Assembly (NCBI RefSeq): GCF_023161965.1
Contig: NZ_JALNTY010000001.1
Coordinates: forward strand, 310,001-374,000
Direction of reading: 5' to 3'
DNA length: 64,000 nt
DNA from: Anaerosoma tenue
GTDB lineage: Bacteria > Actinomycetota > Coriobacteriia > Anaerosomatales > Anaerosomataceae
Shown here: one piece after another, positions 1 to 64,000 of the stretch
Layout of the letters: each line of letters begins with the position of its first letter
Position numbering within the stretch: the stretch's first letter is position 1
The notes under the pieces: model-generated
The model's input: only the letters and a program-made list of their open reading frames with translations
The model's database searches: none
What the model was told of the DNA's origin: nothing
Position numbers and translations under genes: made by a program

Positions 1-2
1 TG

Positions 3-83
3 ACCCGTCGTATGGAGGGCCTCGAAGGGGTATCTCTGGAGACAGACGGGGCCGAAAGACTCAGAGAGGTGGTACTCGGATGA
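3..83 (+). CDS. fabD: Malonyl-CoA:ACP transacylase FabD, C-terminal end only (partial)
   Basis: An open frame enters from the window's left edge and stops at 81-83, its TGA overlapping the ATG of fabG. Only 26 residues are visible, beginning TRRMEGLEGV and ending in a short helix-like tail ([10 protein letters not shown]). This resembles the last segment of FabD, where an L-x-R-R-[ILM] stretch is followed by a terminal helix. The assignment rests mainly on position, since fabD usually precedes fabG and acpP. FabD loads malonyl groups onto acyl carrier protein. The fragment is too short to exclude another gene. Confidence 0.5.
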   Translation, partial: TRRMEGLEGVSLETDGAERLREVVLG

Positions 84-829
84 ACCGTCTCGAGGGACGT
101 GTCGCGCTCGTGACGGGTGGCTCGCGAGGTATCGGCGCCGCCATCGCCACACGGCTCGCTGCAGAAGGAGCATCCGTGGCGATCGGCTTCGCGGGTCGTG
201 AGGAAGCAGCCTCCGAGGTCGTCTCGGCGATCGAGAAGGCAGGTGGCAGGGCTCTCGCCCTACAGGGCGACATCAGCGACCCTGACGCGAGCGCCGCGCT
301 CGTGGAGCGCACGGTATCCGAGTACGGGCGCCTCGATGTGCTCGTGAACAACGCGGGGATCACGCGTGACGGCCTGCTGGTCCGGATGTCCGACGACGAC
401 TGGCATGCGGTGATAGAGACCAACCTGAGCGGCGCGTTCTACACCACGCGGGCGGCCTCGCGGATCATGATGAAGCAGCGCGCGGGGTCTATCGTGAACA
501 TCGCTTCGGTCGTAGGCATGATGGGTAATGCCGGCCAGGTCAACTACGCTGCCGCAAAGGCCGGCCTGATCGGGCTGACGAAGACGGTCGCCCGCGAGCT
601 GGCCGGCCGTGGGGTGCGGGCCAACGCCGTCGCCCCCGGTTTCATCGAGACGGACATGACGGCATCGCTGCCTGACGCGGCACGTGAGGGCGCCTTGTCC
701 ATGATCGCGATGGGACGGATGGGGTCCGTCGAGGACATCGCGGCTGTGGTGGCGTTCCTTGCGAGTGACGATGCCGCATATATCACCGGTCAGGTCATCG
801 CCGTTGATGGCGGCATGACCTTCGCATAG
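80..829 (+). CDS. fabG: 3-oxoacyl-ACP reductase FabG
   Basis: NADPH-dependent reductase of the fatty-acid elongation cycle, converting 3-oxoacyl-ACP to 3-hydroxyacyl-ACP in the cytosol. The 249 residues are normal for FabG, a classical short-chain dehydrogenase. Visible motifs are the dinucleotide-binding TGGSRGIG at 12-19, NNAG at 90-93, and the catalytic tetrad N115, S143, Y156, K160 (YAAAK). The C-terminal VDGGM is also typical. The ATG overlaps the stop of the upstream fabD-like frame, which fixes the start and implies translational coupling. acpP follows 38 bases downstream. Confidence 0.97.
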
Positions 830-867
830 CCGGGCCAACGCGACAGCGCTGGAAGGAGGTGTTTCGT

Positions 868-1110
868 ATGGAGCAGGAGGAGATCTTCGCGAAAGTGAAG
901 GACGTCATCGTCGACCAGCTCTCGGTGGATGATGACGATGTCACCCCCGAGGCGTCGTTCTTCGACGACCTCGGCGCCGACTCGCTCGATATCGTCGAGC
1001 TCGTCATGGCGCTTGAGGATTCGTTCGGCGTGTCCATCCCGGACGAAGAGGCCGAGTCGATCAAGACGGTCGGCGACGCGGTGGAGTACATCGCGACGAA
1101 CCTGGACTAG
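868..1110 (+). CDS. acpP: Acyl carrier protein AcpP
   Basis: Acyl carrier protein, the cytosolic scaffold carrying growing acyl chains on a phosphopantetheine arm. The 80-residue acidic protein contains the DSLD motif with the attachment serine at S39, followed by the usual helix II (IVELVMALE). I chose ATG 868 because the strong ribosome binding site GGAAGGAGGT lies at 851-860. An in-frame GTG at 859 overlaps that site and would add a non-conserved tripeptide. acpP is followed by a stable hairpin before the next gene, which may stabilise or limit its abundant message. Confidence 0.96.
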
Positions 1111-1133
1111 CGCGGCTGAACCGGCCGCTTTGC

Positions 1134-1165
1134 GGCGGCACCACCCTCACGCGGGTGGTGCCGCC
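1134..1165 (+). terminator. Strong stem-loop after acpP
   Basis: A perfect 13-bp inverted repeat (arms 1134-1146 and 1153-1165, loop TCACGC) lies between acpP and the FabK-like gene. It has no T-tract, so it is probably a partial terminator or an mRNA 3'-end stabiliser rather than a full intrinsic terminator. It would let acpP be expressed above the genes downstream. Confidence 0.6.
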
Positions 1166-1186
1166 CGCGCACCGCTAGGAGGAAGC

Positions 1187-2149
1187 ATGGAGATGCCAAC
1201 GCTCACGATCGGATCCCGGACCGCTCGCCTGCCCATAGTCCAGGGCGGCATGGCGGTGCGGATCTCGCTCTCGCCGCTCGCCGCGGCTGTAGCCGAAGCC
1301 GGGGGAGTGGGACTGATCGCGGGTTCGGGTCTCACCGTCGACGAGTTGGCGGCCGAGGTGCGTGCGGCTCGCGCTGCCACCTCGGGTGTCATCGGCGTCA
1401 ACATCATGGTGGCCGTCCGGGCGTTCAAGGACCTCGTCCATGCCGCGATCGGCGAGGGCGTCGACCTGGTGGTCGCAGGCGCGGGCTTCTCCCGCGACGT
1501 CTTCGGCTGGTGCCGCGACGCAGGCGTGGAGTGCGTGCCGATCGTCGGCTCCGCGCGGGTGGCACGTCTGGCTGAGCGGTTCGGCGCGTCGGCGGTGGTC
1601 GTCGAGGGCGTGGACGCCGGAGGCCATCTCGGCACCGACCAGCACGTGGACGACCTTCTCCCTGAGATCCTGGACGCTGTGGACATCCCCGTCATCGCGG
1701 CGGGGGGGATCGTTACCGGAGCCGACATCAAGCGGATGCTCGATGCCGGCGCATCAGGGGTGCAGATGGGGTCACGGTTCGTCGCCACGGAGGAGTGTTC
1801 CGCTTCCGATGAGTTCAAACGGCTCTACCTCGAGGCGTGTGAAGACGACATCGTCCTCACCAAGAGCCCGGTGGGCCTTCCCGGCCGGGCGATCGTGAAC
1901 CCGCTCACCGAGCGTCTGGCGGTGGGAGACTACCCGCGCATAGAGCGGTGCAAGTCGTGCCTCAAGGAGTGCGGCAAAGAGTACTGCATCATGGATGCGC
2001 TCCAGCGTTCACAGCGAGGTGACGTGGTGGAGGGCCTGGTGTTCGCGGGCACATCGGCCGCCCGCATTCACGATATCCTGCCGGTAGGGGAGTTGATGGC
2101 GCGCCTCGAGGATGAGTGGCGCACGGCGACCGAGGAGGAAGCGCAGTGA
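1187..2149 (+). CDS. fabK: FabK-like enoyl-ACP reductase / nitronate monooxygenase family flavoprotein
   Basis: FMN-dependent TIM-barrel protein of 320 residues in the NMO/FabK family. Its place between acpP and fabF suggests it is enoyl-ACP reductase II, the last step of the elongation cycle. Motifs include VQGGM at 18-22, AGGHLG at 144-149 with H147, AAGGI at 171-175 and MGSRF at 194-198. A cysteine cluster (C255, C258, C262, C267) near the C terminus suggests a bound metal or cluster, as in some NMO-family members. ATG 1187 has AGGAGGAA just upstream. No fabI is visible here, which supports FabK; a nitronate monooxygenase remains possible. The TGA overlaps the fabF start. Confidence 0.75.
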   Translation: MEMPTLTIGSRTARLPIVQGGMAVRISLSPLAAAVAEAGGVGLIAGSGLTVDELAAEVRAARAATSGVIGVNIMVAVRAFKDLVHAAIGEGVDLVVAGAGFSRDVFGWCRDAGVECVPIVGSARVARLAERFGASAVVVEGVDAGGHLGTDQHVDDLLPEILDAVDIPVIAAGGIVTGADIKRMLDAGASGVQMGSRFVATEECSASDEFKRLYLEACEDDIVLTKSPVGLPGRAIVNPLTERLAVGDYPRIERCKSCLKECGKEYCIMDALQRSQRGDVVEGLVFAGTSAARIHDILPVGELMARLEDEWRTATEEEAQ

Positions 2150-3387
2150 GCAGACGTATCGTCGTCACGGGGCTGGGCGCGGTGTCGCCTGTAGGCGTCG
2201 GCATCGACGCCATGTGGGATTCGATCCGCAACGGTCGCAGCGGGGTAGGGCCCATCACCTCGTTCGACGCATCGGCGTACCCGGTCCGGTTCGCCGCCTG
2301 CGTGGACGACTGGGATCCGTCGCCGTGGATAGAGCCGAAGGAGGCCCGCCGCCTCTCGAGGTTCCAGCAGTTCGCCCTTGCCTCCGCGGTGATGGCGGTC
2401 GAGGACGCGGGTCTCGAGATCGACGATGAGAACGCGGACCGCGTGGGCGTGATCGTGGGCTCGGGCATCGGCGGCCTTGCCACGATGGAGGAGCAGAAGA
2501 CCGTGCTCGAGGAGAAGGGCCCCGCACGGGTGAGCCCCTTCCTCGTCCCGATGATGATCGTCGATCTCGCGGCCGGCCACATCTCGATCAGGCTCGGCGC
2601 CAAGGGGATCAACTACGCGCCGGTCTCCGCCTGCGCTACCGGGACGCACTCGATCGGCGAGGCGGGCGAGGCCATACGCAGAGGCGATGCCGACGTCGTC
2701 ATCGCCGGAGGTTTCGACTGCGGTGTCACACCGCTCGGCCTGGCGGGGTTCTCATCGGCCCGCTCACTGTCCACCCGGAACGACGATCCGCAAGGCGCGT
2801 CGAGGCCGTTCGACGCCGACCGCGACGGCTTCGTGATGGGCGAGGGCGGAGCCATCCTGGTCCTCGAGGATCTCGAGCACGCGCGGTCTCGCGGTGCGAG
2901 GATCTACGCCGAGCTCTCCGGCTACGGCGCATCCGCCGACGCGTATCACCTCACCGCTCCAGACCCGTCCGGTGACGGCGCCCGCAGGGCGATGCGGCAG
3001 GCTCTCGAACGCGCCGGGGTGGCACCGTCGGCGGTGGACTACATCAACGCCCACGGCACCTCCACCGGGCTGGGCGATGCCGCGGAGACAGGCGCCATCA
3101 AGCAGGTGTTCGGCGCGGACGCTCCGCCGGTGTCGTCCACCAAGTCGATGACCGGGCACCTCCTCGGCGGCGCCGGGTCGCTCGAAGCCGCCATCTGCGT
3201 GCTGGCTATGCGCGACGGTGTGCTGCCGCCCACGATCAACTACACGACACCCGACCCCGAGTGCGACCTCGACTACGTTCCCAATACCGCCCGCGAGGCC
3301 GATATCCGCTCGGCGCTCAGCAACTCCTTCGGATTCGGCGGCCACAACGCGACGCTGTTCTTCACCGTGCTGGAGGGGCTCGCCTGA
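2146..3387 (+). CDS. fabF: 3-oxoacyl-ACP synthase II FabF
   Basis: Condensing enzyme that extends acyl-ACP with malonyl-ACP. At 413 residues it matches FabF length. The thiolase-fold catalytic triad is visible: C163 in SACATG, the histidine in INAHGTST, and the second histidine in MTGHLLGGAG; the C-terminal SFGFGGHN is also conserved. I chose GTG 2146, which overlaps the upstream TGA and follows GAGGAGGAA, over an upstream in-frame ATG that would add ten unrelated residues. Its own stop overlaps the rnc ATG, so fatty-acid genes run straight into rnc and smc. Confidence 0.97.
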   Translation: MSRRIVVTGLGAVSPVGVGIDAMWDSIRNGRSGVGPITSFDASAYPVRFAACVDDWDPSPWIEPKEARRLSRFQQFALASAVMAVEDAGLEIDDENADRVGVIVGSGIGGLATMEEQKTVLEEKGPARVSPFLVPMMIVDLAAGHISIRLGAKGINYAPVSACATGTHSIGEAGEAIRRGDADVVIAGGFDCGVTPLGLAGFSSARSLSTRNDDPQGASRPFDADRDGFVMGEGGAILVLEDLEHARSRGARIYAELSGYGASADAYHLTAPDPSGDGARRAMRQALERAGVAPSAVDYINAHGTSTGLGDAAETGAIKQVFGADAPPVSSTKSMTGHLLGGAGSLEAAICVLAMRDGVLPPTINYTTPDPECDLDYVPNTAREADIRSALSNSFGFGGHNATLFFTVLEGLA

Positions 3388-4085
3388 TGTCCGGTTCGCT
3401 ACAGGATCGGGTCGCCCGGTCGCTCGGGTACCGGTTCCGCGACCCCGACCTGCTGGACGTGGCGCTCACTCATCCGTCCTACGCGGCGGAGCATGCCGGT
3501 ACGGAGGCATACGACCGACTGGAGTTCCTCGGCGACGCTGTCCTGGGCTTCCTGGTGGCCGATCGCACCTATCGCGCGTTCCCTGGGGAGCCCGAGGGAG
3601 ACCTGACCCGGCGCAAGCACTCCGTAGTGGCCGGCGAGTCGCTCGCACAGGCCGCAGACTCCCTCGGCATCGCCGACCTTCTGAGGCTCGGGAGAGGCGC
3701 CGACGCCGCCGGCGAGCGCGTTCGGAGCTCCGTGCTCGAGAACGCGCTCGAGGCGCTGGTAGGCGCCGTCTACCTCGACGGAGGTCTCGAGCCCGCGACG
3801 GCGCTCGTCGAACGCATCGTCGCCGCAGCCCCCGATGGGAAGACGAGCGCGCAGGGCGATCCCAAGTCGCTGCTCCAGCAACTCACGCAGGCACAGTGGG
3901 GTGTGCTCCCGCAGTACCGCGTGGTGTCTACCGACGGCCCTCCACACGATCGCAGATTCACGGTGGAGGTATCCGTGTCCGGAGAGGTCTCCGGCCGCGG
4001 CATCGGGGGGTCGAAGCAATCCGCTGAGAAGGCGGCGGCGACAGCCGCACTGGAGGCGCTGGAGGGGGGCTCGGGGGCCCGCTGA
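3387..4085 (+). CDS. rnc: Ribonuclease III
   Basis: Double-strand-specific endoribonuclease that processes rRNA precursors and structured mRNAs. The 232 residues comprise an endonuclease domain (about 1-150) and a C-terminal dsRNA-binding domain (about 155-228, ending GIGGSKQSAEKAAA). The RNase III signature RLEFLGDAV is at 44-52 with E46 and D50, and E122 lies in the second metal-binding helix. The residue usually Asp three positions before that Glu appears to be N119. ATG 3387 overlaps the fabF stop. The fab-rnc-smc-ftsY order is widespread in Gram-positive bacteria. Confidence 0.96.
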   Translation: MSGSLQDRVARSLGYRFRDPDLLDVALTHPSYAAEHAGTEAYDRLEFLGDAVLGFLVADRTYRAFPGEPEGDLTRRKHSVVAGESLAQAADSLGIADLLRLGRGADAAGERVRSSVLENALEALVGAVYLDGGLEPATALVERIVAAAPDGKTSAQGDPKSLLQQLTQAQWGVLPQYRVVSTDGPPHDRRFTVEVSVSGEVSGRGIGGSKQSAEKAAATAALEALEGGSGAR

Positions 4086-4099
4086 GCGCCGACCCGCTG

Positions 4100-4108
4100 T
4101 GGTAGGAT
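4100..4108 (+). promoter_or_regulatory. Candidate extended -10 promoter for smc
   Basis: TGG followed by TAGGAT (4103-4108) forms an extended -10 in the gap after rnc, about 67 bases before the smc start. No convincing -35 is present. Similar TGTG-TA boxes occur before rimP, rpsO and rpsB in this window, which supports the call. Confidence 0.4.
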
Positions 4109-4175
4109 ACGGGACGTCCGGCGCGGGGTCAGGCCCGGCACACCTACCGTCACATCCTGCGGAATGGGCTGTCAC

Positions 4176-7100
4176 TTGTACCTGAAGTCACTCACCCTCA
4201 AAGGGTTCAAGTCCTTCGCCGACAAGAGCCGTCTCGCGCTTGAGCCCGGGGTCACTGTCGTCGTGGGCCCCAACGGCTCGGGCAAGTCCAACATCTCCGA
4301 TGCGGTCCTGTGGGTGCTCGGCGAGCAGTCGGCCAAGACCCTTCGCGGCAACTCCATGGAGGACGTCGTATTCGCGGGTTCGTCGGCACGACAGGCTGTC
4401 GGCATCGCCGAGGTGGACCTCGTGCTCGACAATCGCAGCGGCACGCTGCCGCTCGAGTTCAGCGAAGTCACCATCACCCGTCGGATGTTCCGCAACGGGG
4501 AGAGCGAGTACCTGATCAACCAGTCGCCTTCGCGCCTCCTCGACATCCAGGAGCTGCTCCACGACACGGGCCTGGGACGCGACACCCACTCGATCATCAG
4601 CCAGGGCCGGCTCGACGAGATCCTCAACTCCAAGCCGGAGGACCGCCGCGCGCTCATCGAAGAGGCTGCCGGTGTGCTCAAGCACAAGAAGCGTAAGGTG
4701 CGGGCGGTACGCAAGCTCACTACGATGGACGTGCACCTCGACCGCATACGCGACGTCCTCACCGAGATCGACCGCCAGCTCAAGCCGCTGCAGAGACAGG
4801 CCGACAAGGCGCGCGAGTACCGCGAGATCGAGGCCGAGCTGCGCGATCTCGAGGTCGCCCTCGCTGTGGGGGACCTCCGGGCGCTGCAGGACCAGTGGGA
4901 CGGGCTTGAGCGGCGGGAGCGCGAGCGGGACGCCGAGGTCGACCTGGCGCGGTATCGCCTGGCTGAGAAGGAACGTGAGCTCGCCAGGTTCCAGTCGCTT
5001 CTCGAGGAGAAGGGCCTTTTCGTCGGCGATCTCTCAGAGCAGCGCCGGCGACTGCAGTCCGTTCTCGAACGGACCAACTCGGGGTTGCTCCTCCTGGAGG
5101 AGAAAGGCAAGAACCTCGTCGAGCGCTTGTCCGAGCTCCGTCAGAAGTTCCACCAGAGCGGCACGCGACTCGAGGCCAGGACGCAGGAGCTCGAGCAGAT
5201 CGCCGAGGAGCGGGCCGTCACGGAAGCCAAGATCCAGGCGCTGTACACGCAACTCGGTGAACTGCGCAGGGAGTCGGAGACGGCCCGCAAGGAGCGTCTT
5301 GCCGCCGAGGAGGCGCTCACCCGTGTGATGACGGAGAGCCGGCGCGCGCGCAAGGACGTTGACGATGCGCGCACGGAGCTTACGGACATCCAGCAGGCGC
5401 TCTCCGGCTTCGCTCTCGAATCGGAGATCCTCCAGGAGCGCGCCACGGCCGTCCGCGACAGTCGCTCGGCCCTCATGCAGACCCTGTCGGCCCGGCGGAA
5501 CCGGCTCGATCATCTTGAGAAGCGGATCGCGCGAGCCGGGAAGGAGCGCGATCTCGCAGCGTCCGAGGTCGACAAGCACGTCCGACTCACCGAGTCCAAA
5601 CGCATCGCATTGGACAGGCTCAGGAACGAGCTCGCCGAGGTCCGCGCAAGCATCCGTGGCCTCGAGGAGGTAGACCGGGCCTTCGAGAGCGCATCTCCGG
5701 CCCTCGCAACGCTGCTGGCCCGGGACGATGGTTCCCCGGGCGTCATCGGACCCGTCACGGATCACATCACCGTTCCTGCGGAGTACGAACAGGTCGTGGA
5801 GCGGGTGCTCGGCGCCGACGTCTTCTGTGTGCTCGTCCGGAGCAGCAGCGACCTGCGGCGCACTCTCGCTGTGCTTGAGGAGAACGGTGCGTCTGACTTC
5901 TCGCTGCTCGCAGTGGATGACGTCCGAACGGCGGAACTCCCGGCGGACGGTCCTGGCGTACGTCTCGTCGACCGCATCACCATCCCTGATGACCTGCGCC
6001 GCGCGCTGCACGCTCTCATCGGGGATGTGCGTGTCGTCGACTCGCTTGACGAAGCCATCGCCGATGCCGACGGCCCATGGCGGCTCGTCACACCACAGGG
6101 CCACATGGCCTGGTCCGGCGGCCGTCTCCGCAGGGGGCCGAACCTCGACGAAGACGCCGGTGTGATAGCCCGGAAGCGGCAGCTCGTCGAGCTCAACGAT
6201 CGTTACGCGGCCCTCGACTCCGAGGTCGGCGCGGCGGAGGCGGCGCTCGTGGCGGCGGGCGAGTCGCTCAGCGCGGCGCAGGAGGAAGCACTCGCCCTCG
6301 GCCAAGAGCTGGCCACGCTCACCGGTGAGGAGGCATCGCTTCGCGAGGAGGTCGGCCGGCTCGAACAGAGCGTCACCGATTCGGATACCGAGGCGGCGTC
6401 GATCGACCTGCGGATCAGGCAGATCGAGGAGAAGACCGCGAAGGACCGCCCCGCACAGCGCGCCCTCACCGAGAGGATCGACACGGGGCTTGCACGCATC
6501 GAGGAGCTCGAGGACTCGGCCGTGGCGATGCGTGAGGATCGGGACGCGCGGTTCAGGGTGGAGAGCGAGGTCGCCAACCGTCTTGGCGCGTGCCAGGTGG
6601 AGATCGCCGCGGTCTCCGAGCGCGAGGTCCACCTCAAGCGTCGGCAGGCCGCCCTTACCTCTGAGCTGCGCGAGCTGGAGCACGCCGTGACGCACTCAGG
6701 CGAGACAGCCGAGGCGCTCGAGACGCTCCGCGCCCGTGTCGAGCCGCTCCATGCGCTCTACCAGGTGCTGCTGGAGCGAAGCGAGCACTGGGCCGACAAG
6801 CTGCGTGATCGCGCCAGGTTCGAGCAGGCGGACTCCGAGTCGCTCCGGCAGACGATCCATGACGGTCAGGAGGCGGTGCGTCAGGCGCAAGCGGCTGTGG
6901 AGGCCGCGAGCGGTACCATGGCGGACGTGCGTGTGGACAAGGCTGCGCTCGAGGTGCAGGTCACAGCTGCCGTGAAGCGGATCGTGGAGGACCTCGGCGT
7001 GCCCATCGAGCGGGCGCTGGAGATCCCGCCGGTAGAGGATCGCGCTTCGGCCGGCGACCGCGCCATGAAGCTGCGCAAGCGAATCTCCAACCTCGGTCCG

Positions 7101-7712
7101 GTCAACCCGGTCGCGATGGAGGAGTTCTCCGGTCTCCAGGAGCGCCGTGACTTCATGCAGCTGCAGTTGGACGACCTGATGGCGAGCCGCAAGGCGCTGC
7201 AGAAGGTGGTCGCGGCGATAGACCGCAAGGTCCGCGACCGCTTCCTCGACACGTTCGAGCTCGTTGACGCTCACTTCCAGGAGGTCTTCAGCGTGCTGTT
7301 CCCCGGTGGGAACGCCTCTCTCACGCTCACCGAGCCGGACGATCCCGAGAACACCGGTGTGGAGGTGATCGCGCAACCGCGAGGCAAGCGCCTCCAGAAG
7401 ATGACCTTGCTCTCGGGTGGAGAGAAGTCACTCACCGCACTCGCGTTGCTCTTCGCCGTCTATCGCACCAGACCTTGCCCGTTCTACATCCTGGACGAGG
7501 TGGAAGCCGCGCTCGACGACACCAACCTGCGGCGGTTCATCGCGTTCGTCGACAGCATGCGGCATCACACCCAGTTCATCATCGTGACGCACCAGCGACG
7601 GACAATGGAGATGGCCGACGTGCTGTATGGCGTCTCCATGCAGGCCGACGGTGTCAGCAAGGTGGTCAGCCAGAAGCTCGACCGCGCCCTTCCCCACGGG
7701 GCGTCCGCATGA
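4176..7712 (+). CDS. smc: Chromosome segregation ATPase SMC
   Basis: Structural maintenance of chromosomes protein that, with ScpA and ScpB, compacts and resolves the chromosome. The 1178 residues are normal length. Walker A GPNGSGKS is at about 31-38; coiled coils run from about 170 to 480 and 680 to 1000 around a hinge near 500-650; the ABC signature LLSGGEKS starts at about 1078 and Walker B FYILDEVEAALDD follows at about 1103. The TTG at 4176 gives the conserved N terminus [M]YLKSLTLKGFKSF; an in-frame ATG at 4164 would add MGCH. The last bases overlap the ftsY start (ATGA). Confidence 0.97.
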   Translation: MYLKSLTLKGFKSFADKSRLALEPGVTVVVGPNGSGKSNISDAVLWVLGEQSAKTLRGNSMEDVVFAGSSARQAVGIAEVDLVLDNRSGTLPLEFSEVTITRRMFRNGESEYLINQSPSRLLDIQELLHDTGLGRDTHSIISQGRLDEILNSKPEDRRALIEEAAGVLKHKKRKVRAVRKLTTMDVHLDRIRDVLTEIDRQLKPLQRQADKAREYREIEAELRDLEVALAVGDLRALQDQWDGLERRERERDAEVDLARYRLAEKERELARFQSLLEEKGLFVGDLSEQRRRLQSVLERTNSGLLLLEEKGKNLVERLSELRQKFHQSGTRLEARTQELEQIAEERAVTEAKIQALYTQLGELRRESETARKERLAAEEALTRVMTESRRARKDVDDARTELTDIQQALSGFALESEILQERATAVRDSRSALMQTLSARRNRLDHLEKRIARAGKERDLAASEVDKHVRLTESKRIALDRLRNELAEVRASIRGLEEVDRAFESASPALATLLARDDGSPGVIGPVTDHITVPAEYEQVVERVLGADVFCVLVRSSSDLRRTLAVLEENGASDFSLLAVDDVRTAELPADGPGVRLVDRITIPDDLRRALHALIGDVRVVDSLDEAIADADGPWRLVTPQGHMAWSGGRLRRGPNLDEDAGVIARKRQLVELNDRYAALDSEVGAAEAALVAAGESLSAAQEEALALGQELATLTGEEASLREEVGRLEQSVTDSDTEAASIDLRIRQIEEKTAKDRPAQRALTERIDTGLARIEELEDSAVAMREDRDARFRVESEVANRLGACQVEIAAVSEREVHLKRRQAALTSELRELEHAVTHSGETAEALETLRARVEPLHALYQVLLERSEHWADKLRDRARFEQADSESLRQTIHDGQEAVRQAQAAVEAASGTMADVRVDKAALEVQVTAAVKRIVEDLGVPIERALEIPPVEDRASAGDRAMKLRKRISNLGPVNPVAMEEFSGLQERRDFMQLQLDDLMASRKALQKVVAAIDRKVRDRFLDTFELVDAHFQEVFSVLFPGGNASLTLTEPDDPENTGVEVIAQPRGKRLQKMTLLSGGEKSLTALALLFAVYRTRPCPFYILDEVEAALDDTNLRRFIAFVDSMRHHTQFIIVTHQRRTMEMADVLYGVSMQADGVSKVVSQKLDRALPHGASA

Positions 7713-8629
7713 CGCAAGCGCCCTGGTACAAGCGTCTTGGTGAGGGGCTCTCCCGGACCAGGGAGCAGCTGGGCGGAAGCCTCAACGTACTGCTACGGCG
7801 CGGTCCCGACCTCGACGATGACTTCTGGGACGGACTCGAAGAGGCGCTGATCCTCGCCGACATGGGCGCCCAGGCGGCGTCGGAGATGGTGGAACGCCTC
7901 AGGCGAGCCGCCGCTCGCGAAGCGCTGGCAGATGCGCCCGCGGTGGTCCACAGGCTCGTGGACGAGATCGCTGCCGAGGTCACCGTACCTGGCGACGATC
8001 CCTTCGACTCTGGTCCCGCATGCATCCTGATGGTCGGCGTCAACGGTACCGGGAAGACCACTAGCGTGGGGAAGCTCGCCGCTCAGCTTTCGGCCATGGG
8101 GCGCTCCGTGGTGATCGGCTCCGGCGATACGTTCCGGGCAGCCGCGATCGAGCAACTCCGCGTGTGGGGCGAGCGCGCGGGGGTTCCGGTGGTCGAGCGG
8201 GCCCACGGGGCCGATCCGGCCGCCGTGGCCTATGACGCCATCTCCGAGGCGCGCGTGCGCGACGCGGAGATCATCATCATCGACACCGCAGGACGCCTCC
8301 ATACCTCGCCCGACCTGATGGCGGAGCTCCAGAAGATCAAGCGGGTAGCCGAGCGGGAGAGTCCCTTCCCTGTGCGAACCATATTGGTGGTGGACGCCAC
8401 CACCGGCCAGAACGGTCTGGTGCAGGCACGGGAGTTCGATCGCGCCCTCGACCTCGACGGTGTGATACTGACCAAGCTCGACGGTACCGCCAAGGGCGGC
8501 ATCGTCGTTGCGGTCGCCCGCGGCATCGGCGTGCCCGTGGTCCGCATCGGGGTAGGTGAGGGGCTCGACGACCTCGAGCGGTTCGACCCCCTGTCGTTCG
8601 CGTCTGCGCTCGTCGGCGACGTCGACTGA
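7709..8629 (+). CDS. ftsY: Signal recognition particle receptor FtsY
   Basis: SRP receptor GTPase that docks ribosome-SRP complexes at the membrane for co-translational insertion. The 306 residues hold a four-helix N domain (about 1-90) and a G domain with GVNGTGKTT at 110-118, DTFRAAA at 140-146, DTAGR at 192-196 and TKLDG at 255-259. The long acidic A domain of E. coli FtsY is missing; only a short amphipathic start (WYKRLGEGL) remains, as in many Gram-positive bacteria. ATG 7709 overlaps the smc stop. Its partner Ffh is encoded two genes downstream. Confidence 0.97.
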   Translation: MTQAPWYKRLGEGLSRTREQLGGSLNVLLRRGPDLDDDFWDGLEEALILADMGAQAASEMVERLRRAAAREALADAPAVVHRLVDEIAAEVTVPGDDPFDSGPACILMVGVNGTGKTTSVGKLAAQLSAMGRSVVIGSGDTFRAAAIEQLRVWGERAGVPVVERAHGADPAAVAYDAISEARVRDAEIIIIDTAGRLHTSPDLMAELQKIKRVAERESPFPVRTILVVDATTGQNGLVQAREFDRALDLDGVILTKLDGTAKGGIVVAVARGIGVPVVRIGVGEGLDDLERFDPLSFASALVGDVD

Positions 8630-8634
8630 CGCCC

Positions 8635-9177
8635 GTGGAAGAACACCGTTTCATCCCGTGGCGCGAGAGCGACAGGCGGCTTCTTGTCACGGCCGCCATC
8701 CTTGCCCTTGCGCTCGGCATCTTCATCACCGTCTTCTACGTCGTCTTCACGACCATCCGGATAGACGGTCCCTCCATGGCGCCGACCCTCCTCAACGGGG
8801 ACCGGATCCTTCTCACGAAGGGCTACCCTGACCCCGCCGTCGGCGATGTCCTTTCGGTGAACGTCCCCGACGAGTACGGACGCAGCGTACGTGTGATCAA
8901 GCGCGTCGCCGCGATCGGGGGCGACACGGTCGAGGTCTTCGGTGACCGCATCTACGTGAACGGGGATCTGGCGCCTTCCGGCTACGGCGCGGTCCCCGAA
9001 CACGAGGACTTCTACGCTCCTCCGTTCGTCGTTCCCGACGGCATGGTCTACATCGCGGGTGACAACAGGGGTGTCTCGTACGACAGCCGCATCGTGGGGC
9101 CTGTGCCCGTGTCAGCCGTCAATGGTAGGGTTGTCGCTATCGTGTTCCCGCTGCACAGGCTCGGAGGCGTCGAGTAG
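8635..9177 (+). CDS. lepB: Signal peptidase I (first paralogue)
   Basis: Membrane-bound serine protease that removes signal peptides from exported proteins. The 180 residues have one N-terminal membrane segment (about 16-40) followed by the S26 domain, with nucleophile S47 in GPSMAP and general base K89 in VIKRVAAIGGD. The GDNRGVSYDSR box near the C terminus is also present. The GTG start at 8635 lies five bases after the ftsY stop, between the two SRP-pathway genes ftsY and ffh. A second paralogue lies at 12.7-13.2 kb. Confidence 0.93.
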   Translation: MEEHRFIPWRESDRRLLVTAAILALALGIFITVFYVVFTTIRIDGPSMAPTLLNGDRILLTKGYPDPAVGDVLSVNVPDEYGRSVRVIKRVAAIGGDTVEVFGDRIYVNGDLAPSGYGAVPEHEDFYAPPFVVPDGMVYIAGDNRGVSYDSRIVGPVPVSAVNGRVVAIVFPLHRLGGVE

Positions 9178-9220
9178 CCGCTGCAGCTCCGAGCCGCGTG
9201 TCACCGTCCGGAGGTATGCC

Positions 9221-10570
9221 GTGTTCGAGAATCTCACCGACCGTCTCCAGGAGGTCTTCAGCAAGCTGACCGGCAGGGGAGTCCTGTCCCAGGACGACGT
9301 CGACGCTGCGATGCGCGAGGTGCGCCTCGCTCTGCTCGAGGCCGATGTGGACTTCCGGACCGTGAAGACGTTCGTTGCCGCCGTCCGCGAACGGGCGGTC
9401 GGCCAGGACGTGATGAAGAGCCTGACTCCCGGCCAGATGGTGGTCAAGATCGTCCTCGAGGAGCTCACCACCCTCATGGGAGGCACGGAGTCGAAGCTGG
9501 TGTTCTCCGGCCGTATGCCTTCGATCGTCATGCTCGTAGGTCTCCAGGGATCGGGCAAGACGACCGCCTCGGCGAAACTTGCCCGCCTGCTCCAGCAGCA
9601 GGGCAAGAGCCCGATGATGGTGGCATGCGACGTGTACCGCCCGGCAGCGATCGACCAGCTGGAGGCGCTCGGCTCCCAACTGGGTGTCCCGGTCTACCGG
9701 CAGGACGGGGCTGAACCGGTCGATATCGCACGCGCGGGTGTCCGCGAGGCGATCGACCGGATGCGCGACGTGGTCATCGTAGACACCGCCGGCCGCCTCC
9801 ACATAGACGAACAGATGATGGACGAGGCTGCCGCCATACGGGACGCGATCCGGCCCGACCAGGTTCTGATGGTCGTGGATGCGATGACCGGACAGGACGC
9901 CGTGACCGCCGCCAAGGCGTTCGCCGAACGCGTGGACTTCGACGGCGTGATCGTGACCAAGCTCGACGGCGATGCACGAGGCGGCGCGGCCCTCTCAGTC
10001 CGCTCGGTCACCGGACGGCCGATCAAGTTCGTCGGTCTTGGAGAGAAGCTCGACGCACTTGAGGTCTTCCACCCTGAGCGCATGGCCAAGCGGATCCTCG
10101 GCATGGGCGACGTGGTCACCCTGATCGAGAAGGCCCAGGACTCGATCGATGCCGAAACGGCCGCCGACATGGAGTCGCGCTTGCGGTCCGGCGAGTTCAC
10201 CCTTGACGACTTCCTCTCACAGCTCCAGCAGGTGCGGAAGATGGGTTCGCTCTCGGACATCCTCAAGATGATCCCCGGCGCCAACAAGCTCCCCAAGGAT
10301 GCCGAGGTCGATGAGGGGGCACTCGCGCGAACGGAGGCCATCATCCGTGGGATGACGCCGCGCGAGCGCGCCAAGCCCTCGATCATCAACGGATCGCGTC
10401 GCGAACGCATCGCGGTCGGCTCTGGTGTCTCGGTATACGATGTAAACCAACTTCTCAAGCAGTTCGCTCAGGCGAAGAAGATGATGAAGCAGTTCCAGGT
10501 GGCGGAACGGCAGGGTAAGAAGGGGAGACGACGCGGTCCGTTCATGCCGGGTATGCCGGGTGGCATGTAG
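9221..10570 (+). CDS. ffh: Signal recognition particle protein Ffh
   Basis: SRP54 GTPase that binds signal sequences through its M domain and 4.5S RNA. The 449 residues start with the N domain, have Walker A GLQGSGKTT at 107-115, DTAGR near 190 and TKLDGDARGG near 245, and end in a Met-rich M domain with a basic KGRRRG stretch and a PGMPGGM tail. GTG 9221 is preceded by CCGGAGGT and gives the conserved start [M]FENLTDRLQ; the same frame is open upstream without conserved sequence. No 4.5S RNA gene was recognised in the window. Confidence 0.97.
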   Translation: MFENLTDRLQEVFSKLTGRGVLSQDDVDAAMREVRLALLEADVDFRTVKTFVAAVRERAVGQDVMKSLTPGQMVVKIVLEELTTLMGGTESKLVFSGRMPSIVMLVGLQGSGKTTASAKLARLLQQQGKSPMMVACDVYRPAAIDQLEALGSQLGVPVYRQDGAEPVDIARAGVREAIDRMRDVVIVDTAGRLHIDEQMMDEAAAIRDAIRPDQVLMVVDAMTGQDAVTAAKAFAERVDFDGVIVTKLDGDARGGAALSVRSVTGRPIKFVGLGEKLDALEVFHPERMAKRILGMGDVVTLIEKAQDSIDAETAADMESRLRSGEFTLDDFLSQLQQVRKMGSLSDILKMIPGANKLPKDAEVDEGALARTEAIIRGMTPRERAKPSIINGSRRERIAVGSGVSVYDVNQLLKQFAQAKKMMKQFQVAERQGKKGRRRGPFMPGMPGGM

Positions 10571-10595
10571 CCGTCTGGTCCGCGCAAAGCCCCTT

Positions 10596-10624
10596 TTGAC
10601 CTGCACAGTCCCATCTCGTATCAT
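10596..10624 (+). promoter_or_regulatory. Sigma-70-type promoter for the rpsP operon
   Basis: TTGACC at 10596-10601 and TATCAT at 10619-10624 are separated by exactly 17 bases, in the gap after ffh. Transcription should begin near 10631, leaving a leader of about 54 bases that holds a 6-bp hairpin (10647-10652 with 10660-10665) before the ribosome binding site. This is one of the best housekeeping promoters in the window. Confidence 0.75.
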
Positions 10625-10684
10625 TAGTCGCTGCTTTTGCTCACGAGTGGCCACGCATAGGCCACCTACACGGAGGTGAAGGTT

Positions 10685-11101
10685 TTGGCAGTCAAGATCC
10701 GCCTTGCTCGCGCGGGCGCGAAGAAGGCCCCGTTCTACCGCGTCGTCGCGGCCGACTCACGCGCTCCTCGCGACGGCCGGTTCATCGAGATCCTCGGCCG
10801 GTACAACCCGCGTACCGAGCCGTCCACCATCGAGCTCGATGTCGAGAAGATCGACGCCTGGATCGCCAAGGGCGCGACCCCGAGCGACACCGTGGCGAAG
10901 CTGCTCGCCATCGCCAAGGACCCTGAGGCGAAGACACCGGAGAAGGCCGAGACGCTTTCGAAGAAGGCTCAGGCAAAGGCGGAAGCCGACGCCAAGGCCG
11001 CAGCCGAGGCAGAGGCGAAGGCCGCTGAGGCCGCCGCCGAGCCCGAGGTCGAGGAGTCCGCGGAGCCAGCCGAGGCAGAGACTGCCGAGGCGGCTGAGTA
11101 G
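10685..11101 (+). CDS. rpsP: 30S ribosomal protein S16, with extended tail
   Basis: Small-subunit ribosomal protein S16. The first 80 or so residues match the family ([13 protein letters not shown], then [16 protein letters not shown]). The TTG at 10685 is chosen because GGAGGTG lies at 10672-10678 and the resulting start is the conserved [M]AVKIRL; an in-frame GTG at 10676 sits inside that site. Residues about 85-138 form a low-complexity Ala/Glu/Lys-rich extension absent from E. coli S16; extended S16 tails are known in actinobacteria. The stop abuts khpA. Confidence 0.95.
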
Positions 11102-11352
11102 TGATGACACGCGACGCTGACGTCGATGCTTTGGTCACGTACGTTGTGACCTCACTGGTCGAGCACCCCGAAGAGGTGGCGATCGACAAGCAGGAGACGG
11201 ATGCGCTCACCACATACGAGGTCACTGTCCATCCGGATGACGTAGGCAAGGTCATCGGCAGGCAGGGGCGCGTCGTGAAATCGCTCCGCGTGCTCGTGAG
11301 GGCTGCGGCGTCGCTCAACGGCTCTGACGCCACGGTAGAGGTCGTCGGCTGA
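11101..11352 (+). CDS. khpA: KH-domain RNA-binding protein KhpA
   Basis: Small single-KH RNA-binding protein of 83 residues. The GxxG loop lies in GKVIGRQGR, followed by the typical helix VVKSLRVLVRAAA. In Firmicutes KhpA pairs with KhpB (Jag) and affects cell elongation and sRNA biology; no khpB is seen here. The GTG at 11101 overlaps the last base of the rpsP stop and the next codon is ATG 11104, so either may start the protein. The rpsP-khpA-rimM-trmD order is conserved in many Gram-positive bacteria. Confidence 0.93.
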   Translation: MMTRDADVDALVTYVVTSLVEHPEEVAIDKQETDALTTYEVTVHPDDVGKVIGRQGRVVKSLRVLVRAAASLNGSDATVEVVG

Positions 11353-11355
11353 GCG

Positions 11356-11880
11356 ATGCCTGCTCCGTACCGCAGGGTCGGACGTGTGACGAAGGTTCAC
11401 GGAACCACAGGGGAGGTCGTCGTGGCGTTGGCCGACGGCCTCTCAGTGCATGATCTCGACGAGCTGATGGTCTGGGTCGTTCCGCCCCCTGCTGAGGTCC
11501 GCCGGTACGAGCTCGGCGACATCCGTCCGGTCTCAAAAGGGACCCTCGTGAGGTTGTCCGAGGTCGCGGATGCGGCCGCTGCCCATGACCTCGTCGGCCG
11601 GTGGTTGCTCGCCCGGGAGAGCGACCTGCCCGAAGCGCCCACCCGGGACGAGGGGTTTCTTGGCTACACGGTACACGACTCCATACGTGGCGACATCGGA
11701 CGGGTCACAGAGCGCATCATCACCGGAGCCAACGACGTGCTCGTGGTGGAGGGCGGCCCATTCGGCCAGGTGCTCGTCCCGGTGATAGCCGACGTGATGC
11801 GAGAGGTCGATGATCAGAACCGCATGCTTCACATCACGCTGCTCGACGGCCTGATCGACGAGAACGGTGGCACGCCATGA
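11356..11880 (+). CDS. rimM: Ribosome maturation factor RimM
   Basis: Assembly factor for the 30S head that binds S19. The 174 residues hold the N-terminal beta-barrel (starting YRRVGRVTKVHGTTGEV) and the C-terminal PRC-barrel (EGFLGYTVHD, then DVLVVEG and VPVIADVMREVD). Both parts and the length match the family. The TGA overlaps the trmD ATG, so the two are translationally coupled. Confidence 0.95.
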   Translation: MPAPYRRVGRVTKVHGTTGEVVVALADGLSVHDLDELMVWVVPPPAEVRRYELGDIRPVSKGTLVRLSEVADAAAAHDLVGRWLLARESDLPEAPTRDEGFLGYTVHDSIRGDIGRVTERIITGANDVLVVEGGPFGQVLVPVIADVMREVDDQNRMLHITLLDGLIDENGGTP

Positions 11881-12626
11881 GGATCGACATCATCACGGTC
11901 CTGCCCGATATGTTCGAGCCCGTGCTGCAGGCCTCGATACTGGGACGTGCCATATCAGGCGGCGCCGTCGACGTGGCGGTGCACGATCTGCGGGAATGGA
12001 CAGCGGATCGCCACCGCACCACGGACGACTACCCCTTCGGAGGCGGGCCGGGCATGGTCATGAAGCCCGAACCGGTCCATCAGGCGCTCGATGCCATGGT
12101 CGACTTGGATCCGCAACCCCCGTTCGTCGTAGTGATGTCGCCACAGGGAAGGCCTCTGGACCAGGCGCTCGTACGGGAGCTCGCTGCGCATCCGCGCCTC
12201 GTCATCGTCTGTGGCCGGTACGAGGGCTTCGACGACCGTATCCTCTCGCGCGCCGACCTCGAGATATCCATCGGGGACTATGTGCTCACCGGCGGCGAGC
12301 TTCCGGCTCTGGTGCTCGTGGATTCGGTCGCGAGGCTTCAGCCGGGTGTGCTCGGCTGTACCGAATCCGCCGCGGATGAGTCGTTCTCCGACGGCCTTCT
12401 GGAGTATCCTCAATACACTCGCCCCGCGGAGTTCGAGGGGATGCGCGTCCCCGATGTGCTTCTGAGCGGTGACCATGCGCGCATCGCTGCATGGCGTCGG
12501 CGTGAATCGGTGCGACGCACCGCGGAACGCCGCCCAGACCTGATCGCCCGCGCGCATCTCAGCCCCGAAGAGGCGGAGTTCGCGCGTTCCATCGTTGAAG
12601 GATCGGAGACCCACGAACGTGACTGA
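11877..12626 (+). CDS. trmD: tRNA (guanine-N1)-methyltransferase TrmD
   Basis: SPOUT-class methyltransferase making m1G37 in tRNAs, which prevents frameshifting. The 249 residues start MRIDIITVLPDMF and contain the trefoil-knot SAM site: MSPQGRPL, then CGRYEGFDDR, then SIGDYVLTGGELPALVLVD. Length and motifs are standard. The ATG at 11877 lies within the last codons of rimM. Confidence 0.97.
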   Translation: MRIDIITVLPDMFEPVLQASILGRAISGGAVDVAVHDLREWTADRHRTTDDYPFGGGPGMVMKPEPVHQALDAMVDLDPQPPFVVVMSPQGRPLDQALVRELAAHPRLVIVCGRYEGFDDRILSRADLEISIGDYVLTGGELPALVLVDSVARLQPGVLGCTESAADESFSDGLLEYPQYTRPAEFEGMRVPDVLLSGDHARIAAWRRRESVRRTAERRPDLIARAHLSPEEAEFARSIVEGSETHERD

Positions 12627-12696
12627 GCAGGAGTACGAGCGCAACGACCTCGCCGACGTGACGGAGACCGTACCGGCTGTACGGGAGGGGACGACC

Positions 12697-13242
12697 ATGA
12701 CGGACGATGGTGAGCGCCCGATATCATTCATCCGGTGGCTTGCCGAATTGGTCGCGATGGTCGCACTCGCGTTCATACTGGCTGCCGCGATCCGGACGTT
12801 CGTCGTGCAGCCCTACGTCATCCCCAGCGGCTCGATGATCCCCACCATCGAGCTTCAGGACCGGGTCATCGCCAACAAGTTCATCTACCGGTTCACCGAA
12901 CCGGAGCGTGGCGACATCGTGGTGCTCGAGGACCCCACAGGCTCCGTCGATACGCTGATCAAGCGCGTCATCGCGCTGGGAGGGGAAACGGTAGATCTCG
13001 TCGGCGGAGAGGTCGTCGTCGACGGAGTGGTGCTCGATGAACCGTACACGCACGGCCTGCCGTCCGAGCCGATGATCCAGGAGATGCCCTACACCGTCCC
13101 TGAGGGTCACGTCTGGCTCATGGGGGACAACCGTACGAACAGCGCAGATTCGCGCGTGTTCGGATCGGTTCCCCTGACGGAGATCAAAGGTCGCGCGATC
13201 ATCCGGTTCTGGCCGCCCGAACGTATAGGCCTGATGGAATGA
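12697..13242 (+). CDS. lepB: Signal peptidase I (second paralogue)
   Basis: Second S26 signal peptidase. From ATG 12697 (181 residues) there is one membrane segment (about 12-36), the nucleophile S46 in PSGSMIP, general base K89 in LIKRVIALGGE, and the MGDNRTNSADSR box. I prefer 12697 because GGAGG at 12684-12688 is well spaced from it; a GTG at 12619 that overlaps the trmD stop would give a 207-residue form with an acidic extension. It differs clearly from the first paralogue at 8.6-9.2 kb, so they probably divide substrates. It sits between trmD and rplS, as lepB does in several Gram-positive genomes. Confidence 0.93.
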   Translation: MTDDGERPISFIRWLAELVAMVALAFILAAAIRTFVVQPYVIPSGSMIPTIELQDRVIANKFIYRFTEPERGDIVVLEDPTGSVDTLIKRVIALGGETVDLVGGEVVVDGVVLDEPYTHGLPSEPMIQEMPYTVPEGHVWLMGDNRTNSADSRVFGSVPLTEIKGRAIIRFWPPERIGLME

Positions 13243-13304
13243 CCTGTACGTCGGGACACGACGGCTCACAGGCGTATGGCGTCCGATCGACATGCCCGGC
13301 CCCG

Positions 13305-13333
13305 TTGCCTGTGTCACGACCCTTCGCTATACT
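13305..13333 (+). promoter_or_regulatory. Sigma-70-type promoter for rplS
   Basis: TTGCCT at 13305-13310 and TATACT at 13328-13333 are spaced by 17 bases. The resulting leader of about 53 bases begins with a small hairpin, GTGCC/GGCAC with a TCCG tetraloop (13342-13355). It could take part in L19 autoregulation, but the structure does not match any leader I recognise. Confidence 0.65.
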
Positions 13334-13392
13334 GTGCACTCGTGCCTCCGGGCACCTTACTGAAGACACCACAGACTGAACAGGAACGTCTC

Positions 13393-13737
13393 ATGGACAA
13401 GATCCGCGCTATCGAGCAGCAGCAGCTGCGTGAAGACCTGCCCGAGTTCGGCGTAGGGGATACCGTCAAGGTCATGTACAAGGTCGTCGAGGGCTCCCGC
13501 GAGCGCGTGCAGCCGTTCCAGGGCATCGTGATCCGGCGCCATGGCGCTGGCAATCGTGAGACCTTCACGGTCCGCAAGATCTCCTTCGCCGTGGGCGTGG
13601 AGCGTACGTTCCCCGTACACTCGCCCAAGATCGTCGCGCTCGAGGTGGTTTCGCGCGGCAAGGTGCGGCGCTCCAAGCTCTACTACCTGCGCGACAAGGT
13701 CGGTAAGGCCGCGCGCGTCAAGGAACTGCGCCACTAG
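13393..13737 (+). CDS. rplS: 50S ribosomal protein L19
   Basis: Large-subunit protein at the subunit interface. The 114 residues carry the family signature [12 protein letters not shown], then TFTVRKIS, then the conserved FPVHSPKI and [17 protein letters not shown] end. ATG 13393 is preceded by CAGGAA and gives the usual N terminus; the frame is open further upstream without homology. It has its own promoter and is followed by a 12-bp hairpin, so it can be transcribed independently of trmD-lepB. Confidence 0.97.
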
Positions 13738-13752
13738 CATCCCGCATCGCCC

Positions 13753-13780
13753 GAAGGCCCCGGATCCGTCCGGGGCCTTC
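13753..13780 (+). terminator. Stem-loop after rplS
   Basis: Perfect 12-bp stem (arms 13753-13764 and 13769-13780) with a TCCG tetraloop, 16 bases after the rplS stop. The following sequence is not T-rich, as is common for terminator-like hairpins in high-GC actinobacteria. It likely ends or stabilises the rplS transcript. Confidence 0.7.
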
Positions 13781-13793
13781 GTCGTGTCGGGGT

Positions 13794-13799
13794 TACACT
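13794..13799 (+). promoter_or_regulatory. Candidate -10 box giving a leaderless rnhB transcript
   Basis: TACACT at 13794-13799 ends six bases before the rnhB ATG, which is where transcription would normally begin. No Shine-Dalgarno sequence precedes that ATG. Together these suggest a leaderless mRNA, but no -35 is recognisable. Confidence 0.35.
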
Positions 13800-13805
13800 G
13801 TCCGC

Positions 13806-14582
13806 ATGGACACATCTTCTGTCGCCACGGTGGTCGCCCTCCTCACGAGCGCCGACGTCGATCACCTGCCGTCGCTGCTGGAGCGGTTCTCGCAGGATGA
13901 CCGCCCGGGGGTCGTAGCCGCCGTGGGCCGGGCGCACCGGCGCCTGGAACGTGCTCTTCGCGAAGCGGAGCGGCTCGACGCGCTCGCGCGGGTCGAGATC
14001 GCGCTCATGGATGGGGGACTCCTCTGCGTCGCGGGCGTCGATGAGGTCGGCCGCGGCGCTCTGGCAGGTCCGGTCTCAGCGTGCGCATGCGTGCTCCCGC
14101 GCGAGACATGCCTGCCAGGGCTGACCGATTCGAAGCGGCTGTCGGCTCAGGCACGCGAGCGTCTGGACAGGGTCATACGCGAGCAGGCGCTCGGGCTGGC
14201 CGTAGCGCATGTCGGCCCCGACGACATCGACAGACTCGGTATCGCCCAGGCGAATCTATGCGCCATGCGCGACGCTGTGAACGCCCTGAGCATGCGTCCA
14301 GACCACGTGTTGGTGGATGGTCTTCCCGTACTGTTGGGTCCCCCGTGCACCGCATACGTCGGGGGTGACCGCCATATACGCGCCATCGCCGCTGCTTCGA
14401 TAGTGGCCAAGGTCGCCCGCGACCGGCTGATGGTGGAACTCGACGCCCGATTCCCGGACTACGGTTTCGCCGGGAACAAGGGCTATGGAAGCCCTTCACA
14501 CCTCGAGGCGCTCGACCGTCTCGGCCCGTCGCCGGTCCATCGTCGGTCGTTCGCTCCCTGCTCCGCTCAGCGGCTCTTCTAA
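13806..14582 (+). CDS. rnhB: Ribonuclease HII
   Basis: Removes RNA from RNA-DNA hybrids, especially misincorporated ribonucleotides. The 258 residues begin with a roughly 70-residue extension of the kind found in Bacillus RnhB, followed by the catalytic domain: GVDEVGRGALAGPV with D79 and E80, then DSKRLS, DGLP and the GDRHIRAIAAASIVAKVARD helix. The length therefore fits the extended Gram-positive type. ATG 13806 gives the full extension, lacks a ribosome binding site and may be leaderless. Confidence 0.96.
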   Translation: MDTSSVATVVALLTSADVDHLPSLLERFSQDDRPGVVAAVGRAHRRLERALREAERLDALARVEIALMDGGLLCVAGVDEVGRGALAGPVSACACVLPRETCLPGLTDSKRLSAQARERLDRVIREQALGLAVAHVGPDDIDRLGIAQANLCAMRDAVNALSMRPDHVLVDGLPVLLGPPCTAYVGGDRHIRAIAAASIVAKVARDRLMVELDARFPDYGFAGNKGYGSPSHLEALDRLGPSPVHRRSFAPCSAQRLF

Positions 14583-14664
14583 GCCCGGGCCCGTCGCCGG
14601 TTAGGAACGGTTCACATCCTGGTTCACGTCACCGGTCATGCTCCGTGTGTCGAAAGGAGCAGGC

Positions 14665-15024
14665 ATGGGAAGCACAGACATCGGCATGCGTGGAGAGAGC
14701 GCCGCAGCGGCGTATCTGGAGCGGATGGGGATGGAGATCCTCGAGCGGAACTGGCGGACAGAGCGCGGCGAGATCGACATCATCGCCCTCGACGGCGAGG
14801 AGTTGGTCATCTGTGAGGTGAAGACCCGGCGAAGCACCTCCGCTGGCACGCCGGAAGAAGCGGTATCGGCCTCGAAGCAGCGCAGACTCGCCAGGCTTGC
14901 CCAGGGCTACATCTCCTCCGCAGGGCTCGCCGACTGCGCAGTCCGGTTCGACGTGGTCTCAGTGGCAGTGATCTCGGATGATCGGGCACTGCTGAGACAC
15001 CATCGCGCAGCGTTCGTGGCGTGA
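14665..15024 (+). CDS. yraN: YraN-family (UPF0102) nuclease-fold protein
   Basis: Small protein with an endonuclease-like fold, found next to rnhB and comM in many genomes; its function is not firmly established. The 119 residues show the family core with E11, D38 (in GEIDII), E51 and K53 (in CEVKTRR), the pattern of a PD-(D/E)xK active site. ATG 14665 has AAGGAGC at 14654-14660; an in-frame ATG at 14638 would add nine residues and lacks such a site. The six-base gap to comM suggests co-translation. Confidence 0.9.
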   Translation: MGSTDIGMRGESAAAAYLERMGMEILERNWRTERGEIDIIALDGEELVICEVKTRRSTSAGTPEEAVSASKQRRLARLAQGYISSAGLADCAVRFDVVSVAVISDDRALLRHHRAAFVA

Positions 15025-15030
15025 CCTACC

Positions 15031-16491
15031 GTGCAAGCCACCATCACCACGGCCACGCTGCATGGAGTGGAGGCGGTTCCCGTAGAGGTGCAGGCGGACG
15101 TGTCATCCGGCCTGCCGGTGTTCGGGATCGTCGGCCTGCCCGACGCCGCCGTCCAGGAAGCGCGAGATCGCGTGCGCGCCGCCTTGAGGACCGCCGGATA
15201 CGAGTTCCCCAACGCGCGGGTCATCGTCAATCTGGCGCCTGCACCTCTACGCAAGCACGGCACCGGCTTCGACCTGCCCATCGCTCTGGCGGTCCTCTGC
15301 GCAACTGGGCAGATACCTGCCACCACATTCGCCGACCTCTCGGCCGTCGGTGAGCTCGGACTCGATGCCACGGTGCGCGATGTCCCGGGCATGCTCGCCC
15401 ACGCGATCTCGGCTGCCTCACAGGGCAGGGAACTTCTCGGGCCCGCCGGCTCGGAGGATGTCGTGTCGGTCGTCCCTGGGCTCGGGTTCAGAGCTCTTGC
15501 GGACCTCGGTTCCCTGCGTGCAGGGCTCCCCGATACACTCACGGTCCAACGGGGCGGACCCCCTGGGCCACAGCCGTTGTCGGTCAGACTTGAAGACATC
15601 GCGGGACATGAGACGGCGAAGCGATGCCTTGAGGTGGCCGCTGCAGGAGGACATCATCTGCTGATGACGGGCCCGCCCGGATCCGGGAAGACCATGCTTG
15701 CCAGAGCGCTCGCCGGACTGCTTCCGCCGCTTCAAGACAAGGAGCGCCTGGAGTCAGCGCTCATACACTCGGTGGCAGGGATCGACCCACGCGCCATCAT
15801 CGAGGGTGCGCGTCCGTTCCGCGCTCCCCACCATTCCTGTACCGTTGCCGGGCTTGTCGGTGGGGGCACGCCGCCCCGACCCGGGGAGATCAGCCTCGCG
15901 CACAACGGAGTGCTCTTCTTGGACGAGATCGCGGAGTTCGCGCCAGCCGCGCTCCAGGCGTTGCGGCAACCCATCGAGGAGGGGGTCGTCACCCTCGTAC
16001 GCGCGAACGGTGCCATCAGGTACCCCGCACGCGTCACTCTGGCGGCGGCCATGAACCCATGCCCCTGTGGTTATGCAGGGGACCCGGAGCGTGTGTGCAG
16101 ATGCTCTGAGGGAGCCGTGTCCCGGTACCTCGGCCGCATCGGTGGCCCCATGTACGACCGTATCGACATATCGGTGCGAGTGGACCGGATCGACCCGTCG
16201 CTGCTGCTCGAGCATGGAGCGAAGCGCCCTTCGACCGACGACGTGCGAGGAAGGGTCGTACGTGCACGAACGTTCGCGGCCTCACGCCCTCCGGGTGACC
16301 TCCGCGGGTCCCTCACGCACGAAGCGCGGGCATACCTGGCCTCTGCCGCGCGCGCCTCGTGCCTTTCGGGGCGCGCAGTCACCCGTGTCCTCAGAGTCGC
16401 TCGCACACTCGCGGACCTGGAGACCTGTGACGACATCGGATCGGATCACCTGAGCGAAGCGCTGGCGTACCGTTGCTGGGAGCAGTCGTGA
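15031..16491 (+). CDS. comM: ComM/YifB-type Mg-chelatase-like AAA+ ATPase
   Basis: AAA+ helicase-like protein of the YifB/ComM family; ComM promotes branch migration during natural transformation. The 486 residues have an N-terminal Lon-like region (GLPVFGIVGLPDAAVQEARDR), Walker A GPPGSGKT at 214-221, Walker B LFLDEIAEF near 294, and the zinc-like MNPCPCGY...CRCS stretch near 340. Its neighbour dprA, whose start overlaps its stop, also acts in DNA uptake and recombination, which supports a shared role. Confidence 0.92.
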   Translation: MQATITTATLHGVEAVPVEVQADVSSGLPVFGIVGLPDAAVQEARDRVRAALRTAGYEFPNARVIVNLAPAPLRKHGTGFDLPIALAVLCATGQIPATTFADLSAVGELGLDATVRDVPGMLAHAISAASQGRELLGPAGSEDVVSVVPGLGFRALADLGSLRAGLPDTLTVQRGGPPGPQPLSVRLEDIAGHETAKRCLEVAAAGGHHLLMTGPPGSGKTMLARALAGLLPPLQDKERLESALIHSVAGIDPRAIIEGARPFRAPHHSCTVAGLVGGGTPPRPGEISLAHNGVLFLDEIAEFAPAALQALRQPIEEGVVTLVRANGAIRYPARVTLAAAMNPCPCGYAGDPERVCRCSEGAVSRYLGRIGGPMYDRIDISVRVDRIDPSLLLEHGAKRPSTDDVRGRVVRARTFAASRPPGDLRGSLTHEARAYLASAARASCLSGRAVTRVLRVARTLADLETCDDIGSDHLSEALAYRCWEQS

Positions 16492-17330
16492 GGGGTGGCC
16501 GCTTCGTTCTTCGGCTCGGGACGCCGGGGTATCCCGAGTTGCTCGCCCGTACGCCTGACCCCCCGGAGCGGCTCTACGGGGTCGGTGACCCCGGCGCGCT
16601 CGTGCCCGGTCTGGCTATCGTAGGATCACGGAAGGCCACACCGTACGGACTACGATGCGCGCGCATGTTCGCCGAGTGGGCGGCGCGGTCGGGCATCACG
16701 GTCATCTCGGGAGCCGCGGTCGGCTGCGATACAGAGGCGCACCGCACCGCGCTTGCCACCGGGGGTCCGTCGGTCGCTGTACTCGGGTGCGGCCCCGACA
16801 TCGATTACCCCCGCAGGTCCGCACAAGAACTCGCCACCATGCGTGCGGAGCATGCGGTCGTCTCCGAGTATCCCTTCGGACACCAGCCCACCCGTTGGAC
16901 GTTCGTGCGCCGGAACCGCATCATCGCAGGCCTGTCTCACGCGGTGCTGGTGGTCGAGGCGGGACTCCCCAGTGGTACCTTCTCCACTGCCGACGCGGCA
17001 CTCGATGCCGGAAGGGAGGTCGTGGCCGTGCCGGGATCCATCTTCTCTCCCGAGTCACGTGGCGCGAACCGTCTCATCAGGCAGGGCGCCGCGATGGCAA
17101 CCGATCCCGCTGAGCTCGCGGCGCTCCTCGGATGGGAGGGGTCCCTTCCCGCCACCACAGCCGTGTGCACGGATCCAGCCGTCCGCGCCCTCACAGCGGA
17201 CCCGATGCGTCCGGACGACCTCGCTCGCCCTCTGGGTGTCGACATCGTGTCGATGGCAAGGACGCTCGGTAGTCTCGAGGCACAGGGACTGATCGCACGA
17301 TACCCTGACGGACGGTACGGTGTGACGTGA
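16488..17330 (+). CDS. dprA: DNA-processing protein DprA
   Basis: Binds incoming single-stranded DNA and loads RecA during transformation. The 280 residues contain the Rossmann-like DprA core: VGSRKATPYG, SGAAVGCDTEAHR, VLGCG, FVRRNRIIAGLS and PSGTFSTADAAL. A C-terminal winged-helix region follows from about 215. GTG 16488 overlaps the comM stop (GTGA). topA, which follows dprA in many Firmicutes, is absent here; trmFO comes next. Confidence 0.94.
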   Translation: MRGGRFVLRLGTPGYPELLARTPDPPERLYGVGDPGALVPGLAIVGSRKATPYGLRCARMFAEWAARSGITVISGAAVGCDTEAHRTALATGGPSVAVLGCGPDIDYPRRSAQELATMRAEHAVVSEYPFGHQPTRWTFVRRNRIIAGLSHAVLVVEAGLPSGTFSTADAALDAGREVVAVPGSIFSPESRGANRLIRQGAAMATDPAELAALLGWEGSLPATTAVCTDPAVRALTADPMRPDDLARPLGVDIVSMARTLGSLEAQGLIARYPDGRYGVT

Positions 17331-17380
17331 TACCCTACGCCGCAACCTGATGATGTCGTCCGTATGATCGGAGAGTGGTT

Positions 17381-18724
17381 GTGGAGCCTGTCACGGTCGT
17401 CGGCGCGGGTCTTGCGGGCTCAGAAGCGGCGTGGCAACTCGCACGTCGCGGCGTGCCGGTTCGCCTCCACGAGATGCGCCCGATCCGTACGGGGCCCGCG
17501 CATCACACCGATCGCTTCGCAGAACTCGTATGCTCCAATTCCCTGAAGAGCGACGACCCGGCCACCGCCGCGGGACTCCTCAAACGCGAGCTCGCCGATC
17601 TGGGTTCTCTCATCCTCGCGACAGCACGCGACACGGCCGTTCCTGCCGGTGGTGCGCTTGCGGTCGATCGTTCGGCGTTCAGTGAAGCCATCACCGCAGC
17701 CATCGAAGGACATCCGCTCATCACCGTGGTGCACTCCGAGGTAGAACGGATGCCCGATGGCGATGCCATCATCGCCGCCGGCCCGCTGGCGAGCGACACG
17801 TTGATGGATGCGCTCTCCCGGATCGTCGGCAGCGAACACCGCTCGTTCTTCGATGCTGCAGCGCCTATCGTGGAGGCGCAGAGCGTGGACCGCAGTCAGG
17901 TGTTCGAAGCCTCGCGGTGGGGGAAGGGCGGGCAGGCGGACTACCTCAACTGCCCCATGTCCCGGACGCAATATGAGTCGTTCGTGGCCGAGTTGGTGGG
18001 CGCTCAGCGTGTCACCCTGCGTGACTTCGAGCGACGAGAGCTCTTCCAGGCGTGCCAGCCCGTCGAGGAGATCGCCCGCACCGGCCTCGACGCGCTCAGG
18101 TTCGGTGCGCTCAAGCCTGTGGGCCTGGTCGATCCACGCAACGGCGAGCCGCCCTGGGCCGTCGTGCAGCTCCGCGCGGAGAACAGGGGGCACACCGCGT
18201 ACAACCTGGTCGGGTTCCAGACGAACCTGACTTTCGCCGAGCAGGATCGTGTCTTCCGGATGATTCCCGGTCTCGATGGAGCGGTCTTCCTTCGACACGG
18301 CGTCATGCACCGAAACACGTTCATCGACGCACCCCGTGTCCTGGGACCGGACCTGTCTCTCCGCGCGCTGCCACGGCTCCGTGTCGCCGGCCAGCTCAGT
18401 GGCACGGAGGGATACCTCGAGGCCGCGGCCACCGGGCTGCTTGCAGCCCTCAACACCTGGGCCATGCGCAACGGCTCCGACCCTGTCGTGCTACCGCCCA
18501 CCACTGCGCTCGGTTCGCTCATCGCCTATGCCACCGATCCCAACACCCGACCGTACCAGCCGATGCATGTGAACTTCGGCCTGCTTCCCCCGCTTGATCC
18601 ACCGGTCAAAGGCAAACGGTCGCGGTATGCTGCATACAGCGAACGTGCGCGTGGCGACATGGCTGCCTATCTCGATAGACGCCAGGACCTTATCCAACGC
18701 GGCCGGGACGGCGAGATCGGCTGA
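17381..18724 (+). CDS. trmFO: Methylenetetrahydrofolate-tRNA-(uracil-5-)-methyltransferase TrmFO
   Basis: Folate- and FAD-dependent enzyme forming m5U54 in tRNA. The 447 residues begin with the FAD-binding GAGLAGSEAA (GAGLAG at 8-13) and keep the family blocks LHEMRP, FAELVCSNSLKSD, GPLASDTL, DYLNCPMS and GQLSGTEGYLEAAATGL. The GTG at 17381 is preceded by GGAGAG at a good distance and gives the usual start; GTG 17375 would add two residues. TrmFO replaces the SAM-dependent TrmA and is typical of Firmicutes and some deep actinobacteria. The trmFO-xerC order is shared with Firmicutes. Confidence 0.96.
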   Translation: MEPVTVVGAGLAGSEAAWQLARRGVPVRLHEMRPIRTGPAHHTDRFAELVCSNSLKSDDPATAAGLLKRELADLGSLILATARDTAVPAGGALAVDRSAFSEAITAAIEGHPLITVVHSEVERMPDGDAIIAAGPLASDTLMDALSRIVGSEHRSFFDAAAPIVEAQSVDRSQVFEASRWGKGGQADYLNCPMSRTQYESFVAELVGAQRVTLRDFERRELFQACQPVEEIARTGLDALRFGALKPVGLVDPRNGEPPWAVVQLRAENRGHTAYNLVGFQTNLTFAEQDRVFRMIPGLDGAVFLRHGVMHRNTFIDAPRVLGPDLSLRALPRLRVAGQLSGTEGYLEAAATGLLAALNTWAMRNGSDPVVLPPTTALGSLIAYATDPNTRPYQPMHVNFGLLPPLDPPVKGKRSRYAAYSERARGDMAAYLDRRQDLIQRGRDGEIG

Positions 18725-18737
18725 GGAGGATAGACCG

Positions 18738-19637
18738 GTGGAACGCCCTTCGACCGAAAGCCTCATAGATGAGTTCATCGTCCACCTTCGGGTGGAACGG
18801 AACCTGTCACCCCGGACCATCGCCGCGTACACGTCGGACCTCGCGGGATTCTCCGACTGGGCCGCGCGCGAAGGCGTCCATCCCCTCGATGCCGACCACC
18901 GCCGCCTGCGTCGCTACCTCGCCGAGCTGGACCGCGCCCGCTACGCCAGACGCACCGTGGCGCGTCGTCTCGCATCCGTGCGGGCCTTCTACCGATACCT
19001 CGTCAGACGTGGATACCTCGCGGGAAGTCCTGCCGCGGTCCTGTCCACTCCGAAGATCCCCAAGCGTTTGCCCGACGTGGCGCCTGAGCCGTTTCTTGAC
19101 GAACTCCTGTCGCTCCCGGACACCTCGACGCCACAAGGCCTTCGAGACCGTGCGATCCTGGAGCTTCTCTACGCCAGCGGAGTCAGGGTCTCGGAGCTCA
19201 CCGGCCTCGATCTCGGAGACGTGGACACCGCCAGCGGAACCGTTCGTGTGATGGGCAAGGGCTCGCGCGAGCGCATAGTCCCCATCCACCGGCTCGCCGT
19301 GAGCCGGGTCGTCGAGTACATGCGGCAGGGACGACCCTCGCTCGACAAAGGCGCGGGGGAGACCGCTCTGTTCCTTAACCGTCTTGGCACGCGTCTCTCC
19401 CCCTCGGGAGTGCGGCGGATGCTTGACCGTCACCTCTCCTCGATCGCACAGACACGTCACCTCACCCCGCACGATCTGCGCCACTCGTTCGCCACTCACC
19501 TGCTGGAGGGCGGCGCGGATCTGAGAACGGTTCAGGAGCTGCTCGGTCACGTTGCGCTGGCAACCACCCAGATTTATACTCACGTGAGTACCAGGCACCT
19601 CCGTGAGGTGCATCGAGGGGCACATCCGCGGGCCTGA
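18738..19637 (+). CDS. xerC: Tyrosine recombinase XerC
   Basis: Site-specific recombinase that resolves chromosome dimers at dif. The 299 residues have the SAM-like core-binding domain (about 5-90) and the catalytic domain with R150, K174, H245, R248, H271 and nucleophile Y280. GTG 18738 has GAGGAGGA upstream. The context (trmFO before, sigma factor after) and full-length housekeeping sequence argue against a phage integrase. Confidence 0.93.
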   Translation: MERPSTESLIDEFIVHLRVERNLSPRTIAAYTSDLAGFSDWAAREGVHPLDADHRRLRRYLAELDRARYARRTVARRLASVRAFYRYLVRRGYLAGSPAAVLSTPKIPKRLPDVAPEPFLDELLSLPDTSTPQGLRDRAILELLYASGVRVSELTGLDLGDVDTASGTVRVMGKGSRERIVPIHRLAVSRVVEYMRQGRPSLDKGAGETALFLNRLGTRLSPSGVRRMLDRHLSSIAQTRHLTPHDLRHSFATHLLEGGADLRTVQELLGHVALATTQIYTHVSTRHLREVHRGAHPRA

Positions 19638-19653
19638 CGGAGGTCCACATCGT

Positions 19654-20445
19654 ATGAGGAACGATCCCAAGGCGGATCTTGCCGCTGCGTGGGAGTCTTT
19701 CAAGGCAGACGACGACATCCGGGCACGCGACCGGTTGATAATCGCGTATTCACCGCTCGTCAAGTACGTGGCAGGACGTCTCTCGTCCGGTCTTCCACAG
19801 ACCGTCGACACGGCCGATCTGGTCTCGTACGGCATCTTCGGACTCATCGACGCCATCGAGAAGTTCGATCCCGAGCGGGGGATCAAGTTCGAGACCTACG
19901 CGATCGCACGCATCAAGGGCGCCATAATCGATGAGCTGCGCGCCATGGACTGGGTCCCGCGATCAGTGCGCTCCCGCGCCAGGGATTTCGAGGCCGCCTA
20001 CATTGCGCTCGAGAACCGGTTCAAGCGCGTTCCCTCGGATAACGAGATCGCGCGTGAGATGGGGGTCTCGTCCCAGGAACTCCGCGCCATACTCACCAAG
20101 CTGTCATACACGTCGGTCATTTCCTTCGAGGAGATGTGGTCATCCGGCGCCGATCACGACGACCGCATGGACCCGTTCGGCTCGATACCCGACGAGACCG
20201 CCGACGACCCGGTCCACATGCTGGAGAGCGCTGAGCTCAAGGAGATACTCGCTGGCGCGATCGATCGACTCCCTGATCGCGAGAAGACGGTCATCGCGTT
20301 GTACTATTACGAAGGACTCACGCTCAAGGAGATCGGCAGTGTACTCGGTGTCACCGAGTCGCGCGTGAGTCAGATGCACACCAAGGCGGTGCTGAGGCTC
20401 CGGGCGCGACTGCACGCAGCTCAGGGTTTCCTGCCCGTCGGCTAG
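19654..20445 (+). CDS. whiG: WhiG/FliA-type RNA polymerase sigma factor
   Basis: Group 3 sigma-70 factor of 263 residues. Region 2 (about 20-95) includes LVKYVAGRLSSGLPQTVDTADLVSYGIFGLIDAIEKFDPERG when read in sections; region 3 lies around 105-155, and region 4 (about 205-255) holds LPDREKTVIALYYYEGLTL and the helix-turn-helix with ESRVSQMH. This is the FliA/WhiG architecture. FliA directs flagellar genes and WhiG sporulation genes in Streptomyces; no flagellar genes are seen here and SpoVS lies 40 kb away, so a developmental role is possible. ATG 19654 has GGAGGT at 19639-19644. Confidence 0.9.
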   Translation: MRNDPKADLAAAWESFKADDDIRARDRLIIAYSPLVKYVAGRLSSGLPQTVDTADLVSYGIFGLIDAIEKFDPERGIKFETYAIARIKGAIIDELRAMDWVPRSVRSRARDFEAAYIALENRFKRVPSDNEIAREMGVSSQELRAILTKLSYTSVISFEEMWSSGADHDDRMDPFGSIPDETADDPVHMLESAELKEILAGAIDRLPDREKTVIALYYYEGLTLKEIGSVLGVTESRVSQMHTKAVLRLRARLHAAQGFLPVG

Positions 20446-20473
20446 CACACGCACTGGGGGAACGGAGCTCTAT

Positions 20474-21073
20474 ATGGCAGGTAGACGCGTGCTCATCGTG
20501 GAGGACACCGACCTTCTTCGACGGATGTATCACGACCGTCTCGTGCAGGACGGCTACGAGGTGCTCGACGCGGCCGATGGCCTCGCGGCGCTCTCGGTGC
20601 TGCGTGACCAGCCCGTCGATCTGATCCTGCTCGACCTCATCATGCCGCGCATGGGCGGCCTTCAGGTGCTCGAGGCCGTCAAGGCCGATCCCCGGACCAA
20701 GGACATCCCGGTCGTCATCCTCACCAATCTCGGGGAGGAGTCCACCATCGAGCAGGCGGTCTCTCTCGGGGCCACCGACTACCTGATCAAGAATCAGTCA
20801 CGTCCGGCGGATGTCTCTGAGAAGGTCACACTCACCCTCGAAGCGTTCGGGGCCGGCTCCACGGGTGCGGATGCCTTTCACGTGTTCCTGCGCCCCGATA
20901 CAGGCGATGTCGGGCCGCTCGTGGATGACGTCGGCCTGAAGCGCATGCTCTGGTGTCCCGCGTGCGAGAACGAACTCGCGCTACGCCTGGTCCCGGATCC
21001 CGGACACCCCGGTCACTACGACGCGTACTTCGTCTGCAACACGTGCGGCCGGGAGTTCGCCGGGCTTCGCTGA
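20474..21073 (+). CDS. Response regulator: receiver domain plus C-terminal zinc ribbon
   Basis: The 199-residue protein has an N-terminal receiver domain (about 4-122) with acidic E10/D11, phospho-acceptor D54 in LILLDLIMPRMGG, T84 and K106, so it should be phosphorylatable. There is no DNA-binding HTH. After a linker, two CxxC pairs (C161/C164 and C188/C191) form an apparent zinc ribbon. No histidine kinase is encoded nearby. It lies 28 bases after the WhiG-like sigma factor and is probably co-transcribed, so it may act through protein-protein or RNA polymerase contacts. The output function is unknown. Confidence 0.8.
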   Translation: MAGRRVLIVEDTDLLRRMYHDRLVQDGYEVLDAADGLAALSVLRDQPVDLILLDLIMPRMGGLQVLEAVKADPRTKDIPVVILTNLGEESTIEQAVSLGATDYLIKNQSRPADVSEKVTLTLEAFGAGSTGADAFHVFLRPDTGDVGPLVDDVGLKRMLWCPACENELALRLVPDPGHPGHYDAYFVCNTCGREFAGLR

Positions 21074-21154
21074 CGCCCTGAGGCGCGTACGGTAGGCGTT
21101 TGACCGCCGGTTCGGGCGCTCCGCCCAGGCCCCTCACACATCCACGCCATTTCG

Positions 21155-21163
21155 TGCTACCAT
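21155..21163 (+). promoter_or_regulatory. Extended -10 promoter for rpsB-tsf
   Basis: TGC followed by TACCAT (21158-21163) makes an extended -10 about 110 bases before rpsB; no good -35 is present. The leader of about 100 bases contains a bulged 9-bp hairpin at 21199-21225, a possible S2-binding or regulatory structure. A small 5-bp hairpin at 21114-21126 lies upstream of the promoter. Confidence 0.5.
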
Positions 21164-21272
21164 ACCCGCGCTCTTAATTCACACGCCCGTGGATCCCGCG
21201 CGAGGTGCCGGCATGTCCGGTCGCGACGGGAGAAGAAGCGGGCGGAGGCGACAACCAGAAGGAGGCACCACC

Positions 21273-22112
21273 ATGTCCGTTTCCATGAAGAACCTGCTCG
21301 AAGCCGGTGTGCACTTCGGTCATCAGACCCGCCGCTGGAACCCGAAGATGAAGCCCTACATCTTCACCGAGCGCAACGGCATCTACATCCTCGACCTGCA
21401 GCGCACGCTGCGTGAGGTCGATGCCACGTACAAGTTCGTCCGCGACCTCAGCGCACGTGGCGGGTCGGTCCTGCTGGTGGGCACCAAGAAGCAGGCGCAG
21501 GACCCCATCCGCCGCGAGGCCGAGCGCGCAGGCATGCCCTACGTCAACCAGCGGTGGCTCGGCGGCATGCTCACCAACTTCGTGACCATCCGCGGCCGGA
21601 TCAAGCGCATGCTCGAACTCGAGAACATGGAGGAGTCGGGCGCGATGCTCCAGCTCCCCAAGAAGGAAGCGCTCCTGCTCCGGCGCGAACTCGAGAAGCT
21701 CCAGCGCGACCTCAACGGCATCCGCGACATGGCCGATCTCCCCAAGGCCGTGTTCGTCGTCGATACCAAGCGTGAAGCGATCGCCGTGCGCGAAGCCCGT
21801 CGTCTCGGCATCCCGCTCATCGGCCTGGTCGACACCAACGCCGATCCGGACGAGGTCGACTACGTCATCCCCGGGAACGACGACGCGATCCGTTCGGTGG
21901 CGCTCATCTGCCGCGTGATCGCCGACGCCGCGCTCGACGGACGGCGTGCGGCCGGTCTTGTCACGCCGGGCGAGGGCGCTCCCGCGGCCGAGGAGGCCGA
22001 GGTTGCTGCGTCGGACGCATCGGCCACCGCACCCGCGGCCGAGGACGCCGAGCCCGCCGCCACTGAACCGGTCGCTGAACCTGCGCCGGACACAGCTGCC
22101 CCGGCCGAGTAG
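21273..22112 (+). CDS. rpsB: 30S ribosomal protein S2
   Basis: Small-subunit ribosomal protein S2. The family core occupies about residues 1-230 ([41 protein letters not shown], then [12 protein letters not shown]). The remaining 45 or so residues are an Ala/Glu/Pro-rich tail like that of S16 in this window. ATG 21273 follows AGAAGGAGG. rpsB precedes tsf, the order found in nearly all bacteria. Confidence 0.97.
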
Positions 22113-22171
22113 AACCGGCACCGGCGTAAGCGCTCGACCGCGCTGACGACACACATCCGAGGAGGAGAGTC

Positions 22172-23908
<1,737 letters not shown>

Positions 23909-23909
<1 letters not shown>

Positions 23910-24466
23910 TGCCCGAACACACCCTGAAAGAGACCATCGAGCGTATGGACAAGGCGGTCGCGGCCCTGGGCAACGAGTTCGCCGGCGTGCGCACCGGGCG
24001 CGCGTCCGCGGGCATCCTCGACAAGGTGGTCGTGGAATACTACGGCGCACTCACGCCGCTCAACCAGCTCGCATCGATCAGCGCCCCGGAGCCACAGCTT
24101 CTCGTCGTGAGCCCCTACGACAAGTCCGCCCTCGGCGCGATGGAGAAGGCGATCCGCTCGGCGGACCTCGGCTTCAACCCGTCCAACGACGGCATCGTCA
24201 TCCGGGTCCCGTTCCCACCGCTCACCGAGGAGCGCCGCAAGGACCTCGTCAAGCTGTGCAAGGGGTATGCCGAGGAGTCGCGGGTCGCGGTGCGCAACAT
24301 CCGCCGCGACGCGAACGACCACTACAAGCGTCAGGAACGCGAGCACGAGATCTCGCAGGACGAGCTGCACCACTTCGAGGCCGAGATCCAGAAGGCCACG
24401 GACGCGCACATCGCCGAGATCGATGAGATGCTCAAGCGCAAAGAAGCGGAGATCATGGAGGTCTGA
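23909..24466 (+). CDS. frr: Ribosome recycling factor
   Basis: Splits post-termination ribosomes together with EF-G. The 185 residues match the family length and contain [12 protein letters not shown] near the N terminus, [19 protein letters not shown], and [23 protein letters not shown] when read across two parts. ATG 23909 overlaps the pyrH stop. uppS begins on the next base after its TGA. Confidence 0.98.
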
Positions 24467-25252
24467 GTGACCGGGACTCCCACGAGGGCATCGCTGGAAG
24501 CGTTCTTCACGACCAAGACGGACCGCGCGCTGCTCGATCGGTTCGATCCCCGGCAGGCGCCCGCCCATGTCGCCGTCATCATGGACGGCAACGGACGGTG
24601 GGCCGCCAAGCGGGCGTTGCCCCGGCTGTTCGGTCACCGCGCCGGCGCCAAGGCCGTCCGCGAATCCATCGCCGCCTGTCTTGAGCTTGGCGTCCGCTAC
24701 CTCACCATCTACTCGTTCTCAAGCGAGAATTGGCGCAGGTCCGCCGACGAAGTCGACGGCCTCATGTCGCTCTTCATCGAGGTTCTCGAAGCCGAGATGG
24801 AGAACCTGATGGACAAGCGTGTCCGCGTGCTGCTCATCGGCAGCGAGGCCGGGGTCCCTGAGGCCACGCTCACGGCTTTCCGACGGGCCGAGGAGAAGAC
24901 GGCCGGCAACGACAGGCTCACGCTCGTGGTAGCGCTCAACTACGGCGGACGCCTGGAGATCACCGAGGCGGTACGCCTGATCGCCCGCGACGTGGCCGCA
25001 GGCGAACAGGATCCGGACGCCATCACGGAGGAAACGCTGGCGGCGCACCTGTACACGCACGCCATCCCAGATCCGGACCTCGTCATTCGGACGAGCGGTG
25101 AGATGCGTGTATCCAACTTCCTTCTGTGGCAGATCGCGTACTCGGAACTCTGGGTGACCTCGACCCTCTGGCCCGACTTCAAGCGAGGGGACATGCTCAA
25201 GGCGCTCGTGGACTACCAGGGCAGGACCCGCCGCTTCGGGGGCCGCTCATGA
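24467..25252 (+). CDS. uppS: Isoprenyl (undecaprenyl) diphosphate synthase
   Basis: cis-Prenyltransferase making the undecaprenyl diphosphate carrier for cell-wall precursors. The 261 residues carry the active-site VIMDGNGRWA with D40, then SFSSENW, and the C-terminal RTSGEMRVSNFLLWQ and SELWVTSTLWPDF. GTG 24467 directly follows the frr stop. The cdsA ATG overlaps the end. Together with dxr, ispG and uppP in this window it supplies the lipid carrier. Confidence 0.95.
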   Translation: MTGTPTRASLEAFFTTKTDRALLDRFDPRQAPAHVAVIMDGNGRWAAKRALPRLFGHRAGAKAVRESIAACLELGVRYLTIYSFSSENWRRSADEVDGLMSLFIEVLEAEMENLMDKRVRVLLIGSEAGVPEATLTAFRRAEEKTAGNDRLTLVVALNYGGRLEITEAVRLIARDVAAGEQDPDAITEETLAAHLYTHAIPDPDLVIRTSGEMRVSNFLLWQIAYSELWVTSTLWPDFKRGDMLKALVDYQGRTRRFGGRS

Positions 25253-26061
25253 CCGTCAGCCTTCGTGACCTGTGGATCCGCACCGGTAGCGCTCTCGCTC
25301 TCGGCGTGGTCATGCTGGCCGCGCTCTTCTTCGGCGGGGTGTGGGGTCTTGCCGCGGTGGTCGCCGTCATCGCCGCGCTTGCGTGCATCGAGCTCTTCGC
25401 GATGTCGCGACGCGAGCGCCGCATGCCCAACGAGGTCGTCGCCCTCACGGCGGTAGTGGCGATGCCGTTCGCTGCCGCCTGGCATGGATCAACGGGGCTC
25501 ACAGCCGTGGTTGCCGCGCTCGTGATCAGTGCGTTCTTCTGGCATGTCCTGATACGCCAGATACGTCTGGCCGACACGAGCATCACAGTCTTCGGCGCCG
25601 TATACGTCGGCTTCACCTTGTCCCACCTCATCCTCATCAGGGAGATGGAGGCCGGAACGCTCCTCGCGCTCACCACCATCGTCAGCGTCTGGGCGAACGA
25701 TGTGTTCGCCTATCTCGCCGGCTCCGCCTTCGGGCGGCACCCGCTCGCTCCGCGCATATCTCCCAAGAAGTCATGGGAGGGTCTCGTAGCCGGAACGCTC
25801 GGCACGATCGTGACCTGGGTCGCGGCCGGAGCGCTGCTCGATCTCCCTGTAGCCCCTGTATGGCTTGCCGTCGTCGGCGCGCTCGCCTCCGTTGCCGCGG
25901 TCATCGGCGACCTCGCCGAGTCCCGGATCAAGCGCGAGGTCCGGGTGAAGGATTCGGGCACGCTCCTTCCGGGCCATGGCGGCTTCCTGGACAGGTTCGA
26001 CAGCTTCATCATGGTCGCCATCGTCACCTACTACGCGTTGTTCGTGGCGGGTGTGAGATGA
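25249..26061 (+). CDS. cdsA: Phosphatidate cytidylyltransferase CdsA
   Basis: Integral membrane enzyme making CDP-diacylglycerol from phosphatidate and CTP. The 270 residues form about eight membrane segments and end with the CDP-diglyceride synthase signature: SRIKREVRVKDSG, then LLPGHGGFLDRFDS. ATG 25249 overlaps the uppS stop. The product feeds pgsA, which lies at 54 kb. Confidence 0.96.
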   Translation: MTVSLRDLWIRTGSALALGVVMLAALFFGGVWGLAAVVAVIAALACIELFAMSRRERRMPNEVVALTAVVAMPFAAAWHGSTGLTAVVAALVISAFFWHVLIRQIRLADTSITVFGAVYVGFTLSHLILIREMEAGTLLALTTIVSVWANDVFAYLAGSAFGRHPLAPRISPKKSWEGLVAGTLGTIVTWVAAGALLDLPVAPVWLAVVGALASVAAVIGDLAESRIKREVRVKDSGTLLPGHGGFLDRFDSFIMVAIVTYYALFVAGVR

Positions 26062-27194
26062 GGCGTCTTCGTGTCGCCATCCTCGGCTCGACGGGCTCGA
26101 TCGGGAGACAGGCGCTCGACGTCGCACGGCGGCATCCCGACAGGATAGAGGTCGTCGCCCTCGCCGCACACTCGAGCGTCTCACTGCTTCTCGAACAGGC
26201 CGAGGAGTTCGGCGTGAAGAGACTTGCGCTGGGTGACGAGAACGCCGCATCCTCCTCATCTGCTGCATCCGGCATCCGGATACACGGCGGACCGTCCGCG
26301 ATAGAGGAGTCCGCGGCCGCGGACGACGTGGACATCGTGCTCAACGCGCTCGTCGGGGCGGCCGGACTGCGGGCGTCCATCGCAGCTCTGCGCGCCGGCA
26401 GCCGTCTCGCGCTTGCGAACAAGGAGTCGCTCGTCGCCGGAGGGGACATCATCGCCCGCCTGGGCGTCGATCGGATCCTTCCGGTCGACAGCGAACACTC
26501 GGCCATCTATCAGTGTCTGTCGGGCGAGCCCGCGGAGTCGGTGCACAAGTTGTGGCTGACCGCCTCGGGAGGCCCCTTCCGCGGACGTATGGCTGCCGAC
26601 CTCGCCAGGGTCACGGTCGCGGAGGCCCTGGCGCATCCCCGCTGGACCATGGGGCCGAAGATCACGATCGACTCGGCCACGCTGATGAACAAGGGGCTCG
26701 AGGTCATCGAGGCCCACCACCTCTTCGGTGTCGCCTACGACAGGATCGAGGTGGTGGTCCACCCGCAGTCGTGTGTGCACTCGATGGTCGAGTTCAGCGA
26801 CGGCTCGGTCAAGGCGCACCTCGGCGCCACCGACATGCGTATCCCGATCCAGTACGCGTTCAGTCATCCCGATCGTTGGGACGCGCCCGCACCGCCGGTC
26901 GACTTCCGCACCCTAGGCTCGCTGGACTTCGAGCCACCAGATGTCGACACCTTCCCGAGCCTGCGCCTGGCGATCGAGGCGGGTCGTGCCGGTGGCACCA
27001 TGCCCACTGTGCTCAACGCGGCCAACGAGATCGCCGTCGCTGCGTTCCTCGAAGGTCGCGTGCCGCTCACCGCGATCCCCGCAACGGTCGAATCGACGCT
27101 CGAACGGCATCACAGAGCGCCCGCCGACACGCTGGAGGCTGTGGAGCATGCGGATGCCTGGGCCCGACGGACCGCTGCTGGACTGCTCGTCTGA
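26058..27194 (+). CDS. dxr: 1-deoxy-D-xylulose 5-phosphate reductoisomerase Dxr
   Basis: NADPH-dependent first committed enzyme of the MEP isoprenoid pathway. The 378 residues have the N-terminal LGSTGSIGRQALDV NADPH site, ALANKESLVAGG, the metal site DSEHSAIYQ and SGGPFRG, and TIDSATLMNKGLEVIEA. ATG 26058 overlaps the cdsA stop; the same frame is open upstream over cdsA but that part is a shadow. The pathway's later enzyme IspG lies two genes downstream. Confidence 0.97.
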   Translation: MRRLRVAILGSTGSIGRQALDVARRHPDRIEVVALAAHSSVSLLLEQAEEFGVKRLALGDENAASSSSAASGIRIHGGPSAIEESAAADDVDIVLNALVGAAGLRASIAALRAGSRLALANKESLVAGGDIIARLGVDRILPVDSEHSAIYQCLSGEPAESVHKLWLTASGGPFRGRMAADLARVTVAEALAHPRWTMGPKITIDSATLMNKGLEVIEAHHLFGVAYDRIEVVVHPQSCVHSMVEFSDGSVKAHLGATDMRIPIQYAFSHPDRWDAPAPPVDFRTLGSLDFEPPDVDTFPSLRLAIEAGRAGGTMPTVLNAANEIAVAAFLEGRVPLTAIPATVESTLERHHRAPADTLEAVEHADAWARRTAAGLLV

Positions 27195-27250
27195 GATATG
27201 GCGCGCCCCTTGCAGCAACGGGAGCGCACCGAACCGATAGGAGTCTCACC

Positions 27251-28507
27251 ATGACCGCAGCGCTCGGCGCTCTTGAGAACGTCCTCTGGGGCGTGATCAC
27301 CTTCTCGATCCTCGTAGTCATGCACGAGGGCGGGCACTTCCTTGCCGCACGCGCCTTCGGCGTGAAGGTGCATGAGTTCATGCTCGGCCTGCCCGGCCCG
27401 GCGATTCGATACCGCACCGACGCCATGGACTGGGGGATCACGGCCATCCCGCTCGGAGGCTACGTGCGGATCGCCGGGATGGAACCCGGCGCAGAAGACC
27501 CGTTGGTGGGGGAGACCCTGGTCGCAGTGCGCGACAACGGCACCTCGGAGCCGCACGCGCTCGCCCGCGAGCTCGGCGTGGACGAGGAGCGCGCGCAGGC
27601 GCTTCTGCTCACCGTCGAGGACTGGAAAGCCGTCTCGCGCGACGACGCGGGCAGGCTGTCGCTGACGGTGGATGGGGATGTCACCGCCATGAGCGCCGCC
27701 GAGCTTGCCGACGCGGCCCGTGCCGTCACGTACCGCGGACAGACCACGCCGCGTCGCATCGCGATCCTCTCGGCCGGCGTCCTCACCAACCTGGTCGCCG
27801 CCATCCTCACCTTCACCGTCTTCCTCACCATATGGGGCTACTACGACGTCACCACGCGTGTGGACACGGTCGAGACCGGTACGCCGGCCGCAGCCGCGGG
27901 CATCCGCGACGGAGACACGCTCGTCGCTCTGGATGGCGAACCCATCGAACAGTGGACCGAGTTCCAGGCGTTGATGGGCATGACCGAGCCCGGGGACAGC
28001 GTGGTGCTCACGATGGACAGGAACGGCGCCGAGATGGACTTCCGGCTTGAGCTCGCCGACCGGGAAGGTCACGGCTATGCCGGTATCGGACCCACGCCGG
28101 TCAAGGTCGAGCCCAACGTGTTCCAGAGCCTGGGCAAGAGCGTCGAACTCACCGTGATGACGTTCAAGACCGTGCTCGGACTCTTCGACCCGTCGCGGTT
28201 CAGCGCCACGGTCGCGCAGTTCACGAGCGTCGTCGGCGTCTCAGTACGCGCAGCCGAAGCCGCGAAGGCCGGTCCGATCGATTATGCGTACCTGATCGCG
28301 GCGCTCTCGTTGTCGCTCGGCATCGTCAACATCCTGCCCCTGCCGCCGCTCGACGGCGGCAAGATCGTCCTGGAGATCGTCGAGCGTGTTGTGGGACGAC
28401 CCATCGGTCGCAACGTGTCGCTCGCCCTGAGCGCAGTCGGCGCGCTGCTGCTGTTCTCACTCATCGGCTACCTGACGTATCTTGATATCACGCGGCTCGG
28501 GGGGTAG
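27251..28507 (+). CDS. rseP: Site-2 intramembrane zinc metalloprotease RseP/RasP
   Basis: Membrane protease cleaving anti-sigma factors and signal-peptide remnants within the bilayer. The 418 residues contain the zinc motif HEGGH (H25, E26, H29) in the first membrane segment, one PDZ domain (about 205-275; AAAAGIRDGDTLVALDGEPI), and the C-terminal NILPLPPLDGGK supplying the third ligand. The stretch at about 75-165, between the first membrane segment and the PDZ, is longer than in E. coli-type single-domain versions. ATG 27251 has AGGAG upstream. The dxr-rseP-ispG order is common. Confidence 0.95.
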   Translation: MTAALGALENVLWGVITFSILVVMHEGGHFLAARAFGVKVHEFMLGLPGPAIRYRTDAMDWGITAIPLGGYVRIAGMEPGAEDPLVGETLVAVRDNGTSEPHALARELGVDEERAQALLLTVEDWKAVSRDDAGRLSLTVDGDVTAMSAAELADAARAVTYRGQTTPRRIAILSAGVLTNLVAAILTFTVFLTIWGYYDVTTRVDTVETGTPAAAAGIRDGDTLVALDGEPIEQWTEFQALMGMTEPGDSVVLTMDRNGAEMDFRLELADREGHGYAGIGPTPVKVEPNVFQSLGKSVELTVMTFKTVLGLFDPSRFSATVAQFTSVVGVSVRAAEAAKAGPIDYAYLIAALSLSLGIVNILPLPPLDGGKIVLEIVERVVGRPIGRNVSLALSAVGALLLFSLIGYLTYLDITRLGG

Positions 28508-28510
28508 CGG

Positions 28511-29560
28511 ATGAAGCGGCGACAGTCCACACAGGTGAACGTAGGCACGGTTCCGCTCGGCGGAGACGCCAACGTGAGCGTGCAGTCGATGACGAACACG
28601 GACACCGCCGACGCCGTGACCACACTGGCTCAGATCCGTGCGCTCGAGGCCGAGGGATGCGAGATCGTCCGGGTGGCGATACCCCGGGCCGACGCCCTCG
28701 AGGGTTTCGAGCGCATATGCGCCGAGAGTCCGTTGCCTGTGGTCGCCGACATCCACTTCGACCACCGTCTCGCCATCGAAGCCACGCACCGCGGAGCGGC
28801 GAAGCTGCGGATCAACCCCGGGAACATCGGCGACATGGCGCGTGTGGACGCCGTGATCGATACGGCGGGCGCGGCGGGCATCCCGATACGCATCGGTGTG
28901 AACGCCGGCAGCCTGGCACGGGAGTACCAGGATCTCGACATGCCTCTTGCCGAGAAGCTCGCCGCAAGCGCGGTCTCCTTCTGCGAGCACTTCGAGTCCC
29001 GCGGCTTCAGCGACATCGTCGTCTCCGCCAAGGCGTCCTCGGTGCTCACAACCATCGACACGTACCGGCTGCTCGCCGCACAGGTCCCATACCCGCTGCA
29101 TATCGGTGTGACCGAGGCGGGCACAGCGTTCTCCGGCACCATCAAGTCGGCCGTGGGTCTCGGCGTGCTCCTCGAAGAGGGGATCGGCGACACGCTGCGC
29201 GTGTCCCTCACCGCGCCCCCTGAAGAGGAGGTACGCGTGGCATGGGAGATCCTCGCCGCGCTCGATATCAGAAGGCGTGGCCCGGAGCTCGTGTCATGCC
29301 CCACCTGCGGGCGATGCCAGGTCGATCTCGTCCCGATCGCCTCCGAGGTCGACCGCCGTCTCCGCGCACTGGATGTGCCGATCAAGGTCGCCGTCATGGG
29401 GTGCGTGGTCAACGGCCCGGGAGAAGCTCGTGACGCCGATGTGGGTGTTGCGGCCGGCAAGGGTGTCGGACTCGTGTTCAGACACGGGGAGCCCGTCCGT
29501 AAGGTCCCAGAAGCCGAGATCGTCGATGCGCTCTTCGAGGAGATCGACTCGCTCGGCTGA
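28511..29560 (+). CDS. ispG: 4-hydroxy-3-methylbut-2-enyl diphosphate synthase IspG
   Basis: Iron-sulfur enzyme of the MEP pathway producing HMBPP. The 349 residues have a TIM-barrel part (about 1-245) and a C-terminal 4Fe-4S domain with C263, C266, C298 and E305 in MGCVVNGPGE. ATG 28511 lies three bases after the rseP stop. It completes a short dxr-rseP-ispG run. Confidence 0.97.
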   Translation: MKRRQSTQVNVGTVPLGGDANVSVQSMTNTDTADAVTTLAQIRALEAEGCEIVRVAIPRADALEGFERICAESPLPVVADIHFDHRLAIEATHRGAAKLRINPGNIGDMARVDAVIDTAGAAGIPIRIGVNAGSLAREYQDLDMPLAEKLAASAVSFCEHFESRGFSDIVVSAKASSVLTTIDTYRLLAAQVPYPLHIGVTEAGTAFSGTIKSAVGLGVLLEEGIGDTLRVSLTAPPEEEVRVAWEILAALDIRRRGPELVSCPTCGRCQVDLVPIASEVDRRLRALDVPIKVAVMGCVVNGPGEARDADVGVAAGKGVGLVFRHGEPVRKVPEAEIVDALFEEIDSLG

Positions 29561-29594
29561 GTGGTTACGCGTGGTCGCCGTCCCGCCGCTGCGG

Positions 29595-29600
29595 TATCCT
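29595..29600 (+). promoter_or_regulatory. Candidate -10 box before the small Rossmann gene
   Basis: TATCCT preceded by TGCGG, the same context (TGCGGTAT-CT) as the box before spoVS at 61489. It would give a leader of about 35 bases. The -35 region (TGGTCG, 17 bases upstream) is poor. Confidence 0.3.
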
Positions 29601-29641
29601 CCTGATACGTTCCGGGATGTCGTAGCCGTGAGGTGGGCGAT

Positions 29642-30034
29642 ATGAGCAGCCAGAAGGTACGCGTTGCGATCGTTGGCGGTGGCCGCACAGGCACACCATT
29701 GCTCGAGGCGCTTTCCCGGCTGCCGTACATCGAAGTGGTGGGGGTCGCCGACGCCGATCCCGACAGTCACGGCGCCCGCTTCGCTCAGGAGCACGACATC
29801 TTCTACACCGAGTACGCCAGCGTCCTCGGTGCCAAGTCAGGCGAGATCGACCTGATCATAGAGGTCAGCGGGGACCGGGCCGTGAAGCCCGAGCTCAAGG
29901 AGGCCTTCCGGGCCCAGGGCAACACCGATACGATCATCGTCCACGATCTCGTCGCCAGGCTCATCATGACGCTCGCTTCTGGCGAGGACGAGCTCGTCCC
30001 GAGTTTCCACCCCGACGACCGCGGGATCGGCTGA
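29642..30034 (+). CDS. Small stand-alone Rossmann-fold nucleotide-binding protein
   Basis: A 130-residue protein that is essentially one Rossmann domain. It begins VRVAIVGGGRTGTPLLEAL with a GGxGxxG-like loop (G12, G14, G17), and D37 at the end of the second strand suggests NAD rather than NADP. It resembles the N-terminal half of oxidoreductases (Gfo/Idh/MocA or homoserine dehydrogenase) but has no catalytic domain. Similar modules occur fused to signalling proteins in some bacteria (from memory, not checked). It could sense NAD redox state. ATG 29642 follows GAGGTGGG. It lies alone between ispG and proS; function unknown. Confidence 0.75.
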   Translation: MSSQKVRVAIVGGGRTGTPLLEALSRLPYIEVVGVADADPDSHGARFAQEHDIFYTEYASVLGAKSGEIDLIIEVSGDRAVKPELKEAFRAQGNTDTIIVHDLVARLIMTLASGEDELVPSFHPDDRGIG

Positions 30035-30101
30035 CGGGTCGACAGCTCTTGCTCCACCGCTCAGGACACGGATGTTCGACCATGTATGGACGAGGAGAAC
30101 A

Positions 30102-31829
30102 ATGACCGTCGCACTCAGGATGTCCCAACTCTATGCGCCCACCCTCAAAGAGGATCCCGTCGAGGCCGAGGTCGCATCGCATCGGCTCATGTTGCGCGCC
30201 GGGCTGATGAGACGAGCCGCCGCGGGCATCTACACCTTCCTCCCGCTCGGCTGGCGCTCCGTCCACAAGGTCCAGCGGATCGTCCGCGAGGAGATGGATG
30301 CGATCGGCAGCCAGGAGATGCTCATGCCGATCGTCCAACCCGCCGAGCTATGGCAGCAGTCAGGCCGTTGGGACGTATACGGGCCCGAGTTGGCGCGCCT
30401 CACCGACCGGCAGGGAAGAGAGTTCTGCCTCGGCCCCACGCATGAGGAGATCATCACCGCCACCGTCCGTGGCGAGTTGCGGTCGTACCGGCAGCTTCCG
30501 GTGTCCCTGTACCAGATCAACATGAAGTTCCGCGATGAGATCCGCCCGCGCTTCGGACTGCTCAGGGGACGCGAGTTCATCATGAAGGACGCGTACTCCT
30601 TCCACGCCACCCAGGAGTCCCTCAAGGAGCACTACGACGCCATGGCGCACGCTTACGGTCGTATCTGCGATCGGCTGGGGCTCGACTGGCGCCCGGTGGA
30701 GGCCGACTCCGGTCAGATCGGCGGCAAGGTGACCACCGAGTTCATGGCGCTCGCCGAGAGCGGGGAGGCGGGGCTCGTCTACTGTGAGTGCGGATGGGCC
30801 GCGAACGTCGAGGCTGCGTCAGCGGTTGTCCCGTACGAGGCGGCCGCGACATCCGCGCAACCGCTCGAGCGCGTCGCCACACCCGGCGTCCAGACCATCG
30901 CCGACCTCGCGGACTTCCTGGGCGTATCGGGCGCTCATACCGTCAAGACCATGGCGGCCACCACCGAGAACGGCAGGCTCGTGTTCCTGTGTGTGCCCGG
31001 TCACCGCGAGCTCAACGAACTCAAGGCCGCGGGCGTGGCCCCCGGTCTCGAGCTCCTTGACGATGACGGTTTCGCGCGCTTCGGCATCCACCGGGGCTTC
31101 CTCGGCCCCGTCGGCGCGCCTGAGGGCACGCTCGTCGTCGCTGACCGCACGCTGAAGGCGGAGCTCGCATGGACGGTGGGCGCCAACGAGCCCGACGTGC
31201 ACCTCACCGGAGCGATGCCCGGCCGCGACTTCGCTGTCGACGCATGGGCCGATCTCGTCGTGGCCGAGGCCGGCGACGGTTGCCCCGTGTGCGGTGAGAC
31301 GCTCCGGGCGGCACGCGGCATCGAGGTGTCGCAGGTCTTCCAGCTCGGCACCAAGTACTCGGAGTCGATGCACGCAACCTACACCGCGGAAGACGGCTCG
31401 GAGCAACCCTTCATCATGGGCTGCTACGGCGTGGGCATCACGCGATCGCTCGCAGCGGTCATCGAGCAGCACCATGACGAGCACGGCATCGTCTGGCCCG
31501 TCTCCGTGGCCCCTGCCGAGGTCGCGATCCTGCCGCTCCAGACCGGCGACGACCTCGTCGGCCCGGCCGCTGAGCGGATCTTCGCCGAGCTCGCCGATGC
31601 GGGCGTGGAGGTCGTCATCGACGACCGCGACGAGCGTGCAGGCGTCAAGTTCGCCGATGCCGATCTGATCGGCTGGCCGATGCAGGTGGTTGTAGGCAAG
31701 CGCGGTGTGGCCGAGGGTGTCGTGGAGCTCAAGACGCGGGCCACCGGTGAGCGGGTCACACTGCCGCTGGACCAGGCCGTATCGACCGTTGCCAGACTGG
31801 TAGCAGAAGCCCGCAGCGCCCTCGCGTAG
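30102..31829 (+). CDS. proS: Prolyl-tRNA synthetase (bacterial type with editing domain)
   Basis: Class II synthetase charging tRNA-Pro and, through an inserted editing domain, hydrolysing Ala-tRNA-Pro. The 575 residues include the class II core (GLMRRAAAGIYTFLPLGWR, then GPTHEE, RPRFGLLRGREFIMKDAYSF), an INS/YbaK-like insertion (about 225-390, with AHTVKTMA), motif 3 GCYGVGITRSLAA, and a C-terminal anticodon-binding domain from about 475. ATG 30102 has GAGGAG upstream; an in-frame ATG at 30120 gives the shorter MSQLYAPTLKE start. A terminator hairpin follows. Confidence 0.97.
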   Translation: MTVALRMSQLYAPTLKEDPVEAEVASHRLMLRAGLMRRAAAGIYTFLPLGWRSVHKVQRIVREEMDAIGSQEMLMPIVQPAELWQQSGRWDVYGPELARLTDRQGREFCLGPTHEEIITATVRGELRSYRQLPVSLYQINMKFRDEIRPRFGLLRGREFIMKDAYSFHATQESLKEHYDAMAHAYGRICDRLGLDWRPVEADSGQIGGKVTTEFMALAESGEAGLVYCECGWAANVEAASAVVPYEAAATSAQPLERVATPGVQTIADLADFLGVSGAHTVKTMAATTENGRLVFLCVPGHRELNELKAAGVAPGLELLDDDGFARFGIHRGFLGPVGAPEGTLVVADRTLKAELAWTVGANEPDVHLTGAMPGRDFAVDAWADLVVAEAGDGCPVCGETLRAARGIEVSQVFQLGTKYSESMHATYTAEDGSEQPFIMGCYGVGITRSLAAVIEQHHDEHGIVWPVSVAPAEVAILPLQTGDDLVGPAAERIFAELADAGVEVVIDDRDERAGVKFADADLIGWPMQVVVGKRGVAEGVVELKTRATGERVTLPLDQAVSTVARLVAEARSALA

Positions 31830-31867
31830 AGCTCGCGACAACGCCGCGTGACACAGGCGCCGCGCGC

Positions 31868-31902
31868 CGGTCACGGGATGCCTTTTCCAGCGCCCGTGAC
31901 CG
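31868..31902 (+). terminator. Stem-loop terminator after proS
   Basis: Perfect 10-bp inverted repeat (arms 31868-31877 and 31893-31902) with a 15-base loop containing TTTT, followed by TTTG. It lies 38 bases after the proS stop and directly before the -35 of the rimP promoter, so it separates the two transcription units. Confidence 0.65.
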
Positions 31903-31903
31903 T

Positions 31904-31931
31904 TTGCCGCATGTGCGTGCTGTGCTACAAT
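31904..31931 (+). promoter_or_regulatory. Promoter of the rimP-nusA-infB operon
   Basis: TTGCCG at 31904-31909 and TACAAT at 31926-31931 are separated by 16 bases, and TGC directly before the hexamer makes an extended -10. Transcription should start near 31938. This is the main promoter of the long translation operon that follows. Confidence 0.7.
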
Positions 31932-31958
31932 CCCGACGAACGACAAACGTCCCGTGTG

Positions 31959-31985
31959 AGAAGTGGGCTTACCCCCGCTTCTTTT
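31959..31985 (+). promoter_or_regulatory. Terminator-like attenuator in the rimP-nusA leader
   Basis: A 9-bp stem (31959-31967 with 31974-31982, one G-T pair) closed by a six-base loop is followed directly by TTT, then GTTCT. It starts only about 20 bases after the predicted transcription start and ends before the rimP ribosome binding site at 31997-32004. The operon encodes NusA, so feedback by NusA at this hairpin is a reasonable inference. No competing antiterminator was identified. Confidence 0.55.
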
Positions 31986-32007
31986 GTTCTGGAAGGAAGG
32001 AGGTCGA

Positions 32008-32499
32008 GTGCCCATGGTGCTTGCTGACGGACTCATAGCGGCGCTCGAGCCTCGCGCGCGGGAGCACGGTCTCGAACTGGTGACCGTTGAAGTCATCGGC
32101 GGCGGTAAACACCGTACGGTGCGGGTCTTCCTCGACAGAGAAGGCGGCATCGATATCGACGCCATCGCCGACGCCAACCCCTGGATATCCGAGGCCCTCG
32201 ACGCCATGCCGCAGCTCTCCGGAGCGTTCACCCTCGAGGTGTCGTCTCCGGGGATCGAGCGCCCGCTGCGCACACGGGAGCACTTCGAGCGCTTCACGGG
32301 CGAGAAGGTGTCGGTCCAGACGCATCGTCCTATCGACGGACGTTCGCGGTTCACAGGCACGCTCGTCGGATTCGACGGCGATGAGGTCGTCATCCAGGCC
32401 GACGACAGGGAACTCCGCGTCCCGTTCGATGGGATCGAACGGGCACGTTTGAAAGCCGACTTCGGTACGGCGACCGAAAGGGACGGGAAGAACAGATGA
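32008..32499 (+). CDS. rimP: Ribosome maturation factor RimP
   Basis: 30S assembly factor needed for early maturation. The 163 residues contain the RimP N-terminal domain (GLELVTVEVIGGGKHRTVRV, then SGAFTLEVSSPGIERPL when read in parts) and an SH3-like C-terminal domain (FTGTLVGFDGDEVVIQ). GTG 32008 and ATG 32014 are both possible after the AAGGAGGT site at 31997-32004. The gene heads the rimP-nusA-rnpM-infB-rbfA operon and its stop overlaps the nusA ATG. Confidence 0.95.
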   Translation: MPMVLADGLIAALEPRAREHGLELVTVEVIGGGKHRTVRVFLDREGGIDIDAIADANPWISEALDAMPQLSGAFTLEVSSPGIERPLRTREHFERFTGEKVSVQTHRPIDGRSRFTGTLVGFDGDEVVIQADDRELRVPFDGIERARLKADFGTATERDGKNR

Positions 32500-33638
32500 G
32501 CTCCGAGCTGATGGACGCATTGCGTGAACTCGCACGCGAGAAGAACATCGACGAGACGGTCATGCTCGAGCGTCTTGAGGAACAACTCGCCGTCACCTAC
32601 AAGCGGATCCTCGACTCGGACAATGACTGCTCGGTGACGATCGACCGCGAGAGCGGGCGTATCCACGTCTACGAACTCGTCCCTGTGGGCGGTACCGAGG
32701 AAGAGCCCGTGTTCGAAGCGCGTGACGTCACGCCTTCGGATATCTCCCGCTATGCCGCCACTGCGGCGAAGCAGGTGATCACGCAGTCGATCCGCGAGGC
32801 CGAACGCGAGCAGATCTTCGAGGAGTACGCCGACCGGATCGGTGACAGCATCACAGGTACGGTCCAGCAGTCCGACTCCCGGTACACGCTCGTCAAGATC
32901 CGCGAAGGGGTCGAGGCGCTGTTGCCGCATGCGGAGCAGCCCCCCAACGAGCGCTACGAGCACAACCAGCGTCTGAAGGCGCTCATCATCGATGTCCGGA
33001 AGACCTCCAACGAGCCGTCGATCGTCGTCTCGCGTACGCACCCCAATCTGCTGAAGCGGCTCTTCGAGCTCGAGGTCCCGGAGATCTACGACGGCATCGT
33101 CGAGATCAAGAGCGTCGCACGCGAGCCAGGCATGCGTTCCAAGATCGCCGTGTCATCGCGCGAGCCCGGCCTCGACCCGGTAGGCGCTTGCGTCGGCCCC
33201 AAGGGGAGTCGCGTGCGCATGGTCGTCGCCGAGTTGCGCGGCGAGCGCATCGACGTGGTCCCGTGGTCTGAGGATCCGGCCACCTTCGTCGGCAACGCAC
33301 TCTCACCGGCCAAGGTTGCCCGTGTGGTCGTCTCCGACGACACCCACACGGCCACTGTGATCGTCCCCGACGACCAACTCTCGCTCGCCATCGGCAAGGA
33401 AGGGCAGAACGCCCGGCTGGCCGCCAAGCTCACCGGCTGGCGGATCGACATCAAGAGTCTCGGCCAGGCCGTCTCGACCGGGCTTGCAGAGGCGGTCACC
33501 GGCGGCGACCTCGACGGCGATGAGGGCGACGGCCGCTGCATCGCGGTGACGAGCACCGGCATCCGGTGCCGTAACCAGGCACGGCCTGGCAGCCGGTACT
33601 GTGGCGTGCATGAGAAGGAGGCCGCGGACGAGTCGTGA
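32496..33638 (+). CDS. nusA: Transcription termination/antitermination factor NusA with Cys/His tail
   Basis: RNA polymerase-associated factor controlling pausing, termination and rRNA antitermination. The 380 residues include the N-terminal polymerase-binding domain (1-115), S1 (about 118-185), KH1 with GPKGSR at 234-239 and KH2 with GKEGQN at 300-305. After KH2 an acidic linker leads to a tail with C348, C358, C369 and H372 (Cx9Cx10CxxH), spaced like a small zinc-binding motif. This tail is not part of canonical NusA. ATG 32496 overlaps the rimP stop, and the rnpM GTG overlaps its stop. Confidence 0.95.
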   Translation: MSSELMDALRELAREKNIDETVMLERLEEQLAVTYKRILDSDNDCSVTIDRESGRIHVYELVPVGGTEEEPVFEARDVTPSDISRYAATAAKQVITQSIREAEREQIFEEYADRIGDSITGTVQQSDSRYTLVKIREGVEALLPHAEQPPNERYEHNQRLKALIIDVRKTSNEPSIVVSRTHPNLLKRLFELEVPEIYDGIVEIKSVAREPGMRSKIAVSSREPGLDPVGACVGPKGSRVRMVVAELRGERIDVVPWSEDPATFVGNALSPAKVARVVVSDDTHTATVIVPDDQLSLAIGKEGQNARLAAKLTGWRIDIKSLGQAVSTGLAEAVTGGDLDGDEGDGRCIAVTSTGIRCRNQARPGSRYCGVHEKEAADES

Positions 33639-33936
33639 GTCACCGCGCAACCCCACAACGGACGTGCGTCGCGTGTCGGCGCGTGGACGACAAGCGTGCC
33701 TTCGTGCGCCTGGTGCGCGACGGTGATGGTGAAGTACACGTGGATCCCACGGGCAAGGCGCCGGGACGCGGTGCGTCCGTGTGCCCTATGATCGCCTGTT
33801 TCGAGTCCGCGGTATCCGGTAGGAGGCTCACATCCGCGCTCCGGGTGAGTCTCGTCGAAGAGGACGTGGAGCGCCTAAGACATGAATTCGAGGACGTGCT
33901 CCAGGACCGTGGGGCCTCCGCTTCGAGAACTGGACG

Positions 33937-33940
<4 letters not shown>
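33635..33940 (+). CDS. rnpM: RNase P modulator RnpM (YlxR, DUF448)
   Basis: Small basic RNA-binding protein; in Firmicutes YlxR/RnpM binds RNase P RNA and modulates its activity. The 101 residues carry the family's TCVACR motif (C11, C14), DPTGKAPGRGASVC and a C-terminal helical part. The GTG at 33635 overlaps the nusA stop, and the infB start in turn overlaps its stop. The nusA-ylxR-infB order is highly conserved. Confidence 0.9.
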
Positions 33941-36384
<2,444 letters not shown>

Positions 36385-36388
36385 GCTG

Positions 36389-36760
36389 ATGAAGAGCACT
36401 CCGCGCACACGCAGACTCGGCGAGAGCGTCCGTGAGGCCCTCGCCGAGGTCCTTCGAGACGACGTCGCAGACCCGCGGCTCGACTTCGCCACGATCACGT
36501 CCGTGGAGGTGTCGGCCGACCTGAACCTCGCCAACGTGTATGTCACCACGCACGGTGGCGATGAGGAGTACGAAGCGCTGCTCGAGGGTCTCCGCTCGGC
36601 GGATAAGCGCATCCGCGCCGGTCTGGCCCGGCGGGTCCAGATGCGGGTGATCCCCGAACTGCGCTACCTTCTCGACACGACGCTCGACCAGAGCATGCGG
36701 ATCACCGAGGCGCTCAAGAACGTGCCTCCCACCATGCGCCAGGATGAGGACGGCTCGTGA
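36389..36760 (+). CDS. rbfA: Ribosome-binding factor A
   Basis: Cold-shock-linked 30S assembly factor. The 123 residues form the KH-like RbfA fold: RRLGESVREALAEVLRDDVADPR, then VEVSADLNLANVYVT and RYLLDTTLDQSMRI, each a family landmark. The gene begins four bases after infB and its stop overlaps the nrnA GTG. Confidence 0.95.
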   Translation: MKSTPRTRRLGESVREALAEVLRDDVADPRLDFATITSVEVSADLNLANVYVTTHGGDEEYEALLEGLRSADKRIRAGLARRVQMRVIPELRYLLDTTLDQSMRITEALKNVPPTMRQDEDGS

Positions 36761-37731
36761 CGCTGCCGGACGCATTCTCCCAGGCCGCCCGGGCTCTCCG
36801 TGAGGCGGACAGCGTGCTCATCGGTGCGCACGTCGACCCAGACGGCGACGCCGTGGGGTCGGCCCTCGGCCTGATGTTCGTACTTGAGAGCGCGGGTATC
36901 GACTCTGCACCCGTACTGCCCACCAACGACCCGCTGCCATCGACGTACGCGTTCCTTCCGGGGGCGGACCGGTTCATCCTGGCCCAGGACGCGGCGGCGC
37001 CGGACGTCTTCGTTGCGCTCGACAGCCCCGATCCACGGCGCCTCGTGCTGGCCGAGCCGCTTGCAAGGGCCGCCCGTACCCTGATCATGATCGACCACCA
37101 TCCCGATGCGACCCCCGGTGATGCCATAGCCGTTCTCGACCCCGAGGCCGCAGCCACCGGATGCCTCGTATGGGAGCTCGCACGTCACCTCGGCGTGGAG
37201 CCCGACTCGCGCACCGCCACCTGTCTGTACGCGGCGCTGCTCACCGACACCGGTCGCTTCAGCTACTCCAACACCTCCGCGAAGACGTTCCGGGTGGCTG
37301 CCGAGATGGTGGCTGCCGGCGCCGTCCCCAACGACATCTACTCGGCCATCTACGAGAACCGGTCCGCTGGAGCACAGGCCTTGCTGTCGCGCGCCCTCGG
37401 CCGTATCACCTTCGCCAACGGCGGTCGCGTCGCGTACTCCTGGGTCCGCGACGCGGACTTCGTGGAGACCGGAGCACGTCCCGCCGAGGGTGAGAACCTT
37501 ATCGATCACGTGCGGGCGCTCGGCGGCGTCGAAGCGGTCTTCCTGGTGAAGGTCAACGGCGATGGCAAGTCACGCGTGAGTCTCCGCGCGAAAGACTCCG
37601 CCGACGTCGGCTCGGCAGCGCGTGAGCTCGGCGGGGGAGGGCACCGCGCTGCGGCGGGAGTGACGCTTCCCGGTGGGCTCGACGATGCGCTCGCGGCGGT
37701 GCTTCCGCTTCTTCCCGGAGGTCGCGACTGA
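36757..37731 (+). CDS. nrnA: DHH/DHHA1 phosphoesterase NrnA (nanoRNase / pAp phosphatase)
   Basis: Degrades 2-5 nt oligoribonucleotides and, in several species, dephosphorylates pAp. The 324 residues have the DHH domain with HVDPDGDAVGS (H25, D27, D31), D89 and the DHH triplet at 113-115, and a DHHA1 domain ending GGGHRAAAG. It also fits the c-di-AMP/pApA-degrading relatives. GTG 36757 overlaps the rbfA stop and the truB ATG overlaps its end. The rbfA-nrnA-truB order is common in Gram-positive bacteria. Confidence 0.93.
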   Translation: MTLPDAFSQAARALREADSVLIGAHVDPDGDAVGSALGLMFVLESAGIDSAPVLPTNDPLPSTYAFLPGADRFILAQDAAAPDVFVALDSPDPRRLVLAEPLARAARTLIMIDHHPDATPGDAIAVLDPEAAATGCLVWELARHLGVEPDSRTATCLYAALLTDTGRFSYSNTSAKTFRVAAEMVAAGAVPNDIYSAIYENRSAGAQALLSRALGRITFANGGRVAYSWVRDADFVETGARPAEGENLIDHVRALGGVEAVFLVKVNGDGKSRVSLRAKDSADVGSAARELGGGGHRAAAGVTLPGGLDDALAAVLPLLPGGRD

Positions 37732-38648
37732 TGGCACGCCGGGGGGCGACCGGTCTCTCTGGGGTGCTGGTCATCGACAAACCGGCGGGCTGCACCAGCC
37801 ACGATGTCGTTGCCCGGCTCAGGAAGGCGACAGGGGAGAAGCGTATCGGCCACGCGGGGACCCTCGATCCGATGGCCACCGGAGTCCTCATCGTGCTCGT
37901 CGGCTCCGCAACACGTTTGGCGCGCTACCTATCGGTCGATCGCAAGTCATATCTGGCGCATATCGAGTTCGGCACCGCCACGGACACCCTCGATGCGGAT
38001 GGCGACGTGGTGTCATCCAGCCCGGTCCCGCCATCGGTGCTCGATGCTCTCGAGGCCGAGCGGATCCTTGCCACCTTCCTCGGTCCTCAGACACAGATAC
38101 CCCCCGCCTTCTCCGCGATCAAGCGGCAGGGGGTGCCGGCGTACCGGCTTGCCCGTGACGGGGCGGACGTCACTATGGAGCCGCGTGAGATAGAGGTGTA
38201 CGAAGCGGCGCTGTCGGCCATCGATCCTTCCGGGCTCACGTGGCAGGTGCGGTTCTCCGTCTCCAAGGGGACCTACATCCGCTCTCTCGCACGCGACATC
38301 GGGGCCGTCGCAGGTACGGATGCGCACCTGTCGGCGCTTCGGAGGACGCATGCGGGCACCCTCGGCCTTGAGCACGCCGTCACGTTGGAGGATGCCTGCG
38401 CCGCCGCGTCGGACGGGCGGCTGCCGTCGCTGTTCGTCGACCCGCTCCCGGCGCTCGGCTTCCCGCACACCACCGGCGACCCCGCATCCGTCCGCACGGG
38501 GCGTGCGCTGCCCGCGCCTGCAGGTCTCGCGCCCGGCACCGGTGACCGCGTCTCGATCGTCGTCGATGGCCGCCTCGGCGCGGTCTACCGCCTCAGCGGC
38601 TCCTCGCTAGTACCGGAGACCGTGTTCGTTCCGGAGGTCGCACGATGA
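37731..38648 (+). CDS. truB: tRNA pseudouridine-55 synthase TruB
   Basis: Makes pseudouridine 55 in the T-loop of tRNA. The 305 residues contain GVLVIDKPAGCTSHD, the catalytic D46 in GHAGTLDPMATGVL, and SKGTYIRSLARDIG; a C-terminal PUA-like domain follows from about 235. ATG 37731 overlaps the nrnA stop, and the ribF ATG overlaps its own. Confidence 0.96.
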   Translation: MARRGATGLSGVLVIDKPAGCTSHDVVARLRKATGEKRIGHAGTLDPMATGVLIVLVGSATRLARYLSVDRKSYLAHIEFGTATDTLDADGDVVSSSPVPPSVLDALEAERILATFLGPQTQIPPAFSAIKRQGVPAYRLARDGADVTMEPREIEVYEAALSAIDPSGLTWQVRFSVSKGTYIRSLARDIGAVAGTDAHLSALRRTHAGTLGLEHAVTLEDACAAASDGRLPSLFVDPLPALGFPHTTGDPASVRTGRALPAPAGLAPGTGDRVSIVVDGRLGAVYRLSGSSLVPETVFVPEVAR

Positions 38649-39571
38649 CAGAGGTCGTGTGGCACCGGACCGAACACGGACACGTCGGTGAGACCGCAGT
38701 GGCGCTCGGCGTCTTCGATGGTGTGCACATCGGCCACCAGACACTCATTCGCGATGCCGTGGAGGCCGCCCATGACGAGGGTCTGTCGTGCTGTGTCGTC
38801 ACCTTCGACCGGGACCCCGACCAGGTCGTGACGCCGCGCCGTGCGGCGCCTCAGCTGACAACGCTAGAAGACAAGCTCGCCCTCATAGCCGAGCTCGGTC
38901 CGGACGTCGTCCTCGTCGTACCGTTCGACTCGACCCTCGCGGCGGTGTCACCCGAATCGTTCATCGACGACGTGCTCATGCGGATGCTGACTCCACGCAT
39001 CGTGATCGTAGGAGAGGACTTCCGTTTCGGCGCACGGGCCGCCGGAGACGTCTCCACGCTCAGGGCCTGCGGTGTGAGGGACGGCTTCGAGGTCATCGCT
39101 CACGAACTGGTGATGCGCGATGGCGCCCCGGTGACGTCCACACGCATACGCGGGCTCGTGGCCGCCGGCGATGTCGCGTCCGCCGCCGCTCTGCTGGGAC
39201 GGCCTCACCGTCTCTCCGGTGTGGTCGTCGGGGGACGCTCAAGGGGTCGACGCCTGGGCGCTCCGACGGCAAACCTCTCCTTCGATGACCGGATGGCGCT
39301 GCCGGGTCCCGGCGTCTATGCCGCACGGGTGCGCCACGGCACGGACGCCTACCGCGCCGCGGTCTCGATCGGACTGCCGCCGACGTTCACGGATGCCACC
39401 TCGCGGTTCGAGGCCCACCTCCTGGACTTCGACGGCGACCTGTACGGCGCCGCGCTCGTGGTCGAGTTCATCGAGCGGATCGGGGAGCACCGGCGCTATG
39501 CGAGCGAGGACCAGCTTGCGCTCGCGATCAGCGACTTCGTCGCGCAGGTACGTCGCCACGTCGGACTCTGA
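38645..39571 (+). CDS. ribF: Bifunctional riboflavin kinase / FAD synthetase RibF
   Basis: Converts riboflavin to FMN and FAD. The 308 residues have the adenylyltransferase domain (about 1-175) with GVFDGVHIGHQ (H28, H31) and TRIRGLV, and the kinase domain (about 185-305) with GRRLGAPTANLS and GVYAARV. The truB-ribF-rpsO order is common. ATG 38645 overlaps the truB stop. The gene supplies cofactors for FabK, TrmFO and other flavoproteins here. Confidence 0.96.
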   Translation: MTEVVWHRTEHGHVGETAVALGVFDGVHIGHQTLIRDAVEAAHDEGLSCCVVTFDRDPDQVVTPRRAAPQLTTLEDKLALIAELGPDVVLVVPFDSTLAAVSPESFIDDVLMRMLTPRIVIVGEDFRFGARAAGDVSTLRACGVRDGFEVIAHELVMRDGAPVTSTRIRGLVAAGDVASAAALLGRPHRLSGVVVGGRSRGRRLGAPTANLSFDDRMALPGPGVYAARVRHGTDAYRAAVSIGLPPTFTDATSRFEAHLLDFDGDLYGAALVVEFIERIGEHRRYASEDQLALAISDFVAQVRRHVGL

Positions 39572-39612
39572 CGTCTGACGTCCCGCACGTTGGCGCCGCC
39601 CGGCACCGTGTG

Positions 39613-39621
39613 TGCTATACT
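39613..39621 (+). promoter_or_regulatory. Extended -10 promoter for rpsO-pnp
   Basis: TGC followed by TATACT (39616-39621) forms an extended -10 with the same GTGTGCTA context as the rimP promoter. A TTGGCG lies 20 bases upstream, too far for a good -35. The leader of about 88 bases before rpsO may hold an S15-binding element, but I could not define one. Confidence 0.55.
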
Positions 39622-39715
39622 ACGACGGTTACACTGATGACCCGGTCCCTGGACTTGCGATTCACCACCGCATCTCTCGGCGCCGGGCGACTCCCCAGGA
39701 AAGGTGAAAGAGAAT

Positions 39716-39985
39716 ATGGCACTCGAGAAGGACGTCAAGTCCGCTATCGTCGCCGAGCACGCCCGCACCGAGGGCGACACCGGCTCCGCAGAGGTTCAGA
39801 TCGCGCTCCTTTCGCAGCGCATCCGCGATCTCACCGAGCACCTCCGCACTCACAAGCACGACCATCACTGCCGTCGGGGGCTGCTGAAGCTCGTCGGCCA
39901 GCGCAGGCGTCTGCTCAACTACCTCAAGAAGAACGACATCGAGAGATACCGCGCCATCGTCGCGAAGCTTGGGCTCCGCAACTAG
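39716..39985 (+). CDS. rpsO: 30S ribosomal protein S15
   Basis: Primary-binding small-subunit protein. The 89 residues match the family exactly in length and carry [29 protein letters not shown] and [12 protein letters not shown] 39716 follows AAAGGTGAAAGAG and gives the usual MALEKDV-type start; an in-frame start 12 bases upstream would add KEN-type residues. rpsO-pnp linkage is widespread. Confidence 0.97.
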
Positions 39986-39997
39986 AACAGGTACCAC

Positions 39998-40025
39998 GTG
40001 AAGGCGGGGAACACCCCGCCTTCAC
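39998..40025 (+). terminator. Stem-loop between rpsO and pnp
   Basis: Perfect 12-bp stem (arms 39998-40009 and 40014-40025) with an AACA loop, followed by a smaller GGGGC/GCCCC hairpin before the pnp ribosome binding site. In E. coli the equivalent gap holds a terminator and the RNase III site through which PNPase represses itself. A similar role here is inference; RNase III is encoded in this window. Confidence 0.6.
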
Positions 40026-40099
40026 TGACGTAGGGGCACGAGGCCCCGCCAACGAGAGGTCCGCGCCAAGGGGGCGCCGGACCGGAGAAGAGGAAGAGG

Positions 40100-42271
40100 A
40101 TGGGAAAGGTAACTGAGAAGTTCGAACTGTACGGACAGGAGTACACGCTCGAGACCGGGGAGCTTGCCAAGCAGGCCGGCGGAGCGGTGCTCGTACGCCA
40201 GGGCGATAGCGTCGTCCTTGTCACCGGAACGGCAAGCAGGGAGCCGAAGGATCTTGACTTCTTTCCGCTGACAGTCGATTTCGAAGAACGCATGTACGCC
40301 GCCGGGCGTCTGCCGGGCGGCTTCATCAAGCGTGAGAGCCGGCCGAGCGAGAAGGCCATCCTCACCGCCCGCATGATCGACCGTCCGATCCGCTCGGCGT
40401 TCGCCGACGGATTCCGCAACGACGTCCAGGTCATCGTCACCGCGCTCTCGGCGGACCAGGAGCATCAGATCGACGTCATCTCCATCATGGGGGCCTCGGC
40501 TGCCCTCATGGCCGCCGGTATCCCGTTCGAGGGGCCTCTGGCTGGCGTACGGATCTCCCGCGATGAATCCGGTGAGTTCCTCGTGAACCCCACGTTCGAT
40601 GATGCCGAGGCATCAGACCTGGACCTCGTGGTCGCCGGCAGCCGTGACGCGATCTACATGGTGGAAGCGGGCGCAAACGAAGTCTCCGAGGAGGATATGC
40701 TGGCAGCCCTCACGTTCGCCCAGGAGGCGATCGGCGAGTTCTGCGCAGTGCAGGAACGGTTCCTCGCGAAGCTCGACATCACGCCGATGGACGTCAAGAT
40801 CGACGAACCGCCGGCCGACCTGCGCGACCGGATCTTCTCGGAAGGCGCCGAGAAGATGAAAGCCGCACTCCACAACCCTGACAAGCACGCGCGCATGGAC
40901 GCCGTCGCCGCCGTCAAGGAGGAGCTGAAGGGCCTGTTCGACGAGGCTGAGCTGAGCGCGAACACCAAGCACATCAAGGGGCTTCTGAAGGCCCTCGAGA
41001 AGAAGACCATGCGTGAGATGGTCCTCGAAGAGGGCGAGCGGGCTGACGGACGCAGCGTGACCGAGATCCGGCCGATCACGTGCGCGGTCGACTACCTGCC
41101 TACCGCCCATGGAACCGGGCTCTTCACCCGTGGTCAGACGCAGGTCCTCTCGGTCCTCACGCTCGGCATGCTGAACGAGTGGCAGCGCCTGGACACCATC
41201 GACGTGGCCGAGGGCAAGCGCTACATCCACCACTACAACTTCCCGCCGTTCTGCACCGGCGAGACCGGGTTCATGCGCGGCCCGAAGCGTCGCGACATCG
41301 GACACGGGGCGCTCGCGGAACGTGCGCTGCTCCCCATGGTCCCGGCAGAGGAAGACTTCCCCTACACGATCCGCATCGTGTCCGAGGTGCTCGAGAGCAA
41401 CGGCTCGAGCTCCATGGCGTCCGTCTGCGGTTCCACGCTGGCTCTCATGGACGCCGGTGTGCCGATCAAGGCGCCGGTCTCCGGCATCGCGATGGGTCTC
41501 ATCAAGGAAGGCGACCGCTACGCCGTTCTCTCCGACATCCAGGGGCTTGAGGACTTCCTCGGCGACATGGACTTCAAAGTGGCCGGCACCGAGGCGGGCA
41601 TCACCGCGCTCCAGATGGACAACAAGGCCAAGGGCCTCTCGGTGGAGATCCTCTCCGAGGCGCTCACGCAGGCCAAGGACGGCCGCGCCCACATCCTCGG
41701 CAAGATGCTCGACACCCTCGACGCACCGCGCGAGGAGCTCAAGGATTACGCGCCGCGGATCATCACCATCAAGATCCCGACCGACAAGATCCGTGACGTC
41801 ATCGGCCCCGGCGGCAAGGTCATCAAGGGCCTTGTGGAGGAGACCGGAGCCGACATCGACGTGAATGATGACGGCACGATCTACGTCGCCGCCCGCGACG
41901 CGCGTGCGATCGAAGCGGTCGACCGGATCAAGGCGATCGTCCGTGACGTCGAGCCCGGCGAGAAGTACACCGGCCGCGTCGTCTCGATCCAGCCGTTCGG
42001 CGCGTTCATCGAGCTGATCCCCGGCAAGGACGGCCTCCTGCACATCTCCAAGATGGCCAAGGGCCGTATCGCGCAGGTCGAGTCGGTGCTGAACATCGGT
42101 GACGAGGTAGAGGTCATCGTCCAGGAGATCGACGACCGCGGGAAGGTCTCGCTCGACCTGATCGAGAAGTTCGACGTGCCGGAGGGCGCCGAGGCGCCCG
42201 CTCCACGTCGTGACGACCGCGGCGATCGTGGTGGCCACGGCGGCGACCGCAAGCCGCGCCGTCGGCACTAG
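40100..42271 (+). CDS. pnp: Polynucleotide phosphorylase
   Basis: 3'-5' phosphorolytic exoribonuclease and RNA polymerising enzyme. The 723 residues comprise two RNase PH domains (about 10-230 and 310-545) separated by an alpha-helical domain, then a KH domain (IRDVIGPGGKVIKGL, about 565) and an S1 domain (GRVVSIQPFGAFIEL, about 630-695). The C-terminal tail is basic and Gly/Arg/Asp-rich. ATG 40100 follows GAAGAGGAAGAGG. Confidence 0.97.
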   Translation: MGKVTEKFELYGQEYTLETGELAKQAGGAVLVRQGDSVVLVTGTASREPKDLDFFPLTVDFEERMYAAGRLPGGFIKRESRPSEKAILTARMIDRPIRSAFADGFRNDVQVIVTALSADQEHQIDVISIMGASAALMAAGIPFEGPLAGVRISRDESGEFLVNPTFDDAEASDLDLVVAGSRDAIYMVEAGANEVSEEDMLAALTFAQEAIGEFCAVQERFLAKLDITPMDVKIDEPPADLRDRIFSEGAEKMKAALHNPDKHARMDAVAAVKEELKGLFDEAELSANTKHIKGLLKALEKKTMREMVLEEGERADGRSVTEIRPITCAVDYLPTAHGTGLFTRGQTQVLSVLTLGMLNEWQRLDTIDVAEGKRYIHHYNFPPFCTGETGFMRGPKRRDIGHGALAERALLPMVPAEEDFPYTIRIVSEVLESNGSSSMASVCGSTLALMDAGVPIKAPVSGIAMGLIKEGDRYAVLSDIQGLEDFLGDMDFKVAGTEAGITALQMDNKAKGLSVEILSEALTQAKDGRAHILGKMLDTLDAPREELKDYAPRIITIKIPTDKIRDVIGPGGKVIKGLVEETGADIDVNDDGTIYVAARDARAIEAVDRIKAIVRDVEPGEKYTGRVVSIQPFGAFIELIPGKDGLLHISKMAKGRIAQVESVLNIGDEVEVIVQEIDDRGKVSLDLIEKFDVPEGAEAPAPRRDDRGDRGGHGGDRKPRRRH

Positions 42272-42290
42272 TACTGCAGCGACACGTCCG

Positions 42291-42323
42291 ACGGCCCGGG
42301 AGCGCTCACGCGCCTCGGGCCGT
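42291..42323 (+). terminator. Stem-loop after pnp
   Basis: An 8-bp perfect outer stem (42291-42298 with 42316-42323) encloses a GC-rich inner part that can pair further. It lies 20 bases after the pnp stop and 28 before the next gene. It has no T-tract; probably a partial terminator or a barrier to exonucleases. Confidence 0.5.
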
Positions 42324-42350
42324 TGCCGCTCACGACCACAGGAGCCGCAC

Positions 42351-43601
42351 ATGACCTTCTACGACAAGACCGTCCTCGACAATGGGATCACGGTGATCAC
42401 CGAACCCATGGATACGGTGCGCTCCGTCGCGCTCGGCATCTGGTGCGCAGTGGGCAGCCGTGACGAGACGCCGCAGGAAGCCGGGATGTCCCACTTCATG
42501 GAGCACATGATGTTCAAAGGCACCCCCACCCGCACAGCGGCGCAGATCTCCGAATCGTTCGACCGCCTGGGCGCCGAGCTCAACGCGTTCACGAGCAAGG
42601 AGTACACCTGCTACTACGCTCGGCTCACCGACCAGCACGCGCCCCAGGCCGTCGACATCCTCTCGGACATGATCGTCAACGCGTCGCTGGCCGAGGACGC
42701 ATGCCGCTCCGAACGTGAGGTCGTGCTGGAGGAGATATCCCGCTACGAGGACCAGCCGGACGACCAGGTGCACGAACTCTTCTCGCAGACCCTCATGCCC
42801 TCTCATCCGCTCGGACTGCCGGTCATCGGCACGAGGGAGACGGTCAGCGGCTTCGGTCACGACGACGCGGCCGCCTTCCATGCGGGCCACTACACCACCG
42901 GCAACATCGTGGTCGCCGCCGCCGGCGCCATCGACCATGCGGCGCTCGTGCGGATGGTCTCGGACCACATCACCCTCCCCGCGGCCACACGCTCCGAGCG
43001 GGTCCACGCGACCCCGGTGACGGAGCCGAGCCTGAAGGTCCTCACCAAGGACACCGAGCAGGCGCACATCATGTGGGGCGTCGCCGGTCTGCCCTCGCGT
43101 CACGAGGACCGCTTCATCCTCGCCGTCCTCGACGGGATCCTCGGAGGCGGCATGGCCTCCCGTCTGTTCCAGGAAGTGCGGGAGAAGCGCGGTCTCACGT
43201 ACGCGATCTACTCGTATCACAGCCATTTCCAGGACACCGGGGACTTCGCCGTATACGCTGGCACCCGTCCCGACAACGCGGTCCAGGTGATCGAACTGAT
43301 CAAGGCCGAGACTGAGAAGCTGGTGAAGGGCGAGGCAACCGCCGACGAACTCGACCGCGTTCGCGAGTCGATCAAGGGGCAGATGATCCTGGGTCTGGAA
43401 AGCACGCGCAACCGCATGACGCGCCTGGGCAAGTCGGAGGTGACCCAGGGGGAGCTGCTCTCGCTGGACGAGATCATCACACGCCTGGATGCGGTCACAC
43501 TCGACGACGTCCAGCGTCTCGCGCAGACGCTCTTCAACGGTGACAACGCACTCGCCATCATCGCCCCGTTCGGCGAAGATGCTGTCGCACACCTCGTGTA
43601 A
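42351..43601 (+). CDS. M16-family zinc metallopeptidase (YmxG/PepR type)
   Basis: Insulinase-family peptidase of 416 residues, usually found beside pnp in Gram-positive bacteria; its substrate is unknown. The inverted zinc motif HFMEH (H48, E51, H52) and the third ligand E128 show an active enzyme. Both M16 half-domains are present, the second with GGGMASRLFQEVREKRGLTY. ATG 42351 has AGGAG upstream. It precedes dapB by 15 bases, as mlpA-like genes do in Bacillus. Confidence 0.93.
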   Translation: MTFYDKTVLDNGITVITEPMDTVRSVALGIWCAVGSRDETPQEAGMSHFMEHMMFKGTPTRTAAQISESFDRLGAELNAFTSKEYTCYYARLTDQHAPQAVDILSDMIVNASLAEDACRSEREVVLEEISRYEDQPDDQVHELFSQTLMPSHPLGLPVIGTRETVSGFGHDDAAAFHAGHYTTGNIVVAAAGAIDHAALVRMVSDHITLPAATRSERVHATPVTEPSLKVLTKDTEQAHIMWGVAGLPSRHEDRFILAVLDGILGGGMASRLFQEVREKRGLTYAIYSYHSHFQDTGDFAVYAGTRPDNAVQVIELIKAETEKLVKGEATADELDRVRESIKGQMILGLESTRNRMTRLGKSEVTQGELLSLDEIITRLDAVTLDDVQRLAQTLFNGDNALAIIAPFGEDAVAHLV

Positions 43602-43616
43602 GGGGAGGAGAGCCAC

Positions 43617-44396
43617 GTGATCACGGTCCTGGTAAGCGGCGCCGCAGGCCGCATGGGGAGCGAGGTCGTCCGCGCCGTCTCGGCGGAGGACGATCTTCGC
43701 CTCGTGGCGGCTGTGGATCCCGCGCACGCGGGCGAGCAGGTGCAGGATTCCCCCGGTCTCGCGTACGCCGGTGACCTGGCCGAGACGCTCGAGGCCACCC
43801 GGCCCGACGTGATGGTGGACTTCACCCACCCGTCGGTGGTCGCGGGCAACATCGAGACGGCGCTAGCTCGCGGCGTCCACTGCGTGGTGGGCACCACAGG
43901 TCTCCCTGTGCAGACGCTCGAAGACCTCGCCGCGCGCGCGAGAGACGACGCCTGCCTCTTCGTCGCACCCAACTTCGCCATCGGAGCGGTCCTGATGATG
44001 CGCTTCGCCGCCGAAGCGGCACGGTTCATGCCTCACGTCGAGATCGTGGAGCTGCATCATGACCGCAAGGCCGACGCTCCCAGCGGCACCGCGCTCAGAA
44101 CGGCCGGGCTCATCGCAGCGGCACGCGACCATGTGCCTGAAAGCCCGGGTCGCGAGACGGAGATCGCCGACGGCGCTCGTGGCGCGCTCGTCGATGACGT
44201 CACCATCCACTCGGTGCGTCTTCCGGGGCTCGTAGCTCACCAGGAGGTCCTCTTCGGTGGCCAGGGCCAGACGCTGTCCCTGCGCCACGACTCCATCGAC
44301 CGCACCAGCTTCATGCCCGGCGTCATCCTCGCCGTACGGAAGGTCACCGGCAGGAACGGGCTCATCGTCGGCCTCGAACGGCTCATGGAGGAGTGA
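43617..44396 (+). CDS. dapB: 4-hydroxy-tetrahydrodipicolinate reductase DapB
   Basis: NAD(P)H-dependent second step of the diaminopimelate branch. The 259 residues have the GAAGRMG nucleotide loop at 8-14, VGTTGL, APNFAIGAVLM, and the substrate site HHDRKADAPSGTA. The GTG at 43617 follows GGGGAGGAG. dapB, lysC and dapA are consecutive, but asd, dapC/D and lysA are not in the window. Confidence 0.96.
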   Translation: MITVLVSGAAGRMGSEVVRAVSAEDDLRLVAAVDPAHAGEQVQDSPGLAYAGDLAETLEATRPDVMVDFTHPSVVAGNIETALARGVHCVVGTTGLPVQTLEDLAARARDDACLFVAPNFAIGAVLMMRFAAEAARFMPHVEIVELHHDRKADAPSGTALRTAGLIAAARDHVPESPGRETEIADGARGALVDDVTIHSVRLPGLVAHQEVLFGGQGQTLSLRHDSIDRTSFMPGVILAVRKVTGRNGLIVGLERLMEE

Positions 44397-44400
44397 CCCC

Positions 44401-45618
44401 GTGACCGCGTCCGATATCATCGTCATGAAGTTCGGTGGGACGTCCGTGGCGCGTCCCGAGGGACGCTCAGCGATCGCGGCCCGGGTGACCGAGGCGCTCG
44501 AGCGTGACGCATCGCCCGTGGTCGTCGTCTCGGCCATGGGACGTGCTGGCGCCCCGTATGCCACGGACACGCTTCTTGGTCTGATCGGGTCGCTGCCGTC
44601 GGACCCGCGTGAACGGGATCTGCTCGCATCGACAGGCGAGGTGGTCTCCGCGGTCATCGTCGCACACGAACTCCGTCACGCGGGCATCGATGCCCTCGCG
44701 ATGACCGGCGCCGAGGCCGGTATCGGCACCGACGGCACGTTCGAGAACGCCACGATCACCGAGATCCATCCCGCGGCGGTCATCGCCGCCATCGATGCGC
44801 GCCAGGTGCCGGTCATCGCCGGTTTCCAGGGCGTGGGACCCGACGGCCGCGTCACCACCCTCGGCCGCGGCGGAAGCGACACCACCGCGTGCGCGCTCGG
44901 CGTGGCACTCGGCGCCGACGCGGTCGAGATCTACACCGACGTCGATGGTGTCATGACCGCGGATCCCAGGTCGTGCGGCGCCGCCATGGTTCTCGAACGC
45001 CTCAGCGCTGACGAGTTGTTCCAGATGGCGCGACACGGATCACGCGTCGTGCACACGCCCGCGGCCGAGCTCGCGCTTTCCAGCGGCCTGTCGGTACGGG
45101 TGCGCAACACGTACAGCGATCACCCGGGGACCGTAGTCGCCGACATCGCTTCGTATCGGCCCTCGTCGGTGGCGACCGCCGTGTCGCACTCAGTGGGGAT
45201 CGCCCGCATCCGTGTCACCATCCCCGGAGAGGACGACGGTGCCGCCCACATGGATGCGCTCACCCGGGTGTTCCGTGCGATGGCGGATGCCGGTGTATCG
45301 CTCGATATGTTCACCCCGTCCACCACCACGCTGCTGTTCACCGTGCGAGAGCAGGACGTGCCCCGTGCATGTTCCGTGCTGGAGGCGTGCGGATTGACCT
45401 ACGAACTGCGACAGGGACTTGCGAAGGTCACCCTGATCGGCGCAGGCATGCACGGAGTACCGGGTGTCATGGCGCGCGTGGCGGAGTCGCTCGCGGAGGC
45501 GGGCGTCAACCTCCTCCAGACAGCGGACAGTCACACCACCATATCCGTGCTGGTCCCGGCCGACGAGGCGGTCATCGCGGTGTCCGCGCTGCACGATGCG
45601 TTCGACCTCTCTAGCTGA
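44401..45618 (+). CDS. lysC: Aspartate kinase
   Basis: First step of the aspartate family pathway. The 405 residues start with KFGGTSV (10-16), contain GRGGSDTTACALG and YTDVDGVMTADPR in the kinase domain, and end in two ACT domains (about 265-405) that normally give feedback inhibition by lysine and threonine. GTG 44401 lies four bases after dapB. Length and architecture fit the actinobacterial and Firmicutes LysC; an internal start for a separate beta subunit, as in some species, was not evident. Confidence 0.95.
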   Translation: MTASDIIVMKFGGTSVARPEGRSAIAARVTEALERDASPVVVVSAMGRAGAPYATDTLLGLIGSLPSDPRERDLLASTGEVVSAVIVAHELRHAGIDALAMTGAEAGIGTDGTFENATITEIHPAAVIAAIDARQVPVIAGFQGVGPDGRVTTLGRGGSDTTACALGVALGADAVEIYTDVDGVMTADPRSCGAAMVLERLSADELFQMARHGSRVVHTPAAELALSSGLSVRVRNTYSDHPGTVVADIASYRPSSVATAVSHSVGIARIRVTIPGEDDGAAHMDALTRVFRAMADAGVSLDMFTPSTTTLLFTVREQDVPRACSVLEACGLTYELRQGLAKVTLIGAGMHGVPGVMARVAESLAEAGVNLLQTADSHTTISVLVPADEAVIAVSALHDAFDLSS

Positions 45619-45665
45619 GCGAAGGTGACGCTTGGCTGCCAACGACCGCGCTGGTAGGCGGGGTG

Positions 45666-45674
45666 TGGCACAAT
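45666..45674 (+). promoter_or_regulatory. Candidate extended -10 promoter for dapA
   Basis: TGG followed by CACAAT (45669-45674) in the 123-base gap between lysC and dapA, in the same TGTG context as other promoters here. No -35 at a proper distance. A small GGCGT/ACGCC hairpin lies in the leader. The gap is too short for a lysine riboswitch. Confidence 0.35.
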
Positions 45675-45741
45675 ACTTCGGATAGACACGTACGCAACCG
45701 GGCGTCCGGACAACGCCTTGATGCTGAGGGGGCTACCCACG

Positions 45742-46638
45742 ATGACCGAGCCTCGATTCGGACGGCTTCTCACAGCCATGGTCACGCCGTTCGACCACGA
45801 CGGCGAGCTTGACCTTCCGCGGGCCCAGGAGCTGGCACGCCGGCTGATCGACCAGGGGACCCAAGCACTGGTCGTCTGCGGTACCACCGGCGAGTCGCCC
45901 ACCGTCTTCTACGACGACAAGCTGCGCCTGTTCGAGGCCGTCCTCGAGGCCGTCGACGGATCGGCTCCCGTCATAGCGAATGCCGGAGACAACTGCACCG
46001 ACGACTCCGTCGCGTTCGCCCGAAAGGTCGTGGAGCTCGGCGTCGACGGCGTCATGGCGGTCGTCCCGTACTACAACAAGCCCCCGCAAGAGGGCTTGTA
46101 CCGACACTTCGGCTCGATCGCGAGCGCTGTGGATGTCCCGGTGATCCTCTACAACATCCCCGGACGTTCGGTGGTGAACCTGGAGGCGTCCACCACGCTC
46201 CGTCTCGCGGCGGACTTCGACAACATCGTCGCGGTCAAGGAGGCGTCATCCAACCTCACGCAAATCGCCGCGATCATCGACGGGGCGCCGCTCGGTTTCG
46301 AGGTTCTCTCCGGCAACGACGAAGACACCCTCCCGATGATGGGTCTCGGCGCCACGGGCGTGATCTCGGTAGCCTCGCATGTGGCCGGACCTCAGCTCGC
46401 CGAGATGCTCTCAGCGCAGGCCTCCGGCGACCACACCCGGGCGCTCAAGATCCATCTCGAACTGATGCCGCTGTTCAAGGGACTGTTCATGACCGCCAAT
46501 CCGATCATGGTCAAGAAGGCGCTCGAACTCGCAGGGTTCCCGGTGGGCGGGTGCCGCCTGCCGCTGATCCCCGCGAGCGATGACCAGACACTCGAGCTCG
46601 CGACCATCATGCGCCGACTTCACCTGCTCAACGACTGA
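45742..46638 (+). CDS. dapA: 4-hydroxy-tetrahydrodipicolinate synthase DapA
   Basis: Condenses pyruvate with aspartate semialdehyde, the entry to DAP and lysine synthesis. The 298 residues show GTTGE at 47-51, the tyrosine pair near 110, Y137 in YNIPGR and the Schiff-base K166 in VAVKEAS. ATG 45742 gives the standard N terminus after GAGGGGG; in-frame codons upstream from 45718 are not conserved. The next gene encodes RNase J, an arrangement common in actinobacteria. Confidence 0.96.
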   Translation: MTEPRFGRLLTAMVTPFDHDGELDLPRAQELARRLIDQGTQALVVCGTTGESPTVFYDDKLRLFEAVLEAVDGSAPVIANAGDNCTDDSVAFARKVVELGVDGVMAVVPYYNKPPQEGLYRHFGSIASAVDVPVILYNIPGRSVVNLEASTTLRLAADFDNIVAVKEASSNLTQIAAIIDGAPLGFEVLSGNDEDTLPMMGLGATGVISVASHVAGPQLAEMLSAQASGDHTRALKIHLELMPLFKGLFMTANPIMVKKALELAGFPVGGCRLPLIPASDDQTLELATIMRRLHLLND

Positions 46639-46716
46639 GACGCCGCCGTCAAGGGGGCGTTGCACGACGCACCACCATTCTGCCGCCAGACCGAGAAGGA
46701 GCACACAGAGCAGTCC

Positions 46717-48387
46717 ATGACATCGAAAATGAACCGCCTTAGGGTCATCCCTCTGGGAGGTCTTGACGGTATCGGGAAGAACATGACCGTTCTCGAGCTT
46801 GGGAACGACATGATCGTGATCGACGCCGGCCTGATGTTCCCCGACGACGACCACCCCGGAATCGACCTGATCCTGCCCGACTACAGCTACATCGTGCAGC
46901 GCAAGGACAAGCTGCGGGGCATCATCATCACCCACGGTCACGAGGACCACACCGGAGCGTTGCCCTACCTCCTGAAGGACCTCGGGGCGCCGGTACCGGT
47001 GCTCGGCACCAAGCTCACGCTCGGCATCATCGCGGGTAAGCTCGAAGAGCATAGAATCAAGAAGCCGAAGCTCCGTGAGATCAAGCCCGGCGGACACGTC
47101 AATCTCGGCATGTTCGGCCTGGACTTCTTCGCGGTGAACCACTCGATCCCCGACGGTGTCGCGGTGTACGTCCGCACTCCTGCGGGAACGGTGCTGCATA
47201 CCGGCGACTTCAAGCTCGACCAGACGCCGATCGACGGCCGATTCACCGATTTCGCCGGATTCGCCAGAGCAGCCAAGCAGGGCGTGACCCTGCTGCTCAG
47301 TGACTCCACAGGCGCCGAGAACCCCGGCCACACACCGTCGGAGGCCGTGGTGGGCTCGTCGCTCAGATCGATCTTCGCCTCGGCGCAACAGCGCATCATC
47401 GTGGCGTCGTTCGCCTCACATGTCCATCGCGTCCAGCAGATCTGCGATGCTGCGGTGGCATGCGGCCGCAAGGTGGTGGTCACGGGAAGGTCCATGGTGA
47501 ACATCACACGGATCGCGCGCGATCTCGGCTATCTCCATATCGCCGATGATGACATCGTCGATGCTTACGCGATGGGCAACCTGCCCGCTGACCAGGTCGT
47601 GGTGTTGTGCACCGGCAGTCAGGGAGAGCCCCTCTCAGCGCTTGCCCGGATCGCCAACGGCGACCATCGCACCGTCAAACTCGAAGAGGGCGACACGGTC
47701 GTCATATCCGCAAGCCCGGTCCCGGGCAACGAGAAGGCGGTCAGCCGCGTGATGAACCGCCTCTACCATGCGGGCGCGAACGTGGTCCACAAGGGGATGG
47801 CCAGGGTCCACGTGTCCGGCCACGCATCTGCCGAGGAACTGAAGCTCATGCTGAACCTCGTGAAGCCGGAGTACATGATGCCGGTTCACGGTGAGATCAG
47901 GCATCTGCACGCCCACCGCGAGCTCGCCAAGTCCGTGGGCATCCCGGAGGAGAACGTGTTCCTGCTCGACAACGGCGACTGCCTCGAGATGGATGAATCC
48001 GGGGTACGCCGCGGCAAACCGGTCGAGTCGGGCGTGGTCTACGTCGACGGCCTGACCGTAGGCGACCTGGGCCAGGTGGTGCTGCGGGACCGCCAGCTGC
48101 TCTCCAGCGACGGCCTGGCGATGATCGTCGTCGCCATCGACACACGCAAGGGGACCGTCGTCGGTGACCCCGAGGTCATCACACGCGGGCTCGTGCTCGG
48201 CTCTGACACGGAGGCGGCGCTCAAGGGTATACGCACGCGGGTGGACAAGGTGCTCAAGCGGACCGCCGCAGAAGGCGTGACCGATCCCGCGGTCATCCGC
48301 AAGGCGCTCCATGACGCCGTGTCCCAGTACGTCTGGGAGACGGCCAAACGTCGTCCTATGATCATCCCCACCGTGATGGAGGTATAG
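46717..48387 (+). CDS. rnj: Ribonuclease J
   Basis: Bifunctional 5'-3' exonuclease and endonuclease for mRNA decay and rRNA maturation. The 556 residues have the metallo-beta-lactamase site HGHEDH (H73, H75, D77, H78), VNHSIPDG, TGDFKLD, the beta-CASP region with SASPVPGNE, and VHVSGHASAEEL followed by PVHGE near 385. ATG 46717 gives the usual start; an AAGGAGC lies 16 bases further upstream than ideal. The window also encodes RNase Y. Confidence 0.95.
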   Translation: MTSKMNRLRVIPLGGLDGIGKNMTVLELGNDMIVIDAGLMFPDDDHPGIDLILPDYSYIVQRKDKLRGIIITHGHEDHTGALPYLLKDLGAPVPVLGTKLTLGIIAGKLEEHRIKKPKLREIKPGGHVNLGMFGLDFFAVNHSIPDGVAVYVRTPAGTVLHTGDFKLDQTPIDGRFTDFAGFARAAKQGVTLLLSDSTGAENPGHTPSEAVVGSSLRSIFASAQQRIIVASFASHVHRVQQICDAAVACGRKVVVTGRSMVNITRIARDLGYLHIADDDIVDAYAMGNLPADQVVVLCTGSQGEPLSALARIANGDHRTVKLEEGDTVVISASPVPGNEKAVSRVMNRLYHAGANVVHKGMARVHVSGHASAEELKLMLNLVKPEYMMPVHGEIRHLHAHRELAKSVGIPEENVFLLDNGDCLEMDESGVRRGKPVESGVVYVDGLTVGDLGQVVLRDRQLLSSDGLAMIVVAIDTRKGTVVGDPEVITRGLVLGSDTEAALKGIRTRVDKVLKRTAAEGVTDPAVIRKALHDAVSQYVWETAKRRPMIIPTVMEV

Positions 48388-49218
48388 GTGACCGTTCTCC
48401 AAGCGATCGTCCTCGCCATCACCCAGGGCGCCACCGAGTTCCTGCCGATCTCGAGCTCGGGGCACCTCATCCTGGTCCCGTCGCTCTTCGGCTGGGATCG
48501 GTTCGGGTTGGGATTCGACGTGGTGCTGCATGCCGCGACGCTTGCCGCGACGGTCGCGTACTTCCGTCGTGACGTCTGGCGTCTGATCCTCGGTGTCTTC
48601 TCCAAGACCGAGGAGCGCGCCCGTGACAAGCGTCTCGCGTGGCTCATCATCGCCGCCACCATCCCGAGCGCGCTTATCGCGCTCGCTCTGGAACCGATGG
48701 TGGATGGCGTCGAGACGCTGCCTGCGTCCTCTCAGGTCACCATCACCGGTGCGTTCCTCGTGGTCACAGCGATCCTGCTCACACTGGCCGAGGTCTTCGC
48801 GCGACGCTCCTCTCACGCCGTGGAGGCCGCTGAGGACATCCCCATGAAGCAGGCGCTCGCCATCGGGGTCGCTCAGGCGTTCGCCGTGGCGCCTGGGCTG
48901 TCACGCTCGGGCACCACTATCGCCGCCGGCGTGGGCCTGGGCATCAAGCGCGAGGAAGCGGCACGCTTCTCGTTCCTGCTCTCCATCCCTATCATCTTCG
49001 CCGCCACCGCCAAGAAGGTCCTGCTCGACGTGATCGTCGGCGGTGAGGCGCTGCCGGCCGCAGGTCCCCTTGCGATAGGCCTTCTGACCACCGCAATCGT
49101 CGGGTACGGCGCAATCGCGCTCCTGCTACCCTATGTGAGGAAGCACTCGCTTGCGGCGTTCGCCGTGTACACGGCCATCGTCGGTACCGCCATACTCGTC
49201 TCGAGCGTCCTGTTCTGA
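48388..49218 (+). CDS. uppP: Undecaprenyl-diphosphatase UppP (BacA)
   Basis: Membrane phosphatase recycling the undecaprenyl carrier; overproduction gives bacitracin resistance. The 276 residues span about eight membrane segments and contain both active-site motifs, TEFLPISSSGHL near the N terminus and APGLSRSGTT near 170. GTG 48388 follows the rnj stop directly. It acts on the product of uppS encoded at 24.5 kb. Confidence 0.96.
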   Translation: MTVLQAIVLAITQGATEFLPISSSGHLILVPSLFGWDRFGLGFDVVLHAATLAATVAYFRRDVWRLILGVFSKTEERARDKRLAWLIIAATIPSALIALALEPMVDGVETLPASSQVTITGAFLVVTAILLTLAEVFARRSSHAVEAAEDIPMKQALAIGVAQAFAVAPGLSRSGTTIAAGVGLGIKREEAARFSFLLSIPIIFAATAKKVLLDVIVGGEALPAAGPLAIGLLTTAIVGYGAIALLLPYVRKHSLAAFAVYTAIVGTAILVSSVLF

Positions 49219-49238
49219 CATCCACGAGGAGAAGGCCG

Positions 49239-51488
49239 ATGCCGAGCGGCACCAGCAAGAAGTCGAAGACCAGCGGTAAGAAGAAGCCTGCCGCCAAGAC
49301 ACGCGCTCAGGCTGCCGCTCCACAAAGCGTCCTCGACGCCGAGAGCCGTCACGAGATAGTCGGCATCGTCATGGGCGCATTCGCGATCGCGCTCGGCATC
49401 ACCGTGTACACGAGCCCCTCGGGCATGATCCCCGCAACGATAGACACCCTGCTCAAAGCCGGTTTCGGCATCGGCGCCTACGTGATACCGGTGCTTGTCG
49501 TCCTGTGGGCGGCCACGTTCTTCATCACCACCCTCAAGGTCGATGAGGTCCGTGTGGGCCTGGGGCTCGGCTTGCTGCTGGTCGCCGTCCTGGGGATGGT
49601 CTCGGTGGGGAACGATCCCGCCACCCAGTGGGAGCAGGCCGTGGTTATCGAGAGCGGCGGCTATGTCGGAGGCGGCATCGCCTGGGCGCTCGTCGGTCTG
49701 CTCGGGGAGGCCATCGCCTACGTCGTGGCGGCGGCCCTCGCGCTCATCGGACTCGTCATCGCCGGCCTGTCCATCACGGAGGTGCTCGAGCGGGTCCGCG
49801 GGATCTTCACGTCCGCTGCCGACGAAGAGCCCGCACCGTTGCCCTCGGGCCGCCGGCGCGCGGCCAAGACGATGCCTCTCGAGGACTTCGAGGAGCAGCT
49901 CGAGATCCCCGAGCCGTCGCCGGCCGCGAAGTCACGGGCCTCCAAACGGGGGAGCGACCCCCAGGTCTCCAAGCCCACGCTCCCCACGCCATCCTCCCTC
50001 GCACCGCGCGCGCTCGAAGGCGTCGAACTTCCGTCGGCGGCGCTTCTGTCGCGCACACCGGAGAGCGCGGCCTCTCACAAGGCCTCGGAGAAGGAGCTCC
50101 GTCACACCGCGAGCCTGATCGAGCAGACCTTCGCGACCTTCGACATCCCCGCCAGGGTCGTCAACTGGATCCCGGGACCCACGGTCACCATGTTCGAGAT
50201 GGAGATCGCCAAGGGGGTCAAGGTGAACCGCGTCACAGCGCTCGCCGACGACATCGCCCTCGCCCTTGCGGCCCCCACCATACGTATCCTTGCGCCCATC
50301 CCGGGCAAGAGCTACGTCGGCGTCGAGGTGCCCAACACCGGGCGCACGACCGTCACGCTCGGCGACGTCCTCCACAGCGGACTGATCGCGGACCCGCGCC
50401 CGCTCATGCTCGCGATCGGCAAGGACGTGGCCGGGGAGAACATCGCCGCGGACCTCGCCACCATGCCGCACCTCCTGATCGCCGGCTCCACGGGAACCGG
50501 CAAGTCGGTCTGCATCAACGCGCTCATCATGTCGATCCTCATGCGCGCCACGCCCGCGGAGGTACGACTCATCCTCATCGACCCCAAGCGCATCGAGCTG
50601 AACCTGTACAACGGCGTTCCGCATCTCTACGTTCCCGTTGTGACGGAGGCCAAGGAAGCCGCCTCGGCGCTGCACTGGGCGGTGGGGGAGATGGAGTCCC
50701 GTCTGAAGAAGCTGCAGAAGGCCGGGGTCCGGAACATCGCCCAGTACAACGCGGCGGTACGCGATGGCAAGGCCGAGGAAGGCACTACCGAACTCCCGTA
50801 CCTGGTGATCATCATCGACGAGCTTGCCGACCTGATGATGGTCGCAGCCAAGGAAGTGGAAGACTCCATCTGCCGGATAGCGCAGCTCGCCCGTGCTGCG
50901 GGCATCCACCTCATCGTCGCCACTCAGCGGCCGTCCACGGACATCATCACCGGGCTCATCAAGACCAACATCACCAACAGGATCGCGTTCGCGGTCTCCT
51001 CGGGGATCGACAGCCGCGTCATCCTCGACCAGCCGGGCGCGGAGAAGCTCGTCGGCCTCGGCGACATGTTGTTCTCCACCCCGCAGTGGCCGAAGCCCAA
51101 GCGCATCCAGGGCGCGTTCGTCTCGGAAGCCGAGATCGGTGCGGTGGTCGACCACGTCAAGTCACAGGCGGAGCCCGACTACCATGAGGAGATCCTTCAC
51201 CTCAAGGTCACGGGTCCGAGCGGCTCCCTCGAGAGCGGCGAGGACGACGACCCGCTGGTGTGGGAAGCAGCGGACATCGTCGTCACGAGCGGCATGGGCT
51301 CCACTTCACTCCTGCAGCGACGCCTGAAGGTCGGGTATGCTCGTGCCGGACGTATCATGGACATGCTCGAATCGAAAGGCATCGTCGGACAGCCCGACGG
51401 AAGCCGGCCTCGAGAGGTCCTGGTCGACATTGGCGAGCTCGAGGCTCTCAAGCACTTTGAGCGTGAGGAGCGCGAGGATGGCGTGTAG
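49239..51488 (+). CDS. ftsK: DNA translocase FtsK/SpoIIIE
   Basis: Septal DNA pump that clears the chromosome terminus and works with XerC-type recombination. The 749 residues begin with a Lys-rich start, about four membrane segments (about 38-175), a Pro/Ser-rich linker, the motor with Walker A GSTGTGKS at 416-423 and Walker B VIIIDELADLMM, and a C-terminal gamma winged helix (TSLLQRRLKVGYARAGRIMD). ATG 49239 follows GAGGAGAAGG. The short linker resembles SpoIIIE more than E. coli FtsK. Confidence 0.96.
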   Translation: MPSGTSKKSKTSGKKKPAAKTRAQAAAPQSVLDAESRHEIVGIVMGAFAIALGITVYTSPSGMIPATIDTLLKAGFGIGAYVIPVLVVLWAATFFITTLKVDEVRVGLGLGLLLVAVLGMVSVGNDPATQWEQAVVIESGGYVGGGIAWALVGLLGEAIAYVVAAALALIGLVIAGLSITEVLERVRGIFTSAADEEPAPLPSGRRRAAKTMPLEDFEEQLEIPEPSPAAKSRASKRGSDPQVSKPTLPTPSSLAPRALEGVELPSAALLSRTPESAASHKASEKELRHTASLIEQTFATFDIPARVVNWIPGPTVTMFEMEIAKGVKVNRVTALADDIALALAAPTIRILAPIPGKSYVGVEVPNTGRTTVTLGDVLHSGLIADPRPLMLAIGKDVAGENIAADLATMPHLLIAGSTGTGKSVCINALIMSILMRATPAEVRLILIDPKRIELNLYNGVPHLYVPVVTEAKEAASALHWAVGEMESRLKKLQKAGVRNIAQYNAAVRDGKAEEGTTELPYLVIIIDELADLMMVAAKEVEDSICRIAQLARAAGIHLIVATQRPSTDIITGLIKTNITNRIAFAVSSGIDSRVILDQPGAEKLVGLGDMLFSTPQWPKPKRIQGAFVSEAEIGAVVDHVKSQAEPDYHEEILHLKVTGPSGSLESGEDDDPLVWEAADIVVTSGMGSTSLLQRRLKVGYARAGRIMDMLESKGIVGQPDGSRPREVLVDIGELEALKHFEREEREDGV

Positions 51489-51517
51489 GGGTCGCGACCG
51501 CGAGAGAGGGTGGCTCT

Positions 51518-52312
51518 ATGCCTGTCGGTAAGAAGCTCGCGGCCGAGCGACGGTCTCAGGGCAAGACGACGCACGACATCGTCATGACCACTCGCATCAT
51601 GGCTCGCAAGATCGACGCCCTTGAGAACGGGCGCTGGGATGACCTGCCTGCGGAGCCGTATGTGAAAGGCTACATCCAGAACTACGCCCAGGCCCTTGGC
51701 CTCGACGCCAAGCCGTTCCTCGAGGAGTACGCGCGGGACATCGGGGCGGAACGCGCCGAGCCCGACCAGCCCGTCGTCGCCGAGGGTTCGGCGCCCGTCG
51801 ACGATACCGGCTCTCTCAAGCGCATCCCGGAGCGGACCCTTGTACCGCACCGTCGCGACATGCATGCGATCCCCGGCAGGACCCTGGCGATCGTGGCGGT
51901 CGCCGCCGTCATCGTCATCCTTCTGCTCTGGGGCATCGCAGCCCTGGCCGGACGGGACGACACGCCACCGCCGATCGCACCCGAGACGACTGCGACCCCG
52001 ACGGCACCCGGAGTATCCACCGAGACCACAACTCCCGGTGCGGGCGTCACGACACCGCCCGAGGGTTCGTTCACCCTCGCTGTCGTGGTCACGCCAGGGG
52101 ACTCGTCGTGGGTCCGCGTGCTGGTGGACGGGCTGCTCGCGTACGAAGGCACGATGCCCGGAGGCGAATCGAAAGAATGGACCGTTTCCACGTCGGCAGT
52201 GGTGCGCGCCGGCAAGCCTGACGCCGTCACGATCACCCGCGACGGCGTCCCGGTGGAGATGCCCGATTCAGGCGATGAGATCGCGGAGTTGACCCTCAGC
52301 GCCTCCGAGTAG
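51518..52312 (+). CDS. rodZ: RodZ-like membrane protein with N-terminal HTH
   Basis: Bitopic protein of 264 residues: a cytoplasmic HTH_25-type helix-turn-helix (about 3-75, with YVKGYIQNYAQALGLD), a membrane segment at about 122-145, a Thr/Pro-rich linker and an extracytoplasmic beta domain (DUF4115 type). RodZ links MreB to the elongation machinery; here the gene lies between ftsK and pgsA as in Firmicutes. No mreB is in the window, so a role in shape is inferred from family and position. Confidence 0.85.
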   Translation: MPVGKKLAAERRSQGKTTHDIVMTTRIMARKIDALENGRWDDLPAEPYVKGYIQNYAQALGLDAKPFLEEYARDIGAERAEPDQPVVAEGSAPVDDTGSLKRIPERTLVPHRRDMHAIPGRTLAIVAVAAVIVILLLWGIAALAGRDDTPPPIAPETTATPTAPGVSTETTTPGAGVTTPPEGSFTLAVVVTPGDSSWVRVLVDGLLAYEGTMPGGESKEWTVSTSAVVRAGKPDAVTITRDGVPVEMPDSGDEIAELTLSASE

Positions 52313-52338
52313 CAGGCGCTCGATCGATAGGAGTCCCC

Positions 52339-52836
52339 ATGGCGAAAGACCAGAGTTTCGACGTCGTGTCACAGGTGGACCTGCAGGAGGTGGACAACGC
52401 CGTCCAGCAGGCCGTCAAGGAGATCAGCCAGCGCTACGACCTGAAGGACAGCGGTGCGACGATCGCGTTCGACCGTTCAGCCTCGGCCATCACGATCGCC
52501 GCCCCGAGCGACTTCGTCCTCGGCCAGGTGAGGGACGTGCTCGCCACCAAGCTCGTGCGGCGGTCCATCGACCTCAAGGCTGTCGACTGGGGAAAGGCCG
52601 AGGCGTCGTCGGGAGGCACGTCCCGGATGACGGGCTCTATCGTGAACGGCATCGACCAGGAGATCGGACGGCGTATCAACAAGGACGTCCGTGACCAGAA
52701 GCTCAAGGTGAAGGTGCAGATCGAGGGGGACAAGGTGCGCGTGTCCTCCCCGAGCCGCGACGCGCTGCAGTCGGTCATCGCGTTCCTCAAGGAACAGGAC
52801 TACGGCATACCCCTCCAGTTCGTGAACTATCGCTAG
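52339..52836 (+). CDS. yajQ: YajQ-family nucleotide-binding protein
   Basis: Cytosolic UPF0234 protein of 165 residues; some YajQ proteins bind c-di-GMP and act as transcription co-factors, others bind nucleotides or RNA. It starts SFDVVSQVDLQEVDNA, contains RYDLKDSGATI and ends EQDYGIPLQFVNYR, all family hallmarks. ATG 52339 follows TAGGAG. Its place between rodZ and rimO tells nothing specific about its ligand. Confidence 0.92.
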   Translation: MAKDQSFDVVSQVDLQEVDNAVQQAVKEISQRYDLKDSGATIAFDRSASAITIAAPSDFVLGQVRDVLATKLVRRSIDLKAVDWGKAEASSGGTSRMTGSIVNGIDQEIGRRINKDVRDQKLKVKVQIEGDKVRVSSPSRDALQSVIAFLKEQDYGIPLQFVNYR

Positions 52837-52840
52837 GCGT

Positions 52841-54139
52841 ATGGTGGCCGACACACCGTCCATAGCGTTCGTGACGTTCGGGTGTCCCAAGAACGAGGTG
52901 GACTCCGATCGGATGGCGGCGGCCGTCGATGGCTCCGCATTGGCTCTCACCGACGACGTGGCCACCGCCGACATCGTCGTCCTGAACACATGCGCCTTCA
53001 TCCAGCCCGCGGTGGAGGAGTCGATCGCCGGCTTCTTCGACCTGCACACCGGCTGGCGTACGGAACGTCCCGGGCGTCGGATCGTCGTGGCCGGCTGTCT
53101 GCCGTCGCGCTACGGCACCGATCTCGCCGAAGCGATGCCCGAGGCCGACGCGTTCGTACCGGTCGACCAAGAGCACCGGCTGCTCGAGACGCTGGGCGCC
53201 CTCCTTGATATCGCGGCGGGATCCACCGGGGCGAGGGCTCGCCTGGCCCCCGGACCCACCGCGTACCTTAAGGTGAGCGAGGGTTGCGACCGCCATTGCG
53301 CGTACTGCACCATTCCCTCGATCCGGGGCCCGTTCGTCTCGGACACCCCCGACGCGATCGTCGCCGAGGCGCGTTGGCTCATCGAACATGGCGCCCGCGA
53401 GATCGTGCTGGTCGGTCAGGACATCGCATCGTACGGCGTGGACCTGTCCGGCGACAGCGACCTCTCGTCGCTCCTGCGCCGACTCGACGCCATCGACGGG
53501 CACTTCCGCATCCGGCTCATGTACGTCCAGCCCGACGGGGTCACGGACGCCCTCCTCGAGACGATCGCGTCGTCACGCCACATCTGCCACTATCTCGACA
53601 TCCCCGTCCAACACGCTTCGGAAGCCGTCCTCCGTCGTATGGGGCGCCCCGGGGACCCCGGCACGCTCCGTGCGCTTCTCGACCGGATACGTGCGGCCCT
53701 GCCCGATGTCGTGCTACGCACCACGGTCATGGCCGGCTTCCCCGGTGAGACCGACGACGACGCAGCGATGCTCGAGGAGTTCGTCCGCGATGCGCGGTTC
53801 GACTACGCCGGGGTCTTCGTGTTCTCGCCTGAAGACGGCACCCGTGCCGCACGCCTTCCGGGCCAGGTACCCACAGAGATCGCCGAGGAGCGCGCGCAGC
53901 GGCTGCGGGACATCGCCGACGAGACCGGCATCGAGCGCGCCGCCGGGAGGGTGGGGGAGACGTACACCGTCCTCGTCGAGGGTCCCGACGAAGATGGTGA
54001 CCTGTACGGTCGTACCTGCGGGCAGGCGCCCGAGGTCGATGGCGTCACGTTCATCGAGGCCGACGTGGCGCCGGGCACGTTCGTGGACCTGCTCGTCACC
54101 GGCTCGGCAGGCTACGATCTCATCGGAGAGGTGCCGTGA
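52841..54139 (+). CDS. rimO: Ribosomal protein S12 methylthiotransferase RimO
   Basis: Radical-SAM enzyme that methylthiolates Asp of ribosomal protein S12. The 432 residues have the UPF0004 domain with C15, C51 and C86 holding the auxiliary cluster, the radical-SAM CDRHCAYC motif (C149, C153, C156), and a C-terminal TRAM domain. The FGCPKNEVDS start distinguishes it from MiaB, which is encoded separately at the right edge. ATG 52841 lies five bases after yajQ; the pgsA start overlaps its stop. Confidence 0.95.
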   Translation: MVADTPSIAFVTFGCPKNEVDSDRMAAAVDGSALALTDDVATADIVVLNTCAFIQPAVEESIAGFFDLHTGWRTERPGRRIVVAGCLPSRYGTDLAEAMPEADAFVPVDQEHRLLETLGALLDIAAGSTGARARLAPGPTAYLKVSEGCDRHCAYCTIPSIRGPFVSDTPDAIVAEARWLIEHGAREIVLVGQDIASYGVDLSGDSDLSSLLRRLDAIDGHFRIRLMYVQPDGVTDALLETIASSRHICHYLDIPVQHASEAVLRRMGRPGDPGTLRALLDRIRAALPDVVLRTTVMAGFPGETDDDAAMLEEFVRDARFDYAGVFVFSPEDGTRAARLPGQVPTEIAEERAQRLRDIADETGIERAAGRVGETYTVLVEGPDEDGDLYGRTCGQAPEVDGVTFIEADVAPGTFVDLLVTGSAGYDLIGEVP

Positions 54140-54762
54140 TGCGCGACATCAACCTCGCCAACCGGATCACGATCCTCCGGATGGTCTTCATCCCGGTGTT
54201 CCTCGTGGTGCTCCTGGGCGAGCTGCCCAGCGGGATCGTCGCGCCCTCGTGGTGGCTCGTCGCCCAACCGTGGCTCGCCGCGCTGATCTTCGCGATTCTC
54301 GCCGCCACGGATGCTGTTGACGGGCACATCGCCCGTTCCCGGAACGAGATCACCACCTTCGGCAAGTTCATCGACCCGCTCGCCGACAAGCTGCTCGTCA
54401 CGGCGGCTCTCGTGGCGCTGGTGGATCTCGAACGGCTGCCCTCGTGGATCGCCCTCGTCATCATCAGCAGGGAGCTTGTGGTGAGCGGACTGCGCATGGT
54501 CGCGGTCGCGGAAGGGCGAGTGATAGCGGCATCCTCGCACGGCAAGGTGAAGACGGTCCTGCAGGTCGTGGCGATCGTATGCTTCCTGCTGAAGGACTCG
54601 GCGCTCCTGCAGGACCTCCTAGGCAGCACCGGCCAACAGCTGTTCGGAACCGTCTCCTGGGTCATCATGGGGGCGGCCATCGTGATGACGGTCATCTCGA
54701 TGATCGACTACTTCTACCACGCCCGCGACATCCTCACCGGGCCGTGGGAGCGGGAGGGATGA
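54139..54762 (+). CDS. pgsA: CDP-diacylglycerol-glycerol-3-phosphate 3-phosphatidyltransferase
   Basis: Membrane enzyme making phosphatidylglycerophosphate. From ATG 54139 (207 residues) the CDP-alcohol phosphotransferase motif D58, D61, G62, A65, R66, G75, D79, D83 is complete. About five membrane segments are present. A GTG at 54136, overlapping the rimO stop, would add one residue. The cinA ATG overlaps its end; the pgsA-cinA-recA order is typical of Gram-positive bacteria. Confidence 0.94.
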   Translation: MRDINLANRITILRMVFIPVFLVVLLGELPSGIVAPSWWLVAQPWLAALIFAILAATDAVDGHIARSRNEITTFGKFIDPLADKLLVTAALVALVDLERLPSWIALVIISRELVVSGLRMVAVAEGRVIAASSHGKVKTVLQVVAIVCFLLKDSALLQDLLGSTGQQLFGTVSWVIMGAAIVMTVISMIDYFYHARDILTGPWEREG

Positions 54763-54764
54763 TC

Positions 54765-55991
54765 ATGGCGGGTCTCGAGACCGCGGCAGTGGTCACCGTG
54801 GGCACCGAGCTCACAACGGGACACCGGCTGGACACGAACGGCGCCGAGGTCGCGCTCGCACTGGCACACGCGGGCTACATCGTGAGCGAGATGGTCTCCG
54901 TACCCGACGACCGTGACATGATCGCCACGGCCCTGAGCGACCTGATAGCGCGCAGGACGCTCGTTGTGGTCACGGGTGGCCTCGGACCCACCCACGACGA
55001 TGTCACCCGCGAGGCGGCCGCACACGTCGTTGGACGGGCCCTCCTGCGTGACGCGCGTATCGAAGAGGAGCTCGTCGCCCGCATCTCACCTCACAGGGAG
55101 CCTTCATCCGCCGTATCGCTGCTCCACCAGGCGGACATCATCGAGGGCGCGGTCGTGCTACCCGCGACGACCGGCACCGCGCCCGGACAGATCGTCGATC
55201 ACGACGGACACACGCTCGTCCTGCTCCCCGGGCCACCGCATGAGATGCGCCCCATGCTCCGGGTCGCGCTTGCCGGACGTGTCGCCTCGGCCCCGCCGGT
55301 CACGCTCCGGTGCGTGGGCATCACGGAATCAGACGCCGGTCATCGCGTGCTGCCGCAACTCGAGCGCTATCCCGGCGTCGATCTCACGCTGCTCGGAGGG
55401 CCGGGGACGGTCGACGTCATCCTCGTGTCCACCACGGGAGATCCCGGACCGCTTGAGGACGCCCGCGCCGCCGCGGAGCAGGCGCTGGCGGACACGTGCT
55501 TCTCAACGGACGGCTCCACGCTCGCGGAGACGGTCGTCAGGCTGGCGACCACCCGTTCGGCCGTCGTCGCCACCGCGGAGTCATGCACCGGAGGACTGGT
55601 CGCTTCGGCCATCACCGATGTCCCCGGGTCCTCGGTGATGTACACCGGCTCGGTCGTCGCATACGCCAACGACGCCAAGACCGCGCTGCTCGGCGTGGAT
55701 CCCGGGCTCCTGGCCGCGCACGGCGCCGTCTCAGCCGAGGTGGCTGCCGCCATGGCCGAGGGAGCGCTCCGGCTCCCCGGCGCCACCGTGGCCGTCGCCA
55801 CGACGGGCGTCGCGGGTCCCACCGGAGGCAGCATCGAACGGCCCACGGGCACCGTGTGGTTCGCGCTCGCCGCAACGGGAGCCGCCACTCACACTGAGGT
55901 GCATCGCTACGGTGGAGACCGCGGGATGGTCCGTCAGCGGGCGCGTACGACCGCGCTCGATCTTCTGCGTCGCACGCTCCTGGAGTCATGA
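54765..55991 (+). CDS. cinA: CinA (competence/damage-inducible protein, NMN amidohydrolase family)
   Basis: The 408 residues join an N-terminal MoCF/COG1058 domain (VGTELTTGHRLDTNG, TGGLGPTHDD, LPGPPHEM) to a C-terminal CinA domain (TAESCTGGLVASAITDVPGSS, GVAGPTGG), which in other bacteria deamidates NMN; the first domain has ADP-ribose pyrophosphatase activity. ATG 54765 follows GGGAGGG at a good distance; ATG 54759, in frame, abuts that site. Location upstream of recA is conserved and cinA is often co-transcribed with it, but recA here has its own promoter. Confidence 0.94.
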   Translation: MAGLETAAVVTVGTELTTGHRLDTNGAEVALALAHAGYIVSEMVSVPDDRDMIATALSDLIARRTLVVVTGGLGPTHDDVTREAAAHVVGRALLRDARIEEELVARISPHREPSSAVSLLHQADIIEGAVVLPATTGTAPGQIVDHDGHTLVLLPGPPHEMRPMLRVALAGRVASAPPVTLRCVGITESDAGHRVLPQLERYPGVDLTLLGGPGTVDVILVSTTGDPGPLEDARAAAEQALADTCFSTDGSTLAETVVRLATTRSAVVATAESCTGGLVASAITDVPGSSVMYTGSVVAYANDAKTALLGVDPGLLAAHGAVSAEVAAAMAEGALRLPGATVAVATTGVAGPTGGSIERPTGTVWFALAATGAATHTEVHRYGGDRGMVRQRARTTALDLLRRTLLES

Positions 55992-55992
55992 C

Positions 55993-56574
55993 GTGCCGCG
56001 TGCGTTCTTCGCCATAGCGTTGCCAGAGCCCGCACGAAACGCACTCATCCTCGCCCGAGACACGATCCTCGATTCCGATCCGTCGTGGGCAGGCGAGAAG
56101 TGGGTCCAGCCTGCGAACCTCCACATCACGACGCTCTTCCTCGGCGAGATGACGGAGAACGGTCTGCGTGATGCGGCCGATGCCGCCCGCAGGGCCCTGG
56201 CGGACATGACGCCGTACCTTGTGTCGATCGACAGTGTGCGAGCGACGCCCTCGTTGCGGGCCGCCTCCATGCTCTGGGCGACGCCCTCGACGGCGAGCGA
56301 CCCTACCGCCGGACTCGCGTCGCTTCTCGCGTCGGCCTGCACGTCATGCCGGCCGCCCGCACGACACCGTGGCTTCACCACCCACGTGACCCTCTGCCGC
56401 ACACGCGAGCGAAGACGCATCTCCGCTGAGGCCATCGACGCAGCCGCCTCACAGCTCCGTTCACAGGGTGACTCCGCCAGCGTGTCAGTGGCGGCGGTTA
56501 CGCTGTTCACGTCCACGCTCACCAAGCGGGGGCCGATCTACGACCAGTACGCTGTCATACCCCTGGCCGGTTGA
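55993..56574 (+). CDS. thpR: RNA 2',3'-cyclic phosphodiesterase ThpR (LigT)
   Basis: 2H-phosphoesterase opening 2',3'-cyclic phosphates on RNA ends. The 193 residues have both HxT motifs, H44-I-T46 and H131-V-T133, and the family's start RAFFAIALPEPAR. GTG 55993 follows the cinA stop by one base. Its stop at 56572-56574 overlaps the recA promoter region, so the recA promoter is embedded in its end. Confidence 0.92.
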   Translation: MPRAFFAIALPEPARNALILARDTILDSDPSWAGEKWVQPANLHITTLFLGEMTENGLRDAADAARRALADMTPYLVSIDSVRATPSLRAASMLWATPSTASDPTAGLASLLASACTSCRPPARHRGFTTHVTLCRTRERRRISAEAIDAAASQLRSQGDSASVSVAAVTLFTSTLTKRGPIYDQYAVIPLAG

Positions 56575-56603
56575 TTGACATCGAACACGTGTTCGTGTAC
56601 GTT
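56575..56603 (+). promoter_or_regulatory. recA promoter
   Basis: TTGACA at 56575-56580 matches the -35 consensus exactly. At 17 bases distance lies TACGTT (56598-56603) as the -10. The LexA-type palindrome sits between them. The predicted start near 56610 leaves a leader of about 43 bases with AAGGAGC before recA. Confidence 0.7.
56582..56595 (+). promoter_or_regulatory. LexA (SOS) box in the recA promoter
   Basis: CGAACACGTGTTCG is a perfect palindrome of the GAAC-N4-GTTC type used by LexA in Gram-positive bacteria. It lies wholly in the spacer between the -35 and -10 hexamers, the ideal position for repression. An additional half-site GTTCGAT follows at 56601. lexA itself is not in the window. 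Confidence 0.88.
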
Positions 56604-56652
56604 CGATGCAGCCTTCAGGGGGTCGCACGAGCCGGATAAGGAGCAGGCACCG

Positions 56653-57729
56653 ATGGAACAGGACAAGAGCAAAGTCCTCGATCTCACACGCGAGCAGATC
56701 GAGCGCAAGTTCGGCAAAGGTTCTCTGATGCGGCTGGGAGAGGATGCAGCCACTCAGCAGGTGGCCTCGATCCCCACGGGTTCGCTGGCCCTGGACGCCG
56801 CTCTCGGCATCGGCGGCGTTCCGCGTGGCCGCATCGTCGAGATCTACGGTCCCGAGTCCTCGGGCAAGACCACTCTCGCGCTCCAGATCGTCGCCGAGGC
56901 GCAGCGGACCGGCGGCGTCGCCGCGTTCGTAGACGCTGAGCACGCGCTGGACCCGTCGTATGCCGCACGCCTGGGCGTCGATATCGACGACCTTCTCATC
57001 TCGCAGCCCGACACCGGTGAGCAGGCTCTTGAGATCACCGACATGCTCGTGCGATCCGGCGCCATCGACGTGATCGTGGTCGACTCGGTCGCGGCGCTCG
57101 TTCCCAGAGCGGAGCTCGAGGGGGAGATGGGTGACGTCACCGTAGGCCTGCAGGCCCGTCTCATGAGCCAGGCGATGCGCAAGCTCGCAGGCTCGCTCAA
57201 CAAGTCGCAAACGACCTGCATCTTCATCAACCAGTTGCGCGAGAAGGTCGGCGTCATGTTCGGCAGCCCTGAGACGACCTCCGGCGGACGAGCATTGAAG
57301 TTCTATGCCTCCATCCGCATCGACATCCGTCGCATCGACTCGATCAAGCAGGGAACGGATCTCGTGGGCAACCGGGTCCGCGCCAAGGTGGTCAAGAACA
57401 AGGTCGCGCCTCCGTTCAGGCAGGCCGAGTTCGACATCATGTACGGTCAGGGGATCTCCAAGGAGGGAAGCCTGCTCGACCTGGGCGTCGAGGAGGGCAT
57501 CGTCCAGAAGTCAGGTGCCTGGTACAACTACGGTGAAGAACGTCTCGGCCAGGGCCGTGAAGCGGCTAAGGATTTCCTGCGAGAGCACATCGATCTCCGG
57601 GACACCATCGACAAGCAGATCCGCGAGAAGCTCGGTCTCACCTCGCGCAATGGAAAGACCGCAGAACAGAAGCCCGACGAGGCCGCCGGCAAGAAGAGCG
57701 AAACGGCAGCCAAGAAGACCGGCGCGTAG
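56653..57729 (+). CDS. recA: Recombinase RecA
   Basis: Strand-exchange ATPase and coprotease of the SOS response. The 358 residues have Walker [10 protein letters not shown] at 66-74, [26 protein letters not shown] and [15 protein letters not shown]. The C-terminal tail is Lys/Glu/Ala-rich rather than purely acidic. ATG 56653 follows AAGGAGC. Controlled by a LexA box. recX follows after seven bases. Confidence 0.98.
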
Positions 57730-57736
57730 ATCCCTC

Positions 57737-58381
57737 ATGGAGCACGGCGAGGTAACGGCGATCACCTCGCGCCGTGGCTCAAAGCGGCGCGAGGTGCACG
57801 TGAGCGGCGATCAGTGGGCCATCATGCCCGCCGCAATCGTCAAGGCGCTCGGACTACAGGTGGGTGACACCATCGCCCTCGATGAGGTGCTCGTCCGCCG
57901 TCTCGAGATCGAGCCTCAGCATGCCCGTGAGCGCGCATTCCGGCTGCTGGCGTATCGAGAACGTAGCACTACGGAGATGGCTGACCGGTTGACGGACGAC
58001 GGGTATCTGCAGTCTATCGTCGCCGACACCGTCTCGTGGCTCACGGATACAGGCTTGCTCGATGATGAGCGCTTCGCTGAGCAGATGGCGCGCACCATGA
58101 TCATCCTACGGGGGTTCGGACGACAGCGCGCACTTCGTGAGCTGCGCCGATTCGGTATCGTCGACGACTGCGCAGCGCGCGCGCTCGATGCGGTAGCGCC
58201 TGCGGAGGGGGAGGACGAGCGTGCATTCGAGATGGCACGCCGTCTGTCCCGTCCCTCGGATTCTGTGGACCGGCTTGCCGCGCGTCTCGTTCGCCGAGGG
58301 TTCTCCACCTCGGATGCGCTCAAAGCCGCCAGGTCATGCGTGTCGCCCTCCGGGACCGCCGAACCGGAGGATGCCTGCTGA
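57737..58381 (+). CDS. recX: Regulatory protein RecX
   Basis: Modulator that binds RecA filaments. The 214 residues have a non-conserved N-terminal beta region (about 1-60) and three-helix repeats starting ARERAFRLLAYRERSTTEM, with LDDERFAEQ and the later RRGFSTSDAL. Weak ribosome binding at ATG 57737 suggests low translation relative to recA, with which it should be co-transcribed. Confidence 0.9.
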   Translation: MEHGEVTAITSRRGSKRREVHVSGDQWAIMPAAIVKALGLQVGDTIALDEVLVRRLEIEPQHARERAFRLLAYRERSTTEMADRLTDDGYLQSIVADTVSWLTDTGLLDDERFAEQMARTMIILRGFGRQRALRELRRFGIVDDCAARALDAVAPAEGEDERAFEMARRLSRPSDSVDRLAARLVRRGFSTSDALKAARSCVSPSGTAEPEDAC

Positions 58382-58715
58382 GCATCCCGTTATCCCTGCT
58401 CAGGCGGTGCGTCTCTCTTGACGTGACATAGCCCTCCCGAGTACGATTGCCACGGCAAATGCGATCGAGACGCTCCGATAGACGTCGGGCGTGTCGTGTG
58501 GTTCTTCAGTGAGATGAAGTCGGCACCGCCTCGAAAGGGGTCGGTGCACGTATCGTATCCATAGACGAACCGAACTCTATCGTATCTGCCGGGCGGTCGT
58601 GCCCGGCGCTCCGGTTCCAAGGGTAGGGGTATACCCTCCGGGCACCAGGTGCACCGTTCGTTCGCCAACAAGACGATGGACAACGCACCGATACCCGGAA
58701 GGGAGGGCACGCCCG
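58382..58715 (+). other. 334-base gap: rny promoter and predicted structured leader
   Basis: No credible gene is seen on either strand. It holds a promoter at 58418-58447 and, downstream, a series of predicted hairpins: 58470-58492 (8 bp with one bulge), 58523-58547 (outer 6 bp, GCACCG/CGGTGC), 58588-58607 (7 bp, GCCGGGC/GCCCGGC) and 58620-58637 (6 bp). A small 4-bp hairpin at 58642-58652 follows. I recognise no known riboswitch class. Confidence 0.6.
58418..58447 (+). promoter_or_regulatory. Candidate rny promoter
   Basis: TTGACG at 58418-58423 and TACGAT at 58442-58447 are separated by 18 bases. Transcription would start near 58454 and give a leader of about 262 bases, unusually long for this compact region. 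Confidence 0.55.
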
Positions 58716-60248
58716 ATGGGACCCGTCATCTATGCACTTCTCGGACTCGTCATCGGCGTCGTCCTCGGCATAGTCATCAACCGCTTCATCATCGCCGGCA
58801 AGACCACCCGCGCTCGCGAAGCCGCGGAACGGCTCCTCGCCGATGCAGAGAAGCAGGCCGAGACGACCCGCAAGGAGATGCTCCTCGAGGCGAAGGATGA
58901 GATCCTCCGCCTCAAAGGCCAGGCAGAAGAAGAGGCCAAGGAGCGGCGCAAGGAGCTCGGCGCGCTCGAGAACAGACTCCTACAGCGCGAGGAGTCCCTC
59001 GACCGACGCACCGACTCGCTCGACAAGCGTGAACACCAGATGTCGAGCCAGGCGGGACAGATCATCAAGAGGGAGAAGGAGCTCGAAGACGCCATCGCCG
59101 ATGAGAAGGCGCGGCTCGAGTCGCTCGCTGGAATGACGACAGAGGAAGCCAAGTCGGTGCTCCTTGAGCGCGTCAGGCAGGACGTGTCGCATGATTCGGC
59201 CATGATCGTCCGCGAGGCCGAACAGCGCGCCCGTGAGGAAGCCGACCGCAAGGCCCGCAACATCATCGGGATCGCTATCGGTCGTGTCGCCGCCGATCAC
59301 ACCGCCGAGTCGACCGTCTCGGTCGTCCACATCCCGTCGGACGACCTCAAAGGCCGCATCATCGGTCGCGAGGGTCGCAACATCCGCGCGTTCGAACAGC
59401 TCACCGGGATCAACCTCATCATCGACGACACCCCTGAGGCGGTCATCCTCTCGAGCTTCGATCCTGTGCGGCGCGAGGTAGGACGCATCACGCTGGAGAA
59501 CCTCATCGCCGACGGCCGGATCCACCCGGCGCGGATCGAAGAGATGTTCAAGAAGGCAGAGCAGCTCGTGGACCAGCAGGTGTTCGAGGCTGGAGAGCAG
59601 GCGGTGTTCGACACCGGCGTGCACAACCTCCACCACGACATCGTGCGCACCCTCGGCCGGCTCCGCTATCGCACGAGCTACGGCCAGAACGTCCTCAACC
59701 ATTCGCTCGAGGTCGCATACCTGTCAGGCGTCATGGCGGCTGAACTCGGACTCGATCCCGCGCTCGCAAAGCGCGCCGGTCTTCTCCATGACCTTGGCAA
59801 GGCCATCGACCACGAGATCGAGGGCCCGCACGCCGTCATCGGCGCCGACCTCGCCCGTAGGCTTGGCGAGAACAAAGAGGTAGTCCACTGTATCGAGGCT
59901 CACCACGGGGACGTCGAACCCCAGACCGTGGAAGCCGTCATCGTTCAGGCGGCGGACGCCATTTCCGCCGCCCGCCCCGGCGCTCGGCGCGAGACGCTCG
60001 AGAGCTACATCAAGCGTCTCGAGAAGCTGGAGTCGCTCGCCGAGTCCCACAAGGGCGTGGAGAAGTCCTACGCCATGCAGGCTGGTCGCGAGATCCGTGT
60101 CATGGTCAAGCCCGAGGATGTATCCGATGCCGACTCCACGCTCATGGCGCGCGACATCGCCAAGCAGATCGAGGAGGAGTTGCAGTACCCGGGCCAGATC
60201 AAGGTCATGGTCATCCGTGAAAGCCGGGCAGTGGAATACGCCAAGTGA
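58716..60248 (+). CDS. rny: Ribonuclease Y
   Basis: Membrane-anchored endoribonuclease that initiates mRNA decay. The 510 residues have an N-terminal membrane anchor (about 2-24), a long coiled coil (about 30-200), a KH domain ([10 protein letters not shown], about 213-222) and an HD domain with H358 and D359 in [10 protein letters not shown] 58716 follows AAGGGAGGG. Its neighbours differ from Firmicutes: instead of ymdB a GHKL ATPase gene follows. The strong palindrome at 60287-60314 may end its transcript. Confidence 0.96.
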
Positions 60249-60286
60249 CACCCGACTGGACAGACCGAACGGACGTCCAGGAGTAC

Positions 60287-60314
60287 GTGAAGGGACCGCA
60301 TGCGGTCCCTTCAC
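60287..60314 (+). terminator. Perfect 28-base palindrome after rny
   Basis: Both 14-base halves match exactly, so RNA could form about 12 bp around a four-base loop. It lies 38 bases after the rny stop and is followed by TCTTGAG. A smaller 6-bp hairpin (60256-60261 with 60275-60280) precedes it. It may be a terminator or, being perfectly symmetrical, a binding site for a dimeric regulator. Confidence 0.55.
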
Positions 60315-60335
60315 TCTTGAGAAGGAAGGCCTGCC

Positions 60336-60368
60336 GTGGCACCCTTGGTGAGCGATGAGCGAACATGA
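60336..60368 (+). other. Ten-codon upstream ORF overlapping the ATPase start
   Basis: GTG 60336 with the strong site GAAGGAAGG at 60319-60327 opens a ten-codon frame (MAPLVSDERT) that stops at 60366-60368, 13 bases into the ATPase gene. The ATPase ATG at 60355 itself has only a weak site (GGTGAG). This could couple translation of the ATPase to the upstream ORF. It is inferred from sequence alone. Confidence 0.35.
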
Positions 60369-61431
60369 CCCTCTGATAGATTTCGTCACTAACGTGTCGG
60401 GCGATGGCTACCTCAAGGTCGAGGAGAGCCTCGGTGACGGCTACGTTCGCCTCCGGGTACCCGAGGCTGAACGGCGTCAAGCGAAGCACGATATCCGAAG
60501 CGTAGAGGACATCGTCGTCGAGCTTCTCCGAAACGCACGCGATGCCCACGCCCAGCGGATATTCGTCGCCACCACACGAGAAGGCTCCACCCGCACCCTG
60601 ACGATGATCGATGATGGTGTGGGTATCCCGCCAGCGCTGCAGGACACCGTCTTCGAACCGCGGGTCACGTCCAAGCTGGAGACCATGGTGATGGACCGAT
60701 GGGGAGTCCACGGGCGCGGAATGGCGCTCTACTCCGTCCGATCCAACGTAGTGAGTGCCCGGGTCGCATGCTCGTCGCCGCACAAGGGCGCGTCCATCTC
60801 CGTCATCACCGATTCCGAGCGGCTCACCGAGCGCGCCGATCAGTCCACATGGCCCACGGTCGAGCCCGACGAATCCGGGAGACTCCATGTTGGGCGCGGG
60901 CCGCACAACATCATCAGGCGGCTCGTGGAGTTCGCGTGCGAGCACCCCGAACTCGAGATCTACCTCGGCACTCCCACAGAGATCCTGGCCACCCTGCACT
61001 CCCTTGGGCGGATGCAACTGGACATAGCGGACCTGATGTTCTGCGAGGACCTGGAGCGCCTGGTGGTCTGGCAGCGCCCCGCGGCGTGTTCCGATGCAGC
61101 GGAGCTCACCGCCATCGCGGACACGATCGGGCTGACGGTATCCGAGCGGACGGCGCACCGTGTCCTGGCAGGGGAACTCGCCCCGCTCGAGCCGATACTT
61201 GCGACGCTCGCGGTGGCCGACGAGCCCGAGAAGTCCTCTGCGCCGGACATCTACCGTGACCGCCGCTCGCTCCGCCTTCACCACGATGACCTCGTCGCAT
61301 TCCGTGCGGAGCTCACCCGCGCCTTCGACGTGATCGCCGAGCGTTACTACGTCAGCCTGAGAGGCGAACCGCGCATCACCGTGGGACGCGACTCCGTGAA
61401 CGTGCGGTTTCCGATAGAGAAAGAAGACTGA
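60355..61431 (+). CDS. Stand-alone GHKL ATPase with MutL-like motifs
   Basis: A 358-residue protein with one recognisable domain, a GHKL (Bergerat-fold) ATPase at about 40-165. The N-box ELLRNARDA has E56, N60 and D63; G1 is DDGVGIP at 86-92; G2 is GVHGRGMAL at 117-125. EPRVTSK at 101-107 resembles the TSK motif of MutL more than a histidine kinase. There is no HisKA, sensor or membrane segment. Residues 170-358 are helical with no match I recognise. ATG 60355 is forced by an in-frame stop at 60349. It lies between rny and spoVS; function unknown. Confidence 0.85.
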   Translation: MSEHDPLIDFVTNVSGDGYLKVEESLGDGYVRLRVPEAERRQAKHDIRSVEDIVVELLRNARDAHAQRIFVATTREGSTRTLTMIDDGVGIPPALQDTVFEPRVTSKLETMVMDRWGVHGRGMALYSVRSNVVSARVACSSPHKGASISVITDSERLTERADQSTWPTVEPDESGRLHVGRGPHNIIRRLVEFACEHPELEIYLGTPTEILATLHSLGRMQLDIADLMFCEDLERLVVWQRPAACSDAAELTAIADTIGLTVSERTAHRVLAGELAPLEPILATLAVADEPEKSSAPDIYRDRRSLRLHHDDLVAFRAELTRAFDVIAERYYVSLRGEPRITVGRDSVNVRFPIEKED

Positions 61432-61488
61432 CGGTCCGGGCTCCCTGGGGATGACACCACGGGGATTCTTCCGGCTACGCCTATGCGG

Positions 61489-61494
61489 TATACT
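61489..61494 (+). promoter_or_regulatory. Candidate -10 box for spoVS
   Basis: TATACT in the 168-base gap between the ATPase and spoVS genes, about 105 bases before the spoVS start. The -35 position (TTCTTC) is poor. The leader contains a GC-rich stretch (CCCGCGGCGGCCGCG) that can fold. Nothing else was recognised in the gap. Confidence 0.4.
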
Positions 61495-61599
61495 CCAGTC
61501 ACACACGGCCCGCGGCGGCCGCGCAGCCGAATCAGACCATAAGACGCACCAGTGACCACACAAGCGATCGTAGACTCTATCCGCAGCACGGGAGGCGCC

Positions 61600-61875
61600 G
61601 TGGAGGTTCTCAAGGTATCCACCAAGTCGAGTCCCAACTCTGTTGCCGGCGCGCTCGCCGGCGTTATCCGCGAGCAGGGTTCAGTGGAGATCCAGACCGT
61701 GGGGGCCGGCGCGCTCAATCAGGCCGTCAAGGCCATAGCGATCGCCCGGGGCTTCGTGGCTCCAATGGGGCTCGATCTGATCTGCACACCAGCCTTCGCC
61801 GATATCGAGATCAACGGCGAAGAGCGTACCGCTATCCGCCTCCTTGTGGAGCCCCGGCAGCCCCACCATCTGTAG
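61600..61875 (+). CDS. spoVS: Stage V sporulation protein S
   Basis: Small Alba-like protein that affects sporulation and cell division in Bacillus and occurs also in non-sporulating lineages. The 91 residues match SpoVS from the first residue: EVLKVSTKSSPNSVAGALAG, then GAGALNQAVKAIAIARGFVAP and the C-terminal ERTAIRLLVEPR. GTG 61600 is chosen since GGGAGG precedes it and the family starts here; an in-frame GTG at 61552 lacks a ribosome binding site. It sits near the WhiG-like sigma factor only in the broad sense (40 kb away). Confidence 0.93.
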   Translation: MEVLKVSTKSSPNSVAGALAGVIREQGSVEIQTVGAGALNQAVKAIAIARGFVAPMGLDLICTPAFADIEINGEERTAIRLLVEPRQPHHL

Positions 61876-61881
61876 GACCGT

Positions 61882-62715
61882 ATGCCCAAGCCGGATCTCC
61901 ACCTCCACTCGACCTTCTCCGACGGACTGCTCGCGCCCGAGGAGATCGTTGCGCTGGCGATTCAAGCCCATCTGCCGGCGATCGCCATCACCGACCACGA
62001 CTGCATCGACGGCGTCGAACCTGCGCAGTCCGCTGCGGCCGGCACGGGTCTGCTGGTCATACCAGCGGTAGAGCTGTCGGCTACCCACGGCGGCCGCTCG
62101 CTGCACATACTCGGCTACCACATCGACATCACGTCAAAGCGGCTCCGTGCACGGCTGGCAGACCTCCGTTCGGCCAGACTTGAGCGTGCTCGCAGTATCG
62201 TCGACGCCCTTCGTGCCGACGGCTACGAACTCGATCCCGACGACATATTGCGGCCTTCCAGCGAAGGCGCGGTCGGCAGGGCGCACATCGCCCGACGGCT
62301 CGTCGAACAAGGTGTCGCCCGCGACATGGACGACGCCTTCCGCCGTTTTCTCGCCGACGATGCGCCGTACTACGTGCCCAAGCCGTCCACTCCTGCGGAG
62401 GCTGCCATCTCCTGGGTGATCGAGTCGGGAGGCGTTCCCGTCCTGGCGCACCCGGGACTCAGCCGGGTGGACGACCTCATCCCCGCACTGGTAGACCACG
62501 GACTCGCGGGACTGGAGGCGTACCACGCGTCCCACGATCCCGGCACGGCGACACGCTACGTTGAGATGGCCGAGCGGTACGGCCTCATCGTCACCGGCGG
62601 CTCCGACTTCCACGGATCCGAGCGCGAGGGTGGGCCCATCGGCTCCTCGGGCGCTCCGGATGATGCGATCCGCCGTCTCGAGGCGGCCAGCATCCGGCGG
62701 GAGGGGTCGCGATGA
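61882..62715 (+). CDS. PHP-domain phosphoesterase (RNase AM / TrpH type)
   Basis: Metal-dependent phosphoesterase of 277 residues. The PHP ligands are visible: H7, H9 and D14 (DLHLHSTFSD), D38-H39 (ITDHD), E64, H75, H135, H190 in LAHPG, and D242 and H244 in GGSDFHG. The inserted segment 90-190 with GRAHIARRLVEQGVA is typical of the YciV/TrpH group, whose members act as 5'-3' exoribonuclease on short RNAs and nucleoside 3',5'-bisphosphate phosphatase. ATG 61882 lies six bases after spoVS, and the miaB ATG overlaps its stop. Confidence 0.9.
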   Translation: MPKPDLHLHSTFSDGLLAPEEIVALAIQAHLPAIAITDHDCIDGVEPAQSAAAGTGLLVIPAVELSATHGGRSLHILGYHIDITSKRLRARLADLRSARLERARSIVDALRADGYELDPDDILRPSSEGAVGRAHIARRLVEQGVARDMDDAFRRFLADDAPYYVPKPSTPAEAAISWVIESGGVPVLAHPGLSRVDDLIPALVDHGLAGLEAYHASHDPGTATRYVEMAERYGLIVTGGSDFHGSEREGGPIGSSGAPDDAIRRLEAASIRREGSR

Positions 62716-64000
62716 GCCGCTACATCATCCACACGTTCGGATGCCAGATGAACAAGCACGATTCCGAGCGGATGGCGGGCCTGCTGGAAGCCGCGGGCCA
62801 CGTTCGCGCGCCCTCCAACGATGAGGCCGATATCATCGTCTTCAACACCTGCGCGGTCCGGGAGACCGCCGACGACCGCCTCTACGGGCAGGTGGCGTCG
62901 CTGAAGGCGCTCAAGACAGGGGGCCGCCCGGACGTCCTCATCGCGGTGGGCGGCTGCGTCGGACAACGGGATGGCGAGCGCATGCTGCGCGAGCTTCCCC
63001 ATGTCGATGTCGTGTTCGGCACGCACACCATCCACGAGCTGCCATCGCTGCTCGACGCCGCCGCCTCGGGTCGTCCGCTCGCCAGTGTCGCCGAGGAGAC
63101 CGACCGCTTCGCAAGCGATCTGCCTTCCGTACGCGAACACCGGTGGCACGCCTGGGTGCCGATCACCGTGGGGTGCGACAACCATTGCTCGTACTGCATC
63201 GTGCCGTACGTCCGTGGCCCTGAGCGGAGCCGCCGCTTCGAGGACGTCGTGACAGAGGTCGCGTCACTCGCTGCGGACGGCGTCGTCGAGATCACCTTGC
63301 TCGGACAGAACGTCAACTCGTACGGGCGTGACCGCTATGGCTCGCCGCGTTTCGCACAACTGCTCCATGCGGTCGCCGACACGGGCATGCAACGGATCCG
63401 ATTCGCCACCAGCCACCCGAAGGACCTCTCCAGCGAGACCATCGAGGCCTTCGCTTCGATCCCGTCACTCATGCCGTACCTGCACCTGCCGGTGCAACAC
63501 GGCTCCAACCGGATACTCGCGGCGATGAACCGAGGCTACACCAGAGAGCAGTACCTCGAGCGCATCGACCGCCTCAGGGACGTGGTCCCCGGGATCGCGT
63601 TGTCAACGGACATCATCGTGGGCTTCCCCGGCGAGACGGATGACGACTTCGAGCAGACGCTCGACCTGGTAGAGCGTGTGGCATACGACCATGCGTTCAC
63701 GTTCATCTACTCACCGCGTGAGGGAACACCGGCTGCGGTGCTCACCGATGCTGTGCCCCGCGACGTCGCACAGTCCCGTTTCGACCGTCTGGCCACATCG
63801 GTGCGGTCGCTGTCCCTCGCGTCGAACGAGCGCGCAGTGGGTGAGGCCGTCGATTGCCTGGTGGAGGGGCCATCGCGTCGTGACCCGCGCGTGCTCTCGG
63901 CGCGAACACCTCACAACCGGCTGATCCACGTGCCGCTACCAGTAGGGGAGACCGCCGCAGAACACGCGGGTTCGGTGGCACGGATCCTCATCACCGGAGC
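62712..64000 (+). CDS. miaB: tRNA-2-methylthio-N6-dimethylallyladenosine synthase MiaB (3' end missing)
   Basis: Radical-SAM methylthiotransferase acting on A37 of tRNAs. The visible 429 residues begin YIIHTFGCQMNKHDSERM and have C11, C47 and C82 for the auxiliary cluster and CDNHCSYC (C155, C159, C162) for the radical-SAM cluster; LLGQNVNSYG and FPGETDDDFEQT are typical. The frame is still open at the right edge within the TRAM domain, so probably little is lost. ATG 62712 overlaps the PHP stop. miaA and mutS commonly follow. Confidence 0.96.
   Translation, partial: MSRYIIHTFGCQMNKHDSERMAGLLEAAGHVRAPSNDEADIIVFNTCAVRETADDRLYGQVASLKALKTGGRPDVLIAVGGCVGQRDGERMLRELPHVDVVFGTHTIHELPSLLDAAASGRPLASVAEETDRFASDLPSVREHRWHAWVPITVGCDNHCSYCIVPYVRGPERSRRFEDVVTEVASLAADGVVEITLLGQNVNSYGRDRYGSPRFAQLLHAVADTGMQRIRFATSHPKDLSSETIEAFASIPSLMPYLHLPVQHGSNRILAAMNRGYTREQYLERIDRLRDVVPGIALSTDIIVGFPGETDDDFEQTLDLVERVAYDHAFTFIYSPREGTPAAVLTDAVPRDVAQSRFDRLATSVRSLSLASNERAVGEAVDCLVEGPSRRDPRVLSARTPHNRLIHVPLPVGETAAEHAGSVARILITG

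Follow-up and report, generated by a model that had tools for sequence, protein, structure and literature searches.

In many bacteria mRNA decay is started by RNase Y, and to our knowledge control of the amount of this enzyme is known only from Bacillus subtilis. Here, we consider a stretch of 64,000 nucleotides from Anaerosoma tenue (the window), in which the RNase Y gene, rny, is preceded by a long leader, and ask what this leader does. We read it as a cis-acting regulatory RNA of rny that probably works as a transcription attenuator, a reading that joins a conserved structure found at rny to a predicted termination step.

The rny locus and its promoter

The identity of rny (58716-60248, forward strand, 510 aa) is firm, with matches to TIGR03319 and PF12072 and a TIGR03319 score of 743 bits against a cut-off of 454. 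Genes are ordered recA-recX-rny, the recX stop codon ending at 58381 and the rny ATG standing at 58716, which leaves a gap of 334 nt. The same gap spans about 290-410 nt in most relatives compared and 763 nt in one (L020); the upstream frame used to measure it is doubtful in a few others. Ahead of the ATG lies the ribosome-binding site GGAAGGGAGGG (58697-58707). An alternative upstream start, GTG at 58599 in frame with rny, was rejected because this ribosome-binding site is strong and because many relatives' frames stop short.

On the other side of the gene, a perfect 12-bp hairpin (60287-60314) with only 3 T in the next 8 positions is likely a terminator whose U tail is weak; it resembles others at 13752-13781 and 23101-23131. 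The interval from rny to miaB (60355-62715) encodes a HATPase-domain protein, SpoVS (PF04232) and a PHP-domain protein, and is possibly an RNA-decay neighbourhood. Elsewhere in the genome, an RNase E/G family protein is encoded (PF10150, 331.6 bits; L229, G000:C1:123157-123960), so that RNase Y is not the sole candidate decay endonuclease.

A reading of the sequence alone had placed a sigma-70-like promoter at 58418-58447 and, from it, a 5' UTR of about 260 bases. Re-analysis returned the same forward-strand site, TTGACG-18-TACGAT, as the sole promoter-like site between 57800 and 59200 (0.2 expected); counting 7 nt from the -10 box predicts a start at 58454 and a leader of 262 nt. For comparison, rny upstream regions were taken from 41 genomes, and the conserved leader element described below was delimited in 39 of them, the other two being cut by a contig end (L033) or divergent (L042). 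The promoter box pair matches at 9/12 positions in 37 of the 39 elements, the window's own included, with a spacing of 17-18 in all 39, while random control anchors downstream reached a score of 9 in 0.13% of 780 trials. Moreover, the distance from the -10 box to the first G of the closing stem, P1, is 6-7 nt in every one of the 39 elements, and because this spacing is constant we place the predicted transcription start at the first base of P1. A second promoter closer to rny was rejected, since a site of 9/12 between the terminator-like hairpin T and the rny ATG occurs in one of the 39 leaders.

A conserved three-way junction ahead of rny

The RNA from 58448 to 58730 folds at -132.8 kcal/mol, compared with -109.6 +/- 5.5 kcal/mol for 200 shuffles that preserve dinucleotides, none of which reaches so low an energy (z -4.23). 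The long structured leader that had been proposed for rny is thus borne out by its folding energy, and it is conserved in relatives (Coriobacteriia, Actinomycetota). All of its parts lie on the forward strand. The 5' strand of P1, GGCAAAUGCGAU (58454-58465), starts at the predicted transcription start and pairs with the 3' strand AUCGUAUCUGCC (58579-58590); more generally, a 5' end of the form GGCAnAUGUGAU pairs with an AUCRCAnnUGCC-like strand, which in the window lies about 115 nt downstream. Enclosed by P1 are the hairpin P2 (58466-58496), whose length varies among relatives, a U-rich joining segment 3' of it (UUUGUGU), and the long arm P3, with its base formed by UGGUUC (58499-58504) and GAACCG (58567-58572) and its tip by the apical hairpin P3b (58521-58550). 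Directly after comes T (58588-58607), a terminator-like hairpin, GCCGGGC-GGUCGU-GCCCGGC, whose U tail is weak in A. tenue and whose stem has at least 5 pairs in 38 of the 39 elements. The GCC that ends P1 doubles as the first part of T.

Five hairpins had been listed for this leader before relatives were compared. Three belong to the conserved structure, that at 58470-58492 sitting inside P2, that at 58523-58547 forming the tip of P3 and that at 58588-58607 being T itself. The other two (58620-58637 and 58642-58652) fall in a stretch with no conservation even in the same-genus leaders L004 and L005, and that list included neither the base of P3 nor P1, a stem formed over a long distance.

Compensatory changes support the fold. 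In an alignment of 42 sequences, 93.2% of cells are paired, and slid controls reach 28.9-45.0%; both sides have changed at 33 of 43 pairs (21.9 when shuffled), in 247 cells (65.9 shuffled, 34-57 in slid controls). Covariation among relatives was the check that the sequence-only reading had set for its leader, and at this strength the leader claim withstands it. By part, two-sided changes occur in 8/8 pairs of P2 (helices 3 and 4), in 7/7 pairs of the P3 base (helix 5) and in 7/7 pairs of P3b (helix 7), and these parts are also present in the window's own fold; the window's own row aligns poorly in the P3 arm. This alignment covers 42 of 66 loci, omitting L003, L035 and loci without a good match to the covariance model R1, and, being fitted to a covariance model, it leans toward structure by construction.

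Alignments made on sequence alone agree with the model-fitted result. For P1, 38 of the 39 elements (alignment A1, omitting the near-duplicate L003) give 86.8% paired cells versus 25.2-41.4% in slid controls, and 16 two-sided cells versus 5.0. Within the order, the outermost P1 pairs, GGC/GCC, are nearly invariant and yield no covariation there. Direct reading shows P1 compensation as well, for example GGCAUCGUGAU/AUCAUGAUGCC in L037 and GGCAAAUACGAU/AUCGUACUUGCC in L004 against the window's own two strands. For P1, P2 and T, 24 leaders from Coriobacteriales (A7) give 89.9% versus 27.5-43.0%, and 43 two-sided cells versus 13.2; these counts are biased toward structure, because the leaders (20 from a set of 40 further class leaders, plus four named loci) were picked by eye for a visible P1 and T. 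Two of that set of 40, L199 and L200, are from the window's own order.

RNAalifold, applied first to a global alignment of poor quality, showed T alone, since P2 and P3 differ in length among relatives; covariance models resolved the fold. R1, built from six sequences, found most elements at their expected sites. R2, with alignment A6, comprises 31 of the 42 rows, the 11 omitted rows, the window's own among them, mostly having a visibly misaligned P3; it reproduces the covariation result. The window was absent from both training sets, yet both models found it, with 25.4 bits (R1) and with 53 bits and an E-value of 5e-10 (R2).

The stretch between T and the rny start (58608-58715), which carries the ribosome-binding site, is poorly conserved. 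Here translation might be controlled through a CU-rich stretch downstream of T that masks the Shine-Dalgarno sequence: pairing of the ribosome-binding site with CCCUCC (58634-58639) is possible, as are similar pairs in some relatives. Over 39 leaders, Shine-Dalgarno openness is about that of shuffles (mean 0.245 versus 0.289), and the window's site is at least as open as that of 29 of 30 shuffles. With no general masking effect across the 39 leaders, we rejected this reading as highly improbable. A leader peptide was also rejected: the AUG-UGA present in P1 of many relatives is not kept, reading AUACGA in L004 and L005 and AUCAGUGA in L030 (by eye).

An element of rny leaders in the Coriobacteriia

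Across 296 Coriobacteriia genomes, R2 matches 60 of the 69 from the window's order, Anaerosomatales. In 58 genomes rny follows the match on the same strand after 56-208 nt; in the remaining two (G108, G128) the match lies on a contig other than that of rny, consistent with contig breaks, and we take all 60 to belong to rny leaders, those two by inference. The unmatched genomes include two whose leaders a more sensitive search did match (G012 and G040; L012 and L030), one with rny cut at a contig end (G146) and two with neither an R2 nor an rny match (G121, G130). Four others (G030, G079, G089, G143) may lack the element, and at three of their loci (L042, L199, L200) the more sensitive search likewise gave no match. 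In the window's own genome the rny site alone is convincing (the next match, 56 nt in length, has E 0.016), and an extra antisense match in G022 overlaps the first and represents the same site. Beyond the order, R2 gave nine weak matches within the class, two of which were checked and neither of which lies at rny, and weak matches in ten other genomes of the phylum, one of each being checked, with no rny within about 2 kb; such matches, weak and, where checked, away from rny, are treated as chance.

Many leaders of family f19, which includes Eggerthellaceae, carry a shorter version, in which a -10 box TATCAT is followed by P1 (GCUUGAGUGA/UCGCUCAUGC), P2, a U-rich joint (UUUUAUAUAG, the Coriobacteriales counterpart of UUUGUGU) and then an intrinsic terminator, AUGCC..GGCAUUUUUU, which begins with the bases that close P1. 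A third model, R3, built from 24 leaders, matched 64 of the 296 class genomes, 63 of them f19; these 63 include most A7 leaders. They represent 63 of the 76 f19 genomes with rny, and all lie 32-91 nt upstream of the gene (36-91 nt for 45 placed by coordinates, 32-86 nt for 18 placed by tblastn). The single match outside f19 (G201, E 0.006) is away from rny, and G139 has an additional antisense match that overlaps its other one. R2 finds intermediate-form leaders in the right place with weak scores (E 0.011 in L189, 0.038 in L077 and 0.082 in L076). Homology of the Anaerosomatales and Coriobacteriales forms is, from these sequence comparisons, likely, short of proof.

Two further observations concern leaders of the class. 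Five leaders of f22 (L184, L187, L188, L191 and L192; Collinsella-like, by their likeness to L082) follow a similar plan, with GUCAUUUGU near the start and CAAAUGUC later, and then a strict terminator-like hairpin in three of the five. Additionally, in some Coriobacteriales (L079, L093, L190 and L193) a CC strand further downstream could take up the GG strand of P2 across the U-rich joint, which may represent a second alternative fold.

This distribution bears on whether the element is an independent small RNA, started and terminated by signals of its own, whose place before rny is a coincidence, rny being read by leakage. Its own promoter, compact fold and terminator-like 3' end would suit such an RNA. 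We judge it improbable, given that rny is adjacent in 60/60 and 63/63 genuine matches (two by inference), that the 32-91 nt gap in f19 leaves scant room for a second promoter and that none as good is conserved between element and gene in the order.

The same searches, with R2 and R3 over the 296 class genomes, convincingly found the element at no gene except rny, which also weighs against a metabolite riboswitch. In that variant of attenuation the junction would bind a small molecule, perhaps a nucleotide decay product, and P1 would relay binding to T; the aptamer-like junction and the closing stem that overlaps a terminator fit it, as does the PHP-family protein encoded three genes downstream, whose closest resemblance is to 3',5'-nucleoside bisphosphate phosphatase and RNase RNM, at scores below both curated cut-offs. 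Typical aptamer cores have highly conserved unpaired positions, unlike the rny leader, where few are so conserved (A10, A163 and U164 of A6 at 84-90%, most others below 80%). We consider a riboswitch quite unlikely.

Proposed attenuation and the control of RNase Y

What favours attenuation is the overlap of the 3' strand of P1 with T, through GCC in the window and AUG(C) in most Coriobacteriales leaders shown. A strand of the conserved structure therein overlaps a terminator-like hairpin ahead of the start codon, an arrangement expected of a transcription attenuator. Where the shared strand has changed in L218, the changes are followed on both sides, with UUGAGUUAUC/GAUAGCUCAA paired and AGUUGGC..GCCAACUUUUUU forming the hairpin; in L084, outer P1 is GGAC with GUCC. 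A strict terminator-like site lies in the last 230 nt of 34 of 41 f19 leaders versus 16% in shuffles of all 58 leaders, 28 of the 34 directly after P1 and six elsewhere (by reading); L164, L166 and L168 were missed by the strict search because of one stem mismatch. A U-rich tail, a true U-tract, follows T in many f19 leaders and is weak in the window's order (mean 3.3 T in 8, at least 4 in 18 of 39, 2 in the window). This weakness is not decisive against termination, because for most of the window's other strong hairpins, a group of which many lie within genes, the count is likewise no higher than 3 T in 8.

The inner part of P1 can stay paired while T forms in full, and the mutually exclusive pairs are the outer 2-4 alone. 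Blocking the 5' strand of P1 costs a mean of 4.7 kcal/mol in the order, hardly above the 3.6 kcal/mol of shuffled strands, so that the energies there are close to balance and a switch does not follow from calculation alone; the value for Coriobacteriales is larger, 8.0 kcal/mol, given here without a shuffled control. P1 can nevertheless delay T, because it is complete before T.

The proposed attenuation would run as follows. Transcription would start at the first nucleotide of P1, and as it emerges the RNA would fold into a three-way junction at which P1, P2 and the P3 arm meet. T begins with the nucleotides that end P1 (UGCC; AUGC in Coriobacteriales). With outer P1 paired, T would form without its lowest pairs and polymerase would presumably read into rny; with outer P1 open, full T would form and a short leader RNA would be released. 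The likeliest purpose would be to match the amount of RNase Y to need, with the fold decided by the enzyme itself or by an RNA-decay product.

A different possibility is post-transcriptional autoregulation without termination, in which the 5'-paired leader would shield the mRNA from 5'-end-dependent decay, RNase Y would cut the joining regions and T would act as a barrier or processing stem. The predicted start at the first base of P1 accords with this, and according to PMC10303841, B. subtilis RNase Y cuts its own mRNA in the 5' UTR and in the open frame and prefers single-stranded AU-rich RNA, which the U-rich joint after P2 would suit. It leaves unexplained the textbook intrinsic terminator joined to P1 in many Eggerthellaceae-type leaders, and we regard it as unlikely.

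Compared with known systems, the attenuator reading has partial parallels. Rfam 15, rne5 included, gave no match at gathering score in the window or in 20 relatives' loci, in keeping with the earlier remark that the leader holds no known riboswitch; at relaxed thresholds, the window leader gave only far sub-threshold matches, and L019 and L172 gave none. The rne 5' UTR of E. coli constitutes the Rfam family rne5 (RF00040). Like the rny leader, it is a long structured leader of a main decay endonuclease gene with possible autoregulation; unlike it, it has an Rfam family. Transcription attenuation is favoured over an rne-type mechanism, the model from which the sequence-only reading had suggested that RNase Y could autoregulate, because the closing stem overlaps the terminator-like hairpin. 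In ON-type transcription riboswitches such as the pbuE adenine riboswitch, the 3' strand of P1 overlaps the 5' strand of the terminator, as in the rny leader, whereas fold and gene differ and the overlap here is short.

The nearest precedent by gene is B. subtilis rny, whose product controls its own mRNA, partly via the 5' UTR (PMC10303841). The two share the gene and a leader that, in B. subtilis, matters for expression, with documented autoregulation. They differ in that the B. subtilis UTR is 160 nt long, with cleavage falling mostly within an AU-rich 5' segment that has a single stem-loop, and that the available parts of that article describe no three-way junction or terminator; its Discussion adds that the rne UTR stem-loop is bound without being cleaved. 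No description of the present element was found in the literature searched, and a word search of PMC11109978 and PMC8632094 gave no hit for rny, RNase Y or the genus names. As far as the Rfam and literature searches reach, the family and its gene association are new, while a structured attenuator-like leader is of a known kind.

By analogy with B. subtilis, the sole precedent for it, feedback control by RNase Y is a plausible, if tentative, purpose of the leader. More speculatively, one ancestral regulatory RNA of the Coriobacteriia might sense RNA-decay capacity, through RNase Y or a product of decay, in the nascent leader and set RNase Y through competition between the 5' end and the terminator, the start of the RNA serving both as antiterminator and as a 5'-end lock against decay. 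An RNA element confined to rny in gut (Eggerthellaceae-type) and environmental bacteria would add a second way of setting RNase Y, one that differs in structure, and it would provide a ready-made test system as well as a new RNA family for annotation.

Follow-up and report, generated by a model that had tools for sequence, protein, structure and literature searches.

A conserved GHKL ATPase encoded beside rny in Anaerosoma tenue and its relatives: a possible accessory factor of RNase Y

The gene at 60355-61431 (+) of the window (the whole stretch of 64,000 nucleotides of Anaerosoma tenue DNA that was analysed) is an ATG-started ORF encoding a GHKL ATPase of 358 amino acids. Its sequence places the protein in a conserved GHKL family that is present in single copy and retains an intact ATP site of the MutL type. 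By gene order it is tied more tightly to rny, the gene of RNase Y, than to any other gene. The preferred explanation, rated somewhat below an even chance, is that the ATPase may assist or regulate RNase Y in an ATP-driven manner. In many bacteria RNase Y initiates the decay of mRNA; neither RicA nor RicF, its partners in Bacillus, is found in these lineages. If the explanation is true, the ATPase is an energy-driven partner of RNase Y, a kind not described in the literature searched, where no paper joining RNase Y and GHKL was found. As a near-universal single gene it would provide a handle for testing the control of decay in gut genera (Collinsella) and environmental relatives.

The gene and the motifs of its ATP site are as follows.

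60355..61431, + strand: GHKL ATPase gene (P0001), recognised by ORF, Pfam and conservation in relatives.
60463..60495, + strand: family signature EAERRQAKHDI (residues 37-47), just ahead of the N-box helix; E37 and R41 in 150/150 aligned sequences, R40, Q42 and D46 in 146/150.
60520..60552, + strand: N-box ELLRNARDAHA (residues 56-66) with catalytic-type Glu56, Asn60 and Asp63; E56 in 149/150, N60 in 150/150, D63 in 149/150.
60610..60630, + strand: G1 box DDGVGIP (residues 86-92); D86 and G90 in 150/150.
60667..60675, + strand: TSK motif (residues 105-107); T105 in 150/150, S106 in 146/150, K107 in 145/150.
60703..60729, + strand: G2 box GVHGRGMAL (residues 117-125); G122 and L125 in 150/150.

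These positions agree exactly with those given in the first-pass annotation (N-box E56/N60/D63, G1 at 86-92, G2 at 117-125, TSK). The alignment comprises 150 rows (149 unique orthologues and the window protein). Residues E37, R41, E51, N60, D86, G90, F100, T105, G122, L125, Q163, N185, S263, R265 and R269 are present in 150/150 rows; E56 and D63 are near-invariant. The N-box is of the catalytic type (ExxxNxxD), with Glu and Asp as in MutL, GyrB and Hsp90. Pfam assigns residues 46-151 of the window protein to HATPase_c (3.2e-10) and HATPase_c_3 (1e-6), and gives no match to residues 160-358 or anywhere past residue 151. Membership of the GHKL superfamily follows from the N, G1 and G2 boxes and from HATPase_c, which is matched by 40/40 members. 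The gene is conserved in 97 of 99 relatives, which rules out a chance ORF. It occurs as a single copy in the window's own genome, where the next match has an E-value of 0.009.

The AlphaFold2 model of the protein (pLDDT 88.5) is a Bergerat alpha/beta sandwich, and only GHKL proteins stand among its top structural matches. The best is MutL (B. subtilis MutL 9n2k; Z 14.6, rmsd 3.9, 162 residues), closely followed by topoisomerase VI and GyrB. The best solved relative found by a profile of 40 orthologues is Aquifex MutL (8.6e-10, residues 47-150), against 1e-4 for the best histidine kinase and a weak 1.4e-3 for MORC2. The initial description as an uncharacterised GHKL ATPase nearest MutL, its C-terminal half without assignment, is thus upheld by profile, fold and Pfam. 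With the MutL N-terminal ATPase the protein shares the ELxxNxxDAxA N-box, TSK, the RGxAL G2 box and a helix-strand after the lid, where NIIRRLVEFACEHPELEIYLG occupies the place of MutL's own. Unlike MutL, it has no C-terminal endonuclease or dimerisation domain and is linked to rny; an S5-type second domain is not seen. It scores 34.7 bits on the curated MutL model (TIGR00585), whose cut-off is 180. The protein had also been described as single-domain; in the model it consists instead of the GHKL core, a helical domain predicted with confidence at residues 207 to 286 or thereabouts, and an alpha+beta C-terminal tail of small size.

60907..60972, + strand: helix and strand closing the GHKL core (residues 185-206, NIIRRLVEFACEHPELEIYLGT), where MutL has a helix-strand; N185 in 150/150, weak alignment to MutL 163-195, part of it spanned by the MutL fold match.
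60973..61212, + strand: helical domain (residues 207-286) with the motif GLxxSERxAxRILxGEIxPL (259-277), a possible helix-turn-helix; S263, R265 and R269 in 150/150, pLDDT 85-98 for the greater part, resemblance to HTH at no more than Z 3.7.
61276..61428, + strand: C-terminal long helix and small beta element (residues 308-358), from the predicted model.

From about residue 207 to 331 the model contains helices only, and the S5-type (transducer) domain is not seen. Modelled by itself, the C-terminal part reaches a pLDDT of 89.4. Its fold search against the PDB gives no match under E 1.3; VIA-align gives Z of at most 3.7, the weak rows being often helix-turn-helix proteins. For this predicted part, the lack of a PDB match names no fold and does not prove a new one.

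The neighbouring genes in the window, RNase Y, SpoVS and the PHP enzyme among them, are as first annotated.

58710..60248, + strand: rny, RNase Y (N-terminal membrane segment, coiled coil, KH, HD), the constant neighbour on the upstream side; TIGR03319 8e-224.
61552..61875, + strand: spoVS, frequent but inconstant neighbour; PF04232 1.3e-37, in 21/30 carriers and 4/20 non-carriers.
61882..62715, + strand: PHP-domain gene, inconstant neighbour, from neighbourhood comparison.
62712..64000, + strand: miaB, truncated at the end of the window, usually found downstream, from neighbourhood comparison.

The general order of the locus is recA-(recX)-rny-ATPase-(spoVS)-(PHP)-miaB. The gene directly upstream of the ATPase is rny in 188 of 189 loci, the sole exception being a contig end. 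The gap between them has a median of 36 bp, and many gaps in relatives of the Coriobacteriales and Eggerthellales measure 1-15 bp. Among 43 neighbourhoods compared, rny always lies within 542 bp of the ATPase and recA-recX upstream in most loci; in two loci (L035, L038) recA is not upstream despite about 7 kb available, and rny is retained. Downstream, miaB is close in most loci, is 5.5 kb off in L193 and does not occur within 6.5 kb in L095. Many of the 43 neighbourhoods are without spoVS, and the PHP gene is absent from most other Coriobacteriia lineages. Survey of relatives, suggested at the outset as the check, therefore reveals a conserved locus and not a stray gene, and the lack of conservation that would have spoken against the annotation did not occur. 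The "rny-spoVS slot" stands on its rny side; spoVS is missing from 9/30 carriers. The PHP gene, proposed as a member of the same unit, is not a constant partner either.

The ATPase is found in 72/72 relatives of the class with at least 90% completeness and at most 5% contamination. Across Actinomycetota 154 of 396 sampled genomes match it, a few only weakly, and presence clusters by family: it occurs throughout several deep families and is absent from many others. Among the matches listed, the named records that hold the closest copies belong to Coriobacteriia, and nearly all of the best 80 matches of a genome scan are labelled Coriobacteriia or Actinomycetota. In one family (f33; L089-L092) the protein is shortened to about 300 aa and divergent, and still adjoins rny. 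This form is without the N-terminal 20 residues and its G2 box is altered (HGAG or lost); by these changes its use of ATP may differ from that of the rest of the family.

Co-occurrence was counted in 50 genomes (30 carriers of the ATPase, 20 non-carriers). RNase Y scores above the curated cut-off in 30/30 carriers and 12/20 non-carriers, and the ATPase occurs in 0/8 genomes without RNase Y (Fisher p 2e-4, uncorrected for shared ancestry; the counts are non-independent, since related genomes share it). The 12 non-carriers demonstrate that RNase Y can work without the ATPase. No diverged copy was found with the family profile at the rny loci of these non-carriers; the next gene after rny there is the PHP gene, miaB or a different member of the block. 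In two such loci (L189, L191) the spoVS gene adjoining rny lies on the opposite strand.

In the window's family the rny-ATPase gap contains a hairpin and a promoter-like signature.

60287..60314, + strand: 28-bp perfect palindrome (GTGAAGGGACCGCATGCGGTCCCTTCAC), a terminator-like hairpin without a T-run, read directly from the sequence.
60317..60322, + strand: probable -35 box TTGAGA of the ATPase's own promoter; CTTGNG invariant in 11 aligned gaps.
60337..60345, + strand: probable extended -10 (TGG-CACCCT), 17 nt from the -35, its end lying 9 nt upstream of the ATG; in TGnCAnnCT the T, G, C, A, C and T do not vary among 11 aligned gaps.

An equivalent hairpin is present in 10/10 close relatives aligned and is weakest in L012. 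It is followed, at 60317-60345, by an invariant TTGAGA-17-TGGCACNCT-like signature 9 nt (10 or so in some relatives) before the ATG. The gene in this family probably has its own promoter; a generic promoter scan does not flag the box at 60317..60322. The mRNA is probably leaderless, because the -10 ends 9 nt ahead of the ATG. In Coriobacteriales and Eggerthellales the ATPase is very probably co-transcribed with rny, the gap being so often 1-15 bp.

Many other Anaerosomatales possess a different arrangement of the gap: a -10-like box, then GGCTACCAGYCATG (with invariant GGCTACCAGnC), then a GC-rich hairpin.

L126:5899-5977, L025:1403-1482, L028:1387-1465 and 15 further loci of alignment A3, + strand: conserved gap element.

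A model of this element gives 21 strong matches in 62 genomes, one per genome and 21/21 in the rny-ATPase gap, a count that is partly by construction, several training sequences being from the same 62 genomes. No strong second copy occurs anywhere in the 62 genomes. Rfam gives nothing at gathering score in the window and nothing on the element, which is absent from the window's own genome. It is a candidate small RNA or leader.

In Bacillus the gene between rny and spoVS is ymdB. YmdB holds the same slot as the ATPase and is an unrelated metallophosphodiesterase. The ymdB family (TIGR00282) is absent from 27/30 carriers, is located elsewhere in the genome in 3, and is never found in the ATPase slot. 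To call the ATPase a replacement of ymdB, as the early comparison implies, is loose, and the idea is rejected: the family is absent from most of the phylum.

As an accessory factor of RNase Y, the ATPase would work as follows. Like MutL, GyrB and Hsp90, the protein would close into a dimer on binding ATP, through the N-terminal segment that precedes the N-box, and would reopen on hydrolysis. The helical C-terminal domain would contact RNase Y or its RNA, and the ATP cycle would thereby control the assembly, substrate choice or activity of RNase Y. Accessory factors are a known kind of part, because RNase Y of Bacillus is steered by bound partners (PMC10470536). The job would be comparable to that of the Bacillus RicA-RicF-RicT specificity factors (PMC10470536), unrelated proteins, in lineages without RicA and RicF: the Com_YlbF family (RicA/RicF) is found in 0/30 carriers. 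This explanation is favoured by the near-constant linkage to rny, the co-occurrence with RNase Y, the clean absence of the ATPase from the rny loci of non-carriers, the lack of RicA/RicF in carriers, the conserved ATP-site residues and the nearness to MutL in profile and fold. Against it, all ties are of gene context, and the adjacency could be inertia of an old, slowly rearranging recA-to-miaB block. The probable own promoter in the window's family also weighs against it, as do the 12 non-carriers with RNase Y, which are without RicA/RicF as well, and the distance correlations, which do not single out rny: with RecA controlled for, the mirror-tree comparison gives partial correlations of 0.54 (rny) and 0.61 (miaB) and is uninformative as a discriminator between the two. 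A bolder form, held with less confidence at roughly a one-in-three level of belief, is that RNase Y has here a cofactor of a new class, in which an ATP clamp resembling that of MutL is joined to a novel C-terminal domain. It would make RNA decay ATP-dependent or ATP-sensing across the deep-branching Actinomycetota; in Anaerosomatales a small structured RNA transcribed from the rny-ATPase gap might take part as well.

Two other explanations are unlikely, and about equally so. The ATPase may be a DNA-side factor, a MutL-like ATP clamp acting with RecA/RecX or in MutSL-independent repair, adjacent to rny only through the old recA-rny-miaB block. The nearness of its core to MutL and the recA-recX genes upstream in most loci are consistent with this, and 17 of the 18 carriers tested, G000 among them, have neither MutS nor MutL, which leaves room for a substitute. 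The same absence, to which G109 (family f33) is the one exception, makes a part in mismatch repair unlikely and disfavours the DNA-maintenance role offered by the first-pass annotation. G109 has full MutS and MutL and still has the ATPase, whereas G099, G100, G105 and G115 are without both MutS and the ATPase. Against a DNA-side factor stand also the two loci that keep rny without recA, and the fact that MutL's next domain and nuclease domain are not seen.

The ATPase may, with similarly low probability, be an ATP switch of a general or chaperone-like kind without specificity for RNase Y, for example one that assembles several of the cluster's products or an RNA-decay complex bound to the membrane. 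Protein remodelling by GHKL dimers is known from Hsp90, miaB is close downstream in most loci, and distances track miaB as well as rny. Against this, gene order ties the ATPase most tightly to rny, and Hsp90 gives no match in the profile search.

Less probable still is a nucleic-acid-binding regulator, with a genuine helix-turn-helix as its helical domain and a role in controlling transcription, e.g. of rny. The motif at 259-277 resembles LacI/Xre-type HTH by eye, which is a possible lead and not a result; many weak structural rows are HTH proteins (Z 2-3.7), and single weak Pfam HTH matches occur (E 0.06-0.2). Every HTH score is below significance, however, and the phylum-wide invariance of S263, R265 and R269 suggests a fixed partner and not varying operators.

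The least probable of the rivals, by a little, is a signalling protein that descends from a histidine or serine kinase (HK, RsbW/SpoIIAB type) and has a phosphorylation target, for instance SpoVS. In Pfam the best model is HATPase_c, the window sequence alone scores the RstB HK model (1.1e-9) much like the MutL model (9.1e-9), and the GHKL fold and an IFEPRVTSK stretch resembling the HK F-box are shared with these kinases, but the N-box is ExxxNxxD with Asp63 and not of the HK type (no Glu/Asp at 56/63), the best HK is about five orders weaker than MutL in the family profile, MutL ranks first by fold, no kinase dimerisation/phosphoacceptor domain was found (no HisKA-type (DHp) match in 40 members at E 0.1), and RsbW/SpoIIAB HATPase_c_2 (PF13581) matches only 1/40 members (E 0.056). 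SpoVS, missing as it is from nearly a third of carriers, is not an obligate target and is rejected as a partner. A histidine-kinase origin, the alternative named at first, is thus contradicted by the N-box, the profile ranking and the absent phosphoacceptor domain, and no characterised histidine kinase or anti-sigma kinase proved to be a close homologue.

MORC/paraMORC proteins (PMC2292703) likewise include prokaryotic GHKL ATPases that stand alone, keep the ATP motifs and carry a C-terminal part of their own. They are GHKL+S5 proteins, patchy, horizontally moved and linked to restriction-modification (PMC2292703), whereas the ATPase is near-universal in its class and occupies one fixed locus. 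An S5 domain is not seen in its model. The 43 neighbourhoods examined show a housekeeping cluster and no restriction-modification linkage. A defence gene is rejected: PADLOC gives no match, none of the phage records searched carries the gene, and one viral contig has a 30% partial match. The only plasmid record with the ATPase is a 900-kb Collinsella aerofaciens "plasmid" (L212, NZ_OY725717.1) holding the housekeeping cluster. It contains rimO, recA, rny and miaB and looks like chromosome sequence mislabelled as plasmid. Its copy (WP_271759152.1) is annotated in RefSeq only as "ATP-binding protein", a bare label to which the hypothesis of a partnership with RNase Y can now be attached.
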